Shown here in pieces: positions 1-64,000 of a stretch of DNA of 64,000 bases; the first letter of the stretch is position 1, and each line of letters begins with the position of its first letter. This stretch comes from Rhizorhabdus wittichii RW1 (GTDB lineage: Bacteria; Pseudomonadota; Alphaproteobacteria; Sphingomonadales; Sphingomonadaceae), in the NCBI GenBank assembly GCA_000016765.1, contig CP000699.1, positions 930,001 to 994,000 of the forward strand, in the 5' to 3' direction. The notes below the pieces were generated by a model, which did not search any database, was not told the origin of the DNA, and saw only the letters and a program-made list of their open reading frames with translations. The translations under genes were made by a program, and so were the position numbers.

Positions 1-46
1 TCGGCAGATCGTCCGGCTCGTCGCCGGCCTCGCCGGGGAGCGCTGA
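1..46 (+). CDS. C-terminal end of an upstream gene, possibly the 2Fe-2S subunit of a molybdenum hydroxylase
   Basis: An open frame enters from the left edge and ends with TGA at 44-46, giving RQIVRLVAGLAGER. The large molybdenum-binding subunit starts two bases later, so the two genes are almost certainly co-translated. The CoxS-type small subunit usually lies next to the large subunit and ends in a helix of the form YQxIVxAV, which this tail resembles. Only 14 residues are visible, so the family is an inference from position and weak similarity. Confidence 0.4.
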   Translation, partial: RQIVRLVAGLAGER

Positions 47-47
47 G

Positions 48-2429
48 ATGGACGCGCCGACGGCCCCCGGTTGCCGTTCGACCGGAAGCTCGGTCCAGCG
101 GCGCGGGCTGGCGCGGATCGTCGCGGGCAAGGCCGCCTATGTCCCCGACCAGCATCTGCCCGGCACGCTCGACATCGCCTTCGCGCGCAGTTCCGTCGCC
201 CACGCCCATATCCGTTCGATCGATGCCGGGCGGGCCGCCGCTCTGCCGGGCGTCGTCGCGGTCCGCACGATGCGCGACCTGCCCCATCTCGGCAGCCTGC
301 AATCGACCTGGGACGTGGCCGGCCAGCGCCGCTGCCCCGAACATGCGCTCGCGACCGACCGGCTGCGCCATGTCGGCCAGGCCTTCGCGGTGGTCGTGGC
401 CAACGACCGCGCCACCGCCGAGCGCGCCGCGGCGCTGGTCGAGATCGACCTGGAGCCGCTGCCCGCCATATTGTCGGTCGACGCGGCGCTGGAGCCGGAC
501 GCCCCCCGCCTCTATCCCGACTGGCCCGACAATGAGGCGGCCCGCTTCGAATGGCTGGTCGGCGATCCCGACGCCGCGCTGGACGGCGCCGCGCTGATCG
601 TCGAGGAGAGCTTCACCAGCCAGCGGGTCCACCCGCTCAGCCTGGAGACGCGCGGCATCGTCGCCGCGCCCGATGGCGAAGGCGGCGTGACCTTGTGGGT
701 GTCGACCCAGGCCCCGCATCAGGTGAGGATGGCGGTCGCATCGGCGCTCGGCCTGCCCGAGCATCGGCTGCGGGTGATCGTGCCCAATGTCGGCGGCGGC
801 TTCGGCATGAAGGCCTATCCCTATGCCGAGGAGGCGCTGCTCGCCCGCCTCGCCCTAGACCTCGACCGGCCGGTGCGCTGGATCGAGGGGCGTCGCGAAT
901 CCTTCGTCAGCTCGGTGATGGGACGCGACCAGCGGGTCGACCTGCGCGTCGGCTTCGACGCGACCGGACGCATCCTCGCGCTCGACGGGGTGGTCACGCT
1001 CGACAAGGGCGCGCTGATCGGCCAGTCGTCGATCGGCACGGCCTGGGTCGGCGCGGCCTTCCTCCCCGGCGGCTACGCCATCCCAACGGTCCGCATCGTC
1101 GCCCGCGCGATCGTCACCAACACGCCGCAGACCGGCGCCTATCGCGGCTATGGGCAGCCCGAGGCCAATCTCGCGCTCGAACGGACGCTCGACATCGCGG
1201 CGACGCGGCTCGGCATCAGTCCGGCCGACATCCGGCGGCGCAACTTCATCGCCCCGGCGCAAATGCCACACATGATCGCGACCGGCGCGACGCTCGACAG
1301 CGGCGACTATCCCCGCCTGCTCGACATGACGCTGGAACGCTTCGGCTATGAGCAGGCCCGCGCCCGCTGCGCCGCGACGGCGGCGTCATCGGTGCGACGC
1401 GGCGTCGGCATCGCCTGCTATATCGAGACGAGCAACATGGCGCCCTCGGCGGGGGCCGCCTATCTCGGCATCCGCTCCGGCAGCTTCGACCTGCTGACGA
1501 TCCGGATGGAGCCGACCGGCCATGTCCGCGTCGATACCGGCCAGACCGAGCTGGGACAGGGCATCTCCACCACCCTCGCGCAGCTTTGCGCCGACGAGCT
1601 GATGATGCCGGTGGAGGACGTCGTCGTCGCGCATGGCGACACTGCCCTCCCGTCCTTCACCTCCTACGGCACCGCCGGCAGCGCGGGGGCCGGGGTCGGC
1701 GGCGCGGCGGCAATCAAGGGCGCCGCCAAGCTGCGCGACAAGCTGCTGCTGTGGGGCGCGCACCTGCTCCAGCTCGACGCCGCGGCGGTCGAGCTGGCCA
1801 GCGCCCCATCCCTCGGCGAAGAAGGCCGTCCGCGCGCCGTGGTCCGCGACAAGGCCGATCCCGGCCGCCAGGTCGCCGTCTCCGAGATCGCCCGCGCCGC
1901 CTATTTCTTCCACGCCGCGCCGGATGGGGTCGATCCGGGGCTGGAGGCTTCGGTCGGCTATGATCCGCCGGGCTTCGCCATCTCCTATGGCACGGTGGCG
2001 GTCGAGGTCGCGGTCGACGCCGAAACCGGCAAGGTCACGATCGAGCGGATGACCTTCGGCCATGATTGCGGCCGGGTGATCAACCCCGCGATCGTCGAAG
2101 GCCAGATCAGCGGCGCAGTGGCCCAGGCGATCGGCGCGACCCTCTACGAGGCCGCGCGCTACGACGAGGAAGGCCGCCCGCTCTCCACCTCGCTGATCGA
2201 CTATATGCTGCCGCTCGCCGCCGACATGCCGCCGATCGACCTCGTCCATCTCGAAATCCCCTCCCCCCTCTATCCCCATGGGGTGAAGGGCGTCGGGGAA
2301 AGCGGCACCATCGCGGTGCCGGCGGCGATCATGAACGCCGTCCAGCACGCGATCGGCCCGGAGACGACGCTGACCACCCTGCCGCTGTCGGCCGAGCGCG
2401 TCTGGGAAGCGATGCGCGCGGCCGGCTGA
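48..2429 (+). CDS. Xanthine dehydrogenase family, molybdopterin-binding large subunit
   Basis: Large catalytic subunit (793 aa) of a molybdenum hydroxylase of the xanthine dehydrogenase/CO dehydrogenase (CoxL) family, which inserts a water-derived oxygen into a heterocycle, aldehyde or similar substrate. The glycine motif GGGFGMKAYPYAEE (about residue 248), AYRGYGQPEANLALER (about 364) and the C-terminal GVGESG with the presumed catalytic Glu (about 750) are visible. The AYRGYGQ loop is not the AYRCSFR of true CO dehydrogenase, so the substrate is probably organic. The start follows the upstream TGA by one base. The matching FAD subunit is at 9091-9909, 6.7 kb away, with opposite-strand genes in between. 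No signal peptide is seen. Confidence 0.93.
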   Translation: MDAPTAPGCRSTGSSVQRRGLARIVAGKAAYVPDQHLPGTLDIAFARSSVAHAHIRSIDAGRAAALPGVVAVRTMRDLPHLGSLQSTWDVAGQRRCPEHALATDRLRHVGQAFAVVVANDRATAERAAALVEIDLEPLPAILSVDAALEPDAPRLYPDWPDNEAARFEWLVGDPDAALDGAALIVEESFTSQRVHPLSLETRGIVAAPDGEGGVTLWVSTQAPHQVRMAVASALGLPEHRLRVIVPNVGGGFGMKAYPYAEEALLARLALDLDRPVRWIEGRRESFVSSVMGRDQRVDLRVGFDATGRILALDGVVTLDKGALIGQSSIGTAWVGAAFLPGGYAIPTVRIVARAIVTNTPQTGAYRGYGQPEANLALERTLDIAATRLGISPADIRRRNFIAPAQMPHMIATGATLDSGDYPRLLDMTLERFGYEQARARCAATAASSVRRGVGIACYIETSNMAPSAGAAYLGIRSGSFDLLTIRMEPTGHVRVDTGQTELGQGISTTLAQLCADELMMPVEDVVVAHGDTALPSFTSYGTAGSAGAGVGGAAAIKGAAKLRDKLLLWGAHLLQLDAAAVELASAPSLGEEGRPRAVVRDKADPGRQVAVSEIARAAYFFHAAPDGVDPGLEASVGYDPPGFAISYGTVAVEVAVDAETGKVTIERMTFGHDCGRVINPAIVEGQISGAVAQAIGATLYEAARYDEEGRPLSTSLIDYMLPLAADMPPIDLVHLEIPSPLYPHGVKGVGESGTIAVPAAIMNAVQHAIGPETTLTTLPLSAERVWEAMRAAG

Positions 2430-2441
2430 ACTCCAGAAACG

Positions 2442-2471
2442 AAAAGGCCGGGCGCGCGCACGCACCCGGCC
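2442..2471 (-). terminator. Rho-independent terminator of the RidA-Rieske-TonB operon
   Basis: GC-rich hairpin with arms 2446-2456 and 2461-2471 (one G-T pair), followed on the minus strand by a TTTT run at 2442-2445. It lies just past the end of the RidA gene and between convergent genes. Confidence 0.7.
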
Positions 2472-2489
2472 CCGGCCGTCCCCGCGGGA

Positions 2490-2891
2490 TCAGCGGTTGA
2501 AATAGGCGATCGCCTCGATCTCGATCATGAAATCGGTGTTGACGAGCCGGTTGATCTCGACCCCGGTCGCGGCCGGCGGGACGACACCCTGGTAGAAGTC
2601 CGCCCGCGCCTGCGCGCCTTCGAAGAACTTGTCCATGTCGGTGACGTAGATCGTCTCCTTGACGATGTCGGTCGGGTCGAGGCCGTGATGCTTCAGCGTC
2701 TTGCCGATATCGACGTAGATCGAACGCATCTGCGCGCCCATGTCGCCGACATTGGTCGGGGTGCCGTCATTGTCCCAGCTCACGCTGCCCGAGATGAACA
2801 GGAAATCGCCGGCGCGGACCGCCTGCGAAAAGCCATAGTCGTCCTCGATCGGCCGCAGGCGAAAAGCCTTGTCGATATCCACCATGATCAT
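2490..2891 (-). CDS. RidA/YjgF/UK114 family protein lacking the deaminase arginine
   Basis: A 133-aa protein of the Rid family, trimeric enzymes that hydrolyse reactive enamine/imine intermediates. The length and the C-terminal EIEAIAYF strand fit the family. Where canonical RidA has PARSCV with the substrate-binding Arg, this protein has PPAATGV, so it belongs to a Rid group without that residue and may not be an imine deaminase. The start is preceded by AAGGAG. It is the last gene of a minus-strand operon after the TonB receptor and Rieske oxygenase, so it may act on an intermediate of that pathway. Confidence 0.88.
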   Translation of the reverse strand: MIMVDIDKAFRLRPIEDDYGFSQAVRAGDFLFISGSVSWDNDGTPTNVGDMGAQMRSIYVDIGKTLKHHGLDPTDIVKETIYVTDMDKFFEGAQARADFYQGVVPPAATGVEINRLVNTDFMIEIEAIAYFNR

Positions 2892-2907
2892 ACTCCTTCG
2901 TGAAAAT

Positions 2908-2939
2908 GGAGGATGCCGGCGGGCCCGCCGGCATCCTCC
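2908..2939 (-). terminator. Perfect 16-bp hairpin between the Rieske oxygenase and RidA genes
   Basis: Arms 2908-2923 and 2924-2939 are exact reverse complements with no spacer. On the minus strand the hairpin is followed by ATTTTC and then the AAGGAG site of the RidA gene. It looks like a terminator or an RNA stabiliser that sets the level of RidA relative to the genes before it. Confidence 0.6.
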
Positions 2940-2948
2940 CCAAAACGG

Positions 2949-4004
2949 CTAGTGAATGAACGGAGCGCTCGGATGGGCGCGCGGATAGGTCCTCAGATAA
3001 TCGAGGAACCGCCCGAGCGTCTTGTCGGACTTGGTGAGCGTGCCGGGCCGGTATTTGATCGTGTTCAGCACGGCCAGGTCCTCGTTCACGACCTTGCCCT
3101 CGAACGCCATCATCTCCTTGAGCAGGGCGAGGCCGGCGGCATTGCCGTCGTCCTTCGACCTGGCGGTCACGATCCCGCCGAAGATCTCGGACTTGTTGGG
3201 GCGGATGCAGCTGAAGATCGCGAAGCCGCCATACCAGCGCCCGTTGTGCGTGCCTTCCTGGAAGAAGATGTTCGAGCCGTGGATGCCCAGCCGCCAGGCC
3301 AGTTCGGCCTCGCCCTTCTGGTTCCCCTCGCCGGTGCCGCCCGCGAAATTATAGTCGAAGCCCCATTCGTGCCAGCGGACCAGCTTGTGCGGGTCGTCAT
3401 GGCCGAAGGTGACGCCGTGGAGCACCTTGAGATGCTGCATGTCCGGGGTGTTGGCGGCGAACACCCAGCCGTCGCAGTCCATCACCGCCGCCCGGAAGGT
3501 GCTGAGGTTCAGATCGGCCTCCGGCTTCTCGAAGAAGTCGGGAAAGTCGAACAGCGGCTTGACGCCGTTGAACGCCATGACCAGCCCGAGCCGCTCGATC
3601 GTCGGGAATTTGAAGAGACGCGCGGTGCGCGGCGGATGATCGCCGATCGCGGTCTTCACGCATTGCCCCGCCGAATTGAACTGCCAGTGGTGGAACGGGC
3701 ATTGGACATTGTCGCCGATCACCGCGCCGATGCCGATATCGGCGCCGACATGCGGGCAGTAGGCGCTCATCACATGCGCCGTCCCGTCGGTGTCGCGATA
3801 GGCGATCACCCGCCCGCCGAGGAATTCCCGGCTGATCACTCGGCCGGCCTCCAGCTCGTCGCTCAGGCAGATCGGCCACCAGGTCTGCGTGAAGACGCCG
3901 TTCTCCCCCTCGGCCGGGATGGGCGCGGCGAGGTGCCGGACCGGGATGTCGACCTCCTCGTCATGGTTCTGCTGCGGCTGGCCGGTCATGGCAGGATTCT
4001 CCAT
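2949..4004 (-). CDS. Rieske non-heme iron oxygenase, single-component oxygenase type
   Basis: A 351-aa oxygenase. The Rieske cluster ligands are C83, H85, C102 and H105 (CPH-x16-CPFH) and the mononuclear iron site is D188-x2-H191-x4-H196 (DMQHLKVLH). The short form without a beta subunit resembles the VanA/KshA type of monooxygenases and demethylases, which need a separate reductase; none is adjacent. A second possible start is Met6. It sits 86 bases after the TonB receptor in the same direction, which suggests that the receptor imports its substrate. Confidence 0.9.
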   Translation of the reverse strand: MENPAMTGQPQQNHDEEVDIPVRHLAAPIPAEGENGVFTQTWWPICLSDELEAGRVISREFLGGRVIAYRDTDGTAHVMSAYCPHVGADIGIGAVIGDNVQCPFHHWQFNSAGQCVKTAIGDHPPRTARLFKFPTIERLGLVMAFNGVKPLFDFPDFFEKPEADLNLSTFRAAVMDCDGWVFAANTPDMQHLKVLHGVTFGHDDPHKLVRWHEWGFDYNFAGGTGEGNQKGEAELAWRLGIHGSNIFFQEGTHNGRWYGGFAIFSCIRPNKSEIFGGIVTARSKDDGNAAGLALLKEMMAFEGKVVNEDLAVLNTIKYRPGTLTKSDKTLGRFLDYLRTYPRAHPSAPFIH

Positions 4005-4044
4005 ATCGTCTGGGTTGGGGGTTCGCCGTCTCGCGGGCCGGGCG

Positions 4045-4079
4045 CCGGAAGGACGGCGGCCGACGCCGCCGCCTTCCGG
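4045..4079. other. Strong intergenic hairpin without a T tail
   Basis: Arms of 8 + 7 pairs (4045-4052 and 4054-4060 against 65-71 and 72-79 of the same hundred) with one bulged A at 4053 and a CGAC loop. It lies between the TonB receptor and the Rieske oxygenase. Neither side has a T run, so an RNA processing or stabilising role is as likely as termination. Confidence 0.5.
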
Positions 4080-4090
4080 CCCCGCGTCCG

Positions 4091-6445
4091 TCAGTAGCGC
4101 CAGCTCGCCTGCAGCCCGTAGGTCCGGGGCATGCCGGTGAAGCGGACGATCGACGACAGGCTGTCGAGAACGTTGGTCCAGTAATATTTGTTGGTGAGGT
4201 TGCGGACGAAGGCGCCGACCTTCACCTTGTTCTCGCCGAAGGAGACGCCCGCGCGCACGTCGATCAGCGTATAGGCCTTGATCACCTGTCGCGTATCGGC
4301 GGCGGTGAAGGCGGTGTCGCGGTTCGACAGCACCGAGGAGGTCGCGCTGTTGTAGACCGCCGAGACGCCGGCATAGCCTTCATGCCCGGTGCCGAGCGGG
4401 AAGCGATATTCGGCATCGCCGACCAGCGACCATTTGGGCGCATAGGGGAAGCGCTGCCCCTTGAAGTTGGTCGGCGTCCCGAAGGCGTCGAAACCGTCAT
4501 ATTTGGTCACCCGCGTTTCGAGATAGGTGCCGCCCGCGCTGAGCGTCAGCCCCTCGACCGGACGCAGGGTCAGCGACGCCTCGATGCCCTTGCTCCAGCT
4601 GCTCGGGATCTGGACCAGGCCGTCGAGCGTGCCGAACAGCGGATCGGGCTTGCGGCTGCGGAGCTGCTTGTTCTTGTAGTCGTTGTAGAAGCCCGCGATC
4701 GTCAGCTCGCCGAGCCGGTCGGGCAGCGACGCCTTGAGGCCCAGTTCGTAGGTGAGCACCGATTCCTGGTGGACCGGCAGCAGGCCGGTATAGCTGACCA
4801 CCGAAGCGGTCGGGAAGCTGCCCGCCTTGTAGCCCTTGGCGATGCGGCCATAGACCATCGCCTTGTCGCTGAGCTTATAGTCGACGACCGCGTTCCACGA
4901 GAGATTGTCCTCGTTGAGCTTGTCGAACAGCAGCGGATCGTAGGTCTGCGGGAAGTTCGGCGTGAACACCGAGCATTGCCCGTCGACGAGGCTGGTCCCG
5001 AAGATCTGGTTGAACCAGTCGGCGGTGACGCCGAGCACGAAGGAGCAGCCGCTGAACGAACGCTTCACATTGGTATAGCGCGCGCCGGCGGTCACCTTCA
5101 CCCGGTCGGAGAGCTGGACCTCGCCGTTGAGGAAGGCGGCATAGGTCTTCGAGATCTGATGGGTGAAGCTGTAGGTATATTCGGGCAGCAGATGGCCGGG
5201 CACGAAATAGAGCGGGTCGGCCGAGACCGACTGGCCGATATTGTAGAAGATCCGGTCGTAGACGTTGAACCGGTCATAGTTGAGGCCCGAGGTGATCCGG
5301 ACCTTGTCGAAGTCGGCGTTGAGCCGCAGCTCCTGCGAGAAGGCGTGGATATAGCCGGTCGTGTTGTTGTCGGCCGAGTTGAGCATGGTGCCGTCGAAGT
5401 CCTGCACCGAATCGGTCTTGTAGCGCGAGTAGGAGGTGATCGAGATCAGCTTGAGATTGTCGGTCAGCCCCTTTTCGAGGCGCAGCGATCCCTGGACGAA
5501 GCTGTCGTCGCGCTTGTTCGCGCGGCCGTAGACGCCCGCCCCCCAGTCGGCCGAGCGATTGTCGTGCGGCGGTCGCGGATAGGCGCGGAACGCCGCGGCC
5601 TCCGGGTTGCCGCAGGTGCCGGCGGTCGACGCCCCGCAGCTGTCGACCAGCAGCTGGGGCGCCTGGGTGTCGCCCCGGTCCTGCCAGGCGCTCACCATCG
5701 CGCGGACGGTGAAGTCGGGCCCGGCGTCCCAGGTGACGATGGCGCGGCCCTGGAGCTGCTTGACCTTGCCGAGATCGTCGTTGCGGGTGATGCTCTTCTG
5801 CCAGGCGCCGCCCTGGACGACGCGCGCCGCGACGCGGGCCGAGACCTTGTCGCTCAGCGGGCCGCTGACGAAACCCTGCGCGTCATAGGTGGAGAAACGC
5901 GACAGCGTGAGATCGGCGCCCGCCGCGAGCGTGGAGGTCGGCTGCGCGGCGATATAGTTGATCGCGCCGCCGGTCGTGTTCTGGCCGAACAGCGTCCCCT
6001 GCGGCCCCTTGAGCACCTCGACCCGCTGGAGGTCGAGCACCGCGAGCTTGGTCGTCGCGCTGAACGGTAGCGGCACCTCGTCGACATAGACCGCGACGGT
6101 GGGCGCGGCCGACAGGCTGGTCTCGTAGAAGCCGATGCCGCGCATCGTGTAGACCGGCGTGTTGAACGGCGACGGCTGGACGGTGAGGCCGGGCACGATC
6201 TTCACCAGGTCCTCGGGCGAGCGGACGCCGGCGCTGAGCAGCTTGTCGCCGCTGGCGATGGTCAGCGACATCGGCACGGTCCGCGCGCTTTCCTCGCGCT
6301 TGTTGGCGGTGACGATGATCTCGGCCGGGTCGTCCGCGACCCCGGACGACGCTTCGGCCGCGTGGAGCGGGGTGGTCAGCCCCTGGCTCGCGACGACCGT
6401 CAGGCAACTGGCCGCAAGCAGCCGGGCAATGGTGGAATTGGCCAT
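4091..6445 (-). CDS. TonB-dependent outer membrane receptor
   Basis: A 784-aa receptor with an N-terminal signal peptide (cleavage near residue 29), a plug domain starting around residue 43 (EIIVTANKREE TonB-box region, then VRSPEDLVKIVPGLTV and LKGPQGTLFGQNTTGGAINY) and a 22-strand barrel ending in an aromatic residue (WRY). Receptors of this sphingomonad type often import plant- or pollutant-derived aromatics or terpenoids, not only siderophores. It heads the operon with the Rieske oxygenase and RidA and is divergent from the E1 genes, which supports a catabolic role. Confidence 0.95.
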   Translation of the reverse strand: MANSTIARLLAASCLTVVASQGLTTPLHAAEASSGVADDPAEIIVTANKREESARTVPMSLTIASGDKLLSAGVRSPEDLVKIVPGLTVQPSPFNTPVYTMRGIGFYETSLSAAPTVAVYVDEVPLPFSATTKLAVLDLQRVEVLKGPQGTLFGQNTTGGAINYIAAQPTSTLAAGADLTLSRFSTYDAQGFVSGPLSDKVSARVAARVVQGGAWQKSITRNDDLGKVKQLQGRAIVTWDAGPDFTVRAMVSAWQDRGDTQAPQLLVDSCGASTAGTCGNPEAAAFRAYPRPPHDNRSADWGAGVYGRANKRDDSFVQGSLRLEKGLTDNLKLISITSYSRYKTDSVQDFDGTMLNSADNNTTGYIHAFSQELRLNADFDKVRITSGLNYDRFNVYDRIFYNIGQSVSADPLYFVPGHLLPEYTYSFTHQISKTYAAFLNGEVQLSDRVKVTAGARYTNVKRSFSGCSFVLGVTADWFNQIFGTSLVDGQCSVFTPNFPQTYDPLLFDKLNEDNLSWNAVVDYKLSDKAMVYGRIAKGYKAGSFPTASVVSYTGLLPVHQESVLTYELGLKASLPDRLGELTIAGFYNDYKNKQLRSRKPDPLFGTLDGLVQIPSSWSKGIEASLTLRPVEGLTLSAGGTYLETRVTKYDGFDAFGTPTNFKGQRFPYAPKWSLVGDAEYRFPLGTGHEGYAGVSAVYNSATSSVLSNRDTAFTAADTRQVIKAYTLIDVRAGVSFGENKVKVGAFVRNLTNKYYWTNVLDSLSSIVRFTGMPRTYGLQASWRY

Positions 6446-6789
6446 GGTTCGATCCCCTCTTTTATTGAGTCATTGAAGCCAACGAGGCTCGGATAATCCC
6501 GGCGAACCCCCACTTCGCGATAGCCCATAAATCTGGACGGCCACCCGGCCGGTCCGCTCGGCCCTCCCACCTCCAACCCCACCCGATTCATGGGGGTCGG
6601 TCCGGAAACGCCCGGTTCCGCGAGGGTTCGCCAGCTCCCTGCCCGGCTGCCCCTACCCCATTTTTTTCGGGGCTGCCCTCGTCCGGCGATCGCGCCATGG
6701 ATCGCGGGACAGTGGGCGCGGACCTCCCGCCGCCATGCCGTTCATAGAACAATGCCGGACCTCGGCCCGGACCCTGGAGAGACGGAGAG
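6446..6789. other. 344-base divergent intergenic region
   Basis: Separates the TonB receptor from the E1 alpha gene and must hold both promoters. The E1 alpha gene has a GGAGAGACGGAGAG ribosome-binding region just before its ATG. Short frames in it show no recognisable protein. No clear operator dyad was found. Confidence 0.6.
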
Positions 6790-7773
6790 ATGTCGAACTA
6801 TCCGAAGCCCGACGGCCCCACCCTGCGGGCCATCTACGAGAAAGCCGCCCGCATCCAGTTCAACGACGAGCGGGTGATCAAGGAGATCAAGGCCGGCAAG
6901 CTGGTGATGCCCTTCTACAGCACCCGTGGCCAGGAGATCATACCGGCGGCGATCTCGGTGTCGCTCACCGACGACGACTATGTGAACACCATCTATCGCG
7001 GCGGCCACGACCAGATCGCCAAGGGCTTCCCGCTCCCCGACTATTGGGCCGAGATCGCCGGCCGCGTGACCGGCGCCTGCAAGGGCAAGGGCGGCCCGAT
7101 GCACCTGACCTATCCCGCCAAGGGGATCATGGTGACGACCGGCATCGTCGGCAGCACCGCCCCGATCGCCAACGGGCTCGCCTGGGCGGCCAAGCTCGAA
7201 GGCAAGGGCCGCGTCACCATCGCCAATTTCGGGGACGGCGCCGCCAATATCGGCGCGGTCCACGAGGCGATGAACATGGCCGCGCTGTGGCAGCTGCCGG
7301 TGATCTTCGTCTGCCAGAACAACGCCTATGCCGAGCATACCTCGATGGCGCGGTCGACCCGGGTGGACAGCTACGCCAAGCGCGCCGCCGGCTATGCGAT
7401 GGAGGGCATCCGGGTCGACGGCAACGATCCCGACGAGATGTACGGCGCGGCGCGCTGGGCGATCGACCGCGCCCGCGCCGGCGAGGGGCCGACCTTCATC
7501 GAGGCGACCACCTTCCGCTTCAACGGCCACCTGATCGGCGAAGCCGGCGGCTATATGGACAAGGAGCTCTACGCCGCGTCGCAGACCCGCGATCCGATGC
7601 CGATCCTGCGCCGCCGTCTCGTCGACCAGGGAATCGCCGCGGCCGGGGAGCTCGACGCGCTCGACGCCTCGATCCGCGCCGAGATCGATGCGGCGGTCCA
7701 GGCGGCCTACGCCGCCGACTATCCCGATCCTTCCGAACTGAAGGTCGACGTGCTCGTCGACGCGATCGCCTGA
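6790..7773 (+). CDS. Thiamine diphosphate-dependent dehydrogenase E1 alpha subunit (acetoin/pyruvate type)
   Basis: A 327-aa alpha subunit of a 2-oxoacid or acetoin dehydrogenase complex. The ThDP-binding motif runs from GDG (148-150) to NN (177-178), and the STRGQE segment (44-49) matches the family. It forms an alpha2beta2 E1 with the next gene, transferring a cleaved acyl unit to a lipoyl group. The nearest named family is AcoA, but the neighbours are catabolic genes (molybdenum hydroxylase, acyl-CoA ligase), so acetoin itself is not established as substrate. Confidence 0.92.
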   Translation: MSNYPKPDGPTLRAIYEKAARIQFNDERVIKEIKAGKLVMPFYSTRGQEIIPAAISVSLTDDDYVNTIYRGGHDQIAKGFPLPDYWAEIAGRVTGACKGKGGPMHLTYPAKGIMVTTGIVGSTAPIANGLAWAAKLEGKGRVTIANFGDGAANIGAVHEAMNMAALWQLPVIFVCQNNAYAEHTSMARSTRVDSYAKRAAGYAMEGIRVDGNDPDEMYGAARWAIDRARAGEGPTFIEATTFRFNGHLIGEAGGYMDKELYAASQTRDPMPILRRRLVDQGIAAAGELDALDASIRAEIDAAVQAAYAADYPDPSELKVDVLVDAIA

Positions 7774-7787
7774 GCGGAGACACGACC

Positions 7788-8771
7788 ATGACCGAACCCG
7801 TCAAGATGACGATGATCGACGCGATCAACCGCGCCCTCCACGACGCGATGGAGGAGAATGGGAAGATATTGCTGCTCGGCGAGGACGTCGCCGATCCCGA
7901 GGACGGCGGCGTCTTCGGCGCGACCAGGGGGCTTTCGACCAGGTTCGGCGAGGACCGGGTCAAATCGACGCCGATCTCCGAACAGGCGATCGTCGGCGCC
8001 GCGATCGGCGCCTCGCTGGTCGGCTATCGCCCGGTCGCCGAGGTCATGCTGATGAACTTCATGACCGTCGCGATGGACATGCTGGTCAACCACGCCGCCA
8101 AGCTGCGCTTCATGTCGGGCGGCCAGACGAGCGTGCCGATCACGGTGCGCACGATGACCGGCAGCGGCCTCTCGCTCGGCGGGCAACATAGCGATTTCGT
8201 CGAGGCCTGGTTCGCGCATACCGCCGGCATGAAGGTGGTGATCCCGTCGAGCGCCAACGACGCCTATGGCCTGCTCCGCTCGGCGATCGACGACGCCGAT
8301 CCGGTGATCTTCGTCGAGACTCTGCCGATCTACTGGGCGCAGGGCGAAGTGAGCTTCGAACGGATTCCGATCGGCAAGGCCCGCGTGTGCCGCGAAGGCA
8401 GCGACCTGACGATCATCGCCTATGGGCAGATGGTGTCGCACAGCCTGACCGTCGCGACCGAACTCGCCAAGCAGGGCAAGTCGGTCGAGGTGATCGACCT
8501 CCGGACCGTATCCCCCTGGGACCGGGAGACGGTGCTGGCGAGCGTCGCCAAGACGGGCCGCGCGCTGATCGTCCATGAGGCGGTCAAGGAATATGGCGTC
8601 GGTGCCGAGATCGCCTCGGTGATCGGCGAGGCGCTGTTCGGCCGGCTCGTGGCGCCGGTCCAGCGGCTCGGCGCCGCCTATTGCCCGGTGCCGTTCAGCA
8701 AGCCGCTCGAACAGGCCTTCGCCCCCAATGCCGAGAGCATCGGCGCCGCGGCGGCCGCGCTGCTTTCCTGA
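7788..8771 (+). CDS. Thiamine diphosphate-dependent dehydrogenase E1 beta subunit
   Basis: A 327-aa transketolase-like beta subunit. The ATG at 7788 lies 14 bases after the alpha stop. LLLGEDVADPEDGGVFGATRGL, the EQAIVGAAIGASLVGYRPVAEVM segment and the C-terminal VIDLRTVSPWD and VHEAVKEYGVGAEIA strands are typical of AcoB/PdhB. The frame is open further upstream inside the alpha gene, but that extension has no family similarity. It pairs with the alpha subunit and is followed 22 bases later by the lipoyl protein. Confidence 0.93.
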   Translation: MTEPVKMTMIDAINRALHDAMEENGKILLLGEDVADPEDGGVFGATRGLSTRFGEDRVKSTPISEQAIVGAAIGASLVGYRPVAEVMLMNFMTVAMDMLVNHAAKLRFMSGGQTSVPITVRTMTGSGLSLGGQHSDFVEAWFAHTAGMKVVIPSSANDAYGLLRSAIDDADPVIFVETLPIYWAQGEVSFERIPIGKARVCREGSDLTIIAYGQMVSHSLTVATELAKQGKSVEVIDLRTVSPWDRETVLASVAKTGRALIVHEAVKEYGVGAEIASVIGEALFGRLVAPVQRLGAAYCPVPFSKPLEQAFAPNAESIGAAAAALLS

Positions 8772-8793
8772 CGAAGAGGATCGGAACCGGACG

Positions 8794-9024
8794 ATGACGA
8801 CACAGGTGCTTCTGCCCAAGCTGGGCTTTTCGATGAGCGAGGGCGAGCTGAGCGAATGGCTGGTGCCCGACGGGGCGATGGTCACCGAGGGCCAGCCGCT
8901 CTACGCGCTCGAAAGCGAGAAATCGACGCAGGAGGTCGAGGCGCCCGCGAGCGGCCGGCTGCGGATCATCGCCGCCGTCGGCGAGACCTACGAGGTCGGT
9001 GCCGTCCTGGCCGAGATCGTATAA
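8794..9024 (+). CDS. Free-standing lipoyl-domain protein
   Basis: A 76-aa protein that is only a biotinyl/lipoyl attachment domain. LPKLGFSMSEGEL at the start and ESEKSTQEVEAP with the modifiable Lys43 match E2 lipoyl domains. It ends after one domain: no peripheral subunit-binding domain, no acyltransferase core with HxxxDG, and no frameshifted remnant downstream. The carrier is therefore a separate small protein serving the E1 pair, and the E2 core and E3 must come from elsewhere or be absent. Confidence 0.9.
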   Translation: MTTQVLLPKLGFSMSEGELSEWLVPDGAMVTEGQPLYALESEKSTQEVEAPASGRLRIIAAVGETYEVGAVLAEIV

Positions 9025-9090
9025 TTGAGGCTTGCTTTCTGGAAGGCGCGGCCCAAGCCTGGGCGGCATCATGCCGCTCCAGGTCCAGCC

Positions 9091-9909
9091 ATGACCGACC
9101 CCGCCGGCGACGGCGCGACGCCCCTGCGCTATTCGGCGCCCGCGACCGTCGAGGAACTGGTCGCGCTGCTCGCCGATGATCGCGACGCGACGCTGATTGC
9201 CGGCGGCCAGAGCCTGTTGTTGCCGCTGCTGGCCGGCGACGCCGCCGCGACGCACCTCGTCGACGTCCGCAATGTCGAGCGGCTGCGCGCGATCGAGATC
9301 GGTGAAGACGAGATCTTCATCGGCGCGGGCAACTGCTTCTCCGACCTGCTGCGCGGCCCGGTCGCCGCGCTGCTGCCCGCCTTCGCCGAGGCGTTGCGCC
9401 ATGTCGGCACGACCACCGTCCGCAACCGCGCCACGCTGGGCGGGAGCCTCGCCTGGGCCGATCCGCGCGCCGAGGCGCCGATGGTGCTGATGCTCCACGG
9501 CGCGACGGTGCGGACCGATCGCCGCGCCATCCCGATGGCGGCGCTGCCGGTCGGCCCGTTCAAGACCCGGCTGGCGCGCGACGAGGTCATCCTCGGCGTG
9601 GCCGTGCCGCGCCACCCCGATCCCGCCGCGATCCGCTTCGCCGAACTGCTCGACCGCCACAGCGCGGGCAAGGCGGTGGTGTCGGTCGCGGTCCGGCCGG
9701 CCGGCGACGCGATCGACTTCGCGATCGCCGGGCTGCTCGACCGGCCGGTGACCGCGACGGCGCCGGTCGCTTCACTCGACCGCAGCCTGAGCGAGATCGA
9801 GCGCCATCATCGGCCGCTCGAGGACCCGTTCCATTCCTACCGCTATCGCCGCGAAATGGTGCTCGTGCTGCTGCGCCGGGCGTTGGCGGCCTCGATCGAA
9901 GGACGCTGA
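9091..9909 (+). CDS. Molybdenum hydroxylase FAD-binding (CoxM-type) subunit
   Basis: A 272-aa medium subunit that passes electrons from the 2Fe-2S centres to FAD. The two flavin motifs IAGGQSLLLPL (36-46) and ATLGGSLAWADPRAE (114-128) are clear. A TTG at 9025 would extend the frame by 22 residues of unrelated sequence; the ATG at 9091 was chosen because the domain begins about 12 residues later. It is the presumed partner of the large subunit at 48-2429 although genes on both strands separate them. Confidence 0.88.
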   Translation: MTDPAGDGATPLRYSAPATVEELVALLADDRDATLIAGGQSLLLPLLAGDAAATHLVDVRNVERLRAIEIGEDEIFIGAGNCFSDLLRGPVAALLPAFAEALRHVGTTTVRNRATLGGSLAWADPRAEAPMVLMLHGATVRTDRRAIPMAALPVGPFKTRLARDEVILGVAVPRHPDPAAIRFAELLDRHSAGKAVVSVAVRPAGDAIDFAIAGLLDRPVTATAPVASLDRSLSEIERHHRPLEDPFHSYRYRREMVLVLLRRALAASIEGR

Positions 9910-9913
9910 GAGC

Positions 9914-11455
9914 ATGTATCCCGCCGCCCCTCCGCAAAGCCAGTCCCTGTCGCTGATGCTGCGGCGGTCCGCCTCGCGCCATGGCGACAAGACGGCGCTG
10001 GTCTTCGAAGACGAGGCCTGGAGCTATGCGGAGCTCGATCGGCTGGCCGACGAACTGGGCGAAGGCCTGCTGCGGCTCGGCATCGAGGCCGGCGACCGGG
10101 TCGCGATCCTCGCGCGCAACAGCCATGCCTTCCTCGCGCTGCGCTTCGCCGTCGCGCGGATCGCGGCGGTGCTGGTCCCGGTCAACGCGATGCTCGGCCC
10201 GGCCGAGGTCGCCTATGTCCTCGACCATTCGGGCGCGCGGCTGCTGTTCGCCGACGCCGCGCTGCTCCCGCTCGCCCGCGAGGCCGCGCCCGCCACGGTC
10301 GAGGAGATGCTGATCCTCACCGGCCGGGACGACGACGACGGATGCCGCGGCTGGCGCGCGCTGCTCGTCCCCGGCGCGGCCCCCGGCGACCGCGCCGACG
10401 GCGCAGACCTGCTCCAGATCATCTACACCAGCGGCACCGAGAGCCGGCCCAAGGGCGCGATGCTCAGCCATTCCGCCGTGCTGTGGCAATATCAGAGTTG
10501 CCTGTTCGATTGCGACTGGTCGCCCGACGTCATCGCCCTCCACGCGCTGCCGCTGTTCCACTGCGCCGCGCTCGACGCGATGGCCGGCCCCGCGCTGATG
10601 GCCGGCGCGACCAGCGTCGTCGCGGCATCGCCCGCGCCCGAGCTGGTCATTCCGCTGATCGAGCGCCACCGCATATCCTCCTTCTTCGCCCCGCCGACCG
10701 TGTGGATCGCGCTGCTGCGATCGCCGCTGTTCGAGAAGCACGACCTTTCGTCGCTGACGCGCGGCTTCTACGGCGCCGCGATCATGCCGGCGGCGGTGAT
10801 CGAGGAGATGGAGGCCCGCCTGCCGGGCCTGAGGCTCTGGAACCTCTACGGCCAGACCGAGATCGCCCCGGTCGCGACGGTGCTCCGCCCCGAGGAGCAT
10901 GCGGCCAGGCCGACCTCGGCCGGCCGCGCGACGCTCCACGTCCAGACCCGCGTGGTCGACGAGGAGATGCGCGACGTCGCCCCCGGCGAGATCGGCGAGA
11001 TCGTCCACCGCTCGCCCCAATTGCTGTCGGGCTATTGGCGGCAGCCGGAGCTCGGCGAAGCCGCCTTCGCGGGCGGCTGGTTCCACAGCGGCGACCTCGC
11101 GACGATCGACGCGGAAGGCTTCATCACCGTCGTCGACCGCAAGAAGGACATGATCAAGAGCGGCGGCGAGAACGTCTCCTCGCGCGAGGTCGAGGAGGCG
11201 ATCTACGCCCACCCGCAGGTGTCGGAGGTCGCGGTGATCGGGCTGCCCGATCCCCGCTGGATCGAGGCGGTGACCGCCTTCATCGTCCCGCGCGCCGGCT
11301 CCAGCCTGTCGGTGGAGGACATCCAGGCCCATTGCGCCGGCCGCCTCGCCGGCTTCAAGCGGCCCAAGCGGATCTGCTTCGTCCCCGAACTGCCGCGCAA
11401 CGCCGCCGGCAAGATCCTCAAGCGGGAATTGCGCGAGCAGGCGATCACCGCCTGA
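9914..11455 (+). CDS. AMP-forming acyl-CoA synthetase
   Basis: A 513-aa adenylate-forming enzyme that activates a carboxylic acid to its CoA thioester. The P-loop-like YTSGTESRPKG (about 172-182), NLYGQTEIAP, the hinge region RKKDMIKSGGENVSS and the C-terminal catalytic Lys in NAAGKILKREL are present. It starts 4 bases after the FAD subunit, so the block encodes hydroxylation, oxidation and CoA activation. The substrate could be an aromatic, terpenoid or fatty acid. Confidence 0.93.
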   Translation: MYPAAPPQSQSLSLMLRRSASRHGDKTALVFEDEAWSYAELDRLADELGEGLLRLGIEAGDRVAILARNSHAFLALRFAVARIAAVLVPVNAMLGPAEVAYVLDHSGARLLFADAALLPLAREAAPATVEEMLILTGRDDDDGCRGWRALLVPGAAPGDRADGADLLQIIYTSGTESRPKGAMLSHSAVLWQYQSCLFDCDWSPDVIALHALPLFHCAALDAMAGPALMAGATSVVAASPAPELVIPLIERHRISSFFAPPTVWIALLRSPLFEKHDLSSLTRGFYGAAIMPAAVIEEMEARLPGLRLWNLYGQTEIAPVATVLRPEEHAARPTSAGRATLHVQTRVVDEEMRDVAPGEIGEIVHRSPQLLSGYWRQPELGEAAFAGGWFHSGDLATIDAEGFITVVDRKKDMIKSGGENVSSREVEEAIYAHPQVSEVAVIGLPDPRWIEAVTAFIVPRAGSSLSVEDIQAHCAGRLAGFKRPKRICFVPELPRNAAGKILKRELREQAITA

Positions 11456-11477
11456 TCCGCCATCGTTGGGAAAGCGC

Positions 11478-11552
11478 TGGCTGGGGCGGCAGGATTCGAA
11501 CCTGCGAATGGCGGCACCAAAAGCCGCTGCCTTACCACTTGGCGACGCCCCA
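11478..11552 (-). tRNA. tRNA-Gln (anticodon TTG)
   Basis: The minus strand folds as a full cloverleaf with 7-bp acceptor (TGGGGCG with CGCCCCA), a GGTTCGAATCC T-arm and anticodon loop TTTTGGT giving TTG. The 3' CCA is encoded at 11478-11480. Its 3' end points at the acyl-CoA ligase and the first catabolic block. Confidence 0.95.
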
Positions 11553-11648
11553 GCATGGCCGGCGAGGCGTCCTTATAGGGATCGATGCGGCAATGGGAAG
11601 CCTCGAAGATCGGTTTTCCTGCCGCTATCGAAGCCTTAAGGTCGGGGC

Positions 11649-12647
11649 ATGGCGATTCTCATAACCGGCGCCGCCGGCTTCATCGGCATGCATTGTTCGC
11701 TGCGCCTGCTCGCCCGCGGGGACAGCGTCGTCGGGATCGACAATCTCAACGATTATTACCCGGTCCAGCTCAAGCGCGACCGGGTCGCCAGGGTCGCGAC
11801 CGAGGGCGGCGACCGCTATCGCTTCATCCCGTGCGACTTCGCCGATCATGCGGCGCTGGAGGCGGCGCTCGCGGGGCTGGAGATCGACCGGATCATCCAT
11901 CTCGGCGCGCAGGCCGGGGTCCGCTACTCGATCGAGAATCCGCGCGCCTATGCGCAGAGCAACCTCGTCGGCCACCTCAACATCCTCGAGCTGGCGCGCG
12001 AGCGCCGGGCCGGGCATCTCGTCTACGCCTCCTCCTCTTCGGTCTATGGCGGCAACGAGACGCTGCCCTTCCGGGTCGAGGACCGGGTCGATCATCCGCT
12101 GTCGCTCTATGCCGCCACCAAGAAGGCGGACGAGCTGATGAGCGAGACCTATGCCCATCTCTATCGCCTGCCGCAGACCGGCCTGCGCTTCTTCACCGTC
12201 TATGGCCCCTGGGGACGTCCCGACATGGCGCTGTGGCTGTTCACCGACGCGATCCTGCGGGGGCGGCCGATCCAGGTGTTCAACGGCGGCGAGATGCGGC
12301 GCGACTTCACCTATATCGACGACATCGTCACCGGCGTCGTCGCGGCGCTCGACCATCCGCCGGCCGACGACGGGCAGGCGAAGGCGGGCGGCAGCGTCTC
12401 GCCCCACGCCGTCTACAATATCGGCAATCATCGGTCGGAGGAGCTGACCCGGCTGATCGACCTGATCGAGGCGGCGTGCGGCCGCCCGGCGATCCGCGAG
12501 ATGAAGCCGATGCAGCCCGGCGACGTGCGCGAGACCTTCGCCGACATCGGCGCGATCGAGCGCGACCTGGGCTTCCGCCCGACCACCGACATCAGCGACG
12601 GCGTTCCCCGCTTCGTCGACTGGTTTCGCGACTATCATGGGATATGA
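11649..12647 (+). CDS. NAD-dependent sugar epimerase, UDP-glucuronate 4-epimerase type
   Basis: A 332-aa extended short-chain dehydrogenase. GAAGFIG (7-13) is the NAD-binding loop, SSSSVYGG holds the catalytic Ser and YAATK (about 154-158) the Tyr and Lys. The pattern IDNLNDYYPVQLK and the length match UDP-glucuronate 4-epimerases (LspL/GAE) used for capsule and exopolysaccharide precursors. The WecG-type glycosyltransferase 2 kb away may use the same pathway. Specificity is inferred from overall pattern only. Confidence 0.87.
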   Translation: MAILITGAAGFIGMHCSLRLLARGDSVVGIDNLNDYYPVQLKRDRVARVATEGGDRYRFIPCDFADHAALEAALAGLEIDRIIHLGAQAGVRYSIENPRAYAQSNLVGHLNILELARERRAGHLVYASSSSVYGGNETLPFRVEDRVDHPLSLYAATKKADELMSETYAHLYRLPQTGLRFFTVYGPWGRPDMALWLFTDAILRGRPIQVFNGGEMRRDFTYIDDIVTGVVAALDHPPADDGQAKAGGSVSPHAVYNIGNHRSEELTRLIDLIEAACGRPAIREMKPMQPGDVRETFADIGAIERDLGFRPTTDISDGVPRFVDWFRDYHGI

Positions 12648-12651
12648 ACCG

Positions 12652-13011
12652 ATGCGCCGTTCGCTTCTGATCGCCGCGCTGCTGATCGCGCTGCCCGGCT
12701 GCGGGAAGGACAAGCCTCCCGTGGTCGAGGAGGACAGCGGCGGCCCGCAGATCGCCACCAGCATCGACGACGTCGCCCTGCCCGTCGACCGATCCGACCA
12801 GATCACCGCAATCGACGCGACCACCGGCGACGCGGCCGGCATGCCCAAGGATGGCGGCGCCGTGGTCCACGCGCCGAAACCGGAAGCCCGCCCGGCCGTT
12901 GAAGCGGCCAGGGAAGCCCCGGCCGTGCCGGTCGCGGCGCCCACCGTCGCGGTGCCGCCGCCGGTGGTCACCCCTCCCCCGCCGCCGGCCACGCCCCCGG
13001 CCGGACAATAG
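12652..13011 (+). CDS. Small proline-rich lipoprotein
   Basis: A 119-aa protein with a basic start, a hydrophobic stretch and a lipobox-like ALPGC (Cys19; Pro at -2 is unusual). The rest is acidic, then Ala/Pro-rich, ending in a run of PP pairs typical of a cell-wall-spanning tether. It starts 4 bases after the epimerase stop, so they may be co-transcribed. A five-residue longer start (12637) exists. No function is recognised. Confidence 0.7.
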   Translation: MRRSLLIAALLIALPGCGKDKPPVVEEDSGGPQIATSIDDVALPVDRSDQITAIDATTGDAAGMPKDGGAVVHAPKPEARPAVEAAREAPAVPVAAPTVAVPPPVVTPPPPPATPPAGQ

Positions 13012-13029
13012 GATGAAAGGGCCGACAGC

Positions 13030-13911
13030 ATGGACGACGAGGATCTGAAGGCCCGCGCGATCGCGCTCTACGACCGCTTCACCCATGGCGCGCAGGATCG
13101 CCGCGCCTTCATGGCCGACATGACCCGCCTGGCCGGCGGTGCCGCCGCCGCGCAGGTGCTGGTCGCCACGATCGCCGCCGATCCCGCCGCCGCCGCGATC
13201 GTCGCCGAGGACGACAAACGGCTGACCGCGCGGATGGTCCATTGGCCGGGCGCCAACGGCCATCAGCTGTTCGGCTATATGGCGATCCCGAAGAAGCATG
13301 CGAAGAAGCCGCCCGCCGTCCTCGTCGTCCATGAGAATCGCGGGTTGCAGCCCTATACCAGGGACGTCGCCCGGCGGCTGGCGGTCGCCGGCTTCGTCGG
13401 CGTCGCGCTCGACTTCCTGTCGCCGCAGGGCGGCACCCCCGCCGACGAGGACAAGGCGCGCGCGATGATCGCCGCGCTCGACATTCCCGCCGCCACCGCC
13501 GACGGGGTGGCGACGATCGACTGGCTCGCCGCGCACAAGCTGCTGAGCGGCAAGGTCGGGGTGGTCGGCTTCTGCTGGGGCGGCGCGATGGCCGATCGAC
13601 TGGCGGTCGCCGCAGGCCCCGCGCTGAAGGCCTCCGTCGCCTTCTACGGCCCGCCCCCGCCGCCCGCCGACGCCGCGAAGGTGAAGGCCGCCATGCTGCT
13701 CCACTATGCGGGCAGCGACGACCGGGTGAACGCGGGCGCCGCGCCCTGGGTGCAGGCGCTCCAGGCCGCGCATGTCGACGTCCGCCGGTTCGACTATCCC
13801 GGCACCCAGCATGCCTTCCACAACGACACGTCGGCGGCGCGCTACGATGAGGCGGCCGCGACGCTCGCCTGGGACCGGACCATCACCTTCCTGCGGGAGA
13901 AGCTGGCATGA
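13030..13911 (+). CDS. Dienelactone hydrolase family protein
   Basis: A 293-aa alpha/beta hydrolase. VLVVHENRGLQPYTRDVARRLA, the nucleophile elbow GFCWGG (Cys near residue 181), Asp in YAGSDDRVNAG (about 230) and His in PGTQHAF (about 260) form the Cys-Asp-His triad of this family. The N-terminal 40 residues hold RRAFMADMTRLAGGAAAA, which resembles a degenerate Tat signal, so export is possible. It overlaps the next gene by ATGA. Specific substrate unknown. Confidence 0.88.
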   Translation: MDDEDLKARAIALYDRFTHGAQDRRAFMADMTRLAGGAAAAQVLVATIAADPAAAAIVAEDDKRLTARMVHWPGANGHQLFGYMAIPKKHAKKPPAVLVVHENRGLQPYTRDVARRLAVAGFVGVALDFLSPQGGTPADEDKARAMIAALDIPAATADGVATIDWLAAHKLLSGKVGVVGFCWGGAMADRLAVAAGPALKASVAFYGPPPPPADAAKVKAAMLLHYAGSDDRVNAGAAPWVQALQAAHVDVRRFDYPGTQHAFHNDTSAARYDEAAATLAWDRTITFLREKLA

Positions 13912-14510
13912 ACGACGAGCTGGTCCTCTACGGCAACCCGCGCTCGCGCGCGCAGATGGTCCGTTTCATGCTGGAGGAGCTCGGCGTCCCCTATCGCCTG
14001 GCGGTCGTCGACTTCGAGAAGGGCGAGAACCGGCAGGCCGACTATCTCGCGATCAATCCGATGGGCAAGGTGCCCGCGATCGTCCATCGCGGCGTGACGG
14101 TGACCGAGACCGGCGCGATCATCGCCTATCTGGCCGATGCCTTTCCCGAGAAGGGGCTGGCGCCCGCCATCGACGATCCGCGCCGCGGCACCTGGCTGCG
14201 CTGGCTGTTCTTCGCTGCCGGGGCGTTCGAGCCGGCACTGCTCGACACGATGTTGAAGCGGCCCGAGGCGCCGCGCTCGACCGCGGGCTATGGCAGCTAT
14301 GCCGACGTGCTGGGCGCGCTCGACACGATGCTCGATCCCGGTCCCTGGATATTGGGCGATCGGTTCAGCGCCGCCGACGTCTATGTCGGCGCGGAGCTCG
14401 CCTGGGCGTCGATGTTCGGAGCGCCCGGCATCGCCGACCATCCCCGCATCGCCGCCTATGTCGAGCGGATCAGGGACCGTCCCGCCTATCGGAAGACGAC
14501 GGGCGCCTGA
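13908..14510 (+). CDS. Glutathione S-transferase family protein
   Basis: A 200-aa protein with an N-terminal thioredoxin-like domain (LVLYGNPRSRAQMVRFMLEELGVPYRL; Ser15 region likely contacts glutathione; VPAIVHRGVTVTETGAIIAYLAD is the cis-Pro and GSH-binding segment) and an all-helical C-terminal domain. The start overlaps the dienelactone hydrolase stop (ATGA), so they are coupled. The last 41 bases overlap the convergent glycosyltransferase gene. Confidence 0.9.
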   Translation: MNDELVLYGNPRSRAQMVRFMLEELGVPYRLAVVDFEKGENRQADYLAINPMGKVPAIVHRGVTVTETGAIIAYLADAFPEKGLAPAIDDPRRGTWLRWLFFAAGAFEPALLDTMLKRPEAPRSTAGYGSYADVLGALDTMLDPGPWILGDRFSAADVYVGAELAWASMFGAPGIADHPRIAAYVERIRDRPAYRKTTGA

Positions 14511-15225
14511 ACCGCCAGGCGAGCCACAGGATGCGCGGTCCTTCGACCAGGTAGCGGCGCCACAACCGGGCCGGATCGGACAGCAGCCGATGGAGCCATT
14601 CGAGCGCCAGTCGCCGCATCCAGCGCGGCGCGCGCTTCTCGCGCCCGACCAGGAAGTCGATCGACGCGCCGATGCAGAGCGCGGTGCCCTGCGCATCGGG
14701 TTGGTCGAGCATCTCGGCGGCGATCAGCTCCTGCTGCGGCGATCCGATCGCGATCAGGATGAAGCGCGCGCCGCTGTCGATGGCGAAGCGAGCGGCGGCG
14801 GCGCGCGCGGCGGGATCGTCGCGCAGGCCCATCGGCGGAACGTGCTGGGCCCAGACGAGGTCGGGACGGAGGCCTGACAGGATGGCGAGGTCGCCCTCCC
14901 GCCCGCCGATCAGGGCGATCCGGTCCCCCGGCGCGGCAAGGTCGCGGAACAGCCGGGCGGTCAGGTCGCTGCCGGGCACCACCGGCAGGCGGACGCCTCG
15001 GAAGGAGGCGAGCAGCGCCAGGATGCGGCTGTCGCACAGCAGCCAGCCGGCCCGCCGATAGGCGCGCCATTCCCCGGCATCGTCGGGCAGCCGCGACAGC
15101 CGCACGACATGGTCGACATTGGGGGTGACGAGATAGGCGAAGGGCGCATCCGCCGTCCGCGCCCGCAGCCGGGCGACCACCGCGTCCTCGTCGAGCTGGT
15201 CGAAGCGCAGGCCGAGATAGTCCAT
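14470..15225 (-). CDS. WecB/TagA/CpsF family glycosyltransferase
   Basis: A 251-aa GT26-type enzyme that adds a sugar to a lipid-linked intermediate of exopolysaccharide. LVTPNVDHVVRLSR, GWLLCDSRILALLASFRGVRLPVVPGSDLTARLF, LIGGREGDLA and ALCIGASIDFLVGREKRAPRWMRRLALEWLHRLLSDPARLWRRY are signatures of the family. The ATG at 15225, after GGGGGGACGG, was preferred to a TTG 12 bases upstream. It is convergent with and overlaps the GST gene. Confidence 0.9.
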   Translation of the reverse strand: MDYLGLRFDQLDEDAVVARLRARTADAPFAYLVTPNVDHVVRLSRLPDDAGEWRAYRRAGWLLCDSRILALLASFRGVRLPVVPGSDLTARLFRDLAAPGDRIALIGGREGDLAILSGLRPDLVWAQHVPPMGLRDDPAARAAAARFAIDSGARFILIAIGSPQQELIAAEMLDQPDAQGTALCIGASIDFLVGREKRAPRWMRRLALEWLHRLLSDPARLWRRYLVEGPRILWLAWRFRRPSSSDRRDGP

Positions 15226-15263
15226 CCGTCCCCCCAATCGCCGGGACCATAACGCGAAGCGGG

Positions 15264-15295
15264 CAAAGAAAAAGGCCCGGTGTCGCCACCGGGCC
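15264..15295 (-). terminator. Rho-independent terminator after the Bax-inhibitor gene
   Basis: Perfect 9-bp arms (15274-15282 and 15287-15295) with a 4-base loop, followed on the minus strand by TTTTTCTTT. It separates the Bax-inhibitor gene from the glycosyltransferase gene. Confidence 0.88.
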
Positions 15296-15321
15296 CTTCG
15301 GTCATCCGACCTGCGTCAGGA

Positions 15322-16050
15322 TCAGCGGCGATCGCCCATGAACTGCAGCAGGAAGGTGAACATGTTGACGAAGTCGAGGTAGAGGGTGAGCGCACCCATC
15401 ACCACCGCCTTGCCGGCGAAATCGGTGCCGGCGACGTAGAAGTACATGCTCTTGATCTTCTGCGTGTCATAGGCGGTCAGGCCCGCGAACAGCAGCACGC
15501 CGATGGCGCTGATCGCCAGGTTCAGCGCCGGCGACTTGAAGAAGATGTTGAGCAGCGAGGCCACCAGCAGGCCGACGACGCCCATGATCAGGAAGGTGCC
15601 GAAGCCCGACAGGTCCTTCTTGGTGGTGTAGCCCCACAGGCTGAGCGCGGCGAAGGCGGTCGCGGTCGCGAAGAAGGTGATCGCGATCGACGAGCCGGTA
15701 TAGGCCAGGAACAGCGACGACATCGACAGGCCCATCACCGCCGCGAAGGCCCAGAACAGGCCCTGCGCCGCCGTGGTCGACAGCTTGTTGATGCCGAAGC
15801 TCAGCACCATGATGAAGGCCAGCGGCGCGAGGACGATCAGCCAGCGGAGCGGCGTGACGAAAAGCTGCGCGGCCAGGCCGGATTCGGCGAAGAGCAGCGC
15901 GACGATGCCCGTCAGCAGGACGCCCGACGCCATGTAATTGTAGATCGAGAGCATGTAGGACCGCAGACCGGCGTCAAAGGCTGCGTCAGCCACACCCGCT
16001 CGTGTCGCGGCGGGCGCGGCATTTACCCGGGGGTCGGACCAGTTTGCCAT
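15322..16050 (-). CDS. Bax inhibitor-1/YccA family membrane protein
   Basis: A 242-aa inner membrane protein with about seven transmembrane helices, beginning MANWSDPRVNAAP. ATG at 16050 is preceded by GGAGAG; an upstream extension to 16125 lacks a binding site. The family (TMBIM/YbhL) includes pH-gated calcium leak channels and FtsH partners; the conserved C-terminal Asp pair (TAYDTQKIK and LTLYLDFVNMF) is present. Single gene with its own terminator. Confidence 0.92.
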   Translation of the reverse strand: MANWSDPRVNAAPAATRAGVADAAFDAGLRSYMLSIYNYMASGVLLTGIVALLFAESGLAAQLFVTPLRWLIVLAPLAFIMVLSFGINKLSTTAAQGLFWAFAAVMGLSMSSLFLAYTGSSIAITFFATATAFAALSLWGYTTKKDLSGFGTFLIMGVVGLLVASLLNIFFKSPALNLAISAIGVLLFAGLTAYDTQKIKSMYFYVAGTDFAGKAVVMGALTLYLDFVNMFTFLLQFMGDRR

Positions 16051-16192
16051 GGTGTGAACACTCTCCAATGATGCGGCGAAATGCCGCGCTCCGCGCAATA
16101 TCGGCGGAACGACTTGGTTTTTCAAGCATATCGCGCCTTAAAGCGGCCTGAACGGTCTTGCGTTACCGTCACATGGAGCGACAATCGGGGGC

Positions 16193-16726
16193 ATGCACCG
16201 CCTGTTCATAGCCCTGCGTCCGCCGCTTCCGATGCGCGAGGCGCTGCTCGCCGCGATGGGCGACATCCCCGGCGCGCGCTGGCAGGACGACGCGCAGCTC
16301 CACCTCACCCTCCGCTTCGTCGGCGAGGTCGACCGCCATGTCGCGGAGGACATCGCCGCGGCGCTCGGCGCGGTGTCGCACCCGGCCTTCGCGCTGCGGC
16401 TCGACGGGGTCGGCTGCTTCGACCGGCGCGGCCGGATCGACAATATCTGGGCGGGCGTGACCCCGCACCAGCCGGTGAAATCGCTCCATGCGGCGGTGAC
16501 GGCAGCGCTCGTCCGGGCGGGGATCGCCCCCGAGGAGCGGGCGTTCGTGCCGCACATCACCCTCGCCCGCTTCGCGCGCGGCCAGGCGCCATCGGGGACG
16601 CTGCCGATGGACAGCCTCTGGCCGGCCCCTGTCGAGGGGCGCTTCGATCATTTCCTGCTCTATGAGAGCCATCTCGGCGCGTCGGGCGCCAGCTATTCGG
16701 CGATCGCGCGCTACAGGCTCGGCTGA
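16193..16726 (+). CDS. thpR: RNA 2',3'-cyclic phosphodiesterase (2H family)
   Basis: A 177-aa 2H phosphoesterase with both catalytic motifs HLTLRF (about residue 37) and HITLARF (about 122). The family opens 2',3'-cyclic phosphates on RNA and was formerly called 2'-5' RNA ligase. Length and both motifs fit ThpR. Its last 16 bases overlap the convergent phosphatase gene. Confidence 0.92.
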   Translation: MHRLFIALRPPLPMREALLAAMGDIPGARWQDDAQLHLTLRFVGEVDRHVAEDIAAALGAVSHPAFALRLDGVGCFDRRGRIDNIWAGVTPHQPVKSLHAAVTAALVRAGIAPEERAFVPHITLARFARGQAPSGTLPMDSLWPAPVEGRFDHFLLYESHLGASGASYSAIARYRLG

Positions 16727-17196
16727 CAGCCGATCTCGGCAAGCAAGCCGTCGACCCCGGCGCCGATGTCGCGCCAGGCCTGTTCGAAGCCCTCGTCCTC
16801 GCCGAAATAGGGATCGGCGACATCCTCTCCCTCGCGGCCCGCGACATGGTCGAGCAACAGCGACAGCTCCGCCCGTCCGTCATCGGGGGCTAGAGCGCGG
16901 AGCGCGTCGAGGTTGCTGCGGTCGAGCGCGACCAGCCGGTCGAAGGCGCGGAAGTCGTCGACGCCGACCTGGCGGGCGCGCAACCCGCTAATGTCGAGGC
17001 CATGGCGCCGCGCGGTCGCGATCGCGCGGCGATCGGGCGCCTTGCCGACATGCCAGTCGCCGGTGCCGGCGGAATCGACCTCGACCGGGATGTCCTCGCG
17101 CTCGGCCGCCGCGCGCATCGCCGCCTCCGCCAGGGGGGAGCGACAGATGTTCCCCAGACAGACGAACAGGATGCGCGGCGGCCGGCTCTCGATCAT
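16711..17196 (-). CDS. Low molecular weight protein-tyrosine phosphatase
   Basis: A 161-aa phosphatase with the P-loop CLGNICRS (Cys13, Arg19) and the general acid in DPYFGED. Such enzymes dephosphorylate tyrosine kinases of exopolysaccharide synthesis or act as arsenate reductase-like proteins; no arsenic genes are near. The start overlaps the sodC stop (ATGA), so it is translated from the sodC message. Confidence 0.92.
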   Translation of the reverse strand: MIESRPPRILFVCLGNICRSPLAEAAMRAAAEREDIPVEVDSAGTGDWHVGKAPDRRAIATARRHGLDISGLRARQVGVDDFRAFDRLVALDRSNLDALRALAPDDGRAELSLLLDHVAGREGEDVADPYFGEDEGFEQAWRDIGAGVDGLLAEIGCQPSL

Positions 17197-17744
17197 TCGG
17201 CCTTGATCACGCCGCAGGCGAGACGACCGCCGGCATTGCCGGTCGGATCGGTCTTATAGTCGTCGGCGGCGGCATGGACGACGACGGCGGCGCCGTCCGC
17301 GTCGAGCAGCGGCGCGGCGCCGCCGGTCAGCATCCCGCCCTTGATCACGGTCCGGAGTTCGCCGGTACCGTCGGCGCCGACCGTCATGTTCGGCATGTCG
17401 CCCATATGCGCGCCGGCCGGATTGTCGTGGCCGTGCTGCTTCTTGCCAGGGTTCCAATGCCCGCCCGCGCTGGTGAAGTCGGGGCCGGTGCAGGTGCCGG
17501 TGGTGTGGACGTGGACGGCGTGGACGCCGGCAGGCAGGCCGACCGCCTTGACGTCGACCTCGATGCCGTCCTTGCCCTGGCGGATCGTCGCCTTGCCCTT
17601 GGTCTGGCCCTGGCCGTCGATCAGGTCGGCCATCGCTCCGCCGCCGCCATGACCATGATCATGCGCCAGCGCCGCGGCGGGCGCGGCGAGCAGGATCGGC
17701 AGGGCGGCAAGAAGGCCCATCGAAAGCGAACGAGTGCGGGACAT
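17193..17744 (-). CDS. sodC: Cu,Zn superoxide dismutase, periplasmic
   Basis: A 183-aa protein with a signal peptide (MSRTRSLSMGLLAALPILLAAPAAALA, shown in part) followed by a His/Gly-rich segment that may capture metal. HVHTTG and GGHWNP carry copper/zinc ligands, HGHDNPAGAHMGDMPN the metal loop, VVVHAAADD another His, and the conserved GNAGGRLACGVI the C-terminal Cys. ATG at 17744 follows AAGGAG by 8 bases. It is transcribed with the phosphatase gene. Confidence 0.93.
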   Translation of the reverse strand: MSRTRSLSMGLLAALPILLAAPAAALAHDHGHGGGGAMADLIDGQGQTKGKATIRQGKDGIEVDVKAVGLPAGVHAVHVHTTGTCTGPDFTSAGGHWNPGKKQHGHDNPAGAHMGDMPNMTVGADGTGELRTVIKGGMLTGGAAPLLDADGAAVVVHAAADDYKTDPTGNAGGRLACGVIKAE

Positions 17745-17821
17745 GTATATCTCCTTCATCGGCAGCCCCCAACGGATGCCGACAATGCCGCATCCCCGCC
17801 AGCGAATAAAGTGTTGAGGAC

Positions 17822-17853
17822 AAAGAAAAAGGGCCGGCCCGAAGGCCGACCCC
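17822..17853 (-). terminator. Rho-independent terminator after the OmpA gene
   Basis: Hairpin 17831-17853 (one G-T pair, GAAG loop side) followed on the minus strand by a T-rich run at 17822-17830. It lies between ompA-like and sodC. Confidence 0.82.
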
Positions 17854-17891
17854 AATTCTGCGCGTCATCGACGGATCGATGACACTGCCGC

Positions 17892-19013
17892 TTACATGCC
17901 GGCGCCGAAGGTGATTTCGACGCGACGGTTCTGCGGCTCGCGGACGCCATCGGCGGTGTCGACGAGCGGACGGCTCTCACCGAACGCTTCGGTCGTGATC
18001 GCCGAGTCCGGCACGCCCTTGCCAGCGAGGTAAGCCTTCACCGCGTCGGCACGACGCTGCGAGAGGCCGACATTGTACTGGTCGCTACCCGACTTGTCGG
18101 CGTGGCCGGCAAGCTGGACCCGCGCCTGGCCGGTCGTCGCATAGGCATTGGCCGCATTGTCGAGGATCGACGCGGCTTCCGCCGTGATGTCCGACTTATC
18201 CCAGTCGAAGAACACGATGAACGGACCCGGAGTCTCGACCACCGGCGGAGGCGGCGGCGGAGGCGGCGGGGGCGGAGGAGGCGGCGGCGGGGGCGGAGGC
18301 GGCGGCGGCGGAGCAGCCGGCTCACCGAAGTTGTAGACGAGGCTCAGCAGCAGGCTGTGCGAACGCCACGTGCCCTCATATTCGGCGCCGAGGCGGTCGA
18401 ATACCTTCGCGTCCTTGACGTTGAAGTAGCGATACTTCAGGCCGACGTCGACGTTGGTCGACACCGGATAACGGACGCCGGCGATCGCCTGCCAGGCGAA
18501 CTTCGAGTCCGAGTCATTCAGGAAGTCGTCGCCCGACACGTTGTAGCCGGCGAACTTGACGCGGGCGATACCGGCACCACCGCCGATGTAACCCGAGAAG
18601 CCTTCCTCGCCACCGAAGTCGAGCAGGCCGTTGACCATGAAGCTGAGGGCGCTGTTCTTGCCCGAAGCGTCCGGATAGGTCCCGGCCGGAGCACCGGCGC
18701 CACCGACGGCGGCGGGGGTGCGCGACGCGCTGGTCGTGAAGCTGTTCACGCGGTCACGCTTGTAACCGACTTCGCCTTCAAGGCGGAACATGCCGAAATC
18801 ATAGCCGACGATGCCGTCGACGTCGAAACCGGTCTTGGAGTCGACCGTTGCACGGCCGCCCGGCGACAGCGTCGACGGACCGACGTCGAACTTCATGTCC
18901 TCCTGCAACAGACCACCGCCTTCGACACCAACGTACCAGGCGTTGTCACGAGCAAAGGACGGCGCTGCGAGCGCGGTAGATGCTAGGGCCGCCAGGATGG
19001 CAAGCTTGCGCAT
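17892..19013 (-). CDS. OmpA family outer membrane protein with polyproline linker
   Basis: A 373-aa protein: signal peptide (MRKLAILAALASTALAAPSFA in shortened form), an eight-stranded OmpA-like barrel, a run of 23 consecutive prolines (about residues 235-257), then an OmpA/MotB peptidoglycan-binding domain (FFDWDKSDITAEAASIL; NVGLSQRRADAVKAYL; RRVEITFG). It anchors the outer membrane to peptidoglycan. AAGGGGAA precedes the ATG. It is a single, probably highly expressed gene with its own terminator. Confidence 0.95.
   Translation of the reverse strand: MRKLAILAALASTALAAPSFARDNAWYVGVEGGGLLQEDMKFDVGPSTLSPGGRATVDSKTGFDVDGIVGYDFGMFRLEGEVGYKRDRVNSFTTSASRTPAAVGGAGAPAGTYPDASGKNSALSFMVNGLLDFGGEEGFSGYIGGGAGIARVKFAGYNVSGDDFLNDSDSKFAWQAIAGVRYPVSTNVDVGLKYRYFNVKDAKVFDRLGAEYEGTWRSHSLLLSLVYNFGEPAAPPPPPPPPPPPPPPPPPPPPPPPVVETPGPFIVFFDWDKSDITAEAASILDNAANAYATTGQARVQLAGHADKSGSDQYNVGLSQRRADAVKAYLAGKGVPDSAITTEAFGESRPLVDTADGVREPQNRRVEITFGAGM
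18243..18311 (-). repeat. 69-base CCN triplet tract encoding 23 prolines
   Basis: Twenty-three successive proline codons (mostly CCG and CCC, with a few CCT) in the OmpA linker. Every codon of the tract is CCN. Such a tract can change length by slippage and needs EF-P for translation. Confidence 0.9.
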
Positions 19014-19261
19014 ATCATTCCCCTTTCCAACAGGTTCCCAATGGAACTGCGTTCACCTAACCCAATCACCCGGATACGCGCAAGCGCATCCGTTTCTGCG
19101 ACGAACCGATCCGGAAACGGTATCCATTCCATTCCGGAACCGCATCGGATCCCCCAGACAGCCGCTAAACGAGCTTTGGTTGAAAGGGTTGCGATCAACG
19201 GAAAAATTTTCACGACTGTTCGCGCCTGTGGCTTTTCCGCCACAGTCCGATGCCATTCTGC

Positions 19262-19858
19262 CTAGGCTGCGAGCGGAACGAACAGCTCGTTGGGCAGAGT
19301 CGTGCCCGGCTTGAGCGGCGAATTATAATAGGCATGCTCGACCTCGCCCGCCGGCTTCCGCCCCTGCGCCGCGATCCAGCGGCCGAGTTCGCCGGCCTTC
19401 GCCGCGAACAAGCGGTCGGTCGGCTTGCCGGGGACCGCGATGACGGCGACCTCGCGCGCCGGGATCTCGGCGATCGATATCCCCGGCCCCGGCGGATCGA
19501 GCCCGTCGCGGTCGATGCCCTGCGGCAGCAGGAAGCGGATGCGCCAGGCGTCGCCGGGCAGCGCCTCCGCCAGCACCGGCATGGCGATCGGTATCTCCTC
19601 GCCGTCGCGGCCTTCGCCGAACATATAGTCGGCGAGCAGGCCGAAGCCATTGCCGAGCGCGCGGTCGCGCGTGCCATATTGGGCGGTCTCGAGGACGAGC
19701 AGGGCCGGATAGCGGCGGATCTCGAACCCGCCCTCGCTCGCCAGCGTCTCGTATATCGGCGCCCGCGCCGCGCGCTGCTTGAAATAGACATAGGCCGCGC
19801 CGGCCGCGGCGGCGGTGGCCACGCCCGCCAGTATCTTGCCCCAACCGATCTTCGCCAT
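19262..19858 (-). CDS. SOUL family heme-binding protein
   Basis: A 198-aa protein with an N-terminal membrane segment (ILAGVATAAAAGAAYVYF) and a SOUL/HBP domain: YETLASEGGFEIRRYPALLVLET at the start, VLAEALPGDAWRIRFLLPQG in the middle and AYYNSPLKPGTTLPNELFVPL at the end. Family members bind heme or tetrapyrroles. The ATG at 19858 begins the membrane segment; the much longer open frame upstream is a shadow of the divergent regulator. Confidence 0.88.
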   Translation of the reverse strand: MAKIGWGKILAGVATAAAAGAAYVYFKQRAARAPIYETLASEGGFEIRRYPALLVLETAQYGTRDRALGNGFGLLADYMFGEGRDGEEIPIAMPVLAEALPGDAWRIRFLLPQGIDRDGLDPPGPGISIAEIPAREVAVIAVPGKPTDRLFAAKAGELGRWIAAQGRKPAGEVEHAYYNSPLKPGTTLPNELFVPLAA

Positions 19859-20023
19859 CGATCCTCCGTTCGCGCCGGAAACAGGCGGGGGAAATAGGCG
19901 GGCCTCCCGCGAATTGCCAGTTTCTTCGACTTTCTTCGGCTTTCTTCCGGCCCGCCGCTGTACCGGGTCGGCGCGCTTCGCTATGCAGCCACCGCTTAAC
20001 CAGCCCGGTTGGTCAGGGAGCCG

Positions 20024-20587
20024 ATGAAGAGCTGCATCCGCGAAGTACGGCGCGCCAAGGGAATGACGCTGCAGGACGTGGCGGACCGCTGCGTCCCGCC
20101 GACGACGGCGCAGACGATCGGCCGGCTCGAAACCGGTGTGCGGACCGTCTCGATCCGCTGGCTCAACCGCATCGCCGCCGCGCTCGGGGTCGAAGCCGCC
20201 GAACTGGTCCGCGTCCCCGAACAGGCCACGCTCGACATCCTCGCCCTGCTCGGTCCCGACGGCGCCGCCGCGCCGCGCCAGCCGCAGATCGCCGCCCTGC
20301 CCCGGCCGTCCTACAGCGGGCTGACCATGCTCGTCGAAACCAGCGTCGGCGAATATCGCACCGGCGACATGATCTGGCTGGAGCGGCTCGACCCGCGCTC
20401 GTTCGGCCAGGCGCTCAACCGCGACGTGCTGGCGCCGCGCGCGGGCGGGCGCTTCGTCTTCGGCCGGCTGATCGACCATGACGGCCACCGGCTGCAGATC
20501 CTGCCCCCGGGCCAGGGATCGCGCCAGCAGATCATCGATGCGCCGTGGCTGGCGGTCGCCATCCAGTTGCTCCGGCCGCTCGCCTGA
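20024..20587 (+). CDS. XRE-type helix-turn-helix regulator
   Basis: A 187-aa protein. Residues 1-65 hold an HTH_3 domain (REVRRAKGMTLQDVADRCVPPTTAQTIGRLETG then IRWLNRIAAALGVEAAELV). The C-terminal half (MIWLERLDPRSFGQALNRDVLAPRAGGRFVFGRLID) looks like a small beta domain similar in pattern to S24-type regulators, without a visible protease Ser-Lys pair. ATG at 20024 follows AGGGAG. Target genes unknown; the SOUL gene is divergent. Confidence 0.82.
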   Translation: MKSCIREVRRAKGMTLQDVADRCVPPTTAQTIGRLETGVRTVSIRWLNRIAAALGVEAAELVRVPEQATLDILALLGPDGAAAPRQPQIAALPRPSYSGLTMLVETSVGEYRTGDMIWLERLDPRSFGQALNRDVLAPRAGGRFVFGRLIDHDGHRLQILPPGQGSRQQIIDAPWLAVAIQLLRPLA

Positions 20588-20677
20588 CCCCGCCTCGCCC
20601 CAGGCCCCTCCCGCTTGTCAGCGGAGCGGGCAAGGCGCATCCTCCTGCCATCACGAAAAGATATGCGCAGGACATCC

Positions 20678-21997
20678 ATGCCCAAAAACACCGAACATAC
20701 GCTGAGCGGCACGACGCCGCGCCGGCGCCCCAAGCCCGAGGTCCTCGAGATCGGCGGCCACAAGCTCAAGCCTTCGACCCTGATGATGGGCCACGGCTAT
20801 GACCCGATGCTTTCGGAAGGCGCGCTCAAGCCGCCGATCTTCCTGACCTCCACCTTCGTCTTCGAGAATGCCGCCGCCGGCAAGCGCCATTTCGAGGGCG
20901 TCACCGGCAAGCGGCCGGGCGGGGCCGAGGGCCTGGTCTATTCGCGCTTCAACGGCCCGGACCAGGAGATATTGGAGGATCGGCTCGGCATCTGGGAGGA
21001 TGCGGAGGACGCGCTGAGCTTCTCCAGCGGCATGTCGGCGATCGCGACGCTGCTGCTCAGCCTGGTCCGCCCCGGCGACGTGATCGTCCATTCGGCGCCG
21101 CTCTATGCCGCCACCGAGACGCTGATCGCCCGCATCCTCGGCCGGTTCGGCGTGTCGTGGCTCGACTTCCCGGCCGGCGCGACGCCGGAGGAGATCGAGA
21201 CGGTGATCGCGGCGGCCAAGGCGAAGGGGCGGGTCGCGCTGATCTATCTGGAAAGCCCCGCCAATCCGACCAACGCGTTGGTCGACGTGCAGGCGGTCCG
21301 CGACGTGCGCGACCGGCTGTTCGCCGGCGAGGACGAGAAGCCGCCGATCGCGATCGACAACACCTTCCTCGGCCCGCTCTGGTCGAAGCCGCTGCGCCAC
21401 GGCGCCGAACTGGTGGTCTATTCGCTGACCAAATATGCCGGCGGGCACAGCGACCTGGTCGCCGGCGGCGTGGTCGGCGCCAAGGCGCTGCTCGATCCGG
21501 TCCGCGCGATGCGCAACACGATCGGCACGATCACCGATCCCAACACCGCCTGGATGCTGCTGCGCTCGCTGGAGACGCTCGAACTCCGGATGAGCCGCGC
21601 GGGCGAGAACGCCGCCAAGGTCTGCGAATGGCTGCGCGGCCAGCCGCAGGTCGACCGGGTCGGCTATCTCGGCTTCCTCCAGCCCGGATCGCGCCAGGCC
21701 GACATCTACCAGCGGCATTGCGACGGCGCGGGATCGACCTTCTCGCTCTACCTGAAGGGCGGCGAGCGGGAGGCCTTCGCCTTCCTCGACGCGCTCAGGA
21801 TCGCCAAGCTGGCGGTCAGCCTGGGCGGGACCGAGACGCTGGCCAGCCATCCCGCCGGCATGACCCACCTGTCGGTGCCCGAGGAGCGCAAGCGCGCGCT
21901 CGACATCGGCGACAACCTCGTCCGCATCTCGATCGGCATCGAGGACCCGGACGACCTGATCGCCGATTTCGAACAGGCGCTTCGCGCGATCGGCTGA
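20678..21997 (+). CDS. Trans-sulfuration PLP enzyme (cystathionine gamma-synthase/lyase or methionine gamma-lyase type)
   Basis: A 439-aa Cys/Met metabolism enzyme. Signatures: YSRFNGPDQEILEDRLGIWE, SFSSGMSAIATLLLSLVRPGD, DNTFLGP and the PLP-binding Lys in YSLTKYAGGHSDLVAGG; C-terminal SLGGTETLASHPAGMTHL. The N-terminal 45 residues are longer than in classic MetB. Two in-frame ATGs (20663 and 20678) are possible. No riboswitch was seen in the 90 bases upstream. Exact reaction cannot be read from sequence. Confidence 0.88.
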   Translation: MPKNTEHTLSGTTPRRRPKPEVLEIGGHKLKPSTLMMGHGYDPMLSEGALKPPIFLTSTFVFENAAAGKRHFEGVTGKRPGGAEGLVYSRFNGPDQEILEDRLGIWEDAEDALSFSSGMSAIATLLLSLVRPGDVIVHSAPLYAATETLIARILGRFGVSWLDFPAGATPEEIETVIAAAKAKGRVALIYLESPANPTNALVDVQAVRDVRDRLFAGEDEKPPIAIDNTFLGPLWSKPLRHGAELVVYSLTKYAGGHSDLVAGGVVGAKALLDPVRAMRNTIGTITDPNTAWMLLRSLETLELRMSRAGENAAKVCEWLRGQPQVDRVGYLGFLQPGSRQADIYQRHCDGAGSTFSLYLKGGEREAFAFLDALRIAKLAVSLGGTETLASHPAGMTHLSVPEERKRALDIGDNLVRISIGIEDPDDLIADFEQALRAIG

Positions 21998-22015
21998 TCC
22001 CTCCGGGCCGGCCGG

Positions 22016-22900
22016 TCAGCCTCGCGCGCCGGCCGGCATCGCCGCGAAATAGGCCTCCATCGCCGCCGCGGCATGGTCGGTCAGCTCGATGAACACGCGC
22101 CGGCCGTCGTCGGGATCGGCGACCCGGCGGAGCAGATCGGCTTCGGTGAGCTGCTTGATCCAGCGCAGCGCCGTCGTCGCCGGCACCGCCGCGGCGATGC
22201 ACAGGCTCGATACCGCGACCGGGCGCCGCTCGATCCGCGCCGCCATCAGGTCGAGCAATATGTCCCAGGCCGGATCGGCGAACAGGCCCGCGCCGAACAG
22301 CTCGTCGCGCAGGCGGCGCCCGCGGATGATGTCGCGGATCATGCCGGCATCGACGACGGCCGGACGCGGCGGCGGCTCATAGCCGCGCCCCTCCCCGTCA
22401 TCGCCGCCTTCGCGCAGCAGCGGGATGGGCCGGTGCGGCTGGTCGAAGCTCTCCATCGGAAAGTCGTGGCGCCGGATCGCCTCGTCGCCGCCATCCTCGC
22501 GAAGTTGCGGCGCCGCGCGCGCCAGCCGATCGGCCAGCGCCGCATCCAGCGCGCGCGCGTTGCGGCCGACCAGGATACTGACGGCGCTGCCGCCGATCTG
22601 CGAGGCGACGATGTCGACCAGCTCCGACGGGATCACGACCATCGCCGCGAAGTCGCCGCGCGCCGCGCCGACGGCCAGCCGCTCGAGCAGCCGGTCGAGG
22701 GCCGGACCATGATCGACGGCGACGTCGACCCAGACGAGGTCGATCGCCACCTGGCTGTCGAGCCGGTCCGTCGCCGTATCGATATCGACCGATGCCGCGA
22801 TCCGCCCGCCGGCGGCCTCCACGCTTCTCGACGCCGCCGCCATCCCCTCCTCCGTATCGGCGGAAACCAAGATGATCGGAGCCGAGCCCCAATATGCCAT
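22016..22900 (-). CDS. Winged-helix regulator with an N-terminal Rossmann-like domain
   Basis: A 294-aa protein. The N-terminal half (APIILVSADTEEGMAAASRSVEAAGGRIAASVDI, later AAMVVIPSELVDIVASQIGGSAVSILVGRNARAL) looks like a degenerate receiver-type fold without an obvious phosphorylation site. Residues about 205-290 form a MarR-like winged helix (DILLDLMAARIERRPVAVSSLCIAAAVPATTALRWIKQLTEADLLRRVADPDDGRRVFIELTD). Target unknown. Tail-to-tail with the PLP enzyme, 18 bases apart. Confidence 0.75.
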   Translation of the reverse strand: MAYWGSAPIILVSADTEEGMAAASRSVEAAGGRIAASVDIDTATDRLDSQVAIDLVWVDVAVDHGPALDRLLERLAVGAARGDFAAMVVIPSELVDIVASQIGGSAVSILVGRNARALDAALADRLARAAPQLREDGGDEAIRRHDFPMESFDQPHRPIPLLREGGDDGEGRGYEPPPRPAVVDAGMIRDIIRGRRLRDELFGAGLFADPAWDILLDLMAARIERRPVAVSSLCIAAAVPATTALRWIKQLTEADLLRRVADPDDGRRVFIELTDHAAAAMEAYFAAMPAGARG

Positions 22901-23088
22901 TCGCGCCCTCCAGCACGCCGCTTAACCCGTACGCTCGCCCCCGCGTGCCATGTCCAGCTAGAACTAGCGCCCCTCCCATGGCTGTCAGCAGGCGATTGGT
23001 CCGTTATGGATTAACCATGTCGGCGGGAACATCGAACGGCCCCGGCCCGTTGATCCGCAATGGAATTTCTTCGCAAAGGAGGCCGACC

Positions 23089-23649
23089 GTGCCGGGCAAA
23101 TATGGTTCGCGCAACGCACAGGGGAAGCACCGGATCGCCAAGGACGATCCGCTGGCGATCAGCCTGCTCAAGGAGGAGCACCACACCTTCCGCACCCTGT
23201 TCGACGAGGCGGAGAAGGCCCGTCCCGACCGCCTCGTCGCCATCGCGCGCGAGCTGTGCATGCGGCTGACCGTGCACATGGCGATCGAGGAGGAGATCCT
23301 CTACCCCGCGCTCAAGCCCGTGATCGGCGGCGACGAGGTCAACGAGGGCATCGTCGAGCATCAGTCGGGCAAGCGCATCATCGCCGAACTGGAGCAACTC
23401 GACGGCACCGAAGAGCTATTCGCCTCGAAGGTCCACGTCCTGGGCGAGGAGACCGTCCACCATATCGACGAGGAAGACGAGGATCTGTTCGAGGATGCCC
23501 GCGCGGCCGGTGAGAAAGGCGGGATCGACCTCGACGCGCTGGGCGGGAAGCTCCGGTCGCGCCAGGCCGAGCTCTACAACCAGATCATGGCGACCGGCGA
23601 GACCGGCAAGACCTGCGAGGCGCAGCCCGACGAGGTCGAGCGCGCCTGA
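23089..23649 (+). CDS. Hemerythrin HHE-domain protein
   Basis: A 186-aa protein whose four-helix bundle carries the diiron pattern: EEHHTFRTLFDE, HMAIEEEILYPAL, EHQSGKRIIAELEQL and HHIDEEDEDLFE. Such proteins bind oxygen or NO or sense iron and redox state. The GTG at 23089 was chosen because AAAGGAGG stands 6 bases before it; an ATG 72 bases upstream (23017) keeps the frame but has no binding site. Confidence 0.87.
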   Translation: MPGKYGSRNAQGKHRIAKDDPLAISLLKEEHHTFRTLFDEAEKARPDRLVAIARELCMRLTVHMAIEEEILYPALKPVIGGDEVNEGIVEHQSGKRIIAELEQLDGTEELFASKVHVLGEETVHHIDEEDEDLFEDARAAGEKGGIDLDALGGKLRSRQAELYNQIMATGETGKTCEAQPDEVERA

Positions 23650-23662
23650 CGGGTCCTGTTCC

Positions 23663-24946
23663 TCAGCCGTCGCTTTCGCGCTCGATGTCCGCGCCCACCG
23701 CCGACAGCTTCTCCTCGAGCCGCTCATAGCCGCGATCGAGATGATAGACCCGGTGGACCCGCGTCTCGCCCTCGGCGACGAGGCCGGCGAGCACCAGGCT
23801 CATCGAGGCGCGCAGGTCGGTCGCCATCACGTCGGCCCCGACGATGCGGTCGACGCCCTTGACGATCGCGGTGCGGCCATGGACCTGGATGTCCGCGCCC
23901 ATGCGGGTCAGTTCGGGAACGTGCATGTAGCGGTTCTCGAAGATCGTCTCGGTCAGCACGCTGGTTCCGTCCGCCATCGCCAGCATCGCCATGAACTGCG
24001 CCTGCATGTCGGTCGGGAAGGCCGGGAACGGCGCGGTCGAGAGCGTCAGCGGGCGCAGCTTGCCGTTCGCGGTCACGCGGATGCCGCCGTCGAACGGCTC
24101 GATCCCGACACCGGCGGTGCGCAGGCCCTGCAGGATCGCCTCCATATCGTCGGTCCGGGCGCCGACCAGATCGATCTCGCCGCCGGTGATCGCCGCGGCG
24201 CAGGCATAGCTGCCCGCCTCGATCCGGTCGGGCATCACCTCATATTCGGCGCCGTGCAGGCTCGTCTTGCCCTGGACGACGAGGCGGTCGGTGCCGATGC
24301 CGTCGATCTCGGCGCCCATCGCGACGAGGCAGCGGGCGAGATCGACGATCTCGGGCTCGCGCGCGGCATTCTCCATCACCGTCTCGCCCTGGGCGAGGAC
24401 GGCGGCCATCAGCGCGTTCTCGGTGGCCCCGACCGACACGACCGGGAAGCTGATCCGTCCGCCGCGCAGCCCGCCCGACGGGGCGATCGCCTTCACATAG
24501 CCGGCCGCCAGCTCGATCTCCGCGCCCAGCGCCTCGAGCGCCTTGAGGTGCAGGTCGATCGGACGGTTGCCGATCGCGCAGCCGCCCGGCAGCGAGACCG
24601 TCGCCTCCCCTGCCCGCGCGACCAGCGGGCCGAGCACGAGGATCGACGCGCGCATCTTGCGGACGATGTCGTAGGGCGCGACGGTCGAGGCGATCGTGCC
24701 CGCCGACATGGTGAGCTTTCGGCCGATGGTCTCGCCATTGCCGCGGCTCATCGTCGTCGAGACGCCCAGCTCGTTGAGCAGATGGCCGAAGCTGTCGACG
24801 TCGGCGAGACGCGGCAGATTGGTGAGAGTCAGCCGCTCCGCCGTGAGGAGCGAGCAGGGCAGCAGCGTCAGCGCCGCGTTCTTGGCCCCTGATATCGGCA
24901 GGCGGCCCTTGAGGCGGTTGCCGCCCCTTATCGTGATGCGATCCAT
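23663..24946 (-). CDS. murA: UDP-N-acetylglucosamine 1-carboxyvinyltransferase
   Basis: A 427-aa enzyme of the first committed step of peptidoglycan synthesis (enolpyruvyl transfer from PEP). Lys22 in SGAKNAAL, the catalytic Cys123 in [15 protein letters not shown] (the fosfomycin target) and the inverted alpha/beta repeats of the EPT family are present; length is normal. Single gene, convergent with the hemerythrin gene. Confidence 0.97.
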
Positions 24947-25044
24947 GAACCGCGTTTATCGGGGAGTCCGCTCCGCCTCAAGCGGCAGGATGGCCGCCAT
25001 GAAAACGTCACCCGATGGGAACCGTGGAGTCATGCGTCGCGCCT

Positions 25045-25203
25045 AGAGCCTGATCGTCTGAGGTGGAAGCGCTTTGCGCTTCCGCCGATGGCGTGAATCA
25101 GGCTCTATTCAAATAGTTGAGACCTTGATCGTTTCAGGCTGATTCAGCCTGAAACGATCAAGGTCTAGACCCGATCCGGTTCAGGTTGAACCCGATCGGG
25201 TCT
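25045..25203. repeat. Three consecutive palindromes in a 347-base intergenic region
   Basis: Unit 1 is a nested stem: outer arms 25045-25054 and 25097-25106, inner arms 25065-25072 and 25076-25083 with a TTT loop. Unit 2 is a perfect 23-bp inverted repeat (25120-25142 and 25144-25166, one-base spacer). Unit 3 has arms 25167-25176 and 25194-25203 plus five further pairs after one mismatch. All three begin with AGA and end with TCT and share CTGAT/GATC words, so they are one repeat family. The rest of 24947-25293 shows no gene. Confidence 0.88.
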
Positions 25204-25293
25204 GTTTTCCCTTTGTCCACCGTGATTTCCGGGCCCGCCGATGATAAGGTCAGCCTCGAAATCACTCTATCCGCCACCGATGCAAGAAGGGGA

Positions 25294-26139
25294 ATGTTCC
25301 GTGACGCGATCGGCCGACGGCAAACCGCTTCTCACGCCAGACGGCGCGTCGGCGACATCCTGATGCTGGCGGTGCTCCTTGCAACGGCGCTGGCCCTGCC
25401 CGCCGCGACCGAAGTGCGGCGGGTGCCGGCCGAGGACGCCCGCCAGGGCGCGGTGTCCGACGGCCGCCACCTCTATGCGGTCGACAATGCGGCGATCAGC
25501 AAGATCGATCCGGCGAGCGGGCGGGTGATCGCCCGCTGGCAGGGCGACAAGGCCGCGTTCAAGCATATGAACGCCTGCATCGCCCTGAAGGACCGGCTCG
25601 TCTGCGCGGCGTCCAACTATCCCGACGTGCCGATGGCGAGCTCGATCGAATGGTTCGACACCCGCGCGATGAAGCATGTCGCCAGCCGCAGCCTCGGCCC
25701 CGGCCGGGGCTCGCTCACCTGGCTCGACTGGCACGGGGGAAGCTGGTGGGCCTGCTTCGCCAATTATGACGGCAAGGGCGGCGAGCCGGGACGCGACCAC
25801 CGCCTGACCACCCTCGTCCGCTTCGACCGCAATTTCGCCGAGCAGGGCGCCTGGCTGTTCCCGCCCGAAGTGCTCGACCGGATGGCGCCCTACAGTTCGT
25901 CCGGTGGCGCCTGGGGCGCGGACGGACGCCTCTACGTCACCGGCCACGACCGGCCCGAACTCTATGTCGTGGCGCTGCCCGAGGCCGGATCGATCCTGCG
26001 CCACGTCGCGACCATCCCGATCCCGACCAACGGCCAGGCGATCGCCTGGGACCCGAAGGACAGGCGGCTGCTCTGGTCGATCGAACGCAAGGCCCGCGAA
26101 CTGGTGGCCAGCCGCATCCCAGATGTCGTGGAAAAATAG
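25294..26139 (+). CDS. Secreted protein, predicted beta-propeller-like, function unknown
   Basis: A 281-aa protein with a basic N terminus and a hydrophobic signal segment (DILMLAVLLATALALPAAT). The mature part has repeated YAVDNAAISKIDPASGRVIARWQG, SIEWFDTRAMKHVASRSLG and LYVTGHDRPELYVVALPEAGSILRHV units, which look like propeller blades. AGAAGGGGA precedes the ATG at 25294; a longer frame starting within the palindrome region is less likely. No enzyme motif recognised. Confidence 0.75.
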   Translation: MFRDAIGRRQTASHARRRVGDILMLAVLLATALALPAATEVRRVPAEDARQGAVSDGRHLYAVDNAAISKIDPASGRVIARWQGDKAAFKHMNACIALKDRLVCAASNYPDVPMASSIEWFDTRAMKHVASRSLGPGRGSLTWLDWHGGSWWACFANYDGKGGEPGRDHRLTTLVRFDRNFAEQGAWLFPPEVLDRMAPYSSSGGAWGADGRLYVTGHDRPELYVVALPEAGSILRHVATIPIPTNGQAIAWDPKDRRLLWSIERKARELVASRIPDVVEK

Positions 26140-26167
26140 GTCGAGCCGTTCACGCCCATCCCTTTTT

Positions 26168-26194
26168 CGTCATTCCCGCGAAAGCGGAATGACG
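26168..26194. repeat. Short copy of the dispersed CGTCATxCCxGC inverted repeat
   Basis: Hairpin with 11 pairs, one bulged C at 26177 and a GAAA loop. Its arm matches the outer arm of the larger elements at 39136-39223 and 40612-40708. It lies between the convergent secreted-protein and clpS genes, where it could help termination. Confidence 0.75.
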
Positions 26195-26218
26195 GTCAGT
26201 GAGAAGGCGGGAGTCCTC

Positions 26219-26581
26219 CTACGCTTTCTCAAGCGTGCATTGCAGCGGGTGCTGGTTCTGGCGGGCGAAGTCGACGACCTGACTCACCTTGGTCTCGGCG
26301 ACCTCGTAGCTGAACACCCCGCAGACGCCGACGCCCTTCTGGTGGACGTGGAGCATCACCCGGGTCGCATCCTCCAGGTTCATCCGGAAGAAGCGCTGCA
26401 GGCACAGGACGACGAACTCCATCGGCGTATAGTCGTCGTTGAGCATCAGCACCTTGTAGGGCGACGGCTTCTTGGTCCGCGTCCGGGTGCGCGTGGCGAG
26501 GCCAAGGCCGGTGCCGTTGTCATCGCCATCCTTGCGCGTGGCCATGCCGGTCGGGGCAGTGGTGAAGGCGGAATGGCTCAT
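26219..26581 (-). CDS. clpS: ATP-dependent Clp protease adaptor
   Basis: A 120-aa adaptor that delivers N-degron substrates to ClpAP. The conserved core [22 protein letters not shown] with the Asn-Asp-Asp residues that hold the substrate N terminus, then [23 protein letters not shown], is intact. The start is uncertain: Met at 26581 is used, with alternatives at 26614 and 26545, none with a strong binding site. clpA is not in this window next to it. Confidence 0.93.
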
Positions 26582-26696
26582 GATCGGCGCGGGACTCACA
26601 CAAATGGGGGACATGGAGAGAATATGGCACGCCGGGCCTCTTCGGCAAGAGGCTGGCGACCGCTTCGCCCGATCGGCGACGCAATGCAACCCGCAA

Positions 26697-26729
26697 CGAA
26701 AACGGCCGCCTCCCGAGGGAAGCGGCCGT
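26697..26729 (-). terminator. Rho-independent terminator after the phasin gene
   Basis: Arms 26702-26709 and 26722-26729 are perfect 8-bp complements, with partial pairing inside the loop, followed on the minus strand by TTTTCGTT. Confidence 0.82.
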
Positions 26730-26750
26730 CAAATCGCGACGAAAGGGAAA

Positions 26751-27554
26751 TCAGAGCGCCGTGGACTTGAACTTCTCGGCGGCAAGCGCGTAGCGGCTCG
26801 AGATCGGCTGGACGACCTCGCCGGCCAGCTTCAGCCAGGCTTCGCTCAGCTTCGACGCTTCCGCGACGGCGCTGTCGAACGCCGACTTGGCATAGTCGCT
26901 CTGGATCTGGAACAGCTCGGTCGGGGTCTTCACCGCGGCCAGGCTCTTGATCGTGGCCGAAGCGCTCTCGAAGCTCTTCTTGCCATAGTCGGCCAGTTCC
27001 TGGCCGAGCGACTCGGCACCCTTGGCGGCGGTCTTCGCCGAGGTCGCGAACGCCTCGAAATTGCCCTTGGTGAACTCGCCCAGCTCTTCGCCGGCCTTGG
27101 CAGTCTTCTCGAACGCAGCCTTCGCACGATCGTTGAAATCGGAAATCATGATATTGACCTTTTCAGCAGCAGCCTTGGGCTGGGGTGGAACGGTGGTGGC
27201 CATGACGCGCACTCCCTTCGTTTCCGGCTGTGACGCTGCCGGGGCGGGCTTGACCGCGGGCGTCGCAACCTTGACGACCGACGGCGAAACAGTCTTTGCG
27301 ACGGGAGCCACCGCCGGCTTTTCCGGCGCGACGGCCTTCGCCGGCTGCGCCTTCACCGCGACGGGTTCGACCTTGGCGGCCGGAGCGACCGGCGCCGGCT
27401 TGGCAACGACCTCGGCCGCCACGGGAGCAGGCTTGGGATCAGCCGGCTTGGGCGCCGCGGCCTTCGCCACGACGGGCTTGGCCTGCATGGGCGCCTTGGC
27501 ATCCGCCTTGGCCGCCGATGCCGCTTTGTCCTTGCCGGGAAGCTTGTCCGCCAT
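26751..27554 (-). CDS. Phasin family protein with PA-rich N-terminal region
   Basis: A 267-aa polyhydroxyalkanoate granule protein. Residues 20-140 are a low-complexity Ala/Pro/Lys/Val region; the C-terminal 120 residues are the amphipathic phasin helix (FNDRAKAAFEKTAKAGEELGEFTKGNFEAFATSAKTAAKG; ELFQIQSDYAKSAFDSAVAEASKLSEAWLKLA). It coats PHA granules and sits next to phaC in the same direction. A TGC-rich dyad upstream is a likely PhaR operator. The Met at 27554 starts a typical MADKLPGK sequence. Confidence 0.9.
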   Translation of the reverse strand: MADKLPGKDKAASAAKADAKAPMQAKPVVAKAAAPKPADPKPAPVAAEVVAKPAPVAPAAKVEPVAVKAQPAKAVAPEKPAVAPVAKTVSPSVVKVATPAVKPAPAASQPETKGVRVMATTVPPQPKAAAEKVNIMISDFNDRAKAAFEKTAKAGEELGEFTKGNFEAFATSAKTAAKGAESLGQELADYGKKSFESASATIKSLAAVKTPTELFQIQSDYAKSAFDSAVAEASKLSEAWLKLAGEVVQPISSRYALAAEKFKSTAL

Positions 27555-27623
27555 CGAATCGAATTCCGTCTTTGATGTTGCGATGCACAATACGCATTTT
27601 TTGAGCTGATGCAAGATGTATTG

Positions 27624-27654
27624 TGCAGTGCAACATAATCGTAACAGCACTGCA
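27624..27654. promoter_or_regulatory. Candidate PhaR operator upstream of the phasin gene
   Basis: Perfect inverted repeat TGCAGTGC (27624-27631) and GCACTGCA (27647-27654) with a 15-base AT-rich spacer, 70-100 bases before the phasin start. PhaR repressors of other alphaproteobacteria bind TGC/GCA-rich dyads before phasin genes. The assignment is by position and pattern. Confidence 0.6.
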
Positions 27655-27696
27655 ATTTTCTGGCTGAAATCCGGGATTCCAGACGCGCCGAGCCAA

Positions 27697-27714
27697 CGTC
27701 CGGATGCCCGGACG
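27697..27714 (-). terminator. Short hairpin downstream of phaC
   Basis: Seven-bp arms with a 4-base loop, 38 bases after the phaC stop. No T run follows, so it would be a weak or Rho-assisted end. Confidence 0.35.
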
Positions 27715-27751
27715 GTTCCAGAATGACGTCAAAATATTTCGCAGATGCGAA

Positions 27752-29527
27752 TCAGGGCGTCCGCACGTAGCGGCCCGGAGCATCCTCGATCGCCGGCAAG
27801 GAGCCCTCGCCGGGCCGCCGCGCACCCTCCGCCGCGACCTCGGCCGGCGCCAGCGCGCGCGCCCAGGCCTGCCAGTCGGGCCACCAGCTTCCCTTGGTCT
27901 CGCTCGCCGCAGCCTGGAACGCTTCGAGCGTCTCGACCGGCGCGTCGCAGGTCCAATACTGATATTTGCCAGCCTCGGGCGGGTTGACCACCCCGGCGAT
28001 GTGCCCGGACCCCGCCAGCACGAACCGCAGCGGCCCGGCCACTTGCCCGGTGATCTTCCACACGCTGCGCGACGGTGCGATATGGTCCTCGCGCCCGGCC
28101 TGGACATAGGCCGGCGTCTCGATCCGCCGCAGGTCGATCGGCACGCCGTCGACCGACAGCGCGCCCGGCTGGACCAGCAGATTGTCGCGGTAGAGATTCT
28201 CCAGATAGGCGCGGTGCCACTTGCCGGGCAGGTTGGTGACGTCGCCGTTCCAGTAGAGCAGGTCGAAGGCGGGATAGTCCTCGCCCAGCAGATAGTTCTG
28301 CACGACATAGTGCCAGATCAGGTCACGTCCGCGCAGCAGGTTGAAGGTCGCCGCCATGAAGCGGCCGTCCAGCACCCCGCTCCCCTGGGTCAGCGCATCG
28401 ATCAGCTTGAGCTGATCGTCGTCGACGAACAGGTTGAGCTCGCCCGCCTCGCTGAAATCGACCTGCGCGGTGAAGAAGGTCGCGCTCCTCACCTTGTCCG
28501 CCTCGCCCCGCGCGGCGAGATAGGCGAGCGTCATCGCCAGCGCCGTCCCCGCGACACAATAGCCGACGGTGTGGACATGATCGACGCCCAGCAGCGCGCG
28601 GACCGTATCGATCGCGTCGACCTGCCCGCGCACGACATAGTCGTCCATCGTCACGTCCGCTATGCTCTCGTCGGCCGACTTCCACGAGACGACGAACACC
28701 GAGAAGCCCTGGGCGACCGCCCAGCGGATGAAGCTGTTCTTGGGATTGAGGTCGAGGATGTAGAAGCGGTTGATCCACGGCGGGAAGATCAGCAGCGGCA
28801 CCTCCATCACCGTGTCGGTGACGGGCGCGTAGTGGATGAGCTGGTAGAGCGGCGTCTCGTGGATCACCTTGCCCGGCGTCGCGGCGATGTTGCGGCCGAG
28901 CTCGAACGCCTCGGTGTCGCTGTGGGTCAGCTTGCCCTTGCCGATGTCGGCCAGCATATGATCGAGCCCGCGCAGCAGGTTCTCGCCGCGCGTCTCGAAG
29001 ATGCGCTCCAGCACCTGCGGGTTGGTGAGCGCGAAATTGGCCGGCGACATCGCGTCGGCAACGATGCGGGTGGCGAATTTGAGCTGCTCGCGCTGCTTGG
29101 GCGGCAATCCTTCGAGCGCATCGACGCCCTTCAGCCAGGCATCGCACAGCAGCAGATAGGCGTCGGCGATGACCCCGAACAGCGGCGTCTCGCGCCACTG
29201 CGCCGCCTTGAAGCGCCGGTCGCGCGCGGCCTCCTTCCCCGCCCCTTCCTCCATCAACTGGCCGAACAGGCCGAGGCTGGCCTTCATCAGCTCGCTCTGC
29301 TGGTCGGCCAGCTTCTCGGGATCGGGGAAGACCGGCGCCGGCATCGACGGCATCGGCGGCAGCGACAGGTCTGCGGGGGCCTGGGCCATCGCCTCGGCCA
29401 TATGCTCCATCAGCATCTGCTGCGCCTGGCCGATCACCCCGGTCCAGTGCTGGACCTCTTCCAACGACGGCAACTCGAACGCCTCCCCGTCTCCGGGTGC
29501 GCCGCGCTCTTCGCCCATGTCCGCCAT
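27752..29527 (-). CDS. phaC: Class I poly(3-hydroxyalkanoate) synthase
   Basis: A 591-aa synthase that polymerises 3-hydroxyacyl-CoA. The lipase-like box GYCVAGT carries the catalytic Cys324; the Asp is in GREDHIAP and the His in AGSGHIAGVVNPP. LLIFPPWINRFYILDLNPKNSFI and VFVVSWKSAD are typical. AGGAG stands 6 bases before the ATG. The phasin gene follows 197 bases downstream. Confidence 0.96.
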   Translation of the reverse strand: MADMGEERGAPGDGEAFELPSLEEVQHWTGVIGQAQQMLMEHMAEAMAQAPADLSLPPMPSMPAPVFPDPEKLADQQSELMKASLGLFGQLMEEGAGKEAARDRRFKAAQWRETPLFGVIADAYLLLCDAWLKGVDALEGLPPKQREQLKFATRIVADAMSPANFALTNPQVLERIFETRGENLLRGLDHMLADIGKGKLTHSDTEAFELGRNIAATPGKVIHETPLYQLIHYAPVTDTVMEVPLLIFPPWINRFYILDLNPKNSFIRWAVAQGFSVFVVSWKSADESIADVTMDDYVVRGQVDAIDTVRALLGVDHVHTVGYCVAGTALAMTLAYLAARGEADKVRSATFFTAQVDFSEAGELNLFVDDDQLKLIDALTQGSGVLDGRFMAATFNLLRGRDLIWHYVVQNYLLGEDYPAFDLLYWNGDVTNLPGKWHRAYLENLYRDNLLVQPGALSVDGVPIDLRRIETPAYVQAGREDHIAPSRSVWKITGQVAGPLRFVLAGSGHIAGVVNPPEAGKYQYWTCDAPVETLEAFQAAASETKGSWWPDWQAWARALAPAEVAAEGARRPGEGSLPAIEDAPGRYVRTP

Positions 29528-29654
29528 GCCAAGCTCCTGCCCAAGCTTTTTTCACGATGCGCCTGCAATCGGCGCGCAGAATCTGTATAGGTCGCGTCGG
29601 CGACCATGGGGGATCGATCCCCGCTCGCCAAGTCCGAAACCCAAAGGAAGTCAA

Positions 29655-30863
29655 ATGTCCGAGGAATTTTACCGCATCAAGCGCCTGCCGCCTTATGTCA
29701 TCGCCGAAGTCAACGCGATGCGGGCAGCGGCGCGAGCGCGGGGCGAGGACATCATCGACCTGGGCATGGGCAATCCCGACCTGCCGCCGCCGCCGCACGT
29801 CATCGACAAGCTGTGCGAGGTCGCCCGCAAGCCCGACGCCCACGGCTATTCGGCGTCGAAGGGCATTCCGGGGCTCCGCAAGGCGCAGGCCGGCTATTAT
29901 CAGCGCCGCTTCGGGGTCGATCTCGATCCCGAGAGCGAGGTCGTCGTGACGCTCGGCTCGAAGGAGGGCCTGGCCAACCTCGCCCAGGCGATCACCGCGC
30001 CCGGCGACGTCGTGCTGGCGCCGAACCCGAGCTATCCGATCCATACCTTCGGCTTCATCATCGCCGGGGCCACGATCCGCTCGGTGCCGACGACGCCCGA
30101 CGAGCGCTATTGGGAGGCGCTCGACCGCGCGGTGAAGTTCACCGTGCCGAAGCCGTCGGTGCTGGTCGTCGGCTATCCGTCGAACCCGACCGCCGAGGTG
30201 GTCGACCTCGCCTTCTACGAACGGCTCGTCGCCTGGGCGAAGGAGCACAATATCTGGGTGCTGTCCGACCTTGCCTATTCGGAACTCTATTATGACGGCG
30301 TTCCGACGCCTTCGATCCTGCAGGTGCCGGGCGGCAAGGACGTCGCCGTCGAGTTCACCTCGATGTCGAAGACCTACAGCATGGCCGGCTGGCGGATGGG
30401 CTTCGCGGTGGGCAACAAGCAGCTCATCTCGGCGCTGACCCGGGTGAAGTCCTATCTCGATTATGGTGCCTTCACGCCGATCCAGGCGGCAGCGGTCGCG
30501 GCGATCAACGGGCCACAGGACATCGTCGAGAAGAACCGCGAGCTCTACAAGAAGCGCCGCGACGTGCTGGTCGAGAGCTTCGCCCGCGCCGGATGGGACA
30601 TCCCGCCGTCGCGCGCATCGATGTTCTGCTGGGCGCCGCTGCCGCCGGCGGTCGCGCATCTCGGCAGCCTCGAATTCTCGAAGCAGCTTCTCACCCATGC
30701 CGGCGTCGCGGTCGCGCCGGGCGTCGGCTATGGCGAGGACGGCGAAGGCTATGTCCGCATCGCGATGGTCGAGAACGAGCAGCGCATCCGGCAGGCGGCG
30801 CGCAACGTGAAGCGCTACCTCCAGTCGATGGGCGTCAACGTCGGTTCCAAGACCGCCGGCTGA
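29655..30863 (+). CDS. Class I/II PLP aminotransferase (alanine/LL-DAP aminotransferase type)
   Basis: A 402-aa fold-type I aminotransferase. DLGMGNPDLPPPPHVIDKL, YSASKGIPGLRKAQAGYYQRRFG, LAPNPSYPIHTFGFIIAGA and the PLP Lys in SMSKTYSMAGWRMGF resemble AlaC/DapC-type enzymes that make alanine or an aspartate-family amino acid. AAAGGAAG precedes the ATG. Divergent from phaC and followed by a terminator. Donor and acceptor are not determinable here. Confidence 0.92.
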   Translation: MSEEFYRIKRLPPYVIAEVNAMRAAARARGEDIIDLGMGNPDLPPPPHVIDKLCEVARKPDAHGYSASKGIPGLRKAQAGYYQRRFGVDLDPESEVVVTLGSKEGLANLAQAITAPGDVVLAPNPSYPIHTFGFIIAGATIRSVPTTPDERYWEALDRAVKFTVPKPSVLVVGYPSNPTAEVVDLAFYERLVAWAKEHNIWVLSDLAYSELYYDGVPTPSILQVPGGKDVAVEFTSMSKTYSMAGWRMGFAVGNKQLISALTRVKSYLDYGAFTPIQAAAVAAINGPQDIVEKNRELYKKRRDVLVESFARAGWDIPPSRASMFCWAPLPPAVAHLGSLEFSKQLLTHAGVAVAPGVGYGEDGEGYVRIAMVENEQRIRQAARNVKRYLQSMGVNVGSKTAG

Positions 30864-30895
30864 CCCCGCCGCGCCATCGTCGCACGACAAGGGAA

Positions 30896-30920
30896 GGGAG
30901 GCGGCCACCGCCTCCCTTTT
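30896..30920 (+). terminator. Rho-independent terminator after the aminotransferase gene
   Basis: Perfect 9-bp arms 30896-30904 and 30908-30916 with a 3-base loop, followed by TTTT. Confidence 0.88.
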
Positions 30921-30959
30921 CCGTTTGACCGCGACCGGCGCTTGACCCATCCATCGCCG

Positions 30960-31415
30960 ATGGGAGACAGCTTCGCACTCAACGACATCGCGCACACCAT
31001 CCAGCTCGCGATGGCCCCCTGCTTCCTGCTCACCGCGATCGGCGCGATGCTCAACATGCTGACCGGGCGGCTCGCCCGCGTCGTCGACCGGTCGCGCTGG
31101 ATCGAGCAGCACTTCACGGCGAAGAACGATCCCAGCCACCCCTATCAGGTGCAGCAGCTCCGCTGGATCGACGAGCGGATGCGCTACGCCAACCGCGCGC
31201 TGATCCTCTGCACGATCAGCGCGGTGCTGATCTGCATCGTCATCGCCGGGCTGTTCACGGCGGTGCTGTTCGACCTCGCGCTGGCGCAGCCGATCGCGAT
31301 CATCTTCGTGCTGGCGATGCTGCTGCTGATCGCCGGCCTCGGCATGTTCCTCTACGAGATCCGCATCGCGGTCCACGCCACTCGCGTCCAGGACGAGCTG
31401 CTGGAGCGCGAATGA
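30960..31415 (+). CDS. DUF2721 family membrane protein
   Basis: A 151-aa protein with three hydrophobic segments (IQLAMAPCFLLTAIGAMLNMLTGRLARVVDR, then two helices after the RWIDERMRYANRALILCTISA segment). Pattern and length match DUF2721 proteins of unknown function. The ATG at 30960 is preferred to a TTG 18 bases upstream. Its stop overlaps the next start (ATGA), so the two membrane proteins are coupled. Confidence 0.82.
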   Translation: MGDSFALNDIAHTIQLAMAPCFLLTAIGAMLNMLTGRLARVVDRSRWIEQHFTAKNDPSHPYQVQQLRWIDERMRYANRALILCTISAVLICIVIAGLFTAVLFDLALAQPIAIIFVLAMLLLIAGLGMFLYEIRIAVHATRVQDELLERE

Positions 31416-31816
31416 TCCGCGAACGCACCCTGTTGCAAGGCGTCGTCGCGGTCGCCTGCCTGGTGCCGATCCTGGCGGGGATCGACGGCGTCCTGCGCGG
31501 CGCGGCGATGCTGCGATCCGGCGTGGTGACGGCCGATCTCGACAGCCATTTCCGCTATCTCTCGGGCATCTTCCTGATGCTGGGCATGGCGTTCGTCTCG
31601 ACCATCCCGGCGATCGAGCGCCAGGGGCCGCGCTTCCGCCTGCTCGGCGCGATGGTGGTGATGGGCGGGCTCGCGCGCCTGCTGAGCTGGGCGGCGGTCG
31701 GTGCGCCGAGCCTGCCGCACCGGCTGGGGCTGGTCATGGAACTGGTGGTCGTGCCGCTGTTGATCCTGTGGCAGGCGCGGATCGCGGCCCGGGCGACGCG
31801 CGAAACCCGGAAATGA
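31412..31816 (+). CDS. DUF4345-like four-helix membrane protein
   Basis: A 134-aa protein with about four transmembrane helices (GVVAVACLVPILAGIDGVLRG; YLSGIFLMLGMAFVSTIP; LLGAMVVMGGLARLLSW; LVMELVVVPLLILWQARIA). The DSHFRYLSGIFLMLG motif fits DUF4345. Function unknown; translationally coupled to the DUF2721 gene. Confidence 0.8.
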   Translation: MIRERTLLQGVVAVACLVPILAGIDGVLRGAAMLRSGVVTADLDSHFRYLSGIFLMLGMAFVSTIPAIERQGPRFRLLGAMVVMGGLARLLSWAAVGAPSLPHRLGLVMELVVVPLLILWQARIAARATRETRK

Positions 31817-31847
31817 AAAGAGTTGCCGAGGCCGAAGCCCCGGCAAC
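31816..31847 (-). terminator. Strong UUCG-loop terminator of the small transcript
   Basis: On the minus strand an 11-bp stem (31822-31832 with 31837-31847, one G-U pair) closes a UUCG tetraloop and is followed by TCTTTT. Its 3' arm word is repeated exactly at 31977-31986, upstream of the 18-codon ORF. A second small hairpin is at 31863-31878. Confidence 0.85.
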
Positions 31848-31898
31848 CCCTAACATGGTCAGCGGCCGGAGTGCCGGCCCGGAGAACCATGGCGCCTC

Positions 31899-31955
31899 TT
31901 AGAAGCGCGTTCCCCGAACGGACAGAACCGACCTCCATGCTGAACCATGAGACAT
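31899..31955 (-). CDS. 18-residue ORF with near-perfect Shine-Dalgarno sequence
   Basis: Encodes MSHGSAWRSVLSVRGTRF. The 15 bases GAAAGGAGGTGATCC (31957-31971) just before the ATG are an unbroken complement of the 3' end of 16S rRNA, much stronger than any other site in the window. The peptide is basic with no membrane segment. It lies alone on the minus strand, 80 bases after a lipoprotein gene, and ends in its own terminator. It may encode a small peptide, or be the translated part of a regulatory RNA. Not recognised as any known family. Confidence 0.6.
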   Translation of the reverse strand: MSHGSAWRSVLSVRGTRF

Positions 31956-32035
31956 CGGATCACCTCCTTTCGCAATGTTGCCGAGGACTCGAACATGGGT
32001 CATCGCCGCGCTGCGAACAAGCCTTGTAATATCTT

Positions 32036-32566
32036 CTATTTTCGGCAATCCTCGATGGCTCGCGCCGGTTCGGCCCAGGCCGGGACCGCCAGGTCGGGAA
32101 GCCCCGGCGAGCGCACCGCGATCCGCCCCCGGCTGAACGCCATCACGTCCAGGAAAGCATCGTTCGCGCTCAGGATGACCGCGCTCATCGCCGCGCCGCG
32201 ATCGGTGACGTGGCCGGCGGGGAAGCGCGCGCTGCGGGTCGAGGCGAGGATCTCGATCTGCGCGCTGGTCCCCGCGCGCATGATCGTCACCTGCCGCTTC
32301 GCCGCGTCGCACTGCACGACGAGCTGCGACGACTGGCCATCGCCATAGCGCGCCGCCGACACCGGCGTGCCCGGAACATAGCGCCATGTCCCCGACGCGA
32401 TCGGCCAGTCGCGCCAGTCGCCGGCATGCGCGACGGGCGCGGGAGCTGCCGGCGGCGCGGGGGGCGGCACCGGCGCGGGCGGCGCGGAGGTGGTCGCGGC
32501 ACAGCCGCCGAGCGCCAGCAGGACCAGCACGGCGAACGGTCGGATATCGGTCGATCGGAAAGGCAT
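32036..32566 (-). CDS. Lipoprotein, paralogue of the next gene upstream
   Basis: A 176-aa protein with lipobox LGGC (Cys about 22), a Pro/Ala linker, then a globular domain (GTWRYVPGTPVSAARYGDG, QLVVQCDAAKRQVTIMR, AFLDVMAFSRGRIAVRSPGLPDLAVPAWAEPARAIEDCRK). The W-Y, central Cys and C-terminal DCR pattern recurs in the 32626-33306 product, so the two arose by duplication. Function unknown. Confidence 0.75.
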   Translation of the reverse strand: MPFRSTDIRPFAVLVLLALGGCAATTSAPPAPVPPPAPPAAPAPVAHAGDWRDWPIASGTWRYVPGTPVSAARYGDGQSSQLVVQCDAAKRQVTIMRAGTSAQIEILASTRSARFPAGHVTDRGAAMSAVILSANDAFLDVMAFSRGRIAVRSPGLPDLAVPAWAEPARAIEDCRK

Positions 32567-32625
32567 CCCCCGTCCATGGCGGATCGGGACGGCGAAGGAA
32601 ACCCCTGGGCGGCCTCGCTTTTGTC

Positions 32626-33306
32626 CTATCTGCGACCGCGGCAGTCGCGGATCAGACGAACGACGGCGGGGCCGACCGGCACCACCGCCTTGCGGGTCGC
32701 GTGGAGCTGGATCGTCATCGGCGCCGATCCGTCGAGCGCATCGAAAAAGGCATGGCTTGCCGGCAGCGTGGTGCTGATCGTGCCGCCGCCGTCGGGCGAA
32801 TAGCTGGCATCCATCATCAGCGTGACCTTGCCGACGCTGATCGCCTGCCGGTCGAAACCGCCGGGCGATCCGGTGCCGATGGCGATGATCTCGATCGTCC
32901 GCGTGGCGCTGGTGCAGGCGAGCGCATAGCTCCACTGCCCGCCCGTCCGGCTGTAGATCGCGCCGGGGCCATCGCCCAGCCGGGAGACATAATACCAGGC
33001 GTTGGCACGGCGGGCATCGACCGGCGTGTCGACGGCCGGAGCATCGGCCGGCGCCTCGACGACGACCGCCGCCGCCGCATCGGGCATCGCCGCGGCGGGC
33101 GTGTCGGCCGACGCCGTCACCGCGGCGGGCTTCGCCTCCGACGGCGCGGGCGCGGCCTTCGGCGCGGACAGGAACAACCGGGCGACGCCATAGCCGCCCG
33201 CGGCCAGCGCGACCGTCGCCAGCACCACCGCCAGGCGCATGCGCAGGCCCGACCGCTTCCGCACCAATGTGGGCGGCGGATAGCCGATCGGGCCCTGCAT
33301 GTTCAT
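32626..33306 (-). CDS. Membrane-anchored protein, paralogue of the downstream lipoprotein
   Basis: A 226-aa protein with one N-terminal transmembrane helix (RLAVVLATVALAAGGYGVARLF), an Ala/Pro-rich periplasmic stalk, and the domain QWSYALACTSATRTIEIIAIGTG through HAFFDALDGSAPMTIQLHATRKAV to LIRDCRGRR. The domain matches that of 32036-32566. The start overlaps the upstream stop (ATGA), so the three genes form an operon. Confidence 0.75.
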   Translation of the reverse strand: MNMQGPIGYPPPTLVRKRSGLRMRLAVVLATVALAAGGYGVARLFLSAPKAAPAPSEAKPAAVTASADTPAAAMPDAAAAVVVEAPADAPAVDTPVDARRANAWYYVSRLGDGPGAIYSRTGGQWSYALACTSATRTIEIIAIGTGSPGGFDRQAISVGKVTLMMDASYSPDGGGTISTTLPASHAFFDALDGSAPMTIQLHATRKAVVPVGPAVVRLIRDCRGRR

Positions 33307-33896
33307 TCCGCGTTGAACGCCGCCGCGTCGATCGCGACCGGCTTCACATTGGCGCTCTCGCTGACCGAGATGTCGTAGGAGACGCTCGACCGCTTCACCT
33401 CGGTATGCTCGTCGTCGTCGATCACTTGCGTGATCATGTCGTCGGCCTCGGGCATCTGGTTGGCCTTGAGGATCCGGGTGAAGGACTTGCAATCGGGCGC
33501 AAGCGCCGGGCCGAACGCATATTGGATCAGGTAGCGACCGTCGGGCACGCCCTCGATCGACATCGCCTCCTGCCGCCGCAGGAAGAAGCTGGCGGCGAGC
33601 CGGCCGCTATCGGCGTGGCGGATCTTGACGAGCGCATCGCGCATCCCGCTGTTCTGCAGCTCGATGCTGTGCCCTTCGGAGCCGAGCTCCATGTCGCCGG
33701 CCAGCTTGCGACCCGATTCCGGCGGCGTCGCGCAGACCGGCACGCCGGGGTCCTGCGCGGCGGGCAGCCCCGCCGCCGCATCGGCCGCCGCGATCGCGTT
33801 CGCCCGCGACGGCGGGTCCGCGGCATCGGCGGTTGTGGACAACAGCATCAGGGCGGCGCCGAGCCCAAGGCCCAGCCCGCCGGAAAATCCATTCAT
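33303..33896 (-). CDS. Exported hypothetical protein
   Basis: A 197-aa protein with a signal peptide (FSGGLGLGLGAALMLLSTTADAA). The mature part contains SIELQNSGMRDALVKIRHADSGRLAASFFLRRQEAMSIEGVPDGRYLIQYAFG, which reads as a beta-sandwich. ATG at 33896 lies after GGTGGGAAT. First gene of the operon with the two paralogues; possibly a partner in an envelope complex. No family recognised. Confidence 0.72.
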   Translation of the reverse strand: MNGFSGGLGLGLGAALMLLSTTADAADPPSRANAIAAADAAAGLPAAQDPGVPVCATPPESGRKLAGDMELGSEGHSIELQNSGMRDALVKIRHADSGRLAASFFLRRQEAMSIEGVPDGRYLIQYAFGPALAPDCKSFTRILKANQMPEADDMITQVIDDDEHTEVKRSSVSYDISVSESANVKPVAIDAAAFNAE

Positions 33897-34045
33897 ATTC
33901 CCACCCCGATCAGACGCCACAGGCGCCCTTTCAGCGTCGCACTGTGCGCGATATGTATTCCAAGGGAAAGGGTTGAAACGTAAACTCTTCCGACTTTCGG
34001 ACTGTTTCGTCTCGATTTCGGACCAGCTTGGGACAGCATCGATCG

Positions 34046-34645
34046 ATGAAGAGCGATCCCCGCATCGACGCCTATATTGATCGAGCCGCGCCCTTTGCCC
34101 GGCCGGTTCTTGCCCATCTCCGTGATCTGGTTGGAAAAAGCTGCCCCGAAGCCGAGGAGACGATCAAATGGGGCTTCCCCCATTTCGTGCTCGGCGGCGC
34201 CATTCTTTGCAGCATGGCCGCCTTCAAGGCGCATGTCGCCTTCGGCTTCTGGCAGAACCGGCGCGTGACCGGCGAGCAGGCGCCGGAGAAGGACGCCATG
34301 GGCCAGTTCGGGCGGATCGCCGCCATCGCCGACCTGCCCGATCCCGCCCTGCTCGGCGACATGATCGCGCGGGCGGCCCGGCTGATCGAAAGCGGCGAGA
34401 AGGCGCCCCGCCCGCTCAAGCATGCCAGGCCGCCGGTCGAGCCGCCCGCCGACCTGATCGCCGCGCTCGGCGCCTCGCCGCGCGCCGCCGCGACCTTCGA
34501 AGGCTTTCCACCGGGACAGCGGCGCGAATATGTCGAGTGGATCACCGGGGCGAAGCGCGAGGAGACGCGCCGGAAGCGACTCGACACGACGATCGCCCAG
34601 CTCGAGGAGGGCAAGCGTCTCAACTGGAAATATGAACGCGGCTGA
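34046..34645 (+). CDS. YdeI/DUF1801 family protein
   Basis: A 199-aa protein. YIDRAAPFARPVLAHLRDLVGKSCPEAEETIKWGFPHFVLGGAILCSMAAFKAHVAFGFW is the DUF1801 domain and the C-terminal GFPPGQRREYVEWITGAKREETRRKRLDTTIAQLEEGKR the YdeI helical tail. These cytosolic proteins have been linked to stress tolerance but have no known activity. The gene overlaps the next by 14 bases. Confidence 0.85.
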   Translation: MKSDPRIDAYIDRAAPFARPVLAHLRDLVGKSCPEAEETIKWGFPHFVLGGAILCSMAAFKAHVAFGFWQNRRVTGEQAPEKDAMGQFGRIAAIADLPDPALLGDMIARAARLIESGEKAPRPLKHARPPVEPPADLIAALGASPRAAATFEGFPPGQRREYVEWITGAKREETRRKRLDTTIAQLEEGKRLNWKYERG

Positions 34646-35348
34646 CTATGGTGGCGGTGTGTCGTCCTTCGTCCCCGCCGGCCATCGCCGCCGCCCCCCC
34701 CTTCGCCGCCACCGGCTCCTGCCCGGCCTTCTCGTCGTCCTGGTCGCGCTGGCCGGGTGCATCCCCTCGCCGCGCGCGCCGCGCCGCGGCTGGACGCCAC
34801 CGGTCGAGACGCCCGAGCGTTTCCGCCAGTGCGTCGCGGCGCTGCGGGCCGAGGGCGCGCAGGTCGAGGCGCTGCCCGACCGCCGCTTCGACAATGGCTG
34901 TTCGGCCACCTCCGCGGTCAAGCTGGTCGCGGTCGGCATTCCGGTGACCAATCTCGGCGCGGTCAAATGCGGAGCCGCCCTGCCCTTCGTCCGCTGGGTG
35001 CGGCAGGACGTGCCGACCCTGGCGCAGCGCTGGCTGGGTTCGGACGTCGTCCGGATCGAGAGCTTCGGCAGCTTCGCCTGCCGGCCGGTCAACAACCAGG
35101 CCGGCAACCGCCTGTCCGAACATGGCCGCGCCAATGCCATCGACATCGCCGCCTTCCGCCTCCGCGACGGTCGGCGGATCAGCGTCAAGGACGGCTGGAA
35201 CGGCGACGACCAGCAGATACGCGGATTCCTCCGCGCGCTCCACAAGGCCGCGTGCGGGCGCTTCTCGGTCGTGCTCGGGCCCGACGCCAACGCGCTCCAC
35301 CACGACCATTTCCATTTCGATATGGGCAGCGGTCCCTATTGCCGATAG
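34632..35348 (+). CDS. Extensin-like family lipoprotein
   Basis: A 238-aa protein with an N-terminal hydrophobic stretch ending in lipobox LAGC, then the extensin-like C-terminal domain: Cys-rich, with PVTNLGAVKCGAALPFVRWV, FACRPVNNQAGNRLSEHGRANAIDIAAF and ALHHDHFHFDMG. The SEHGRANAIDI and HHDHFH motifs resemble zinc D,D-peptidase active sites, so a peptidoglycan-related role is possible. ATG at 34632 lies inside the previous gene. Confidence 0.87.
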   Translation: MNAADYGGGVSSFVPAGHRRRPPLRRHRLLPGLLVVLVALAGCIPSPRAPRRGWTPPVETPERFRQCVAALRAEGAQVEALPDRRFDNGCSATSAVKLVAVGIPVTNLGAVKCGAALPFVRWVRQDVPTLAQRWLGSDVVRIESFGSFACRPVNNQAGNRLSEHGRANAIDIAAFRLRDGRRISVKDGWNGDDQQIRGFLRALHKAACGRFSVVLGPDANALHHDHFHFDMGSGPYCR

Positions 35349-35409
35349 ACATCCGCGCCTGCCCGCCCCTGTAATATCGGCGAAAGCCGACTATCTGTAA
35401 CAGAGAGAT

Positions 35410-36318
35410 ATGGCACACAGAAAAGTACCCAAGCGCGTCTTCCCCCGGGCCAAGGAGGATGCGGCGGTCGCCAAGACCGCCACCGAAACCCCGCAGACCA
35501 CCGACAGCGCGTACAAGCTCGCCTTCCAGGACACCGACTTCCTGCTGCGCGACGACCTGCGCCCGGTGCGCTTCCAGCTGGAGCTGCTGAAACCCGAGCT
35601 GCTGCTCGAGGAAGCGAACATCGGATCGACCTTCGTGATGTACGGTTCGGCCCGCATCCCCGAGCCGGGCAAGGCCGAGGCGCTGGTCAAGTCGGCGGTC
35701 ACCCCCAAGCAGCGGCGGATCGCCGAGCGGCTGCAGGCCAAGAGCCGCTATTATGACGAGGCGCGCAAGCTGGCCCAGACCGCCAGCCAGTGCCCGCTCG
35801 ACGCCGACGGCAAGCGCCAGTTCGTCGTCTGCTCGGGCGGCGGCCCGTCGATCATGGAAGCCGCCAATCGCGGCGCGCACGACGTCGGCGCGGAATCGAT
35901 CGGCCTCAACATCGTCCTGCCGTTCGAGCAGACGCCGAACGCCTATGTGACGCCGCATCTGAGCTTCCAGTTCCATTATTTCGCGCTGAGGAAGATGCAC
36001 TTCCTGCTGCGCGCCCGCGCGGTCGCGGCCTTCCCGGGCGGCTTCGGCACCTTCGACGAGCTGTTCGAGCTGCTCACCCTGGTCCAGACCGGCAAGATGG
36101 CGCAATTGCCGATCTTCCTGTTCGGCCAGGACTTCTGGCGCAGGGTGCTCGACTTCGACGCGCTGGTCGAGGAAGGCGTGATCGGCGAGAACGACCTCAA
36201 CCTGTTCCGCTTCGTCGAAACGGCGGAGGAGGCGTGGGAGAAGCTCAACCTCTATTACGCCACCCGCGAACGCTCCTATCGCCATCGCGATCCATCCACA
36301 CAGGCGGCGGCGGGTTGA
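35410..36318 (+). CDS. LOG family Rossmann-fold protein
   Basis: A 302-aa TIGR00730-type protein. VVCSGGGPSIMEAANRGAHDVG and FPGGFGTFDELFELLTLVQTGKM carry the PGGxGTxxE motif of lysine decarboxylase-like (LOG) nucleoside 5'-monophosphate phosphoribohydrolases. It has about 90 extra N-terminal residues with respect to short LOG enzymes, as in other sphingomonads. A small hairpin with a GAAA loop precedes the gene. Confidence 0.88.
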   Translation: MAHRKVPKRVFPRAKEDAAVAKTATETPQTTDSAYKLAFQDTDFLLRDDLRPVRFQLELLKPELLLEEANIGSTFVMYGSARIPEPGKAEALVKSAVTPKQRRIAERLQAKSRYYDEARKLAQTASQCPLDADGKRQFVVCSGGGPSIMEAANRGAHDVGAESIGLNIVLPFEQTPNAYVTPHLSFQFHYFALRKMHFLLRARAVAAFPGGFGTFDELFELLTLVQTGKMAQLPIFLFGQDFWRRVLDFDALVEEGVIGENDLNLFRFVETAEEAWEKLNLYYATRERSYRHRDPSTQAAAG

Positions 36319-36322
36319 ACCT

Positions 36323-36946
36323 TCAGGCCGGCGACGCGCCCGCGACGCCCTGCCCGCCGAGCGGAGCCTCCTCGCCGCGCGAATAGGTGCCGACCAGCAT
36401 GCCGGCGCCGAGCACCCGCCCCTGCAACCCGCGCACCAGCCCCGACCGGCCGGGATTGGGACCGACCTCGATCGTTTCGCTGAGCGCGAAGAGCTGGAAG
36501 ACATAGTCGTGGCTGCCATGTCCGCTCGGCGGATCAGGCGGCAGCCAGCCTTCGAACAGGCTGTTGCGGCCGACGTCGGGCCCTGCGGATGCGCCGTCGC
36601 CGTCGGCGACGATCGCTCCCTCGGGCAGGTGCCGTTCGTCGGGCGGGATGTTCCAGACGAGCGCATGGACCAGCGGCTGGAGCGCCGGGGCGTCGGGATC
36701 CTCGACGATCAGCGCGAGGCTGGCGGTGCCCGGCGGAACCTCTCCCCACAGCAGCGGCGGCGACACGCCCTCGCCGTCCGCGGTGAAGCGCACCGGCAGC
36801 CGCGCGCCCGACGCGAAGGCCGGGCTGCTCAGGTCGATCACCGCATCGCCGATCTCCAGCTCGGGCTGGGCGATCACCAGCTTCGAATGGCCTGCGCGGA
36901 CATTGCGCAGCATGGCTCCCAGCCAGCGGGGAAGATGTTCAAGCAT
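36323..36946 (-). CDS. YbhB/YbcL (PEBP-like) protein
   Basis: A 207-aa phosphatidylethanolamine-binding-fold protein. VRFTADGEGVSPPLLWGEVPPGTASLALIVEDPDAP, LVHALVWNIPPDERHLPEGA and GHGSHDYVFQLFAL are family signatures. The usual C-terminus is extended by a Gly/Ala tail. ATG at 36946 follows AAAGGAGGG at 11 bases. Biological role in bacteria is unclear. Confidence 0.88.
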   Translation of the reverse strand: MLEHLPRWLGAMLRNVRAGHSKLVIAQPELEIGDAVIDLSSPAFASGARLPVRFTADGEGVSPPLLWGEVPPGTASLALIVEDPDAPALQPLVHALVWNIPPDERHLPEGAIVADGDGASAGPDVGRNSLFEGWLPPDPPSGHGSHDYVFQLFALSETIEVGPNPGRSGLVRGLQGRVLGAGMLVGTYSRGEEAPLGGQGVAGASPA

Positions 36947-37072
36947 CGGTCGCGCTCCCTCCTTTCGGAGCATAATGCGCCAGACGAATTGCCGATCCGC
37001 GAAAATCGTTCCAGCGGCGCAAATCCGATCTCACCGCCTTCGGGGCCGGAAGGTCAATGGGGGGATATACGA

Positions 37073-37384
37073 ATGGCGATCGAGGGCTTGCCTTCGCGCA
37101 GGCCCCACGGCATCGCTCGGCGCATGGATCTCGACGCGCTCCTCCTCCATTATTTCGGCACCGACGACCTCGACGCGCTCGACGAGGCGGCGATCGAGGA
37201 CGGCCGCCAGCGGGTCGCGATCGCGTTCGGCACCGAACGCGATTCCGGCCGCCGCTTCGCGCTGTGGATACTGCTCCATGCGCTCGGCGCCGCGCCCGAT
37301 CCCGAGGTCGCGTTCAAGGATGCCAAGGATCGCAAGGCAGCCGAGGACTATGCCTGGGCGGCGCGGCGGATGGAGCGGCGTTGA
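37073..37384 (+). CDS. Small conserved hypothetical protein
   Basis: A 103-aa mostly helical protein (MDLDALLLHYFGTDDLDALDEAAIEDGRQRVAIAFGTERDSGRRFALWILLHALG then AFKDAKDRKAAEDYAWAARR). A second start exists at Met 18. It overlaps the next gene through TTGA, so they are co-translated. Function unknown. Confidence 0.7.
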   Translation: MAIEGLPSRRPHGIARRMDLDALLLHYFGTDDLDALDEAAIEDGRQRVAIAFGTERDSGRRFALWILLHALGAAPDPEVAFKDAKDRKAAEDYAWAARRMERR

Positions 37385-38541
37385 CCACGACGCTGTCGCT
37401 CGCCCAGGCGCGCCGCATCGCGCTCGCCGCGCAGGGCTTCGGCGCGGCCCGGCCGCCGGCGCCCGGCACCCTCCATCTGCGCCGCACGCTCGACCGGCTG
37501 GGCCTGCACCAGATCGACAGCGTCAACGTCCTGTCGCGCGCCCATTACCTCCCCGCCTTCTCGCGGCTCGGCCATTATGACCGCGCCGCGCTCGACGAGG
37601 CGGCCTGGGGCCGGCGATCGAAGCGGCGCATGTTCGAATATTGGGCGCATGAGGCGTCGCTGCTGCCGCTCGACCTCCACCCGCTGCTGCGCTGGCGCAT
37701 GGCCGAGGCCGATCGCGGCGAGCGCGGCTGGTCGTCGCTGCGCGTCTATGCGCGGGAGAAGCGCGGCGAGGTCGACGCCGTGCTCGACCGCATCCGCGCC
37801 GAAGGCCCCCTCGCAGTCTCCGACTTCGACGACGGCAAGAGCCGCAGCGGCTGGTGGGAATGGGGCGACAGCAAGCGCAAGCTCGAATGGCTGTTCTGGG
37901 CCGGCCATATCACCACCACCACCCGGCGCGGCGGGTTCGAGCGGGTCTACGACCTGACCGAGCGGGTGATCCCGCCCGCGATCCTCGCCCTGCCCACCCC
38001 GGACAAGGCGGCGGCGCACCGCGCGCTGGTCGCCCGCGCGGCCGCCGCGCTCGGCATCGCCACCGAGACCGACCTGCGCGACTATTTCCGGACCGGCGTC
38101 GCCGATACCAGGGCGGCGATCGCCGAGCTGGTCGAGGAAGGCGTCCTGCTGCCCGTCTCGGTCGCGGGCTGGCGCCGGCCCGCCTGGCTGCACCGCGACG
38201 CCCGCCATCCGCGCCGGGTGGACGCCCGCGCGCTGCTCGTTCCGTTCGATCCGCTGATCTGGGAGCGCGACCGCACCGAACGGCTGTTCGGCTTCCACTA
38301 CCGGATCGAGATCTACACCCCCGCCGAGAAGCGCCGCTACGGCTATTATGTCCTGCCCTTCCTGCTCGGCGACCGGCTGGTCGCGCGCGTCGACCTGAAG
38401 GCCGACCGGCAGGCGTCGGTGCTGCGCGTGCTGTCGACGCACCCCGAACCCGACGCCCCGGCCGCGACCCAGGCCGCGCTGGACGAGGAACTGGCGACGA
38501 TGGCCGGCTGGCTGGGCCTCGAGCGGGTGAGCCACGGATGA
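37381..38541 (+). CDS. YcaQ/AlkZ-type winged-helix DNA glycosylase
   Basis: A 386-aa HTH_42 protein. QARRIALAAQGF, LGLHQIDSVNVLSRAHYLPAFSRLG and FEYWAHEASLLPLDLHPLLRWRM are family marks. YcaQ/AlkZ enzymes unhook DNA interstrand crosslinks and excise bulky or azinomycin adducts; the QxD catalytic pattern is present as QID (about residue 42). The TTG start at 37381 overlaps the preceding TGA and has GGAG 6 bases before it. Confidence 0.87.
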   Translation: MTTTLSLAQARRIALAAQGFGAARPPAPGTLHLRRTLDRLGLHQIDSVNVLSRAHYLPAFSRLGHYDRAALDEAAWGRRSKRRMFEYWAHEASLLPLDLHPLLRWRMAEADRGERGWSSLRVYAREKRGEVDAVLDRIRAEGPLAVSDFDDGKSRSGWWEWGDSKRKLEWLFWAGHITTTTRRGGFERVYDLTERVIPPAILALPTPDKAAAHRALVARAAAALGIATETDLRDYFRTGVADTRAAIAELVEEGVLLPVSVAGWRRPAWLHRDARHPRRVDARALLVPFDPLIWERDRTERLFGFHYRIEIYTPAEKRRYGYYVLPFLLGDRLVARVDLKADRQASVLRVLSTHPEPDAPAATQAALDEELATMAGWLGLERVSHG

Positions 38542-38622
38542 TCGTGCCGCCATCGTTTTGATATGGACAGCCCGGGAAGCGGACAGCTAACGCTTCGCCT
38601 TGTCCGCAGGGAGATATAGGCG

Positions 38623-38754
38623 ATGCGTAACATGCTGGCGGTGACGGTTCTGGGCTGCGCGCTCCTGGCGCTCTGTGCCTGCAACACCGTGAAGGGCCTC
38701 GGCCGCGACATCCAGTCGGTCGGCGAGGCCGGCGACCGCGCCACCTTCAACTAA
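38623..38754 (+). CDS. Entericidin-type small lipoprotein
   Basis: Forty-three residues: signal region MRNMLAVTVLGCALLALC, lipobox LCAC, then NTVKGLGRDIQSVGEAGDRA. The N-T-x-x-G-x-G-x-D-I-x-x-x-G pattern is that of EcnA/EcnB family lipoproteins, linked to stress-induced lysis or envelope stress. AGGGAGATATAGG precedes the ATG. It is a stand-alone gene. Confidence 0.85.
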   Translation: MRNMLAVTVLGCALLALCACNTVKGLGRDIQSVGEAGDRATFN

Positions 38755-38755
38755 A

Positions 38756-38803
38756 GGGAAGCCTCCGGCGCCCGGCGAGCGCAGGGCCCGGAGGCGACTT
38801 CCC
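38756..38803 (+). terminator. Bulged hairpin after the entericidin gene
   Basis: Arms GGGAAG/CTTCCC and GCCTCCGG/CCGGAGGC separated by a two-base bulge, directly after the stop codon. No T run follows, so the terminator call is moderate. Confidence 0.5.
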
Positions 38804-38940
38804 TCGCGCGAACCAATCCACGCCCGGGCTTAGACATTGGTCTAGCCCCCCGATGCTTTCATCTCCCGAATGCTGTAAAAGCAATCCCGGCGCCTGGAAC
38901 GAGCAGGTTCGTTTTCCGGGCGGCGGGGGAGAATGGATCG

Positions 38941-39117
38941 ATGAAAGGCCGTGGACGCCATGCACATGCTCGCACTGCCATCATTTGTATTCCGGTAGGG
39001 TTGCTCGACGTCGGACGGGAGGACCGCTACCCGCCCTATGTCGGGCTGCTGATCGCCATCGGCGGATCGGCGCTGCTCTGGGCGATGATCGGCTGGGCTT
39101 TCGCCAAGCTCACCTGA
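38941..39117 (+). CDS. Small single-pass membrane protein
   Basis: Fifty-eight residues with a basic N-terminal part and one clear helix (VGLLIAIGGSALLWAMIGWAFA) near the C terminus. GGGGGAGA lies about 8 bases before the ATG. The helix is a coherent protein feature, whereas the overlapping frames give only Cys/Arg-rich sequence. No family recognised. Confidence 0.5.
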   Translation: MKGRGRHAHARTAIICIPVGLLDVGREDRYPPYVGLLIAIGGSALLWAMIGWAFAKLT

Positions 39118-39135
39118 CGACGGACTTCTCTTGTC

Positions 39136-39223
39136 CGTCACCCGGCGGAAGCCGGATCTCGGGAGAGAGGAGATGAGGTCTAGGCAGGAGCCTCCCGAGA
39201 TCCCGGCCTCCGCCGGGATGACG
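39136..39223. repeat. MITE-like element, copy 2
   Basis: Imperfect terminal inverted repeats of about 30 bases (39136-39165 and 39192-39223) that begin CGTCA and end CTCGGGAG, around a short centre. Same family as 40612-40708 and the short hairpin at 26168-26194. No coding capacity. Confidence 0.75.
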
Positions 39224-39265
39224 AGTGCCGTTGCGATCGCGGGACCAGACCCGTAAAGCGCGGCC

Positions 39266-40603
39266 ATGGTTCATCAGATACATGTGATCGGCGGCGGGCT
39301 CGCCGGTTCGGAAGCCGCGTGGCAGCTCGCCCAGGCCGGCATCCGCGTGCGCCTCTCCGAAATGCGCGGGATCGAGGCGACGCCGGCGCACCAGACCGAC
39401 AGCCTCGCCGAGCTGGTCTGCTCGAACAGCTTCCGTTCCGACGACCCGACCAACGCGGTCGGCCTGCTCCATGCCGAGATGCGGGCGCTGGGATCGCTGA
39501 TCATGGCCAAGGCCGACGCCCATCGCGTGCCCGCCGGCTCCGCGCTCGCGGTCGATCGCGAAGGCTATGCCGAAGCGGTCACCCACGCCGTCGCCGGGCA
39601 TCCCCTGATCGAGCTGGTCCGCGAACGGGTCGACGCGCTGCCGGCGGACGGCCCCGTGATCGTCGCCACCGGCCCGCTGACGGCCGCCGCGCTGGCGGAC
39701 TCGATCGGCGCGGCGACCGGCGCCGACGCGCTCGCCTTCTTCGACGCGATCGCGCCGATCGTCCACCATCACTCGATCGACATGGACGTCGCCTGGATGG
39801 CCTCGCGCTGGGACAAGGGCGAAACCAAGGACTATATCAACTGCCCGATGGACAAGGACCAGTATCTGGCCTTCCACCAGGCGCTGCTCGACGGCGAGAA
39901 GACCGCGTTCAAGGAGTGGGAGAAGGACACCCCCTATTTCGACGGCTGCATGCCGATCGAGGTGATGGCGGAACGCGGCGTCGACACGATGCGCTACGGC
40001 CCGATGAAGCCGGTCGGCCTCGACAATCCGCGCACCGGCCGCTGGCCCTATGCGGTCGTCCAGCTCCGCCAGGACAATGCGCTCGGCACATTGTGGAACA
40101 TGGTCGGCTTCCAGACCAAGTTGAAGCATGCCGAGCAGGTCCGCCTGTTCCGCACCATTCCCGGCCTGGGAAAGGCCGAGTTCGCGCGGCTCGGCGGCCT
40201 CCATCGCAACACCTTCATCCAGAGCCCCAAGCTGCTCGACGGCGCGCTGCGGCTGAAGTCGCGCCCGAACATCCGCTTCGCCGGGCAGATCACCGGCTGC
40301 GAAGGCTATGTGGAATCGGCGGCGATCGGCCTGCTCGCAGGACGGTTCGCGGCAGCCGAACTGCTCGGCCGGCCGATCGAGACGCCGCCCGCCGCCACCG
40401 CGCTCGGCGCGCTGCTGGGCCACATCACCGGCGGCGCGGAGGCCGACGGCTATCAGCCGATGAACGTCAATTTCGGCCTGTTCCCGCCGCTCGAAGGCGC
40501 GAAGGGCGGCCGCAAGCGCAAGGGCGACCGCAAGGCGATGATGGCCGAGCGCGCCGGCGAGGCGCTCAAGGCATGGATGGACGGCGGGGTCGAGCCGGCC
40601 TGA
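39266..40603 (+). CDS. trmFO: Folate-dependent tRNA (uracil-54-C5)-methyltransferase
   Basis: A 445-aa FAD and methylenetetrahydrofolate enzyme making ribothymidine 54. [42 protein letters not shown] (with the catalytic Cys), [22 protein letters not shown] and [22 protein letters not shown] are diagnostic. Length is normal. Confidence 0.97.
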
Positions 40604-40611
40604 CCGTTCTT

Positions 40612-40708
40612 CGTCATCCCGGCGAAAGCCGAGATCTCATTTTTCTTTTCAGGAAATGCTCATAAACCAAGAGAAAGAAAAGAGATTCCAGCTTGCGCTG
40701 GAATGACG
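40612..40708. repeat. MITE-like element, copy 3
   Basis: Inverted flanks 40612-40638 and 40682-40708 (27 bases with several mismatches, both beginning CGTCATxCC) surround a 43-base AT-rich centre whose ends also pair. It sits exactly between the convergent trmFO and iron-permease genes and could act as a bidirectional terminator. Confidence 0.78.
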
Positions 40709-40716
40709 GAAAAATC

Positions 40717-41127
40717 TTAACGCCGCCGGATCAGGTGCGCGATGCTGTTGGTGTGATGGGGCTTGCCGTCCTCGCCTGGCGCATATTCCTCCTCGATCTC
40801 GCTGCGGATCTTCTCGAGTTCCTTCTCGGTCAGATGCTCGATGCCGATATAGCGATTGCGCGCATCGGCGACGGCGCGGAGCAGCTCGTCGAGCTTGGCC
40901 TGCATCGCCGCGGCATCGCGGTTCTGGGCGTTCTGGATCAGGAACACCATCAGGAAGGTCACGATCGTCGTCGTCGTGTTGACGATCAGCTGCCAGGTGT
41001 CCGAGAAACCGAACATCGGGCCGCTGAAACCCCAGACGACGATCGAACAGAAGGCGATGACGAAGGCGAGCGGCTGTCCCACGGCGCTGGCGATCCGGGC
41101 CGCGACGCGGGTGAAGAAATGTTCCAT
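40717..41127 (-). CDS. Low-affinity iron permease-like small membrane protein
   Basis: A 136-aa protein with two transmembrane helices (PLAFVIAFCSIVVWGFSGP and WQLIVNTTTTIVTFLMVFLIQNAQNRDAAAMQAKLDELLR) and a cytosolic acidic tail. The WQLIVNTxTTIxTFLMVFLIQ motif is that of the Fet4/PF04120 family. Iron transport by the bacterial members is not proven. Confidence 0.88.
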   Translation of the reverse strand: MEHFFTRVAARIASAVGQPLAFVIAFCSIVVWGFSGPMFGFSDTWQLIVNTTTTIVTFLMVFLIQNAQNRDAAAMQAKLDELLRAVADARNRYIGIEHLTEKELEKIRSEIEEEYAPGEDGKPHHTNSIAHLIRRR

Positions 41128-41272
41128 CGCCGTCCCTCCTGTCGATTACGCCGCGTTTTCCGATCCTTGCCGGCGATCGCGATCCCGCGCCGCCACGCTT
41201 TCACCGCGACAACCCTTGGGTTGCCCGGCTGTTCCGGTTGCGATGATCGGCTTTGGCCCCTAAGGCGTCGCG

Positions 41273-42454
41273 ATGGATGCATCGCAGCTTCGGGTCGCCC
41301 TGTTCACGGGCAACTACAACTATGTGCGCGACGGCGCGAACCAGGCGCTCAACCGGCTGGTGGCCTATCTGCTGGGCCAGGGCGCGGCGGTGCGCGTCTA
41401 TTCGCCGACCGTCGAGCAACCGGCCTTCCCGCCGACCGGCGACCTGATCAGCATTCCCTCGCTGCCGGTTCCGGGGCGCGCCGAATATCGCTTCCCGCTG
41501 ATGATCCCACCGAGCGTCAAGCGCGACATCAGCCGCTTCGCCCCGAACATCATGCACGTCGCCAGCCCCGAGATCCTCGGCCATCGCGCCGTGTCGCTCG
41601 CGCTGCGCCGCAAGCTGCCGGTGGTGGCGTCGGTCCACACCCGGTTCGAGACCTATTTCCGCTATTACGGCCTCGCCTTCCTCGAACCGATGGTCGAGGC
41701 GCTGCTGCGCCGCTTCTATCGCCGCTGCGACGCGATCTTCGCGCCGTCGGAATCGATGGCGCAGCTGCTTCGCGACCAGCGGATGAGCTATGACGTCGGC
41801 ATCTGGTCGCGCGGCATCGACCGCACGATCTTCAAGCCCGAGCGGCGCTGCGACGACTGGCGCCGGTCGCTGGGGATCGAAACCGACGAGGTGGTGATCG
41901 GCTTCGTCGGCCGGCTGGTGATGGAGAAGGGCCTCGACGTGTTCGCCGACACGATCGACCAGCTCGAACGGCGGCAGGTGCGCCACAAGGTGCTGGTGGT
42001 CGGCCACGGCCCGGCGCGCGAATGGTTCGAGAAACGCCTGCCCGGCGCGGTCTTCGCGGGCTTCCAGGCCGGCGAGAACCTCGGCCGCGCGGTGGCGTCG
42101 ATGGACATGCTGTTCAATCCGTCGGTCACCGAGACCTTCGGCAACGTCACGCTGGAGGCGATGGCCGCCGGCCTGCCCGTCGTCGCGGCGCGCGCGACCG
42201 GCAGCGAGAGCCTGATCGAGGACGGCGTGACCGGCCGGCTGATCGCCCCCGGCCGCACCCAGGCCTTCGCCGACGCGCTGCAGGCGCTCTGCGTCGATCC
42301 GGAGGTGCGGCGGACGATCGGCGAGGCCGGCTTGAAGGCCAGCGAGCGTTACGGCTGGGACCAGGTCAACCAGGAACTGGTCGACGCCTATATGCGCATC
42401 ATCCGCCAGCACGAGGCGGGGGTCAGGGTCACCCGGCAAAGCCCGGTTCCCTGA
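41273..42454 (+). CDS. Family 4 glycosyltransferase
   Basis: A 393-aa GT-B enzyme. An N-terminal acceptor domain (FTGNYNYVRDGANQALNRLVAYLLGQG; VASVHTRFETYFRYYGL) is followed by the nucleotide-sugar domain with IGFVGRLVMEKGLDVFADTI and the E-x7-E type motif in SVTETFGNVTLEAMAAGLPVVAARATGSESLI. It resembles glycosyltransferases that act on diacylglycerol or phosphatidylinositol, but the acceptor is unknown. Confidence 0.9.
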   Translation: MDASQLRVALFTGNYNYVRDGANQALNRLVAYLLGQGAAVRVYSPTVEQPAFPPTGDLISIPSLPVPGRAEYRFPLMIPPSVKRDISRFAPNIMHVASPEILGHRAVSLALRRKLPVVASVHTRFETYFRYYGLAFLEPMVEALLRRFYRRCDAIFAPSESMAQLLRDQRMSYDVGIWSRGIDRTIFKPERRCDDWRRSLGIETDEVVIGFVGRLVMEKGLDVFADTIDQLERRQVRHKVLVVGHGPAREWFEKRLPGAVFAGFQAGENLGRAVASMDMLFNPSVTETFGNVTLEAMAAGLPVVAARATGSESLIEDGVTGRLIAPGRTQAFADALQALCVDPEVRRTIGEAGLKASERYGWDQVNQELVDAYMRIIRQHEAGVRVTRQSPVP

Positions 42455-42470
42455 CCGAAAAGGCAGCCGG

Positions 42471-42803
42471 TCAGGCCGCTTTCCAGTCGAAGCTCAACGG
42501 CGCCTCGCGAAAGGCGAAGCGGTCGAGGTGGCGGGCCACCGCTCCCTTCAGCGCGTCGAGCTGCTCGTCCGAGCTGGCGTCGATGCGCACCTCCAGCGTC
42601 CCGTCGGTCGCGTCGAAGGTGGCCAGCCCGTCCCCCGGATGGTCGGCCCCTCGCGCATCGCGCGGGAAGACGACCGTTGCGTGGACCGGGGTGAACTCGA
42701 CCTCCAGGTTATGCGCCCAATGCTTGCAGAGCTGCTGGAGGTAGCGGCTGGCCGAAGCCGTCGGCACCGATGCGGTGGCGCTGGTCGTCATCGCCGCGCT
42801 CAC
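42471..42803 (-). CDS. DUF2218 family protein
   Basis: A 110-aa protein: YLQQLCKHWAHNLEVEFTPVHATVVFP and LEVRIDASSDEQLDALKGAVARHLDRFAFREAPLSFDWK match DUF2218, found beside metal- and siderophore-related genes in other bacteria. Its start overlaps the PadR stop (ATGA), so it is the regulator's operon partner. Confidence 0.87.
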   Translation of the reverse strand: MSAAMTTSATASVPTASASRYLQQLCKHWAHNLEVEFTPVHATVVFPRDARGADHPGDGLATFDATDGTLEVRIDASSDEQLDALKGAVARHLDRFAFREAPLSFDWKAA

Positions 42804-43432
42804 AGCCGCTCGATCTTGCGGGCCGCGTCGTCGAGGATCGCCGCCACCTCATGCGCGAGTTCGCCGCCGCGATCGCGCGACAGCCGGTCGCGCAGCACCA
42901 TGGCGAGGTTCATCATCGCCCGGCGGACCGGCATCCGGCTTTCGCCGCCGCCCTGCTCCTCGCCCAGCGCGTCGAGCCGCGCGAACAGCGCCTCGATCTT
43001 GTCGCCCTGCTCGCCGATCTCGAGCTTGCCGGCGTCGGTGATGCCGAACAGCCGCTTCGAGCCCTCGGCCGCCTGCTCGGCGATCTGGCCCATGTCCTCG
43101 AGCATCGTCAGCGTCGGATAGATGACGCCGGGGCTGGGCGCATAGGCGCCGCCGGTCCGCTCCTCGATCGCCTTGATCAGGTCATAGCCGTGGCGCGGCT
43201 GGTCGCCGATCAGCGCGAGCAGGATCAGCCGCAGCTCCGTTCCGTCGAACACGCGGCGCCGGCCGCCGCCCCGCCGGCCGCCCATGCCGCCGCCGAAGCC
43301 CTCCCCGAAGGGATCGAAGAAGCCGCCGCCGAAACCGCCGCCATGGCGGCCACGCATCGCGCGGAAACCGCCATGAAAGCCGCCGTGGCGGCCATGCTCC
43401 CGATGTCCTTTGTGAAATCCAAACAATGTCAT
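42800..43432 (-). CDS. PadR family regulator with a Gly/His-rich N-terminal tail
   Basis: A 210-aa regulator. Residues 1-62 are extremely rich in Gly, His, Arg and Phe (FHKGHREHGRHGGFHGG and similar), then comes the PadR winged helix (LRLILLALIGDQPRHGYDLIKAIEERTGGAYAPSPGVIYPTLTMLEDMGQI) and a helical dimer domain. A His-rich tail of this kind could sense a metal. It precedes DUF2218 and probably represses its own operon via the dyads at 43450-43485. Confidence 0.92.
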   Translation of the reverse strand: MTLFGFHKGHREHGRHGGFHGGFRAMRGRHGGGFGGGFFDPFGEGFGGGMGGRRGGGRRRVFDGTELRLILLALIGDQPRHGYDLIKAIEERTGGAYAPSPGVIYPTLTMLEDMGQIAEQAAEGSKRLFGITDAGKLEIGEQGDKIEALFARLDALGEEQGGGESRMPVRRAMMNLAMVLRDRLSRDRGGELAHEVAAILDDAARKIERL

Positions 43433-43449
43433 TCTCCAATTTCTGGTTA

Positions 43450-43485
43450 TATCGAATCATTCTCGATAGCTCTAAGATATATCTT
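43450..43485. promoter_or_regulatory. Two dyads in the PadR promoter
   Basis: TATCGA-N7-TCGATA at 43450-43468 and the perfect 12-base palindrome AAGATATATCTT at 43474-43485, 18-53 bases before the PadR start and before divergent rarA. PadR proteins often bind AT-rich dyads in their own promoter; binding here is inferred. Confidence 0.6.
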
Positions 43486-43554
43486 GAAAGAGTTTTTGCA
43501 AGAGACTTTCCGCGCCCCCTGTCCGGCCCGCGATCACGCCCCTATATCGTCGCG

Positions 43555-44871
43555 ATGGCCGACCTTTTTGCGCCCGACCCCGCCGCTGGCTCCGCCTCCG
43601 CCGACGCAGCGCCGCTCGCCGAACGGCTGCGGCCGCGCACGCTGGCGGACGTGATCGGGCAGGAACATCTCACCGGCCCCGAAGGCGCGATCGGCCGCAT
43701 GGTCGCGGCGGGCCGCCTGTCCTCGCTGGTGCTGTGGGGGCCGCCCGGCACCGGCAAGACGACGATCGCGCGGCTGCTCGCCGATGCGGTGGGGCTGCGC
43801 TTCGCGCCGGTCTCGGCGGTCTTCTCGGGCGTCGCCGACCTCAAGAAGATCTTCGCCGAGGCGCGCGAGCATGCGCGGATCGGCACCCGCACGCTGCTGT
43901 TCGTGGACGAGATCCACCGCTTCAACCGCGCCCAGCAGGACAGCTTCCTGCCCTATGTCGAGGACGGCACCGTGGTGCTGGTCGGCGCGACCACCGAAAA
44001 TCCCTCGTTCGAGCTCAACGCGGCGTTGCTCAGTCGCGCGCAGGTGCTGATCCTCAACCGGCTCGACGCCGCCGCGCTCGGCAAGCTGATCGCGCGCGCC
44101 GAGGAGATCGAGGAGCGCGCCCTGCCCCTGACCGAGGGCGCGCGCGAGGCGCTGGTCGCCTCGGCCGACGGCGACGGCCGCTTCCTGCTCAACCAGGCCG
44201 AGACGCTCTTCTCGATCGCGATCGATCATCCGCTCGAACCGGGCGAACTGGCCGCGCTGCTCCACCGGCGGATGGCGGTCTACGACAAGGACCGCGAGGG
44301 GCATTACAACCTCATCTCCGCGCTCCATAAATCGCTGCGCGGATCGGACCCGCAGGCCGCGCTCTACTATCTCGCGCGGATGCTGACGGCAGGCGAGGAG
44401 CCGCTCTACGTGCTGCGCCGGCTGGTCCGCTTCGCCAGCGAGGATATCGGGCTCGCCGATCCGCAGGCGCTGGTCCAGTGCCTCGCCGCCAAGGACGCCT
44501 ACGACTTCCTCGGCTCGCCCGAGGGCGAACTGGCGATCGTGCAGGCCTGCCTCTATCTGGCGACCGCGCCCAAGTCGAACGCGGCCTATGCCGCGCAGAA
44601 GGCGGCGTTCCGGTCGGCGAAGGACACCGGTTCGCTGATGCCGCCGAAGAATATCCTCAATGCGCCCACCAGGCTGATGAAGGACGTCGGCTACGGCAAG
44701 GGCTATGCCTATGACCATGACGCCGAGGACGCCTTCTCGGGCGACGATTATTGGCCCGAGGAAATGGCGCCGCAGAGCTTCTACGTCCCCTCCCCGCGCG
44801 GCTTCGAGGCGAAGATCGCCGAGCGGATCGCCTATTGGGACCGACTGCGGCAGGAGCGCGGCGGCAAATGA
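43555..44871 (+). CDS. rarA: Replication-associated recombination protein A (AAA ATPase)
   Basis: A 438-aa clamp-loader-like ATPase acting at stalled forks. LAERLRPRTLADVIGQEHL, Walker A GPPGTGKTT, Walker B LLFVDEIHRFN, sensor GATTENPSFELNAALLSR and the C-terminal MgsA domain (DPQAALYYLARMLTAGEEPLYVLRRLVRFASEDIG) are all present. The ATG at 43555 begins the conserved MADLF region. Stop overlaps the next start (ATGA). Confidence 0.96.
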   Translation: MADLFAPDPAAGSASADAAPLAERLRPRTLADVIGQEHLTGPEGAIGRMVAAGRLSSLVLWGPPGTGKTTIARLLADAVGLRFAPVSAVFSGVADLKKIFAEAREHARIGTRTLLFVDEIHRFNRAQQDSFLPYVEDGTVVLVGATTENPSFELNAALLSRAQVLILNRLDAAALGKLIARAEEIEERALPLTEGAREALVASADGDGRFLLNQAETLFSIAIDHPLEPGELAALLHRRMAVYDKDREGHYNLISALHKSLRGSDPQAALYYLARMLTAGEEPLYVLRRLVRFASEDIGLADPQALVQCLAAKDAYDFLGSPEGELAIVQACLYLATAPKSNAAYAAQKAAFRSAKDTGSLMPPKNILNAPTRLMKDVGYGKGYAYDHDAEDAFSGDDYWPEEMAPQSFYVPSPRGFEAKIAERIAYWDRLRQERGGK

Positions 44872-45218
44872 GCCTCGACTGGGACCGGGTCACCGCCTTC
44901 GCGGCCGGCCTGCCCGGCGCCGAACGCTCGACCCACTATGGCGGCCCGGCGGTCAAGGCCAACGGCAACGCCTTCGTCGCGCCGGGGCGCGAGGAAGGCA
45001 GCTTCTGCCTGATGATCGACCGCGACACCGTCGACATGCTCAAGGCGACCGATCCCGACACCTATTGGCAGACGCCGCATTATGAGGGCTGGCCCGCCGT
45101 GCTCGTCCGCTACGGCACCGCCGATCCCGACCGGGTGCTGGCGATGATCGAGCGCGCCCATGGGCAGGCGCTGGCGAAGAAGCGGCCCAGGCCCCGCCCG
45201 GCCAAGAAGAAGGCATGA
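44868..45218 (+). CDS. MmcQ/YjbR family protein
   Basis: A 116-aa protein with the MmcQ-like fold: FAAGLPGAERSTHYGGPAVKANGNAFV and MLKATDPDTYWQTPHYEGWPAVLVRYG. The C terminus is a basic KKRPRPRPAKKKA tail that may bind nucleic acid. It overlaps both neighbours by ATGA. Function unknown. Confidence 0.87.
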   Translation: MSLDWDRVTAFAAGLPGAERSTHYGGPAVKANGNAFVAPGREEGSFCLMIDRDTVDMLKATDPDTYWQTPHYEGWPAVLVRYGTADPDRVLAMIERAHGQALAKKRPRPRPAKKKA

Positions 45219-46084
45219 CCCGCCGCTTCCGGCGCTTCGCCTGCATCGACTGGTCGGGGGCGAAGGGCGATCGGCAGAAGGGCATCGCGATCGCCGTCAG
45301 CGACGGGCCGGGCCGCGCCCCGAAGCTGATCGAGCGCACCTGGTCGCGCGGCGCGGTGCTCGACTGGCTGCTCGATCATGCCCGGCGCGGCAGCGACCTG
45401 CTGGTCGGGATCGACTTCTCGACCGCCTTCCCCTTCCTCGACGCCGGCGCCTATTTCCCCGGCTGGGCGGAGAGCCCGGCCGACGCCCGCGCGCTGTGGC
45501 GGCTGGTCGACGATATCTGCGCGGGCGATCCGCATCTGGAGGCGGGCGCCTTCGTCGACCATGGCGAGGCGAGCCGCCATTTCCGCCGCCATGGCGGGCG
45601 GCAGGGCGACCTGTTCGGCGCCGGCAACGGCCGCTATCGGCTGGTCGAGCGCCTCTGCCGCGACGGCCGCCATGGTCCTGCGACGAGTTGCTTCAACCTG
45701 GTCGGCGCCGCGCAGGTCGGCAAGTCGAGCCTGACGGGGATGCGGCTGCTCCACCGGCTGGACGGCCGGGTGCCGGTCTGGCCGTTCGATCCGTTGCCGG
45801 AGACCGGCCCCGCGATCGTCGAGATCTACACGACCGTCGCCGCCCGGACGGCAGGCCTCGGCGGCGGCAGCAAGATGCGCGACGCCGACCGGCTCCGCGC
45901 CGGCCTTGCCGGCTACGGCATCCGCCGCCCGCCCCTGCTCGCGCGCTATGACGATCACAGCACCGACGCGATCCTGACCGCCGCCTGGCTGGCCGAGGCG
46001 GCGGCCCGTGACGACCTCTGGCAGCCGCCCGCACTTTCTTCGGAGATCGCCGCCGTCGAGGGCTGGACGTTCGGCATTCCCTGA
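45215..46084 (+). CDS. Conserved hypothetical protein, RNase H-fold candidate
   Basis: A 289-aa protein starting RFACIDWSGAKGDRQKGIAIAV, with DLLVGIDFSTAFPF in the middle and DDHSTDAILTAAWLAEAA near the end. The spaced acidic residues (CIDWSGAKG, GIDFS, STDAILTA) resemble DUF429-like RNase H-fold proteins, but the assignment is tentative. Third gene of the rarA operon, so a nucleic-acid role is plausible. Confidence 0.7.
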   Translation: MTRRFRRFACIDWSGAKGDRQKGIAIAVSDGPGRAPKLIERTWSRGAVLDWLLDHARRGSDLLVGIDFSTAFPFLDAGAYFPGWAESPADARALWRLVDDICAGDPHLEAGAFVDHGEASRHFRRHGGRQGDLFGAGNGRYRLVERLCRDGRHGPATSCFNLVGAAQVGKSSLTGMRLLHRLDGRVPVWPFDPLPETGPAIVEIYTTVAARTAGLGGGSKMRDADRLRAGLAGYGIRRPPLLARYDDHSTDAILTAAWLAEAAARDDLWQPPALSSEIAAVEGWTFGIP

Positions 46085-46104
46085 CGCATGAGGGCGCGGA
46101 GCGT

Positions 46105-46179
46105 GCCGGCTTAGCACAGTGGTAGTGCAGCGGTTTTGTAAACCGAAGGTCGGGGGTTCGAATCCCTCAGCCGGCACCA
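46105..46179 (+). tRNA. tRNA-Thr (anticodon TGT)
   Basis: Cloverleaf with acceptor GCCGGC paired to GCCGGC, T-arm GGTTCGAATCC and anticodon loop TTTGTAA giving TGT. The 3' CCA is encoded (46177-46179). Its 3' end faces the second catabolic block. Confidence 0.95.
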
Positions 46180-46192
46180 GCCGACATGAAAA

Positions 46193-46216
46193 GGGCCGCT
46201 GTCCGCGGCCCGTTTT
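46193..46216 (+). terminator. Rho-independent terminator after tRNA-Thr
   Basis: Seven-bp arms 46193-46199 and 46205-46211, followed by GTTTT. AAAA on the left side means it could also stop minus-strand transcripts of the catabolic operon. Confidence 0.8.
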
Positions 46217-46268
46217 CGATCCATTGTCTTTAGCCCCTACCCCTTCGGCAGCCTGGCCGGACGATCGA

Positions 46269-46916
46269 TCAGCACGTCAGGCCTCCCTCCAGCTTCAGGT
46301 CGGCACCTTCATGATTGGCCGATATCAGGGCGGCGGTCAGAACGGCCTCGTACATGGTCTCCAACGCCAGCGAGGGAACGGGCGTCGGGCTCGCCGCCGC
46401 ATGTGCCGACGAGAGGGGAATATGGACGAGGCCCGCCCGCATCGGGCGCGAGGATGCGAGATGGCAGGCCAGATAGAAGGTCTGGTTGCACAAATAGGTG
46501 CCCGCCGTGTTCGAGACATAGGCGGGGATGTCCCGGTCCCTCCAGGCCTTCGCTATCGCCTTGATCGGAAGGGTGGAGAAATAGGCCGCGGGCCCGCCAT
46601 CGACGATGGCTTCGTCTATGAACGCCCGTCCGTCGACGTCGGGGATCGGGAAATCCATGACGTTGATGGCCACCCGCTCGGCGGCCACGGCGGCGCGTCC
46701 CCGCGTCACGCCGGTGACGATCAGCACGTCCGGACGGAGCCTTCGCACCTCTTCCTCCAGCAACGCCCGCACCGCGCCGGCGCTGACCGGCAGGACCAGG
46801 CCATGAATGCGAACCCCGTCCTTCTCGGTTCCATGGATGGCCTGGGCGATGGCGCCGCTGGGGTTCTCGGCCTCTTCGAGATAGGGACCGAAGCCGGTGA
46901 CGATGGCGGTCTTCAT
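46269..46916 (-). CDS. Pyroglutamyl-peptidase I-like cysteine hydrolase
   Basis: A 215-aa C15-family enzyme with an intact triad: Glu80 in AAERVAIN, Cys143 in SNTAGTYLCNQTFY and His165 in LVHIPLSS. Pyrrolidone carboxyl peptidases remove N-terminal pyroglutamate, i.e. cut an amide next to a gamma-lactam. Here it is the last gene of a dioxygenase operon, 5 bases after a hydrolase, so it may act on a pathway amide and not on peptides. Confidence 0.87.
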   Translation of the reverse strand: MKTAIVTGFGPYLEEAENPSGAIAQAIHGTEKDGVRIHGLVLPVSAGAVRALLEEEVRRLRPDVLIVTGVTRGRAAVAAERVAINVMDFPIPDVDGRAFIDEAIVDGGPAAYFSTLPIKAIAKAWRDRDIPAYVSNTAGTYLCNQTFYLACHLASSRPMRAGLVHIPLSSAHAAASPTPVPSLALETMYEAVLTAALISANHEGADLKLEGGLTC

Positions 46917-46921
46917 CGCGT

Positions 46922-47674
46922 TCAGTCCTTGTCGTTGCGCTGGAGGAAGGCGGCGAAGGCTGAGAGGAAGTCGTCCTTGCGTTCGAGCATGACGGAGGAC
47001 TGGGCCATGCCTGGCGCGACGAACAATTCGGTGCGCGGCGTCTGCTTGTGCCAGATGAAGGAGGCTTCGAGCGGATGGACCGGATCGTCGAGGTCGCCGC
47101 GGCAGATGAGGGTCGGCATGGCGATGTCGGCGAGTTCGTCGCGGACGGTGAGATAGTCCTGGAGGCCGGGGGTGGCGCGGGCGCGACCGTAGAAGGCGAC
47201 GACCTCGCGCCAGTCGGGACCATGGAGCTGGGCCCATTCGCGGGCCTGGTCGCTGTCCTCGTCGACCTCGCCGAAGACGGTGCCGAGCGAACTGTTGCCA
47301 TGGGCGCTGAGGCCGATGATCGGGGCGTCGACGGTGAGGGTGCGGACCCGGTCGGGCTTCTCGATGGCCATGCGCGCGGCGATGCGCGAGCCGAGCGAGC
47401 AGCCCATGACATGGGCGGAGGCGACCCCCGCCACGTCCATGACGTGCCACATGTCCTCGACCCAGGCCCTTGGCCCCGCGAGCGCCTCGACGCGCTGGCT
47501 GCGTCCCAGTCCGCGCAGGTCGGGCATGATCACGCGATGGGTCTCGGCCAGCCGGGCCGGAAGGTCGCCGAACCACAGCCCCGATACCGCCGCGCCATGG
47601 ATCAGCAGGATCGGATCGCCGTCTCCCAGCACCTCATAATAGAGGCTCGACCCGTTGAACTCCGTAAATGCCAT
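46922..47674 (-). CDS. Alpha/beta hydrolase with Gln in place of the catalytic His
   Basis: A 250-aa alpha/beta hydrolase. LLIHGAAVSGLWF is the oxyanion region, GCSLGS the nucleophile elbow (Ser93) and CRGDLDDPVHP the acid (about Asp194-197). Where homologues have PGxGH the protein reads APGMAQSS, placing Gln225 at the His position. It may be a lyase-like or non-hydrolytic member, or be inactive. It lies one base after the amidase gene in the operon. Confidence 0.88.
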   Translation of the reverse strand: MAFTEFNGSSLYYEVLGDGDPILLIHGAAVSGLWFGDLPARLAETHRVIMPDLRGLGRSQRVEALAGPRAWVEDMWHVMDVAGVASAHVMGCSLGSRIAARMAIEKPDRVRTLTVDAPIIGLSAHGNSSLGTVFGEVDEDSDQAREWAQLHGPDWREVVAFYGRARATPGLQDYLTVRDELADIAMPTLICRGDLDDPVHPLEASFIWHKQTPRTELFVAPGMAQSSVMLERKDDFLSAFAAFLQRNDKD

Positions 47675-47675
47675 C

Positions 47676-49043
47676 TCAAATCCTCCCCTCGCCAGCGATC
47701 CCCAATCCGTCCTCCCGACATAGCCGGTCGCCCTGGGCGAGAATGCCTTCCAGCCGCAACGCGATCGACAGGAGATGCCGATCGGCGTTCCGCCGTCCGA
47801 TCAGCATCATCCCGACCGGCAGGCCCCGGCTGGGAAGCGGTATCGAGATGGAGGGGCAATCGAGCAGATTGGCAACCCGCGGATTGCGGAGCAGCAAGGC
47901 GTTGATCCGTCGGAACTGCTCCGGATCGCTGACCGACGACGTCGTCGGCGCGACGATCGGGACCGTGGGGACGACATATACCTCCCCGTCCTCCATCGAC
48001 CGCTCGAACCCGTCGGCCAGTTGACGCCGCAGGCGCGCCATCTCCAGATAATCGACGGCCGACAAGCCGCTGCCGGCTTCGATCCGGCTCCGCGTGTTGG
48101 GGTCGACCGGCGCCAGATCGGTGATGCCGCTGCTGCGCAGGGTCGCGGCCAGTTCGACCGGCGGGAACGTGCCGAGCCCATCGATCCGGGCCAGTTCGTC
48201 GAGGATCGGTTCCAGCGATCCGTCCGAGATCCGGACGTCCGATCGCCGCAGGTGATCGATCGCGCCGTCGAAGGCGTCGAGCACCGCCTGGTCGCAACCC
48301 TCGAACAGCCTCCCACGGGCGACGACCAGCCGGAAGCGATCCACGCCGATGGCCGCGACGTCCGATGCCTTGCCCGTGGCAAGGACCGAATCCGCCAGGG
48401 CGCAAAGCTTCACCGATCGAGCGATGGGGCCGATCGAATCGAGCGTCTGCGACAAGGGGAAGCTGCCGGCCGCCGGAACCCGCGAAGCCGTTGGCTTGAA
48501 ACCGACCAGGCCGCAAAGGGCCGCCGGGATTCTCAGCGAGCCGCCCGTATCGCTGCCGATGGCGATGTCCGCCAGGCCCCCGCCGACCGAAACCGCCGCA
48601 CCCGACGACGACCCTCCGCAAATCCGCTCCGCGTCATGGGGATTGCCCAAGGCGGGGAAATTGGGATTGGTGCCCACCGCCGAAAAGGCGAACTCCGTCA
48701 TCTGCGTCGTGCCGACGACGACGGCGCCCGCAGACCGAAGCCGTGACACCACGCTGCTGTCGCTCGCGGCCGGCGGCCGTCCGCGCAGGGTGGCGGACCC
48801 CGCATCGGTCAGGAGTCCCTGCACGTCCAGCATCGCCTTGACGGAAACCAGGGCGCCGTCGAGCGCGCCGATCGCTTCGCCCCGATCCGCGCGGCCGTCG
48901 GCCGCGCGGGCCTCGCCGCGCGCCGTACCCGCCAGGATATGCGTATAGGCGCGCTCGGCCGGGACCGCACCTGCGGCGATCAGGTCCAGGACATGGCTCA
49001 GTCGCGCTGAGACGGCGCCGTCCTTGCCGGGCATTTGCGTCAT
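47676..49043 (-). CDS. Amidase-signature family hydrolase
   Basis: A 455-aa amidase. The Ser-cisSer-Lys triad is visible as Lys69 (SVKAMLD), Ser145 (CGGSSSGAA) and Ser169 (SDTGGSLRIPA). The family hydrolyses amides including aryl amides; GatA itself would be with gatB/gatC, which are absent. ATG overlaps the upstream hydrolase stop (ATGA). It belongs to the dioxygenase operon, suggesting the substrate or an intermediate carries an amide. Confidence 0.92.
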   Translation of the reverse strand: MTQMPGKDGAVSARLSHVLDLIAAGAVPAERAYTHILAGTARGEARAADGRADRGEAIGALDGALVSVKAMLDVQGLLTDAGSATLRGRPPAASDSSVVSRLRSAGAVVVGTTQMTEFAFSAVGTNPNFPALGNPHDAERICGGSSSGAAVSVGGGLADIAIGSDTGGSLRIPAALCGLVGFKPTASRVPAAGSFPLSQTLDSIGPIARSVKLCALADSVLATGKASDVAAIGVDRFRLVVARGRLFEGCDQAVLDAFDGAIDHLRRSDVRISDGSLEPILDELARIDGLGTFPPVELAATLRSSGITDLAPVDPNTRSRIEAGSGLSAVDYLEMARLRRQLADGFERSMEDGEVYVVPTVPIVAPTTSSVSDPEQFRRINALLLRNPRVANLLDCPSISIPLPSRGLPVGMMLIGRRNADRHLLSIALRLEGILAQGDRLCREDGLGIAGEGRI

Positions 49044-49888
49044 CGGCCAAGGAATCCGAGGACCTGGCGAGCGAACTCTTCCGGTCGCTCGAAGGCGGGC
49101 CAATGGCCGCAACGGTTCAGGATGACGAGGTCGGGATCGGCAAGGTAGTTCATCAGGCGAATGGCCCCTTCCACGGGGACCATCCGGTCGAACCGGCCGT
49201 GAATGATCCGCACCGGTGCTGCGATCTCCTTCAGCCGTTCGAGCTTGCCCGAAGGGACGCTGCGGGACCGGCTCCATGCTTCCGCATGCTTGGGCTCGTT
49301 GATCGCCCATTCCAGGATCGAAAGGATCGTCCCCTCGTCGATCATGGCGGGATCGTGGACGATCGCGTTCAACAGCCGCCTCAACCGATCGAGATCGGGC
49401 GGATTGCCCTGATATTCGGCCGACAGCTTCGCAACCTCGCTGGGCCAGGGAGAGAGCAGATAAGGGTCCCCGCCCGTGGATGCCTCACAGGCCCCCACGA
49501 CCATCCGGGACACGCGGTTCGGATCGGAAAGCGCGAGGTCGATCGCGACGGTGCCCCCGGTCGACGTGCCGACGACATCGCAGCGCGCGATGCCCAGATG
49601 ATCGAGAACGGCCCTGACCTGCCGAACGAAGACGTCGTGCGCCGGCTCGTCGAAGACGAGCGGGGATGACATCCCGAAATTATGATAGTCGACGATGATG
49701 CAGCGCCGCCGTTCGACGAAATGGGGCAGGACCTTGGAATAGGTCAGCCAGCCGGTCGTGCCCGGCAGGGGACCGTAGGCCGGAAGCAGCAGCAACGGCT
49801 CTCCCGATCCCAGATCGTGGAAATGGGTGGTGGAGCCGGCGACCTCAAGTCGCCGGCCCGTGTCGGATCGCTGTTCCACCGAGCCCAC
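49040..49888 (-). CDS. Alpha/beta hydrolase, meta-cleavage-product hydrolase type
   Basis: A 282-aa hydrolase with Ser109 (GTSTGG), Asp234 (GRFDRMVP) and His262 (NRCGHWPAFERPEEF). The C-terminal motif is typical of BphD/TodF-like C-C hydrolases that split meta-cleavage products, although the usual HGGGPG oxyanion loop is LPAYGPLPG here. It follows the dioxygenase beta subunit with no gap. An extradiol dioxygenase that could supply its substrate is encoded at 54672-55613. Confidence 0.87.
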   Translation of the reverse strand: MGSVEQRSDTGRRLEVAGSTTHFHDLGSGEPLLLLPAYGPLPGTTGWLTYSKVLPHFVERRRCIIVDYHNFGMSSPLVFDEPAHDVFVRQVRAVLDHLGIARCDVVGTSTGGTVAIDLALSDPNRVSRMVVGACEASTGGDPYLLSPWPSEVAKLSAEYQGNPPDLDRLRRLLNAIVHDPAMIDEGTILSILEWAINEPKHAEAWSRSRSVPSGKLERLKEIAAPVRIIHGRFDRMVPVEGAIRLMNYLADPDLVILNRCGHWPAFERPEEFARQVLGFLGR

Positions 49889-50419
49889 TCAGAAGAAGAC
49901 GCTGAGGTTCTTCGACAGAACCACATTCTGGTCCAGCAGGATGGTCCGGCTGGCGATCCGGAAGGAATCCCCCTGCCGCCGCAGCGTGTCTTCGCGATTG
50001 CCCGCCCAGATATCCACTTCCCGCTCGAGGCGGTTGCGATAGACGATGAAATTGGAGCGGACGACGAGTTCCTGCTTGGCCTCGTCTTCCTCGACGACGA
50101 CGACGTTGGAGATCAGATGGCGGCACCGCGAGGGCGGGTCTTCCGCCCAGTGCCGCCCGGACGACATCTGCTGGACGCGCATCTTGAGCTGCGTGTGATC
50201 ATCGTCGACGAGCGCCATTTCGAGGCCGGTCGGCAACTGTCCCGTACCGCGCTCGCGGCGCTGCAGGTTCCGCCGGAGCGGCATCCAGTAGCGGACGTCT
50301 TCCGTGAAGAGTTCGAACCACTTCCCCCACTCCCAGCTATCGAGGAGATCGGCTTCCCGATAGAGGAACTGTTCGACGCGAAACTGCCGTTCGATTTGCT
50401 TGTCGATCTGAGACACCAC
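49889..50419 (-). CDS. Ring-hydroxylating dioxygenase beta subunit (first system)
   Basis: A 176-aa structural subunit. FLYREADLLDSWEWGKWFELFTEDVRYWMPLR, HLISNVVV and REDTLRRQGDSFRIASRTILLDQNVVLSKNLSVFF fit the NTF2-like beta family. It pairs with the alpha subunit one base upstream. Confidence 0.93.
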   Translation of the reverse strand: MVSQIDKQIERQFRVEQFLYREADLLDSWEWGKWFELFTEDVRYWMPLRRNLQRRERGTGQLPTGLEMALVDDDHTQLKMRVQQMSSGRHWAEDPPSRCRHLISNVVVVEEDEAKQELVVRSNFIVYRNRLEREVDIWAGNREDTLRRQGDSFRIASRTILLDQNVVLSKNLSVFF

Positions 50420-50420
50420 T

Positions 50421-51716
50421 TCACGCTCCCGGCTTGTTGAACGCGTCGCGCTCTTCTTGGGTGAGGACGGGCCACTCCTCGCTGGTCATGAATTCGAGCC
50501 ACCGGCGATAGAAGGCCCGATGGCCGGCCTCGCCGAAGAAGCTGTCGCGATAGGCGCCGGGGAATTCCTCATGCCCGGTGGCGGGGTAGTCGCCCATCTG
50601 ATAGTTCCAGCGCATCTTGCGAGCCTGATGACCCTGCTCAAGGATCGCCCCGATCAGCCCCCAATTCTCGCCGTCGTCGGTCTCGACCACGCCCGCCGGC
50701 CCCTCGGTGAAGGAGGCAGAGACCTGCATCGCCTTCTTGGCCTCGGGCGGTGCATTCTTGTCGACCACCGTGAAGGACCAGATCTCGAATTTATTGGGGC
50801 CCTTGGGATGCCAGACGCGAATGTTCGACGAACCGGGCAGTCCCGAAAATGCGGGGAAAGCGGTGAAGTTCGCGACGAACTCGGCGCGATCGCCGACCCT
50901 GGCCTTGGCGGCTTCGAGCTTGGCGTCGTTGTAGAGGCTGAGCGGATCCTCGGAGAAGCGGGTATGGCGCTTGAACAGGAAGCTTTCGCCATGCCCTTCG
51001 CGGAAGGCCACATGCGCGCCGTCCTTGCCTTCGAACGGCGGCCCGAACGACAGCAGCGACGACGCATGGCTGGTCGGCGCATGATAGGTGTCGCCCGCGA
51101 ACTGCTCGGCCGCGAGCTTCCAGTTGGCGTTGATGGTCCACCGCACGACGCCGGGAAGGACCTCGATGCCGCCGTCGACCTGATCGACCCATCCGTCGAT
51201 ATAATATTTGAGATCGCCCAGATGCTCTTCCAGCGAGGGAGCGGTGGCGTCGAAGTTGCCGAAGATGAGCCCCTTGTAGCTCTCGATCCGCGCGACGGGG
51301 ATGAGGCCGTTGTCCTTGAGGGACAGCCGGTCCTTGTAGGCATCCGACAGGTTCGGGACGTTGATCAGGTTGCCCGCCGTATCATAGGCCCAGCCATGAT
51401 AGGTGCAGAAGAACGACTTGGTATTGCCGCTCTCGGCGCGACAGACCCGCATCCCCCGGTGGCGACAGGCGTTGAGGAACGCCCGCACCGAACCATCGGG
51501 CTGCCGTGCGACGACGACCGGATCGCCGCCCATATAGGTGCTGAAGAAATCGCCCGGCTTCGGAATCATGCTGTCGTGCGCCAGGAACAGCCAGTTCCGA
51601 CCGAACACCCGATCCAGCTCCAGTCGATAAATATCTTCATCGATGAAGATTTCGGGGCTAATCCTGCCAGCCTCGATATCCACGAGAGACTTCAGATAGT
51701 CACTGCTCGGCACCAC
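50421..51716 (-). CDS. Ring-hydroxylating dioxygenase alpha subunit (first system)
   Basis: A 431-aa oxygenase subunit. Rieske ligands C84, H86, C104, H107 (CRH-x17-CTYH) and mononuclear iron site D209, H212, H217 (GDTYHAPTSH) are intact. The GTG at 51716 was chosen because GGAGG stands 7 bases before it; a longer start at an ATG in the promoter region (51780) would overlap the operator. It heads a six-gene operon. Electrons presumably come from the ferredoxin and reductase encoded with the second system. Confidence 0.94.
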   Translation of the reverse strand: MVPSSDYLKSLVDIEAGRISPEIFIDEDIYRLELDRVFGRNWLFLAHDSMIPKPGDFFSTYMGGDPVVVARQPDGSVRAFLNACRHRGMRVCRAESGNTKSFFCTYHGWAYDTAGNLINVPNLSDAYKDRLSLKDNGLIPVARIESYKGLIFGNFDATAPSLEEHLGDLKYYIDGWVDQVDGGIEVLPGVVRWTINANWKLAAEQFAGDTYHAPTSHASSLLSFGPPFEGKDGAHVAFREGHGESFLFKRHTRFSEDPLSLYNDAKLEAAKARVGDRAEFVANFTAFPAFSGLPGSSNIRVWHPKGPNKFEIWSFTVVDKNAPPEAKKAMQVSASFTEGPAGVVETDDGENWGLIGAILEQGHQARKMRWNYQMGDYPATGHEEFPGAYRDSFFGEAGHRAFYRRWLEFMTSEEWPVLTQEERDAFNKPGA

Positions 51717-51780
51717 CGTGCGTCCTCCACTACATGAGTGATTTGGTCGCCCCTGATCCGGGGCCTCTCCTTGAATTGTC

Positions 51781-51797
51781 ATATATGAACAATATAT
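51781..51797. promoter_or_regulatory. ATATAY-N4-AATATAT dyad, copy before dioxygenase operon 1
   Basis: ATATATGAACAATATAT, a 17-base motif with two perfect ATATAT arms, 65 bases before the alpha-subunit start. The same motif and spacing recur at 57351 and 61918. Confidence 0.6.
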
Positions 51798-51939
51798 TTT
51801 GAATCTGTCAATCGCTTTCTGCCCTGTGAGGGCGGGCCATGACCGGTCGTCCGAAGCGGCGGGCCGAGGCAGGATTGCTCGGGTGTCGGGTAGCGGCGCC
51901 CCTGCCATCAGCATCGACAACGCCCCTCCGGTGCGATAA

Positions 51940-51956
51940 AGATAATCTGAATATAT
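51940..51956. promoter_or_regulatory. Half-conserved copy of the dyad before the GntR gene
   Basis: AGATAATCTGAATATAT keeps the right arm AATATAT and part of the left, 59 bases before the regulator start. It suggests autoregulation but is weaker than the other three. Confidence 0.4.
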
Positions 51957-52014
51957 TGATGCGGTCCCACTCCGGATCGCGACTGGCGAACGAACCGAGA
52001 GGAAAAGCGCCCTG

Positions 52015-52710
52015 ATGGCTGGTCAGAACTATACGACGAAAACCGAGCAAGCTTATTGGAACCTGCGCAAGGCGATCGTCACCGGCGAGTTCGGCGAATT
52101 ATCGCCGCTTGACGAGACCGTGCTGATGGAGCGCATCGACGTCGGACGCACCCCGATCCGCGAGGCGATCAAGCGCCTGTCGAGCGAGGAGTTCGTGGTC
52201 TGGCATCCGCACCGGACGCCGCATGTCCGATCGACCAGCATCGACGACCTGGCCGCCCTGTACGAAGCGCGCCAGATTTTCGAGGTGAAGGCCGCGCTGA
52301 TGGCGGCCGAACGGGCGACGGCCGCCGACCTCGATGCCATGGAGAAGCTCTGCGATCAGCTCGACAAAGCCATCCGCGCGAATGACCCGTACCAGGTCGC
52401 CGAGCTCGATTATGATTTCCACCTGGCGATCGCCGAGGCGAGCTACAACCGCTTCCTGGTCGAGGCGATCCGCTTCCTGAACTTCGGCTCGCTGCGGCTA
52501 TGGTACCGATCCTATATCCGGATCGGAACGGAGAGCATCAACGATCACCACCGGTTGCAGGTCGATGCCATCCGCAGAGGCGACGTCGAGTTGCTCGAGC
52601 GGTCGACCGTGGACCACATCGAGTTCTCCCACGATCGCCAGTTGAAGATTTTCGGCTTTCCCCGGGGCACGCCCGAACCGGCGGCCGCGCTGCTGGCGGC
52701 GAACCGCTAA
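52015..52710 (+). CDS. GntR family regulator, FCD subfamily
   Basis: A 231-aa regulator. The N-terminal winged helix (AYWNLRKAIVTGEF then VGRTPIREAIKRLSSEEFV) is followed by an FCD ligand domain with DYDFHLAIAEASYN and the HHRLQVDAI and DHIEF histidines that bind a metal and a carboxylate effector. It is divergent from dioxygenase operon 1 and probably controls this block. Confidence 0.93.
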   Translation: MAGQNYTTKTEQAYWNLRKAIVTGEFGELSPLDETVLMERIDVGRTPIREAIKRLSSEEFVVWHPHRTPHVRSTSIDDLAALYEARQIFEVKAALMAAERATAADLDAMEKLCDQLDKAIRANDPYQVAELDYDFHLAIAEASYNRFLVEAIRFLNFGSLRLWYRSYIRIGTESINDHHRLQVDAIRRGDVELLERSTVDHIEFSHDRQLKIFGFPRGTPEPAAALLAANR

Positions 52711-52744
52711 GCTCCTCCCCCTTCCCGTCCGGCGAGACAGGCGA

Positions 52745-52766
52745 AGCGGGGAGTTTCCTCCCCGCT
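52745..52766. terminator. Hairpin between convergent GntR and flavoprotein genes
   Basis: Perfect 9-bp arms (52745-52753 and 52758-52766) with a TTTC loop. No T run on either side, so termination is likely but not strong. Confidence 0.5.
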
Positions 52767-52773
52767 CCCTTCC

Positions 52774-54252
52774 CTACGAACCTGCTCCAATCGGCTGATA
52801 ATGGTCCGGTTCGAAGATCTGCATCGCTCTTTCCATGTCCCGCATGGTTCCCGGCCAGCTCGACATGTCATGGCCGGATTCGTCGAGCATGTAGTTGACG
52901 CATCCGCCCACGACGATCGCCGCCCTGGACAGGACGTCATCGGTCCTTGCCTTCCATTCGGTCTCGCATTCCTCCCGGACCTCGAAGGCGTCGATGCCGT
53001 TGGCTTCCATATGGTCGAGGACGGCGAAGATATAGTCGGGCACCAGTTCGCCCGGAGCATAGCCGTTCCAGACGGCGCCATTGGCGCCGGCGCCGCCGAC
53101 CAGGAACAGATTGGGGCAGCCCGATAGCGACACGGACTTGTGCGCCCTGCGGTGCCCGGCCTGATGCTGCGCCACGGTCCGGCCGTCACGCCGCCGGATG
53201 CGGTTGAGGATATCCCCGCCCCAGTAGAAGCCGGTCGCCATGACGACCGTGTCGACCTCGAACGCCTGGCCGCTGCTCGATATGATCGCCCCTTCGTCGA
53301 GCGCGACGGCGCCCTCGGCGATCAGCGTCACATTGGGCTGCTGGAGGCTGGGATAGAAGAGGTCGGTCCGGGTGGGACGCTTGCAGCCCAGCAGATATTG
53401 CGGCGTCAGCTTTTCCCGGAGATCGGGATCGGGGACGAGGCGTTCGCGATGCGCGTCGATCAGCGCCTGCCGCTCGGCGACCTGTTGAGGCGTCTCGGAC
53501 TTGAAGAGAGCGTCATAGGCGACCTTGTCGAACATCGCGAGCTTCTCGTCACGTTCCCTGACCAGGAACTCCGGGTCGGATCGCCGCCGCGCCAGCTCGT
53601 CGGGAGAATAGACCTCCCTGTTCAACGGCAGAAGGTGCATGGCCGTGCGCTGGAACACGAAGACGTGATCCGCGACCTTCTGCATTTCGGGCACGATCTG
53701 CACGCCTGACGCGGAGGTGCCGAGAACGGCGATGCGATCGCCCTCGCCGGTATATCCCTCGGGCCAATGGACCGAGTGGAAAAGGCGTCCCTTGAACCTC
53801 TCCTTGCCTTCGAGTTCCGGAAATTTGAGCTGCTCCAGGAAGCCGGTGCAGAGGATCAGGAACTGGGCGCGATATGTCGTCCCGTTGGTCGTGACCTTCC
53901 AGTACAGGCCGTCCTTGTCCCACTCGGCGTCGAGAAGCTCGGTGTTGAAATCGACATGGTCGTAAAGCCCGTAATGGCGCGCGACCTTCCGGAGGTAAGC
54001 CGCCATTTCCCGTGCTTCGGGATGGGACGAGGTCCAGTCGCCCGAGATCTCATAGGAGAACTGATAGGCCGCGACATGGATGTCGGTAATGCATCCCGGA
54101 TAGCGATTGACGTGCCATACCCCGCCAAAGTCCGAGTCCTTGGTAATCATGCGGAAATCGGTCTCGCCCCGCAGCGCAAGCTTGACCGCCGGGGAAATGG
54201 CGTTGGCGCCGCTTCCTACGATCAGAATCTTCGTGCTCACATCCTCAGACAC
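52774..54252 (-). CDS. Baeyer-Villiger-type flavin monooxygenase
   Basis: A 492-aa class B flavoprotein. ILIVGSGANAIS is the FAD loop, FKGRLFHSVHWP (153-164) the BVMO fingerprint FxGxxxHxxxW, and VLGTSASGVQ the NADPH loop. Such enzymes insert oxygen next to a ketone or hydroxylate. It lies 96 bases after the ferredoxin gene, the longest gap in this operon, and might be partly independent. The ketone substrate is unknown. Confidence 0.9.
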   Translation of the reverse strand: MSEDVSTKILIVGSGANAISPAVKLALRGETDFRMITKDSDFGGVWHVNRYPGCITDIHVAAYQFSYEISGDWTSSHPEAREMAAYLRKVARHYGLYDHVDFNTELLDAEWDKDGLYWKVTTNGTTYRAQFLILCTGFLEQLKFPELEGKERFKGRLFHSVHWPEGYTGEGDRIAVLGTSASGVQIVPEMQKVADHVFVFQRTAMHLLPLNREVYSPDELARRRSDPEFLVRERDEKLAMFDKVAYDALFKSETPQQVAERQALIDAHRERLVPDPDLREKLTPQYLLGCKRPTRTDLFYPSLQQPNVTLIAEGAVALDEGAIISSSGQAFEVDTVVMATGFYWGGDILNRIRRRDGRTVAQHQAGHRRAHKSVSLSGCPNLFLVGGAGANGAVWNGYAPGELVPDYIFAVLDHMEANGIDAFEVREECETEWKARTDDVLSRAAIVVGGCVNYMLDESGHDMSSWPGTMRDMERAMQIFEPDHYQPIGAGS

Positions 54253-54348
54253 GGTATCCCTCTCAAAATCTTGACATCGCGTTCCGCAGGAACACGTCGC
54301 TCAACTGGCACGGTGCAGGTGGAAATCCGGAATCGATCCGGGACGAGA

Positions 54349-54675
54349 TCATTCGGGATCGGGAATGACGACGAATATTTCGGATCCCTCAACCAGGACT
54401 TGATATGTCTTCAGGTTTCGCGTCGCCGGCGGAGCCGTCACTTCACCGGTCCGGATCGAGAACTTCGCGTAATGCCATCCGCATTCCAGCTCGTCGCCGA
54501 TGACGTAGCCTTCCTGGGTCAGCGAACATTTCTCATGCGTGCAATGGTCGTTGAGCGCGTAATATTCCCCGCCAAGGTTGAATATCGCGACCGGTTCCCT
54601 GAGGGCGATGACCTTGAAGCCGCCGTCCTCGATCTCGCCCTCCGCGCACACCCGAATCTTTTCCGCCATTTTCAA
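54349..54675 (-). CDS. Rieske-type ferredoxin
   Basis: A 108-aa electron carrier with ligands C45, H47, C65 and H68 (CTH-x17-CGWH). It carries electrons from the reductase at 58275-59504 to the dioxygenases. The start overlaps the extradiol dioxygenase stop (ATGA). Confidence 0.94.
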   Translation of the reverse strand: MKMAEKIRVCAEGEIEDGGFKVIALREPVAIFNLGGEYYALNDHCTHEKCSLTQEGYVIGDELECGWHYAKFSIRTGEVTAPPATRNLKTYQVLVEGSEIFVVIPDPE

Positions 54676-55613
54676 ATTCCTTCGCGTGGAGACTGAGGAC
54701 CCCTGTCCGAATATTCGGTGCCCGGAACCTTGTGTCCCCAGAATGCGGTCGCATCATAGGTTTCCACCAGCCAGCCGGGGTGGGCGATCTTGCGCCCGCC
54801 CCAACCGAACTCCGTCTGCGACCCCGAAGGATTTTCGCAGTAGAAGGAGAGCATGCGATCATTGGTGTGGCGCCCGAGGGTCTCCTTCAGCTGCCATGTG
54901 CTGGCATGAAGACGGTCGAGCGCGAAGCCGACGGCGTCGACATCGTCGGCCTCCACCATGAAGTGGCCCAGCCGCGCGATGCGATCGCTGGTCTGGACGA
55001 AGGCCAGGCTGTGGTGACGCGGGTTGATGTGGGTGAAATGCACCTTGTTCCCGCCGAAGACGATGTAATCGCTCATCCTGAAGCCGAGCAGGTCCAGGTA
55101 GAAGGCCTTCGACTTTTCGATGTCGCTCACCGTGATGAGGATGTGGCCGAGCCCCATGTCGCCGGTGACGAAGCCGATGCCGCGCGGAGAGACGAACGGC
55201 TCGCGGGAAACGAGATGGCCGTGGAAGAACTCCAGCCGGAAGCCGTCGGGATCCTCGCAGCGGATCAGGTCCTGCACGCAGCGCTTTCGCGCCAGTTCGG
55301 CATCCCTGACGACCTCGATCCCCTGGGCGGTGAGCCGCCGATGGACCTCCTCCAACGCGTTGGCGTCGGCGGCCTCCCAGCCGATGAAAGCGACGCGGCC
55401 TTCCGTACCGGGCTCGACCGCGAAGCGCCATTGGCGCTCGTCGATCCGCAGGTAGAGATGATCGCTGGAAATGCCTTCCGGCGCGCGAACCTTCGCGAAC
55501 CCGAAAATCTGGGTCGCCCATTCCTCCCACGCGGCGAGATCCTGCGCATAGAAACCCAGATAGCCCAGGGCGACGATCGGCGACGGCATATTCGACTGTT
55601 GGTCTGTCATCAT
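54672..55613 (-). CDS. Extradiol ring-cleavage dioxygenase (BphC type)
   Basis: A 313-aa two-domain vicinal oxygen chelate enzyme. Iron ligands H157 (GLGHILITV), H217 (RLGHFMVEADD) and E268 (SQTEFGWGG), and conserved H249/Y258 (LGRHTNDRMLSFY) match 2,3-dihydroxybiphenyl dioxygenases. It cuts a catechol next to the hydroxyl pair. The ATG at 55613 follows TGAGAAG; a TTG 9 bases upstream is possible. Confidence 0.94.
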   Translation of the reverse strand: MMTDQQSNMPSPIVALGYLGFYAQDLAAWEEWATQIFGFAKVRAPEGISSDHLYLRIDERQWRFAVEPGTEGRVAFIGWEAADANALEEVHRRLTAQGIEVVRDAELARKRCVQDLIRCEDPDGFRLEFFHGHLVSREPFVSPRGIGFVTGDMGLGHILITVSDIEKSKAFYLDLLGFRMSDYIVFGGNKVHFTHINPRHHSLAFVQTSDRIARLGHFMVEADDVDAVGFALDRLHASTWQLKETLGRHTNDRMLSFYCENPSGSQTEFGWGGRKIAHPGWLVETYDATAFWGHKVPGTEYSDRGPQSPREGI

Positions 55614-55618
55614 TCTTC

Positions 55619-56119
55619 TCAAAGCGGATAGGCGAGATAGCGGGTGGGCGTTCCGTCGATGTAGACCGTCTTGCTTGCGAAGAGGGCCGTCCCACCATCG
55701 ACCGTGACGACGTCGTCATAATAGCCCGTCACCAGAACCCCCGACGGGTCGTTGTTCTGCGTGAACATCACCACGACGTTCGACAGAACGCGGTAATTCC
55801 TGTCATCCATTCTGGATACCGACAGCCGCTGCGTGACGTGGCGGGTGCGATATGGCTCGATCGTCGAGGCCCATACCTCCGTGATGAACTTGACGCGGTC
55901 CTCGATCCGGGCGCGGCAATCATCGATCATGTAGCAGAGAGGAAGGTTGCTTTCGGCATTCTGCCGGCTCGTCACCGAATAGTGGCAGCTGTCGGCGAAC
56001 GATCCGAGCCAGCCATTCCAGTCCTGCCAGTCGAGGGCCGCCACATAATTGCCCATCAGGCCGTCGATGGCGGACATCGCCTCGGCCGAGACGGCCCGCA
56101 TGTGAATATCAGCGGTCAA
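55619..56119 (-). CDS. Ring-hydroxylating dioxygenase beta subunit (second system)
   Basis: A 166-aa NTF2-like subunit (DGLMGNYVAALDWQDWNGWLGSFADSCHYSVTSR; RHVTQRLSVSRMDDRNYRVLSNVVVMFT). It overlaps the alpha gene by 11 bases. Confidence 0.92.
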   Translation of the reverse strand: MTADIHMRAVSAEAMSAIDGLMGNYVAALDWQDWNGWLGSFADSCHYSVTSRQNAESNLPLCYMIDDCRARIEDRVKFITEVWASTIEPYRTRHVTQRLSVSRMDDRNYRVLSNVVVMFTQNNDPSGVLVTGYYDDVVTVDGGTALFASKTVYIDGTPTRYLAYPL

Positions 56120-57293
56120 AGCCCATCACCTCCCGATAGTAGGCCCAGCCGGCCGTGTTTCCGTTTTCGTCATTCTGCCGCGCTTCGGCCGCCGGGCGAT
56201 CGACCCCGACCACAAATCGCGACATCCCCCCGTCCCGCGAGGTCATTTGCTGGCGATTGAAGACGGCCGCGTCCTCGATGGTGATCATGCCGCTGGGGCC
56301 CAGCAGGTTCGACGCCTGGCGCACGCGATGCGCCTGATATTCCGGGCTGTCGCTCTCGTGCCCGAAAAAGGCATAGGTGACCTGCGTCCTGTCCACGCCC
56401 AGGGGCCGGACGAACCGGACGCTGATGGTGTCGAGATGCTTGGTCAGCACATAGGCCGGGCGCAGCGCGACGACGCGCGCCCGCGCGTCGGTCCCCTTCA
56501 TTTCCACCAGGGACGGATCGGCGAGGAAGCCGTTGTCCTCATAGGGCGAGCTTTCATAGCCGACCGAGAAATGCCCGACCGGCTCCTCGACCCGGACCTC
56601 GCCCTGGCCGCCATGCCAGCTCAGCAGCCGGAAGCCCATGTGCAGCAGCGGGGCATGGTAGAAGTCGTTGTCGAAATAGGTCTTCCAGTTCGCGTTGAAG
56701 ATCGCGTTCTGATAGCCGAGCAGCGTCAGCCGCCCGTCATCCAGCATCACGTCCCGGACATGGCCCGCGCACTGGCCCAGCCACTCCTCCAGGCCGACCT
56801 GCGGCGCCGCGCTGCAGAAGATCAGCCCGGCGATCTCGTCCACCTGGAATTCGCGCAGCGCATAATCCTCGGCGACGAAATCCGACCGGAAATCCCGCCG
56901 GCCCGGACCGCCGATGAAGTTGCCTTTGTTGCTGAACAGCCAGCGGTGATAGGGGCACTCGAATTCCTTGCTGCAACCGGTCGCCCGCTGTTCGAGCAGC
57001 GTCCCCCGGTGCGTGCAGGTGTTGACGAAGGCGCGAAGCGTCTCATCCTCGCCGCGCGTCAGCAGGACCGGCGTCTCGCCCAGCCAGAAGGTCTTGAAGC
57101 TGTTGGCCTCGGGAAGCTCCGCGCGGTGCGCCACCATGTGCCAATAATGGCCGCGGAAAATCCGCTTCAGCTCCTCGCGGTAGATGGCCGGGTCGGAAAA
57201 GATCGCTTTGGGGATGTCCTTCTCTGTGGTGAACTGGCCGGCAATCCGCGCCCGGACGGTTTCATACTCTTCCATCCCGGCGGTCGTTGCCAT
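56109..57293 (-). CDS. Ring-hydroxylating dioxygenase alpha subunit (second system)
   Basis: A 394-aa oxygenase subunit with Rieske ligands C93, H95, C113, H116 and mononuclear iron site D210, H213, H218 (NDFYHAPLLH). Start MATTAG is preceded by AAAGGA at 9 bases; an upstream Met at 57311 is an alternative. Sequence differs clearly from the first alpha subunit, so the two systems probably attack different substrates or steps. Confidence 0.94.
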   Translation of the reverse strand: MATTAGMEEYETVRARIAGQFTTEKDIPKAIFSDPAIYREELKRIFRGHYWHMVAHRAELPEANSFKTFWLGETPVLLTRGEDETLRAFVNTCTHRGTLLEQRATGCSKEFECPYHRWLFSNKGNFIGGPGRRDFRSDFVAEDYALREFQVDEIAGLIFCSAAPQVGLEEWLGQCAGHVRDVMLDDGRLTLLGYQNAIFNANWKTYFDNDFYHAPLLHMGFRLLSWHGGQGEVRVEEPVGHFSVGYESSPYEDNGFLADPSLVEMKGTDARARVVALRPAYVLTKHLDTISVRFVRPLGVDRTQVTYAFFGHESDSPEYQAHRVRQASNLLGPSGMITIEDAAVFNRQQMTSRDGGMSRFVVGVDRPAAEARQNDENGNTAGWAYYREVMGFDR

Positions 57294-57350
57294 GTCGCAT
57301 TGTCCTTTCATGCCCCCGCTTCTCCTTCGCGAGCAAAATTTCGCTTTTTG

Positions 57351-57367
57351 ATATACAAAGAATATAT
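57351..57367. promoter_or_regulatory. ATATAY-N4-AATATAT dyad between operon 2 and the SDR gene
   Basis: ATATACAAAGAATATAT lies 58 bases before the alpha-subunit start and 88 bases before the divergent dehydrogenase start, so one site could control both directions. Confidence 0.6.
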
Positions 57368-57454
57368 TATCATATCTTCTCTGGTGTCAAGCGGCTAAGG
57401 GGCCCGGAACGAAGCGGGGCTTCACCGGGAAAGACCCGCGTCATGGAGGTAATT

Positions 57455-58270
57455 ATGTCTTTGGAATCCCGAGGCGCCGTCACCCGGCCCGGCAGCGCGA
57501 TCGGTCGCGCCGGGCTGGTCACCGCGGGGGGCGCCGGCATCGGCCGGGCAATCGCCCTGGAATGGGCGGCCGAGGGCGGCTCCCTGGTCGTCGGCGATCT
57601 CGACCGGGAGGCGGCGATCGAGACCGCGCGCCAGGTCGAGCAGATGGGCGGGCGGGCCATCGGCCTCGGGATGGACGTGACCGATCCGGACGCCATGCCG
57701 GCGATGATCGAGGCGCTCGGGCAACTCGGCGATCCCCTCCACGCCCTGTTCAACGTCGCCGGCGCCAGCCTGGCGAAGCGCGTCGACGAAATGGTCGATG
57801 CCGACTGGGACGGCGTGCTCGATCTCAACCTGAAATCGATCTACCGCTGTTCCAAGCCGGTGATAGAGGTCCTCCGCCGCAACGGCGGCGGCGCCATCGT
57901 CAACGTCGCTTCGACGGCGGGCATCCTCGCCGAGAATCGATGCTCCGCCTACACCGCCGCGAAAGGCGGAGCGGTCATGCTGACCCGGAACATGGCGATC
58001 GATTTCGCCCGCGACAGTATCCGGGTGAACGCCGTCTGCCCCGGCAGCACGATGACGCCACGCATCCAGGGATGGCTCGACCGCCACCCCGGGCACGAGG
58101 ATCTCATGGAACGGATTTGCCCGATGAAGCGCTATGCGCGCCCCGAAGAGGTGGCCAAGCCCTCCATCTTCCTCGCCTCGGACGCCGCATCCTACATAAC
58201 CGGGGCCTCGCTGGTCATCGACGGCGGCCTCACCGCAGGCGTCCGCTTCTCCATTTTCGAGGATGCCTGA
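57455..58270 (+). CDS. Short-chain dehydrogenase, probable cis-dihydrodiol dehydrogenase
   Basis: A 271-aa SDR. TAGGAGIG (23-30) binds NAD, NVAG is in strand 4, STAG carries the catalytic Ser and Tyr166-x3-Lys170 (YTAAK) completes the site. GGAGGTAATT precedes ATG 57455. Its place opposite the dioxygenase suggests oxidation of the dihydrodiol to a catechol for the extradiol enzyme; other SDR roles are possible. Confidence 0.9.
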   Translation: MSLESRGAVTRPGSAIGRAGLVTAGGAGIGRAIALEWAAEGGSLVVGDLDREAAIETARQVEQMGGRAIGLGMDVTDPDAMPAMIEALGQLGDPLHALFNVAGASLAKRVDEMVDADWDGVLDLNLKSIYRCSKPVIEVLRRNGGGAIVNVASTAGILAENRCSAYTAAKGGAVMLTRNMAIDFARDSIRVNAVCPGSTMTPRIQGWLDRHPGHEDLMERICPMKRYARPEEVAKPSIFLASDAASYITGASLVIDGGLTAGVRFSIFEDA

Positions 58271-58274
58271 TCCC

Positions 58275-59504
58275 ATGACCAGGAAGACCTTTGCGATCGT
58301 CGGTGCCAGCCTGGCCGGCGCGCATGCCGCCTTTCAATTGCGCAAGGACGGTTTCGACGGCGAGATATTGCTGATCGGGGACGAAGCGCATCTGCCCTAT
58401 GATCGCCCTCCCCTGTCGAAAGCCTTCCTGCTCGGGAAGGCCGGGGAGGATGCGCTGCTCCTGCGCCAGGAGTCCGATTATAGCGACGCTGCGATCACGC
58501 CGGTCCTCTCGACGAGGATCGCTTCGATCGACCGGTCGGCCCGCTCGCTCGAAACCACCAACGGCCGCAGCATCTCCTTCGACAAATTGCTGATCTGCAC
58601 CGGGGCGCGGGCGCGCGACCTCCCCTTCGCGCCCGAAGCGCAAGCGAACATCCACACCCTGCGGTCGCTCGACGACGCGGCGAGGGTGCGCGCCGAGCTT
58701 CTGCCCGGGCGCAGGATCGTGGTGATCGGGTTCGGCTTCATCGGTGCCGAAGTCGCCGCCGCGGCGCAGGAACTCGGCTGCGCCGTGACCCTCGTCGAGG
58801 CCAGCGAGGCGCCCATGCAGCGGGTGCTCGGCTCCGAGGGGGCGAGCCGCTATTGCGGTCTCCATGCCAGCCGCGGGATCGACATTCGCCTGAGCACCTC
58901 CGTCCTGCAGATCCGCGAAGCGCAGGACGGCAGCAAGCTGGTCGTCCTTTCCGACGGCTCCGAACTGGCGTGCGACGCCGTCGTCTACGGCATCGGCTCC
59001 ACGCCGAACTGCGAGTTCGCGCAGGCGTCCGGCATCGAGATCGCCAACGGCATCGCGGTCAACGCCTTCTGCGAAACCTCGGTCGAGGGCATCTACGCGG
59101 CCGGCGACGTGGCGGCGCGCCCGACGGCCTATGCGTCGGGGCTGGTCCGCCTGGAATCCTGGCAGAACGCCTATCGCCAGGCGGTGGCCGCCGCGCGATC
59201 GATGCTGGGGCACAGGGAAGCCTATGACGATATCCCGTGGTTCTGGTCCGACCAGTATGAGTCGAAGATGCAGCTCGCCGGCCTGCCGGGCACGCATGAC
59301 CAGATCGTCTGGCACGACCAGGGGGAAGACGGCTTCTCTGGGACAGCCTTCTATTTCACGCAGCGCCGCCTGACGGCGGTCCTGGGCCTCAATCGACCGA
59401 GGGACGTCAGGTTCGGCATGGAGGTCGTCAAGGCCGGCGGGGCCGTCACCCCCGACGACGTCCGGTCGGAAGGCTTCAACATCCAGAAATATATGAAACG
59501 CTGA
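58275..59504 (+). CDS. Ferredoxin reductase (FAD, NADH) of the dioxygenase system
   Basis: A 409-aa reductase with the FAD loop GASLAGAHAA, the PPLSK segment, the NADH loop GFGFIGAEVA and GIYAAGDVAA. This is the BphA4/CamA-type reductase that feeds Rieske ferredoxins. Met at 58275 was chosen; an earlier ATG (58263) overlaps the dehydrogenase stop. Confidence 0.93.
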   Translation: MTRKTFAIVGASLAGAHAAFQLRKDGFDGEILLIGDEAHLPYDRPPLSKAFLLGKAGEDALLLRQESDYSDAAITPVLSTRIASIDRSARSLETTNGRSISFDKLLICTGARARDLPFAPEAQANIHTLRSLDDAARVRAELLPGRRIVVIGFGFIGAEVAAAAQELGCAVTLVEASEAPMQRVLGSEGASRYCGLHASRGIDIRLSTSVLQIREAQDGSKLVVLSDGSELACDAVVYGIGSTPNCEFAQASGIEIANGIAVNAFCETSVEGIYAAGDVAARPTAYASGLVRLESWQNAYRQAVAAARSMLGHREAYDDIPWFWSDQYESKMQLAGLPGTHDQIVWHDQGEDGFSGTAFYFTQRRLTAVLGLNRPRDVRFGMEVVKAGGAVTPDDVRSEGFNIQKYMKR

Positions 59505-59548
59505 GATATGAAGCCGTCTCGGCAATCACGTCGAGCGGGCTTTTCGGA

Positions 59549-59571
59549 GGGAGCGCCGATCAGGCGCTCCC
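59549..59571. terminator. Hairpin between the convergent reductase and TonB genes
   Basis: Perfect 9-bp arms (59549-59557 and 59563-59571), 5-base loop, in the 74-base space between the two stop codons. A TTTT run stands shortly before it on the plus strand (AAAA on the minus side), so it is only moderately terminator-like. Confidence 0.55.
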
Positions 59572-59578
59572 CTATGCG

Positions 59579-61873
59579 TCAGAAGCGAAATCCCGCGGAA
59601 ATCGTCCACCAGCGCGGCTTGCCGTAGGCAACCTCGCTGCAGCCGCAAAGCGTCGACAGATCGAAGCCCGTGATCTCGTATCGCTTGTCGAACAGGTTGG
59701 ATACGGCGCCGGTCAGCGAGAAGCCCGACGCGCTCTCCCATCCGACCTGCGCACCGAAGATCGTGTGGCCGCTGATCTTGTGCGCCGCGAAATTGCGGAT
59801 GTTCTGGTAGAAGGACGATGTCGAATAGCCATCGACGGCCAGGTTGATGTGGCCGCCGGCGACCTCCAGGGGAGGACGATAGCTGATGCGCCCGTTGGCC
59901 TGCCGCTTCGGGGCGAATGTCGGCCGCACGTCTTTATAGACACCGGTCGCGACCTGCACGTTCTTGACCTTGGCATGCAGCAGCGAGAGGCCGCCGCTCA
60001 GTTCCAGGCCCTCGACCGGCCGAAGGGTGAACTCGGCCTCGCCGCCATAGAGGTTCGCATCCCTGTTCTGCACGAAGCCGGAGGCGTTGGAAAAGGTGAA
60101 GGCCTGGTAATTGGAATAATCGTAGATGAACCCCAACAGGTTGAACGTGGCCTTTCCATCCAGCCACGTCGACTTCATGCCGCCCTCATAAGCGAGCAGC
60201 GTTTCGCCCTTGTAGGCGAACTCGTCCGGCGAGAGCGGCGGACTTCCATCGGGCAATTTGGAGTTGTAGTTGCCGCCCTTCGCCCCGCGATTGATCGAGG
60301 CGTACAACAGCATGTCGCGATTGGCATGATATTCGAGCGCGGCCTTGCCCGCCCAGAAACTATCGCTCCGCTTGTTCGCATAGGAAGGCTGAAGCGTGGC
60401 CACCGCGATGGCGGTATCCAGCTTGTAGTCATTCTGGTTCTGGAACTGGCTCGATTGGAAATCGTAGCGCTGCCATTCGTGAATGACGCGGAGGCCGATC
60501 GTGCCGCTCAGTCTGGGCGCGAGCTTATATTCGATCTGCCCGAAACCGGAGAATGACCGCGTCCAGAGGTCCTGGAGATTGGCGAGATCAGCGCCGGTGC
60601 CGGAAACACCCAGCGCGCCCGCCAGTATGCCATTGGGTCGGGCGAGAAAGCCCATCTGGGCGAGCGTGTGTATCTGCAGATAATAGACGCCGAGGTTCCA
60701 GACGGCCCTGTCGGCCTTCCCGGTGGCGCGAAGCTCCTGCGAGAAGCTCTCCGTCTGGGCGTTCTGGCCCACGTCCACCAAATTGACGGGCGAACTGTCC
60801 ACGTCGATCAGCAGGGCCTTGGTGATGCGCTTCCAGTTGGTGATCGCGCTGATCTGGGCGCCCCCGGCATCGTAATCGACGTGGAGCGCCGCGTCATAAA
60901 GCCTCGTGCGGCCACAATCGGAACAGGCGAAGTCGTGGTTGACCTCCAGCCTGCTGCCGGGAAGCGGCGTAAAGCCCAGCGCCGTCGGCCCGGAGACCCT
61001 GTCCGCACCGACCACGCGTCCCTGACCGTCGAACACGGGCTGCGTCGAAATGGAGTTATAGGCGCCGGTGGACAGATCGCTCCGCACGGCGGAAGCGGTC
61101 GCCCGCACCTTGAGCGCGTCCGTCGCTTGCCATTGCAGCTGGGCGCGGCCGCCCAATGTATCCTCTCCGCCGACGTCCGGCTTTCCCGGATACAGGTTCT
61201 TCAACCAGCCATTGTTGCGATTGTAGAGAAGCGAAATGCGCCCCTGGACCGTTTCGGCGATCGGCCCGCCGATCGCGCCTTCCAGCTTGACGCTGTCGAA
61301 GCTCCCATAGCTGCCGTTCGCGTAGCCCGTCACCGTGTCGGACGGTTTGGCGATCACGAAGTTGACGAGCCCGCCCGTGGCATTGCGGCCGAACAACGTG
61401 CCCTGCGGCCCCTTGAGAGCCTCGACGCGCTCGATGTCGAAGAGACCGAAGCCCTGGCCCTGCAGGCTGGGGACGTAGGTTTCGTCCACATAGACGGCAA
61501 CGGGACCCTCGACGGCGTCCGAGCTGTCGTTCTGGGTCACGCCGCGAATGGAAATGCTGGCGGTTTGCCCACCGTTCGAGGACGAAGCGAAGACGCCGGG
61601 CGTCATCCGTGCGACGTCGATGCTGCTGGAGATCTGGCGGGTACGCAACTGCTCGCCGCTGAATGCGCTTACCGCGATGCCGACATCCTGCAATTTCTGC
61701 ACGCGGCGCTGCGCGGTGACGACGATGGCATCTCCCGCATCGGCTTCGAGGGTTTCGACGGCGGCCGTACCATATCCCTCTTCTTTCGCCCCGACGCCCT
61801 TGGCATGGGCGGCCACCCCGACAAGGGACGCCATCGCGATAACCGCCCCTACCGAGCGGTGCGCATAGTTCAT
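59579..61873 (-). CDS. TonB-dependent outer membrane receptor
   Basis: A 764-aa receptor: signal peptide (HRSVGAVIAMASLVGVAAHA), TonB box region DAIVVTAQRRVQKLQDVGIAVSAF, plug with LKGPQGTLFGRNATGGLVNFV, barrel ending in FRF. AAGGGGAG lies 6 bases before the ATG at 61873, so that start is preferred to the ATG at 61879. It shares the operator-like dyad with the oxygenase operons and is the likely importer of the aromatic substrate. Confidence 0.94.
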   Translation of the reverse strand: MNYAHRSVGAVIAMASLVGVAAHAKGVGAKEEGYGTAAVETLEADAGDAIVVTAQRRVQKLQDVGIAVSAFSGEQLRTRQISSSIDVARMTPGVFASSSNGGQTASISIRGVTQNDSSDAVEGPVAVYVDETYVPSLQGQGFGLFDIERVEALKGPQGTLFGRNATGGLVNFVIAKPSDTVTGYANGSYGSFDSVKLEGAIGGPIAETVQGRISLLYNRNNGWLKNLYPGKPDVGGEDTLGGRAQLQWQATDALKVRATASAVRSDLSTGAYNSISTQPVFDGQGRVVGADRVSGPTALGFTPLPGSRLEVNHDFACSDCGRTRLYDAALHVDYDAGGAQISAITNWKRITKALLIDVDSSPVNLVDVGQNAQTESFSQELRATGKADRAVWNLGVYYLQIHTLAQMGFLARPNGILAGALGVSGTGADLANLQDLWTRSFSGFGQIEYKLAPRLSGTIGLRVIHEWQRYDFQSSQFQNQNDYKLDTAIAVATLQPSYANKRSDSFWAGKAALEYHANRDMLLYASINRGAKGGNYNSKLPDGSPPLSPDEFAYKGETLLAYEGGMKSTWLDGKATFNLLGFIYDYSNYQAFTFSNASGFVQNRDANLYGGEAEFTLRPVEGLELSGGLSLLHAKVKNVQVATGVYKDVRPTFAPKRQANGRISYRPPLEVAGGHINLAVDGYSTSSFYQNIRNFAAHKISGHTIFGAQVGWESASGFSLTGAVSNLFDKRYEITGFDLSTLCGCSEVAYGKPRWWTISAGFRF

Positions 61874-61917
61874 TTCCATCTCCCCTTTTGCACGCTTGCG
61901 CGTTGAGTTTTTTGGAC

Positions 61918-61934
61918 ATATATGGATAATATAT
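61918..61934. promoter_or_regulatory. ATATAY-N4-AATATAT dyad before the TonB receptor
   Basis: ATATATGGATAATATAT, two perfect arms, 45 bases before the receptor start. A second AT-rich inverted repeat (AATATA-AAAA-TATATT) lies at 61944-61959. Confidence 0.6.
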
Positions 61935-62085
61935 CTAATCTACAATATAAAAATATATTACTGGGCAACCAGCGCCGGGCGGCCTCGGATCGCGAGCATG
62001 GATTTTGGGTCTGCGGGCTTACCGAGCGGCGGGATCGCTCCCGTCGAAAAGGCCTGCGAATATTTTACAACGGGGAGAGCATCAT

Positions 62086-62409
62086 ATGAATATTACGATC
62101 ATTTTATTCATGATCCTCTCCATTGCCTTTCAGGTCGTTGGAATAGCGCTGGTCCCCACCACCAGCGGGTTCACCAATCCGATCCCCACCCTCCTGTCGT
62201 TGGCATCCTTCTGCCTGGGGGTGTTTTTCATGGCCAGGATTTCGCAAGCCGGCGTGAACCTGAGCTTTTTCATCCCGCTGCTCGCGGCCGGAATCCCGAT
62301 GGCATCGATCGTGGTCGGCATCCTTCTCTATGGAGAGCCTGCCTCTCTAGCGAAGATCGGGACGTTGCTGACGGCGTGTACATTGATCGGGGTGGCCAAT
62401 ATCCTTTGA
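62086..62409 (+). CDS. Small multidrug resistance (SMR)-type membrane protein with Gln at the conserved Glu
   Basis: A 107-aa protein with four transmembrane helices and the EmrE layout (GFT after helix 1, GEPASLAKIGTLLTACTLIGVANI at the end). Aligned on the V-x-G that follows, the membrane Glu14 of EmrE, essential for proton-coupled export, is Gln16 here (AFQVVG). It may carry a neutral or different substrate, or work only as a partner. GGGGAGAG precedes the ATG. Confidence 0.75.
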   Translation: MNITIILFMILSIAFQVVGIALVPTTSGFTNPIPTLLSLASFCLGVFFMARISQAGVNLSFFIPLLAAGIPMASIVVGILLYGEPASLAKIGTLLTACTLIGVANIL

Positions 62410-62464
62410 GCGCCGACATCGAGATGATCGCGCGTGAGAAGGTAAATTGACGATTGGAGAAATC

Positions 62465-63055
62465 GTGAACAATCGACGCCTGCCTGTCATCGTCGGCATT
62501 TCCGGAGCGACCGGGAGCATCTATGCCGTCCGTCTCCTCGAGCGGCTCAAGTCTCTCGATGTCGAGACGCATCTGGTGGCTTCGAAGGCCGCGGAGATCA
62601 CCCTCCGGCACGAAATGGGGCTTACCCTCAAGGATCTTCGCCAGCTCGCCGGCACCTCCTATCCGATCGGCGACATCGGGGCCGCCATTGCCAGCGGATC
62701 GTTCGAAACGGCCGGCATGATCGTCGCGCCCTGCGCCATTCGAACGATGGCGGCCGTCGCGCACGGCCTTTCGGACAACCTCCTGACGCGGGCCGCGGAC
62801 GTGACCCTGAAGGAACGCCGCCGGCTGATCCTGATGCTGCGCGAAACACCGCTCAGCCTGATCCATATCAACGCGATGAAGGCGATAACCGAAGCCGGCG
62901 GCATCATCGCGCCGCCGGTGCCCGCCTTCTACATCAAGCCGACGTCGATCGACGACATCGTCGATCACACCGTTGCGCGCATGATCGATCTCCTGGGCAT
63001 CAATGCGGATCACGACGTCAAGCGCTGGAAGGGGCTGCGGGACTCGACGGCATGA
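62465..63055 (+). CDS. UbiX-type flavin prenyltransferase
   Basis: A 196-aa enzyme. GISGATGSIYAVRLLE binds FMN; IVAPCAIRTMAAVAHGLSDNLLTRAADVTLKERRRLILMLRETPLS and PAFYIKP are UbiX/Pad1 signatures. It makes prenylated FMN for UbiD-family decarboxylases. No ubiD-like gene is in the window; its presence beside the catabolic genes suggests a dedicated aromatic-acid decarboxylase just outside. GTG 62465 with GGAG 5 bases before is preferred to a TTG at 62447. Confidence 0.92.
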   Translation: MNNRRLPVIVGISGATGSIYAVRLLERLKSLDVETHLVASKAAEITLRHEMGLTLKDLRQLAGTSYPIGDIGAAIASGSFETAGMIVAPCAIRTMAAVAHGLSDNLLTRAADVTLKERRRLILMLRETPLSLIHINAMKAITEAGGIIAPPVPAFYIKPTSIDDIVDHTVARMIDLLGINADHDVKRWKGLRDSTA

Positions 63056-63067
63056 CCCCCCTGCCCG

Positions 63068-63589
63068 TCACCCTGCTTCAGCAGCGCTCACCAATCTCGC
63101 AATTGCCGTCCGCTCTTCGGCGGCGAGCCCCTCGGCCAGGGTGCCGAGATAGCGCTCCAGGTTCGCGGTGGCCGCAAGCTGTCCAGGCAGCCGCTGTCCG
63201 GCGACGCCGTCTTCCAGCAGGAGCCGCCGCAGCGCCATGCGTTCGGCGGCGAGTTCCACGCGCTTGAGGCGCGGGTAGAGGCTGGAAGCGTCCCTGTCGC
63301 CGGCCTTTGCAAGCTTGCCTGTGGCTCGCCTGGCGTCGCGGATCGGCAGGATGGCCGACATGCGCCATTCCTTCATCCGCTCGTCCACCCGACGCAGGCT
63401 GACGTCATCCACCGCGAGGCCGTCCTCGGCGCCAAGCCGGAGCAGCCACAGGAGCAGGATGACGTCGGCGCCCAGCCGATCCTGCCAGTCCAGGCAGGTC
63501 TCCTTGACGCCGGGCCTGGCGTAGAGGTCGAGGAAATAGGCCCAGACGGTGTCCAGGCGATGCTTTGATGATGTCGACACCGCTGCCAT
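63068..63589 (-). CDS. TIGR02444 (DUF2390) family protein
   Basis: A 173-aa helical protein: VWAYFLDLYARPGVKETCLDWQDRLGADVILLLWLLRLGAEDGL matches the TIGR02444 signature. The C-terminal part is Leu/Ala/Glu-rich. Function unknown. It lies 12 bases before the MFS gene in the window's direction but is transcribed the same way. Confidence 0.85.
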   Translation of the reverse strand: MAAVSTSSKHRLDTVWAYFLDLYARPGVKETCLDWQDRLGADVILLLWLLRLGAEDGLAVDDVSLRRVDERMKEWRMSAILPIRDARRATGKLAKAGDRDASSLYPRLKRVELAAERMALRRLLLEDGVAGQRLPGQLAATANLERYLGTLAEGLAAEERTAIARLVSAAEAG

Positions 63590-63601
63590 CCCGGAACTCG
63601 T

Positions 63602-64000
63602 CTAGATTTCCGCCCTCGCCACGCGGACCTCCTCCTCGACGGTTCTCCGCGCCATCCAGAAATGCAGGCCGGCCCAGATGTTCATCAGAAACAATGCGGC
63701 AAGGCCATAGCGAATGGAGCTGCCGCCACCGAGAAAATAGCTGATCGCGCCGGCCAGCAACGGACCGACGCCAAAGCCCAGCAACGTCCCCGCGACATTG
63801 ACGAGCGAAGCCGCGACGCCGCGCATGCGGGTCTTGGCCAGGCTCAGGATGATGCCCTGCGCCGGGCCGGTATAGCAGGATTTGAGGATGCTGGTGACGA
63901 CCATGCAGGCGATCACGGCCTGCAACGTCGGGGCCAGCGCCATCGCGATTCCGAACGGACTCAGGAGGACGGCCATGGACGCGACGAACGTGAGCACCGG
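63602..64000 (-). CDS. MFS transporter, C-terminal part (runs off the window)
   Basis: At least 132 residues with three to four transmembrane helices (FVASMAVLLSPFGIAMALAP; LQAVIACMVVTSILKS; SLVNVAGTLLGFGVGPLLAGAISYFLG; YGLAALFLMNIWAGLHFWMARR). TGPAQGIILSLAKTRMRGVAASLVNVAGTLLGFGVGP is a typical MFS second-half pattern. The 5' end is beyond the right edge. Likely substrate uptake or product efflux for this block. Confidence 0.85.
   Translation of the reverse strand, partial: PVLTFVASMAVLLSPFGIAMALAPTLQAVIACMVVTSILKSCYTGPAQGIILSLAKTRMRGVAASLVNVAGTLLGFGVGPLLAGAISYFLGGGSSIRYGLAALFLMNIWAGLHFWMARRTVEEEVRVARAEI

Follow-up and report, generated by a model that had tools for sequence, protein, structure and literature searches.

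A short minus-strand unit of Rhizorhabdus wittichii RW1, lying within the 64,000-nucleotide stretch of DNA analyzed here (the window, in whose positions all coordinates are given), is rather likely to be a free-standing translated small RNA with a fold set by ribosome loading, and to form the sphingomonad branch of a class-wide group that includes CC2171. By comparison of sequences, the element combines a ribosome site of maximal length with a short but real frame that stops at a fixed place, and it has conserved helices and its own terminator. The RNA probably senses translation, or is switched by it, rather than yielding a useful peptide. The features of the locus, with the whole transcript first, are as follows.

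31811–31986, minus strand: CC2171-like translated sRNA, whole inferred transcript of ~175 nt, with an inferred 5′ end
32036–32566, minus strand: lipoprotein-like gene of 176 aa, the upstream neighbor of the element; no Pfam/NCBIfam match
32017–32027, no strand: palindrome ACAAGGCTTGT over the −35 box, a possible operator
31992–32020, minus strand: inferred sigma-70-type promoter, read from sequence
32015–32020 and 31992–31997, minus strand: inferred promoter boxes, −35 TTGTTC and −10 CATGTT, with a 17 bp spacer
~31984–31986, minus strand: inferred transcription start
31977–31986, minus strand: second copy of a 10-base word (minus-strand sequence CCTCGGCAAC), located where the transcript is inferred to begin
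31957–31971, minus strand: GAAAGGAGGTGATCC, a 15-nt Shine-Dalgarno sequence of full length and the complement of the 16S 3′ tail GGATCACCTCCTTTC
31899–31955, minus strand: 18-codon ORF MSHGSAWRSVLSVRGTRF, with ATG at 31955 and stop TAA ending at 31899
31939–31949, minus strand: 5′ strand of helix P1, CATGGTTCAGC, codons 3–6, pairing with 31854–31863
31928–31933, minus strand: GGTCGG, predicted to pair either with CCGGCC at 31864–31869 (fold B) or with start-region CCGAT at 31954–31958 (fold A)
31880–31916, minus strand: inner helix P2 with the stop codon inside, CGGGGAAC at 31909–31916 with GTTCTCCG at 31880–31887, from the congener alignment
31854–31869, minus strand: 3′ strand of helix P1, CCGGCCGCTGACCATG, directly upstream of the terminator
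31818–31851, minus strand: intrinsic terminator with a 15-bp stem and a UUCG loop, then a short T run (TTTT)
31412–31816, convergent with the element: DUF4345 gene (Pfam)

The preliminary description of this minus-strand unit was borne out as an observation, since all of the features it had named were present in the sequence. These were the 15-base complement to the 16S 3′ tail, the 18-codon ORF (with a frame that proved to be conserved), the UUCG-capped terminator, and a 10-base word, GTTGCCGAGG, found twice (31822–31831 and 31977–31986). Pfam agreed with its assignment of the neighbors to DUF4345 and DUF2721, and downstream of the unit there is no co-directional gene at this locus, with DUF4345 running opposite. 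Its interpretation divided. The free-standing unit of sRNA and small ORF held up, with a conserved frame, a covarying stem, and its own terminator, whereas the 10-base attenuator was not supported and antisense control of DUF4345 is unlikely. The comparison with relatives and the covariance analysis that it had proposed as checks found the element conserved across sphingomonads, with covariation in P1 across the class.

Distribution and genomic setting

Within the host genus, the element was found in 14 of 14 genomes (RW1 included), at 82–97% identity in the others. A covariance model, R1, was built from 30 sphingomonad sequences and matched 31811–31981 at 177 bits, where the scored sequences include the model's own seed. 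Searched against near-complete genomes of the family, R1 recovered the element in 185 of 200 genomes, which represent 84 of 89 genera, and nearly every one of them has a single copy. For the wider class, we used a pattern of 17 fixed bases taken from AAGGAGGTGATCCNNTGTC that excludes the 16S gene itself. In a class-wide sample of 289 genomes, 45 had exactly one match to this pattern, and a reversed-pattern control gave zero; in a Rhizobium family, a slightly different pattern matched once in each of 52 genomes out of 101. Pattern counts are lower bounds because variants such as GGAGGTGGTCGAATG exist, and all sequences counted here are related, such that the counts are not numbers of independent events. 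Among the matches listed with named genomes, 110 of 117 belonged to Alphaproteobacteria and covered at least eight orders, and a few of the remaining matches were chance occurrences inside ordinary genes. The GGAGGTGGTCGAATG variant is seen, for example, in second copies in some sphingomonads. Several of the family and genus genomes (L191, L200, L209, L210, L211, and L213) carry one to three extra CC2171-like copies (GAAAGGAGGTGRTCGAATGTCTCATTGTC.., with a peptide MSHC..), which are nearer to Caulobacter CC2171 than the main copy is.

The lipoprotein-like gene was the upstream neighbor at 68 of 71 family loci by tblastn, whereas DUF4345 was a neighbor at 13 of the 71, and for this reason we consider antisense control of DUF4345 unlikely. 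The nearest downstream genes vary in kind and direction across families. With promoter-like boxes and terminators of its own, and with neighbors that are unrelated between families, the element is, as judged from its sequence context, a free-standing unit. At Rhodobacterales loci (L131, L167, and others) from several genera, a queuosine-precursor transporter gene lies upstream and arfB downstream, in the same direction as the element; this arfB encodes the ribosome-rescue hydrolase ArfB. At the Novosphingobium and Porphyrobacter loci L065, L082, L085, L101, L158, and L160, the next co-directional gene is ilvE, a branched-chain aminotransferase call for which one protein was tested.

The −35 box TTGTTC is kept in all aligned congeners, and the palindrome, in the form (A/T)CAAGNCTTGT, was found in all aligned congeners and in several other sphingomonads. 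In other families, a promoter-like arrangement (CTTG..N17..−10) was read by eye 5′ of many members. At the opposite end of the unit, the terminator stem arms covary with each other among congeners, and a strong terminator-like hairpin was found on 143 elements. The region as a whole folds with a minimum free energy (MFE) of −92.5 kcal/mol, at z = −5.2 versus shuffles. Promoter sites of the CcrM type (GANTC) were rejected as a general trait, being present in 30–36% of the two largest groups, at some fixed positions, and rare elsewhere. In a minority of CC2171-like members (e.g., L081, L090, L115, and L143), GANTC has a near-fixed place 5′ of the −10 box, and this placement makes a GcrA/CcrM link possible.

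The two 10-base words had been taken as a possible cis attenuator, in which the 5′ arm of the terminator would pair with either copy under control of the ORF. RW1 does have two exact copies, and 9–10 of 10 pairs are possible in 11 of 14 genus genomes. However, the upstream copy is degraded in the congeners L013–L015 (8, 7, and 8 of 10 pairs, respectively) and absent outside the genus, though the element persists in both cases. This copy also sits on the inferred transcription start, the terminator arms change together, and there is no downstream gene to attenuate. We regard the attenuator as largely refuted and give it almost no chance of being correct.

The ribosome site and the short reading frame

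The Shine-Dalgarno sequence GAAAGGAGGTGATCC is a perfect 15-base complement of the 16S tail GGATCACCTCCTTTC. The reference for this tail was taken from rRNA operons of Sphingomonas, Sphingobium, and Novosphingobium (on plasmids and chromids), in which it is present letter for letter; the 16S genes of RW1 itself gave no match in the genome-wide search. There is a single exact copy of GAAAGGAGGTGATCC in the 5.9-Mb genome, where the next best sites have two mismatches, and a scan of the window for further 16S-tail complements with ≤2 mismatches yielded none besides 31957–31971. The site is as exceptional as had been claimed, and the 15 nt are exact in 86 of 90 family genomes.

A complement that is maximal in these genomes and across the class would also be expected of a ribosome decoy. 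Here, the 15-bp complement would hold 30S subunits or the 16S tail and damp global translation when the RNA is abundant, and the ORF and fold would merely tune ribosome dwell time. In several lineages, the RNA also contains an internal sequence resembling the 16S tail, which can release the site (GGAGCAGCCTYY; L135). A decoy needs neither a fixed stop at codon 19 nor a covarying P1, however, and titration of ribosomes by an RNA with one gene copy would take extremely high abundance. We consider this reading, with its dwell-time role for the ORF and fold, unlikely.

The position of the stop is conserved in one frame. We compared 118 distinct ORFs of the family, which first stop in frame at codon 19 (n = 107), codon 20 (n = 8), or codon 21 (n = 3), and in the other two frames of the same ORFs, stops were scattered from approximately codon 5 to none within 80 codons. 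TAA, TAG, and TGA all end family ORFs alike. A codon-19 stop was also found in 21 of 23 ORFs (20 distinct) of the Rhodobacterales-type group, for which the peptide (VSRVILERGVGT..) is unrelated. On comparative grounds, this frame-specific conservation of the stop marks the short frame as translated.

The encoded residues follow a different pattern. Codons 1–5 and 9 of the family ORF are invariant or nearly so, synonymous sites included, and codon 7 reads NNG, where only the third base is fixed and the two before it are free. Residue class changes over codons 10–18, and the peptides are unrelated between orders. On these comparisons, what is selected appears to be the frame, the length, and the RNA sequence, and not the peptide. 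As frame and length are kept and the peptide is not, the selected property would be the passage of ribosomes to codon 19.

Two protein-centered explanations bear on the same data. If the unit were simply a gene for a small protein, helped by a strong ribosome site, this would account for the fixed frame and length, but no peptide is conserved between families, the constraint inside the ORF acts at the RNA level, and P1 covaries; we disfavor this explanation and hold it to be very improbable. A classical dual-function sRNA, combining a trans-acting antisense RNA with a functional micropeptide, would accommodate both the translated frame and the conserved RNA, and has precedents in alphaproteobacteria in rnTrpL/peTrpL and Pos19 (PMC10117765, PMC5036791). 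This too seems quite unlikely here, as roughly nine of the 18 residues are free to vary within the family and codon 7 is conserved at its third position. Peptides that are unrelated between orders, together with conserved nucleotides that are read in different frames among rhizobial members, likewise speak against it.

Predicted alternative folds and a proposed role of ribosome loading

The 3′ strand of helix P1 contains GCTGACCATG in 89 of 90 family genomes, and within the family the helix is nearly invariant (98–100% paired over 16 pairs). Evidence for P1 consequently rests on class-wide comparison. RNAalifold, applied to the family alignment, found the start hairpin and missed P1, because an invariant helix receives no covariation credit there. 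For the class-wide comparison, in which P1 involves codons 3–5 or 3–6, segments were cut by a rule (the last ATG before the terminator), and sequences to which it could not be applied were set aside. In the resulting set of 43 sequences from several orders, reduced from 49 by leaving out near-duplicates and wrong-ATG cuts (L100, L172, and L175) and thereby biased in favor of the helix, 96% of cells pair. This set has 17 double-changed cells versus 3.5 in shuffles, and 0 of 500 shuffles reached 17. One variable position is U-A, G-C, or C-G, and another is U-A, C-G, or A-U. When each member's own 5′ and 3′ segments were compared with swapped ones, own segments paired better in two groups (p = 2e-4); P1 did not show in this test in the Rhodobacterales-type group (p = 0.24). 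The register of P2 is shifted in Novosphingobium and Erythrobacter, and 67.5% of cells were paired over alignment A1.

A second hairpin, CCGAU/GUCGG (fold A), covers the start codon and shares GGUCGG with P1 (fold B). Calculated for 99 family members, the energy difference between the folds was −2.1 ± 3.8 kcal/mol, with 48 of 99 within 3 kcal/mol, and the errors of such energies are as large as this difference and too rough for proof of a switch. Fold A was part of the MFE structure for 96% of prefixes of these members that lacked the 3′ strand. Mutually exclusive folds around the start, other than the pair first proposed, exist as a prediction of the folding model.

We propose that, during synthesis, the start region would form the local hairpin of fold A, in which the start codon is hidden together with some of the ribosome site. 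Once made, the pre-terminator segment CCGGCCGCUGACCAUG could capture codons 3–6 and GGUCGG, giving fold B with P1. A ribosome docked via the 15-bp anti-16S helix would, in translating the 18 codons, open P1 and P2 and free the 3′ strand. The RNA would in this way read ribosome loading, and its 3′ half would be exposed or hidden as a result. This half probably acts on other RNAs, though a target in trans is a guess. The stable structure around the start would explain why so long a ribosome site is needed, and the fixed stop fits a requirement that ribosomes advance by a defined distance into the hairpin.

Masking of the ribosome site was compared across the class. Pairing between the ribosome site and sequence inside the ORF gave a mean z versus shuffles of −2.6 in Bradyrhizobium, −1.6 in rhizobia, and −1.2 in the CC2171-like group; for sphingomonads the excess over shuffles was weak, at a mean z of −0.5. 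In the Rhodobacterales-type group, the site pairs with distal sequence beyond shuffles (mean z −1.4). For several of these lineages, the internal partner resembles the 16S tail itself. The 12-base word GGAGCAGCCTYY, with a few variants allowed, lies near the ORF end in 32 of 56 distinct rhizobial-type ORFs and is read in three frames (26, 5, and 1). In L135 (Rhodospirillaceae), the distal part of the element contains GCGGATCACCTCCG, which mimics the 16S tail perfectly over 12 bases and lies in cis to the ribosome site. We rejected an internal look-alike as a trait of sphingomonads, where the signal is weak at the mean z given above.

These observations raise a tentative further reading, namely a class-wide sensor of free 30S subunits, in which the RNA carries the full 16S-tail complement and, in several lineages, an internal copy-cat of the tail (e.g., GGAGCAGCCTCC, in any frame) that would compete with the ribosome for this complement. 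Ribosome supply would then set the fold, and hence the action of the 3′ half. We see this sensor as possible but doubtful; it rests on the class-wide masking of the ribosome site, whereas the main claim, of a translated sRNA with a fold set by ribosome loading, does not.

Relation to CC2171 and other known systems

The Rfam model for CC2171, RF01867, matched the window at 31819–31979 with 44.3 bits (E = 4e-8 in 501 bases). This match spans the full length of the model, positions 1–159 of 159, with the CAAC leader at one end and the terminal hairpin at the other, and the element was the sole match in the 5.9-Mb genome (E = 1.1e-7). At the gathering cut-off, Rfam returned tRNAs only for the window. 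Because its score falls below the curated cut-off of 75 bits, the element is not an RF01867 member by Rfam's rule; members of the group from Methylobacterium, Bosea, Brevundimonas, and Falsiroseomonas exceed this cut-off. On the basis of these alignments, the window element is a specific sub-threshold relative of CC2171, outside the curated family. The preliminary description had recognized no known RNA family, which is partly wrong in view of this specific relationship to CC2171.

CC2171 and the window element share a leader, CAAC..GAAAGGAGGUGAUCC, with the start codon directly after it and then UGUCUCAU. Both are independent units in which the ORF start pairs long-range with a segment just 5′ of the terminator hairpin. 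In CC2171, UCAUUGUC after the start codon pairs with GACAAUG before the terminator, and in place of this CAUUGUC/GACAAUG helix, the window element has a compensated CAUGGU/ACCAUG. The ORF peptide of the window element differs from that of CC2171. CC2171 has also been predicted as MH_s33 in Mesorhizobium huakuii (PMC5596092). The papers found that name RF01867 list CC2171 without a function and describe for it no ORF and no 16S complement, and a literature search for the motif itself found nothing related. On our comparison, a poorly known Caulobacter sRNA becomes one branch of a larger group that most sphingomonads possess and that extends, among the matches listed, to at least eight orders of Alphaproteobacteria. 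Its shared anatomy, which is not evident from Rfam, comprises the longest possible ribosome site, a frame selected for its stop but not for its peptide, and competing start folds, and taken together these traits suggest that the RNA gauges translation itself.

Metastable start hairpins that give way to later long-range pairing, with a small ORF inside a structured regulatory RNA, are known from hok mRNA of plasmid R1 and from RNAIII of Staphylococcus aureus. In contrast to these, the element has no toxin and no antisense partner, and it has no sequence relation to either.

In Sinorhizobium meliloti, rnTrpL/peTrpL is likewise a short sRNA that bears a small ORF and may act in trans as an RNA (PMC10117765 and works cited there). 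It is leaderless and derives from trp attenuation, whereas the element has no operon behind it and a ribosome site of maximal length. The same species encodes SEP1, a 23-aa peptide with a pI of 4.18 that is conserved in Rhizobiaceae and had the highest translation efficiency among 54 new S. meliloti sORFs (PMC10117765). SEP1 resembles several rhizobial members of the element group in length and acidity. By this analogy, SEP1 as a rhizobial member of the group is a lead only, and the SEP1 data make translation of class members plausible. Finally, extended Shine-Dalgarno sequences of Staphylococcus aureus (PMC13009471) also form a longer-than-usual SD/anti-SD helix near the start codon, as the element would. 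There, a few extra pairs are spread over many mRNAs (PMC13009471), whereas here one RNA carries the full 15-base complement.
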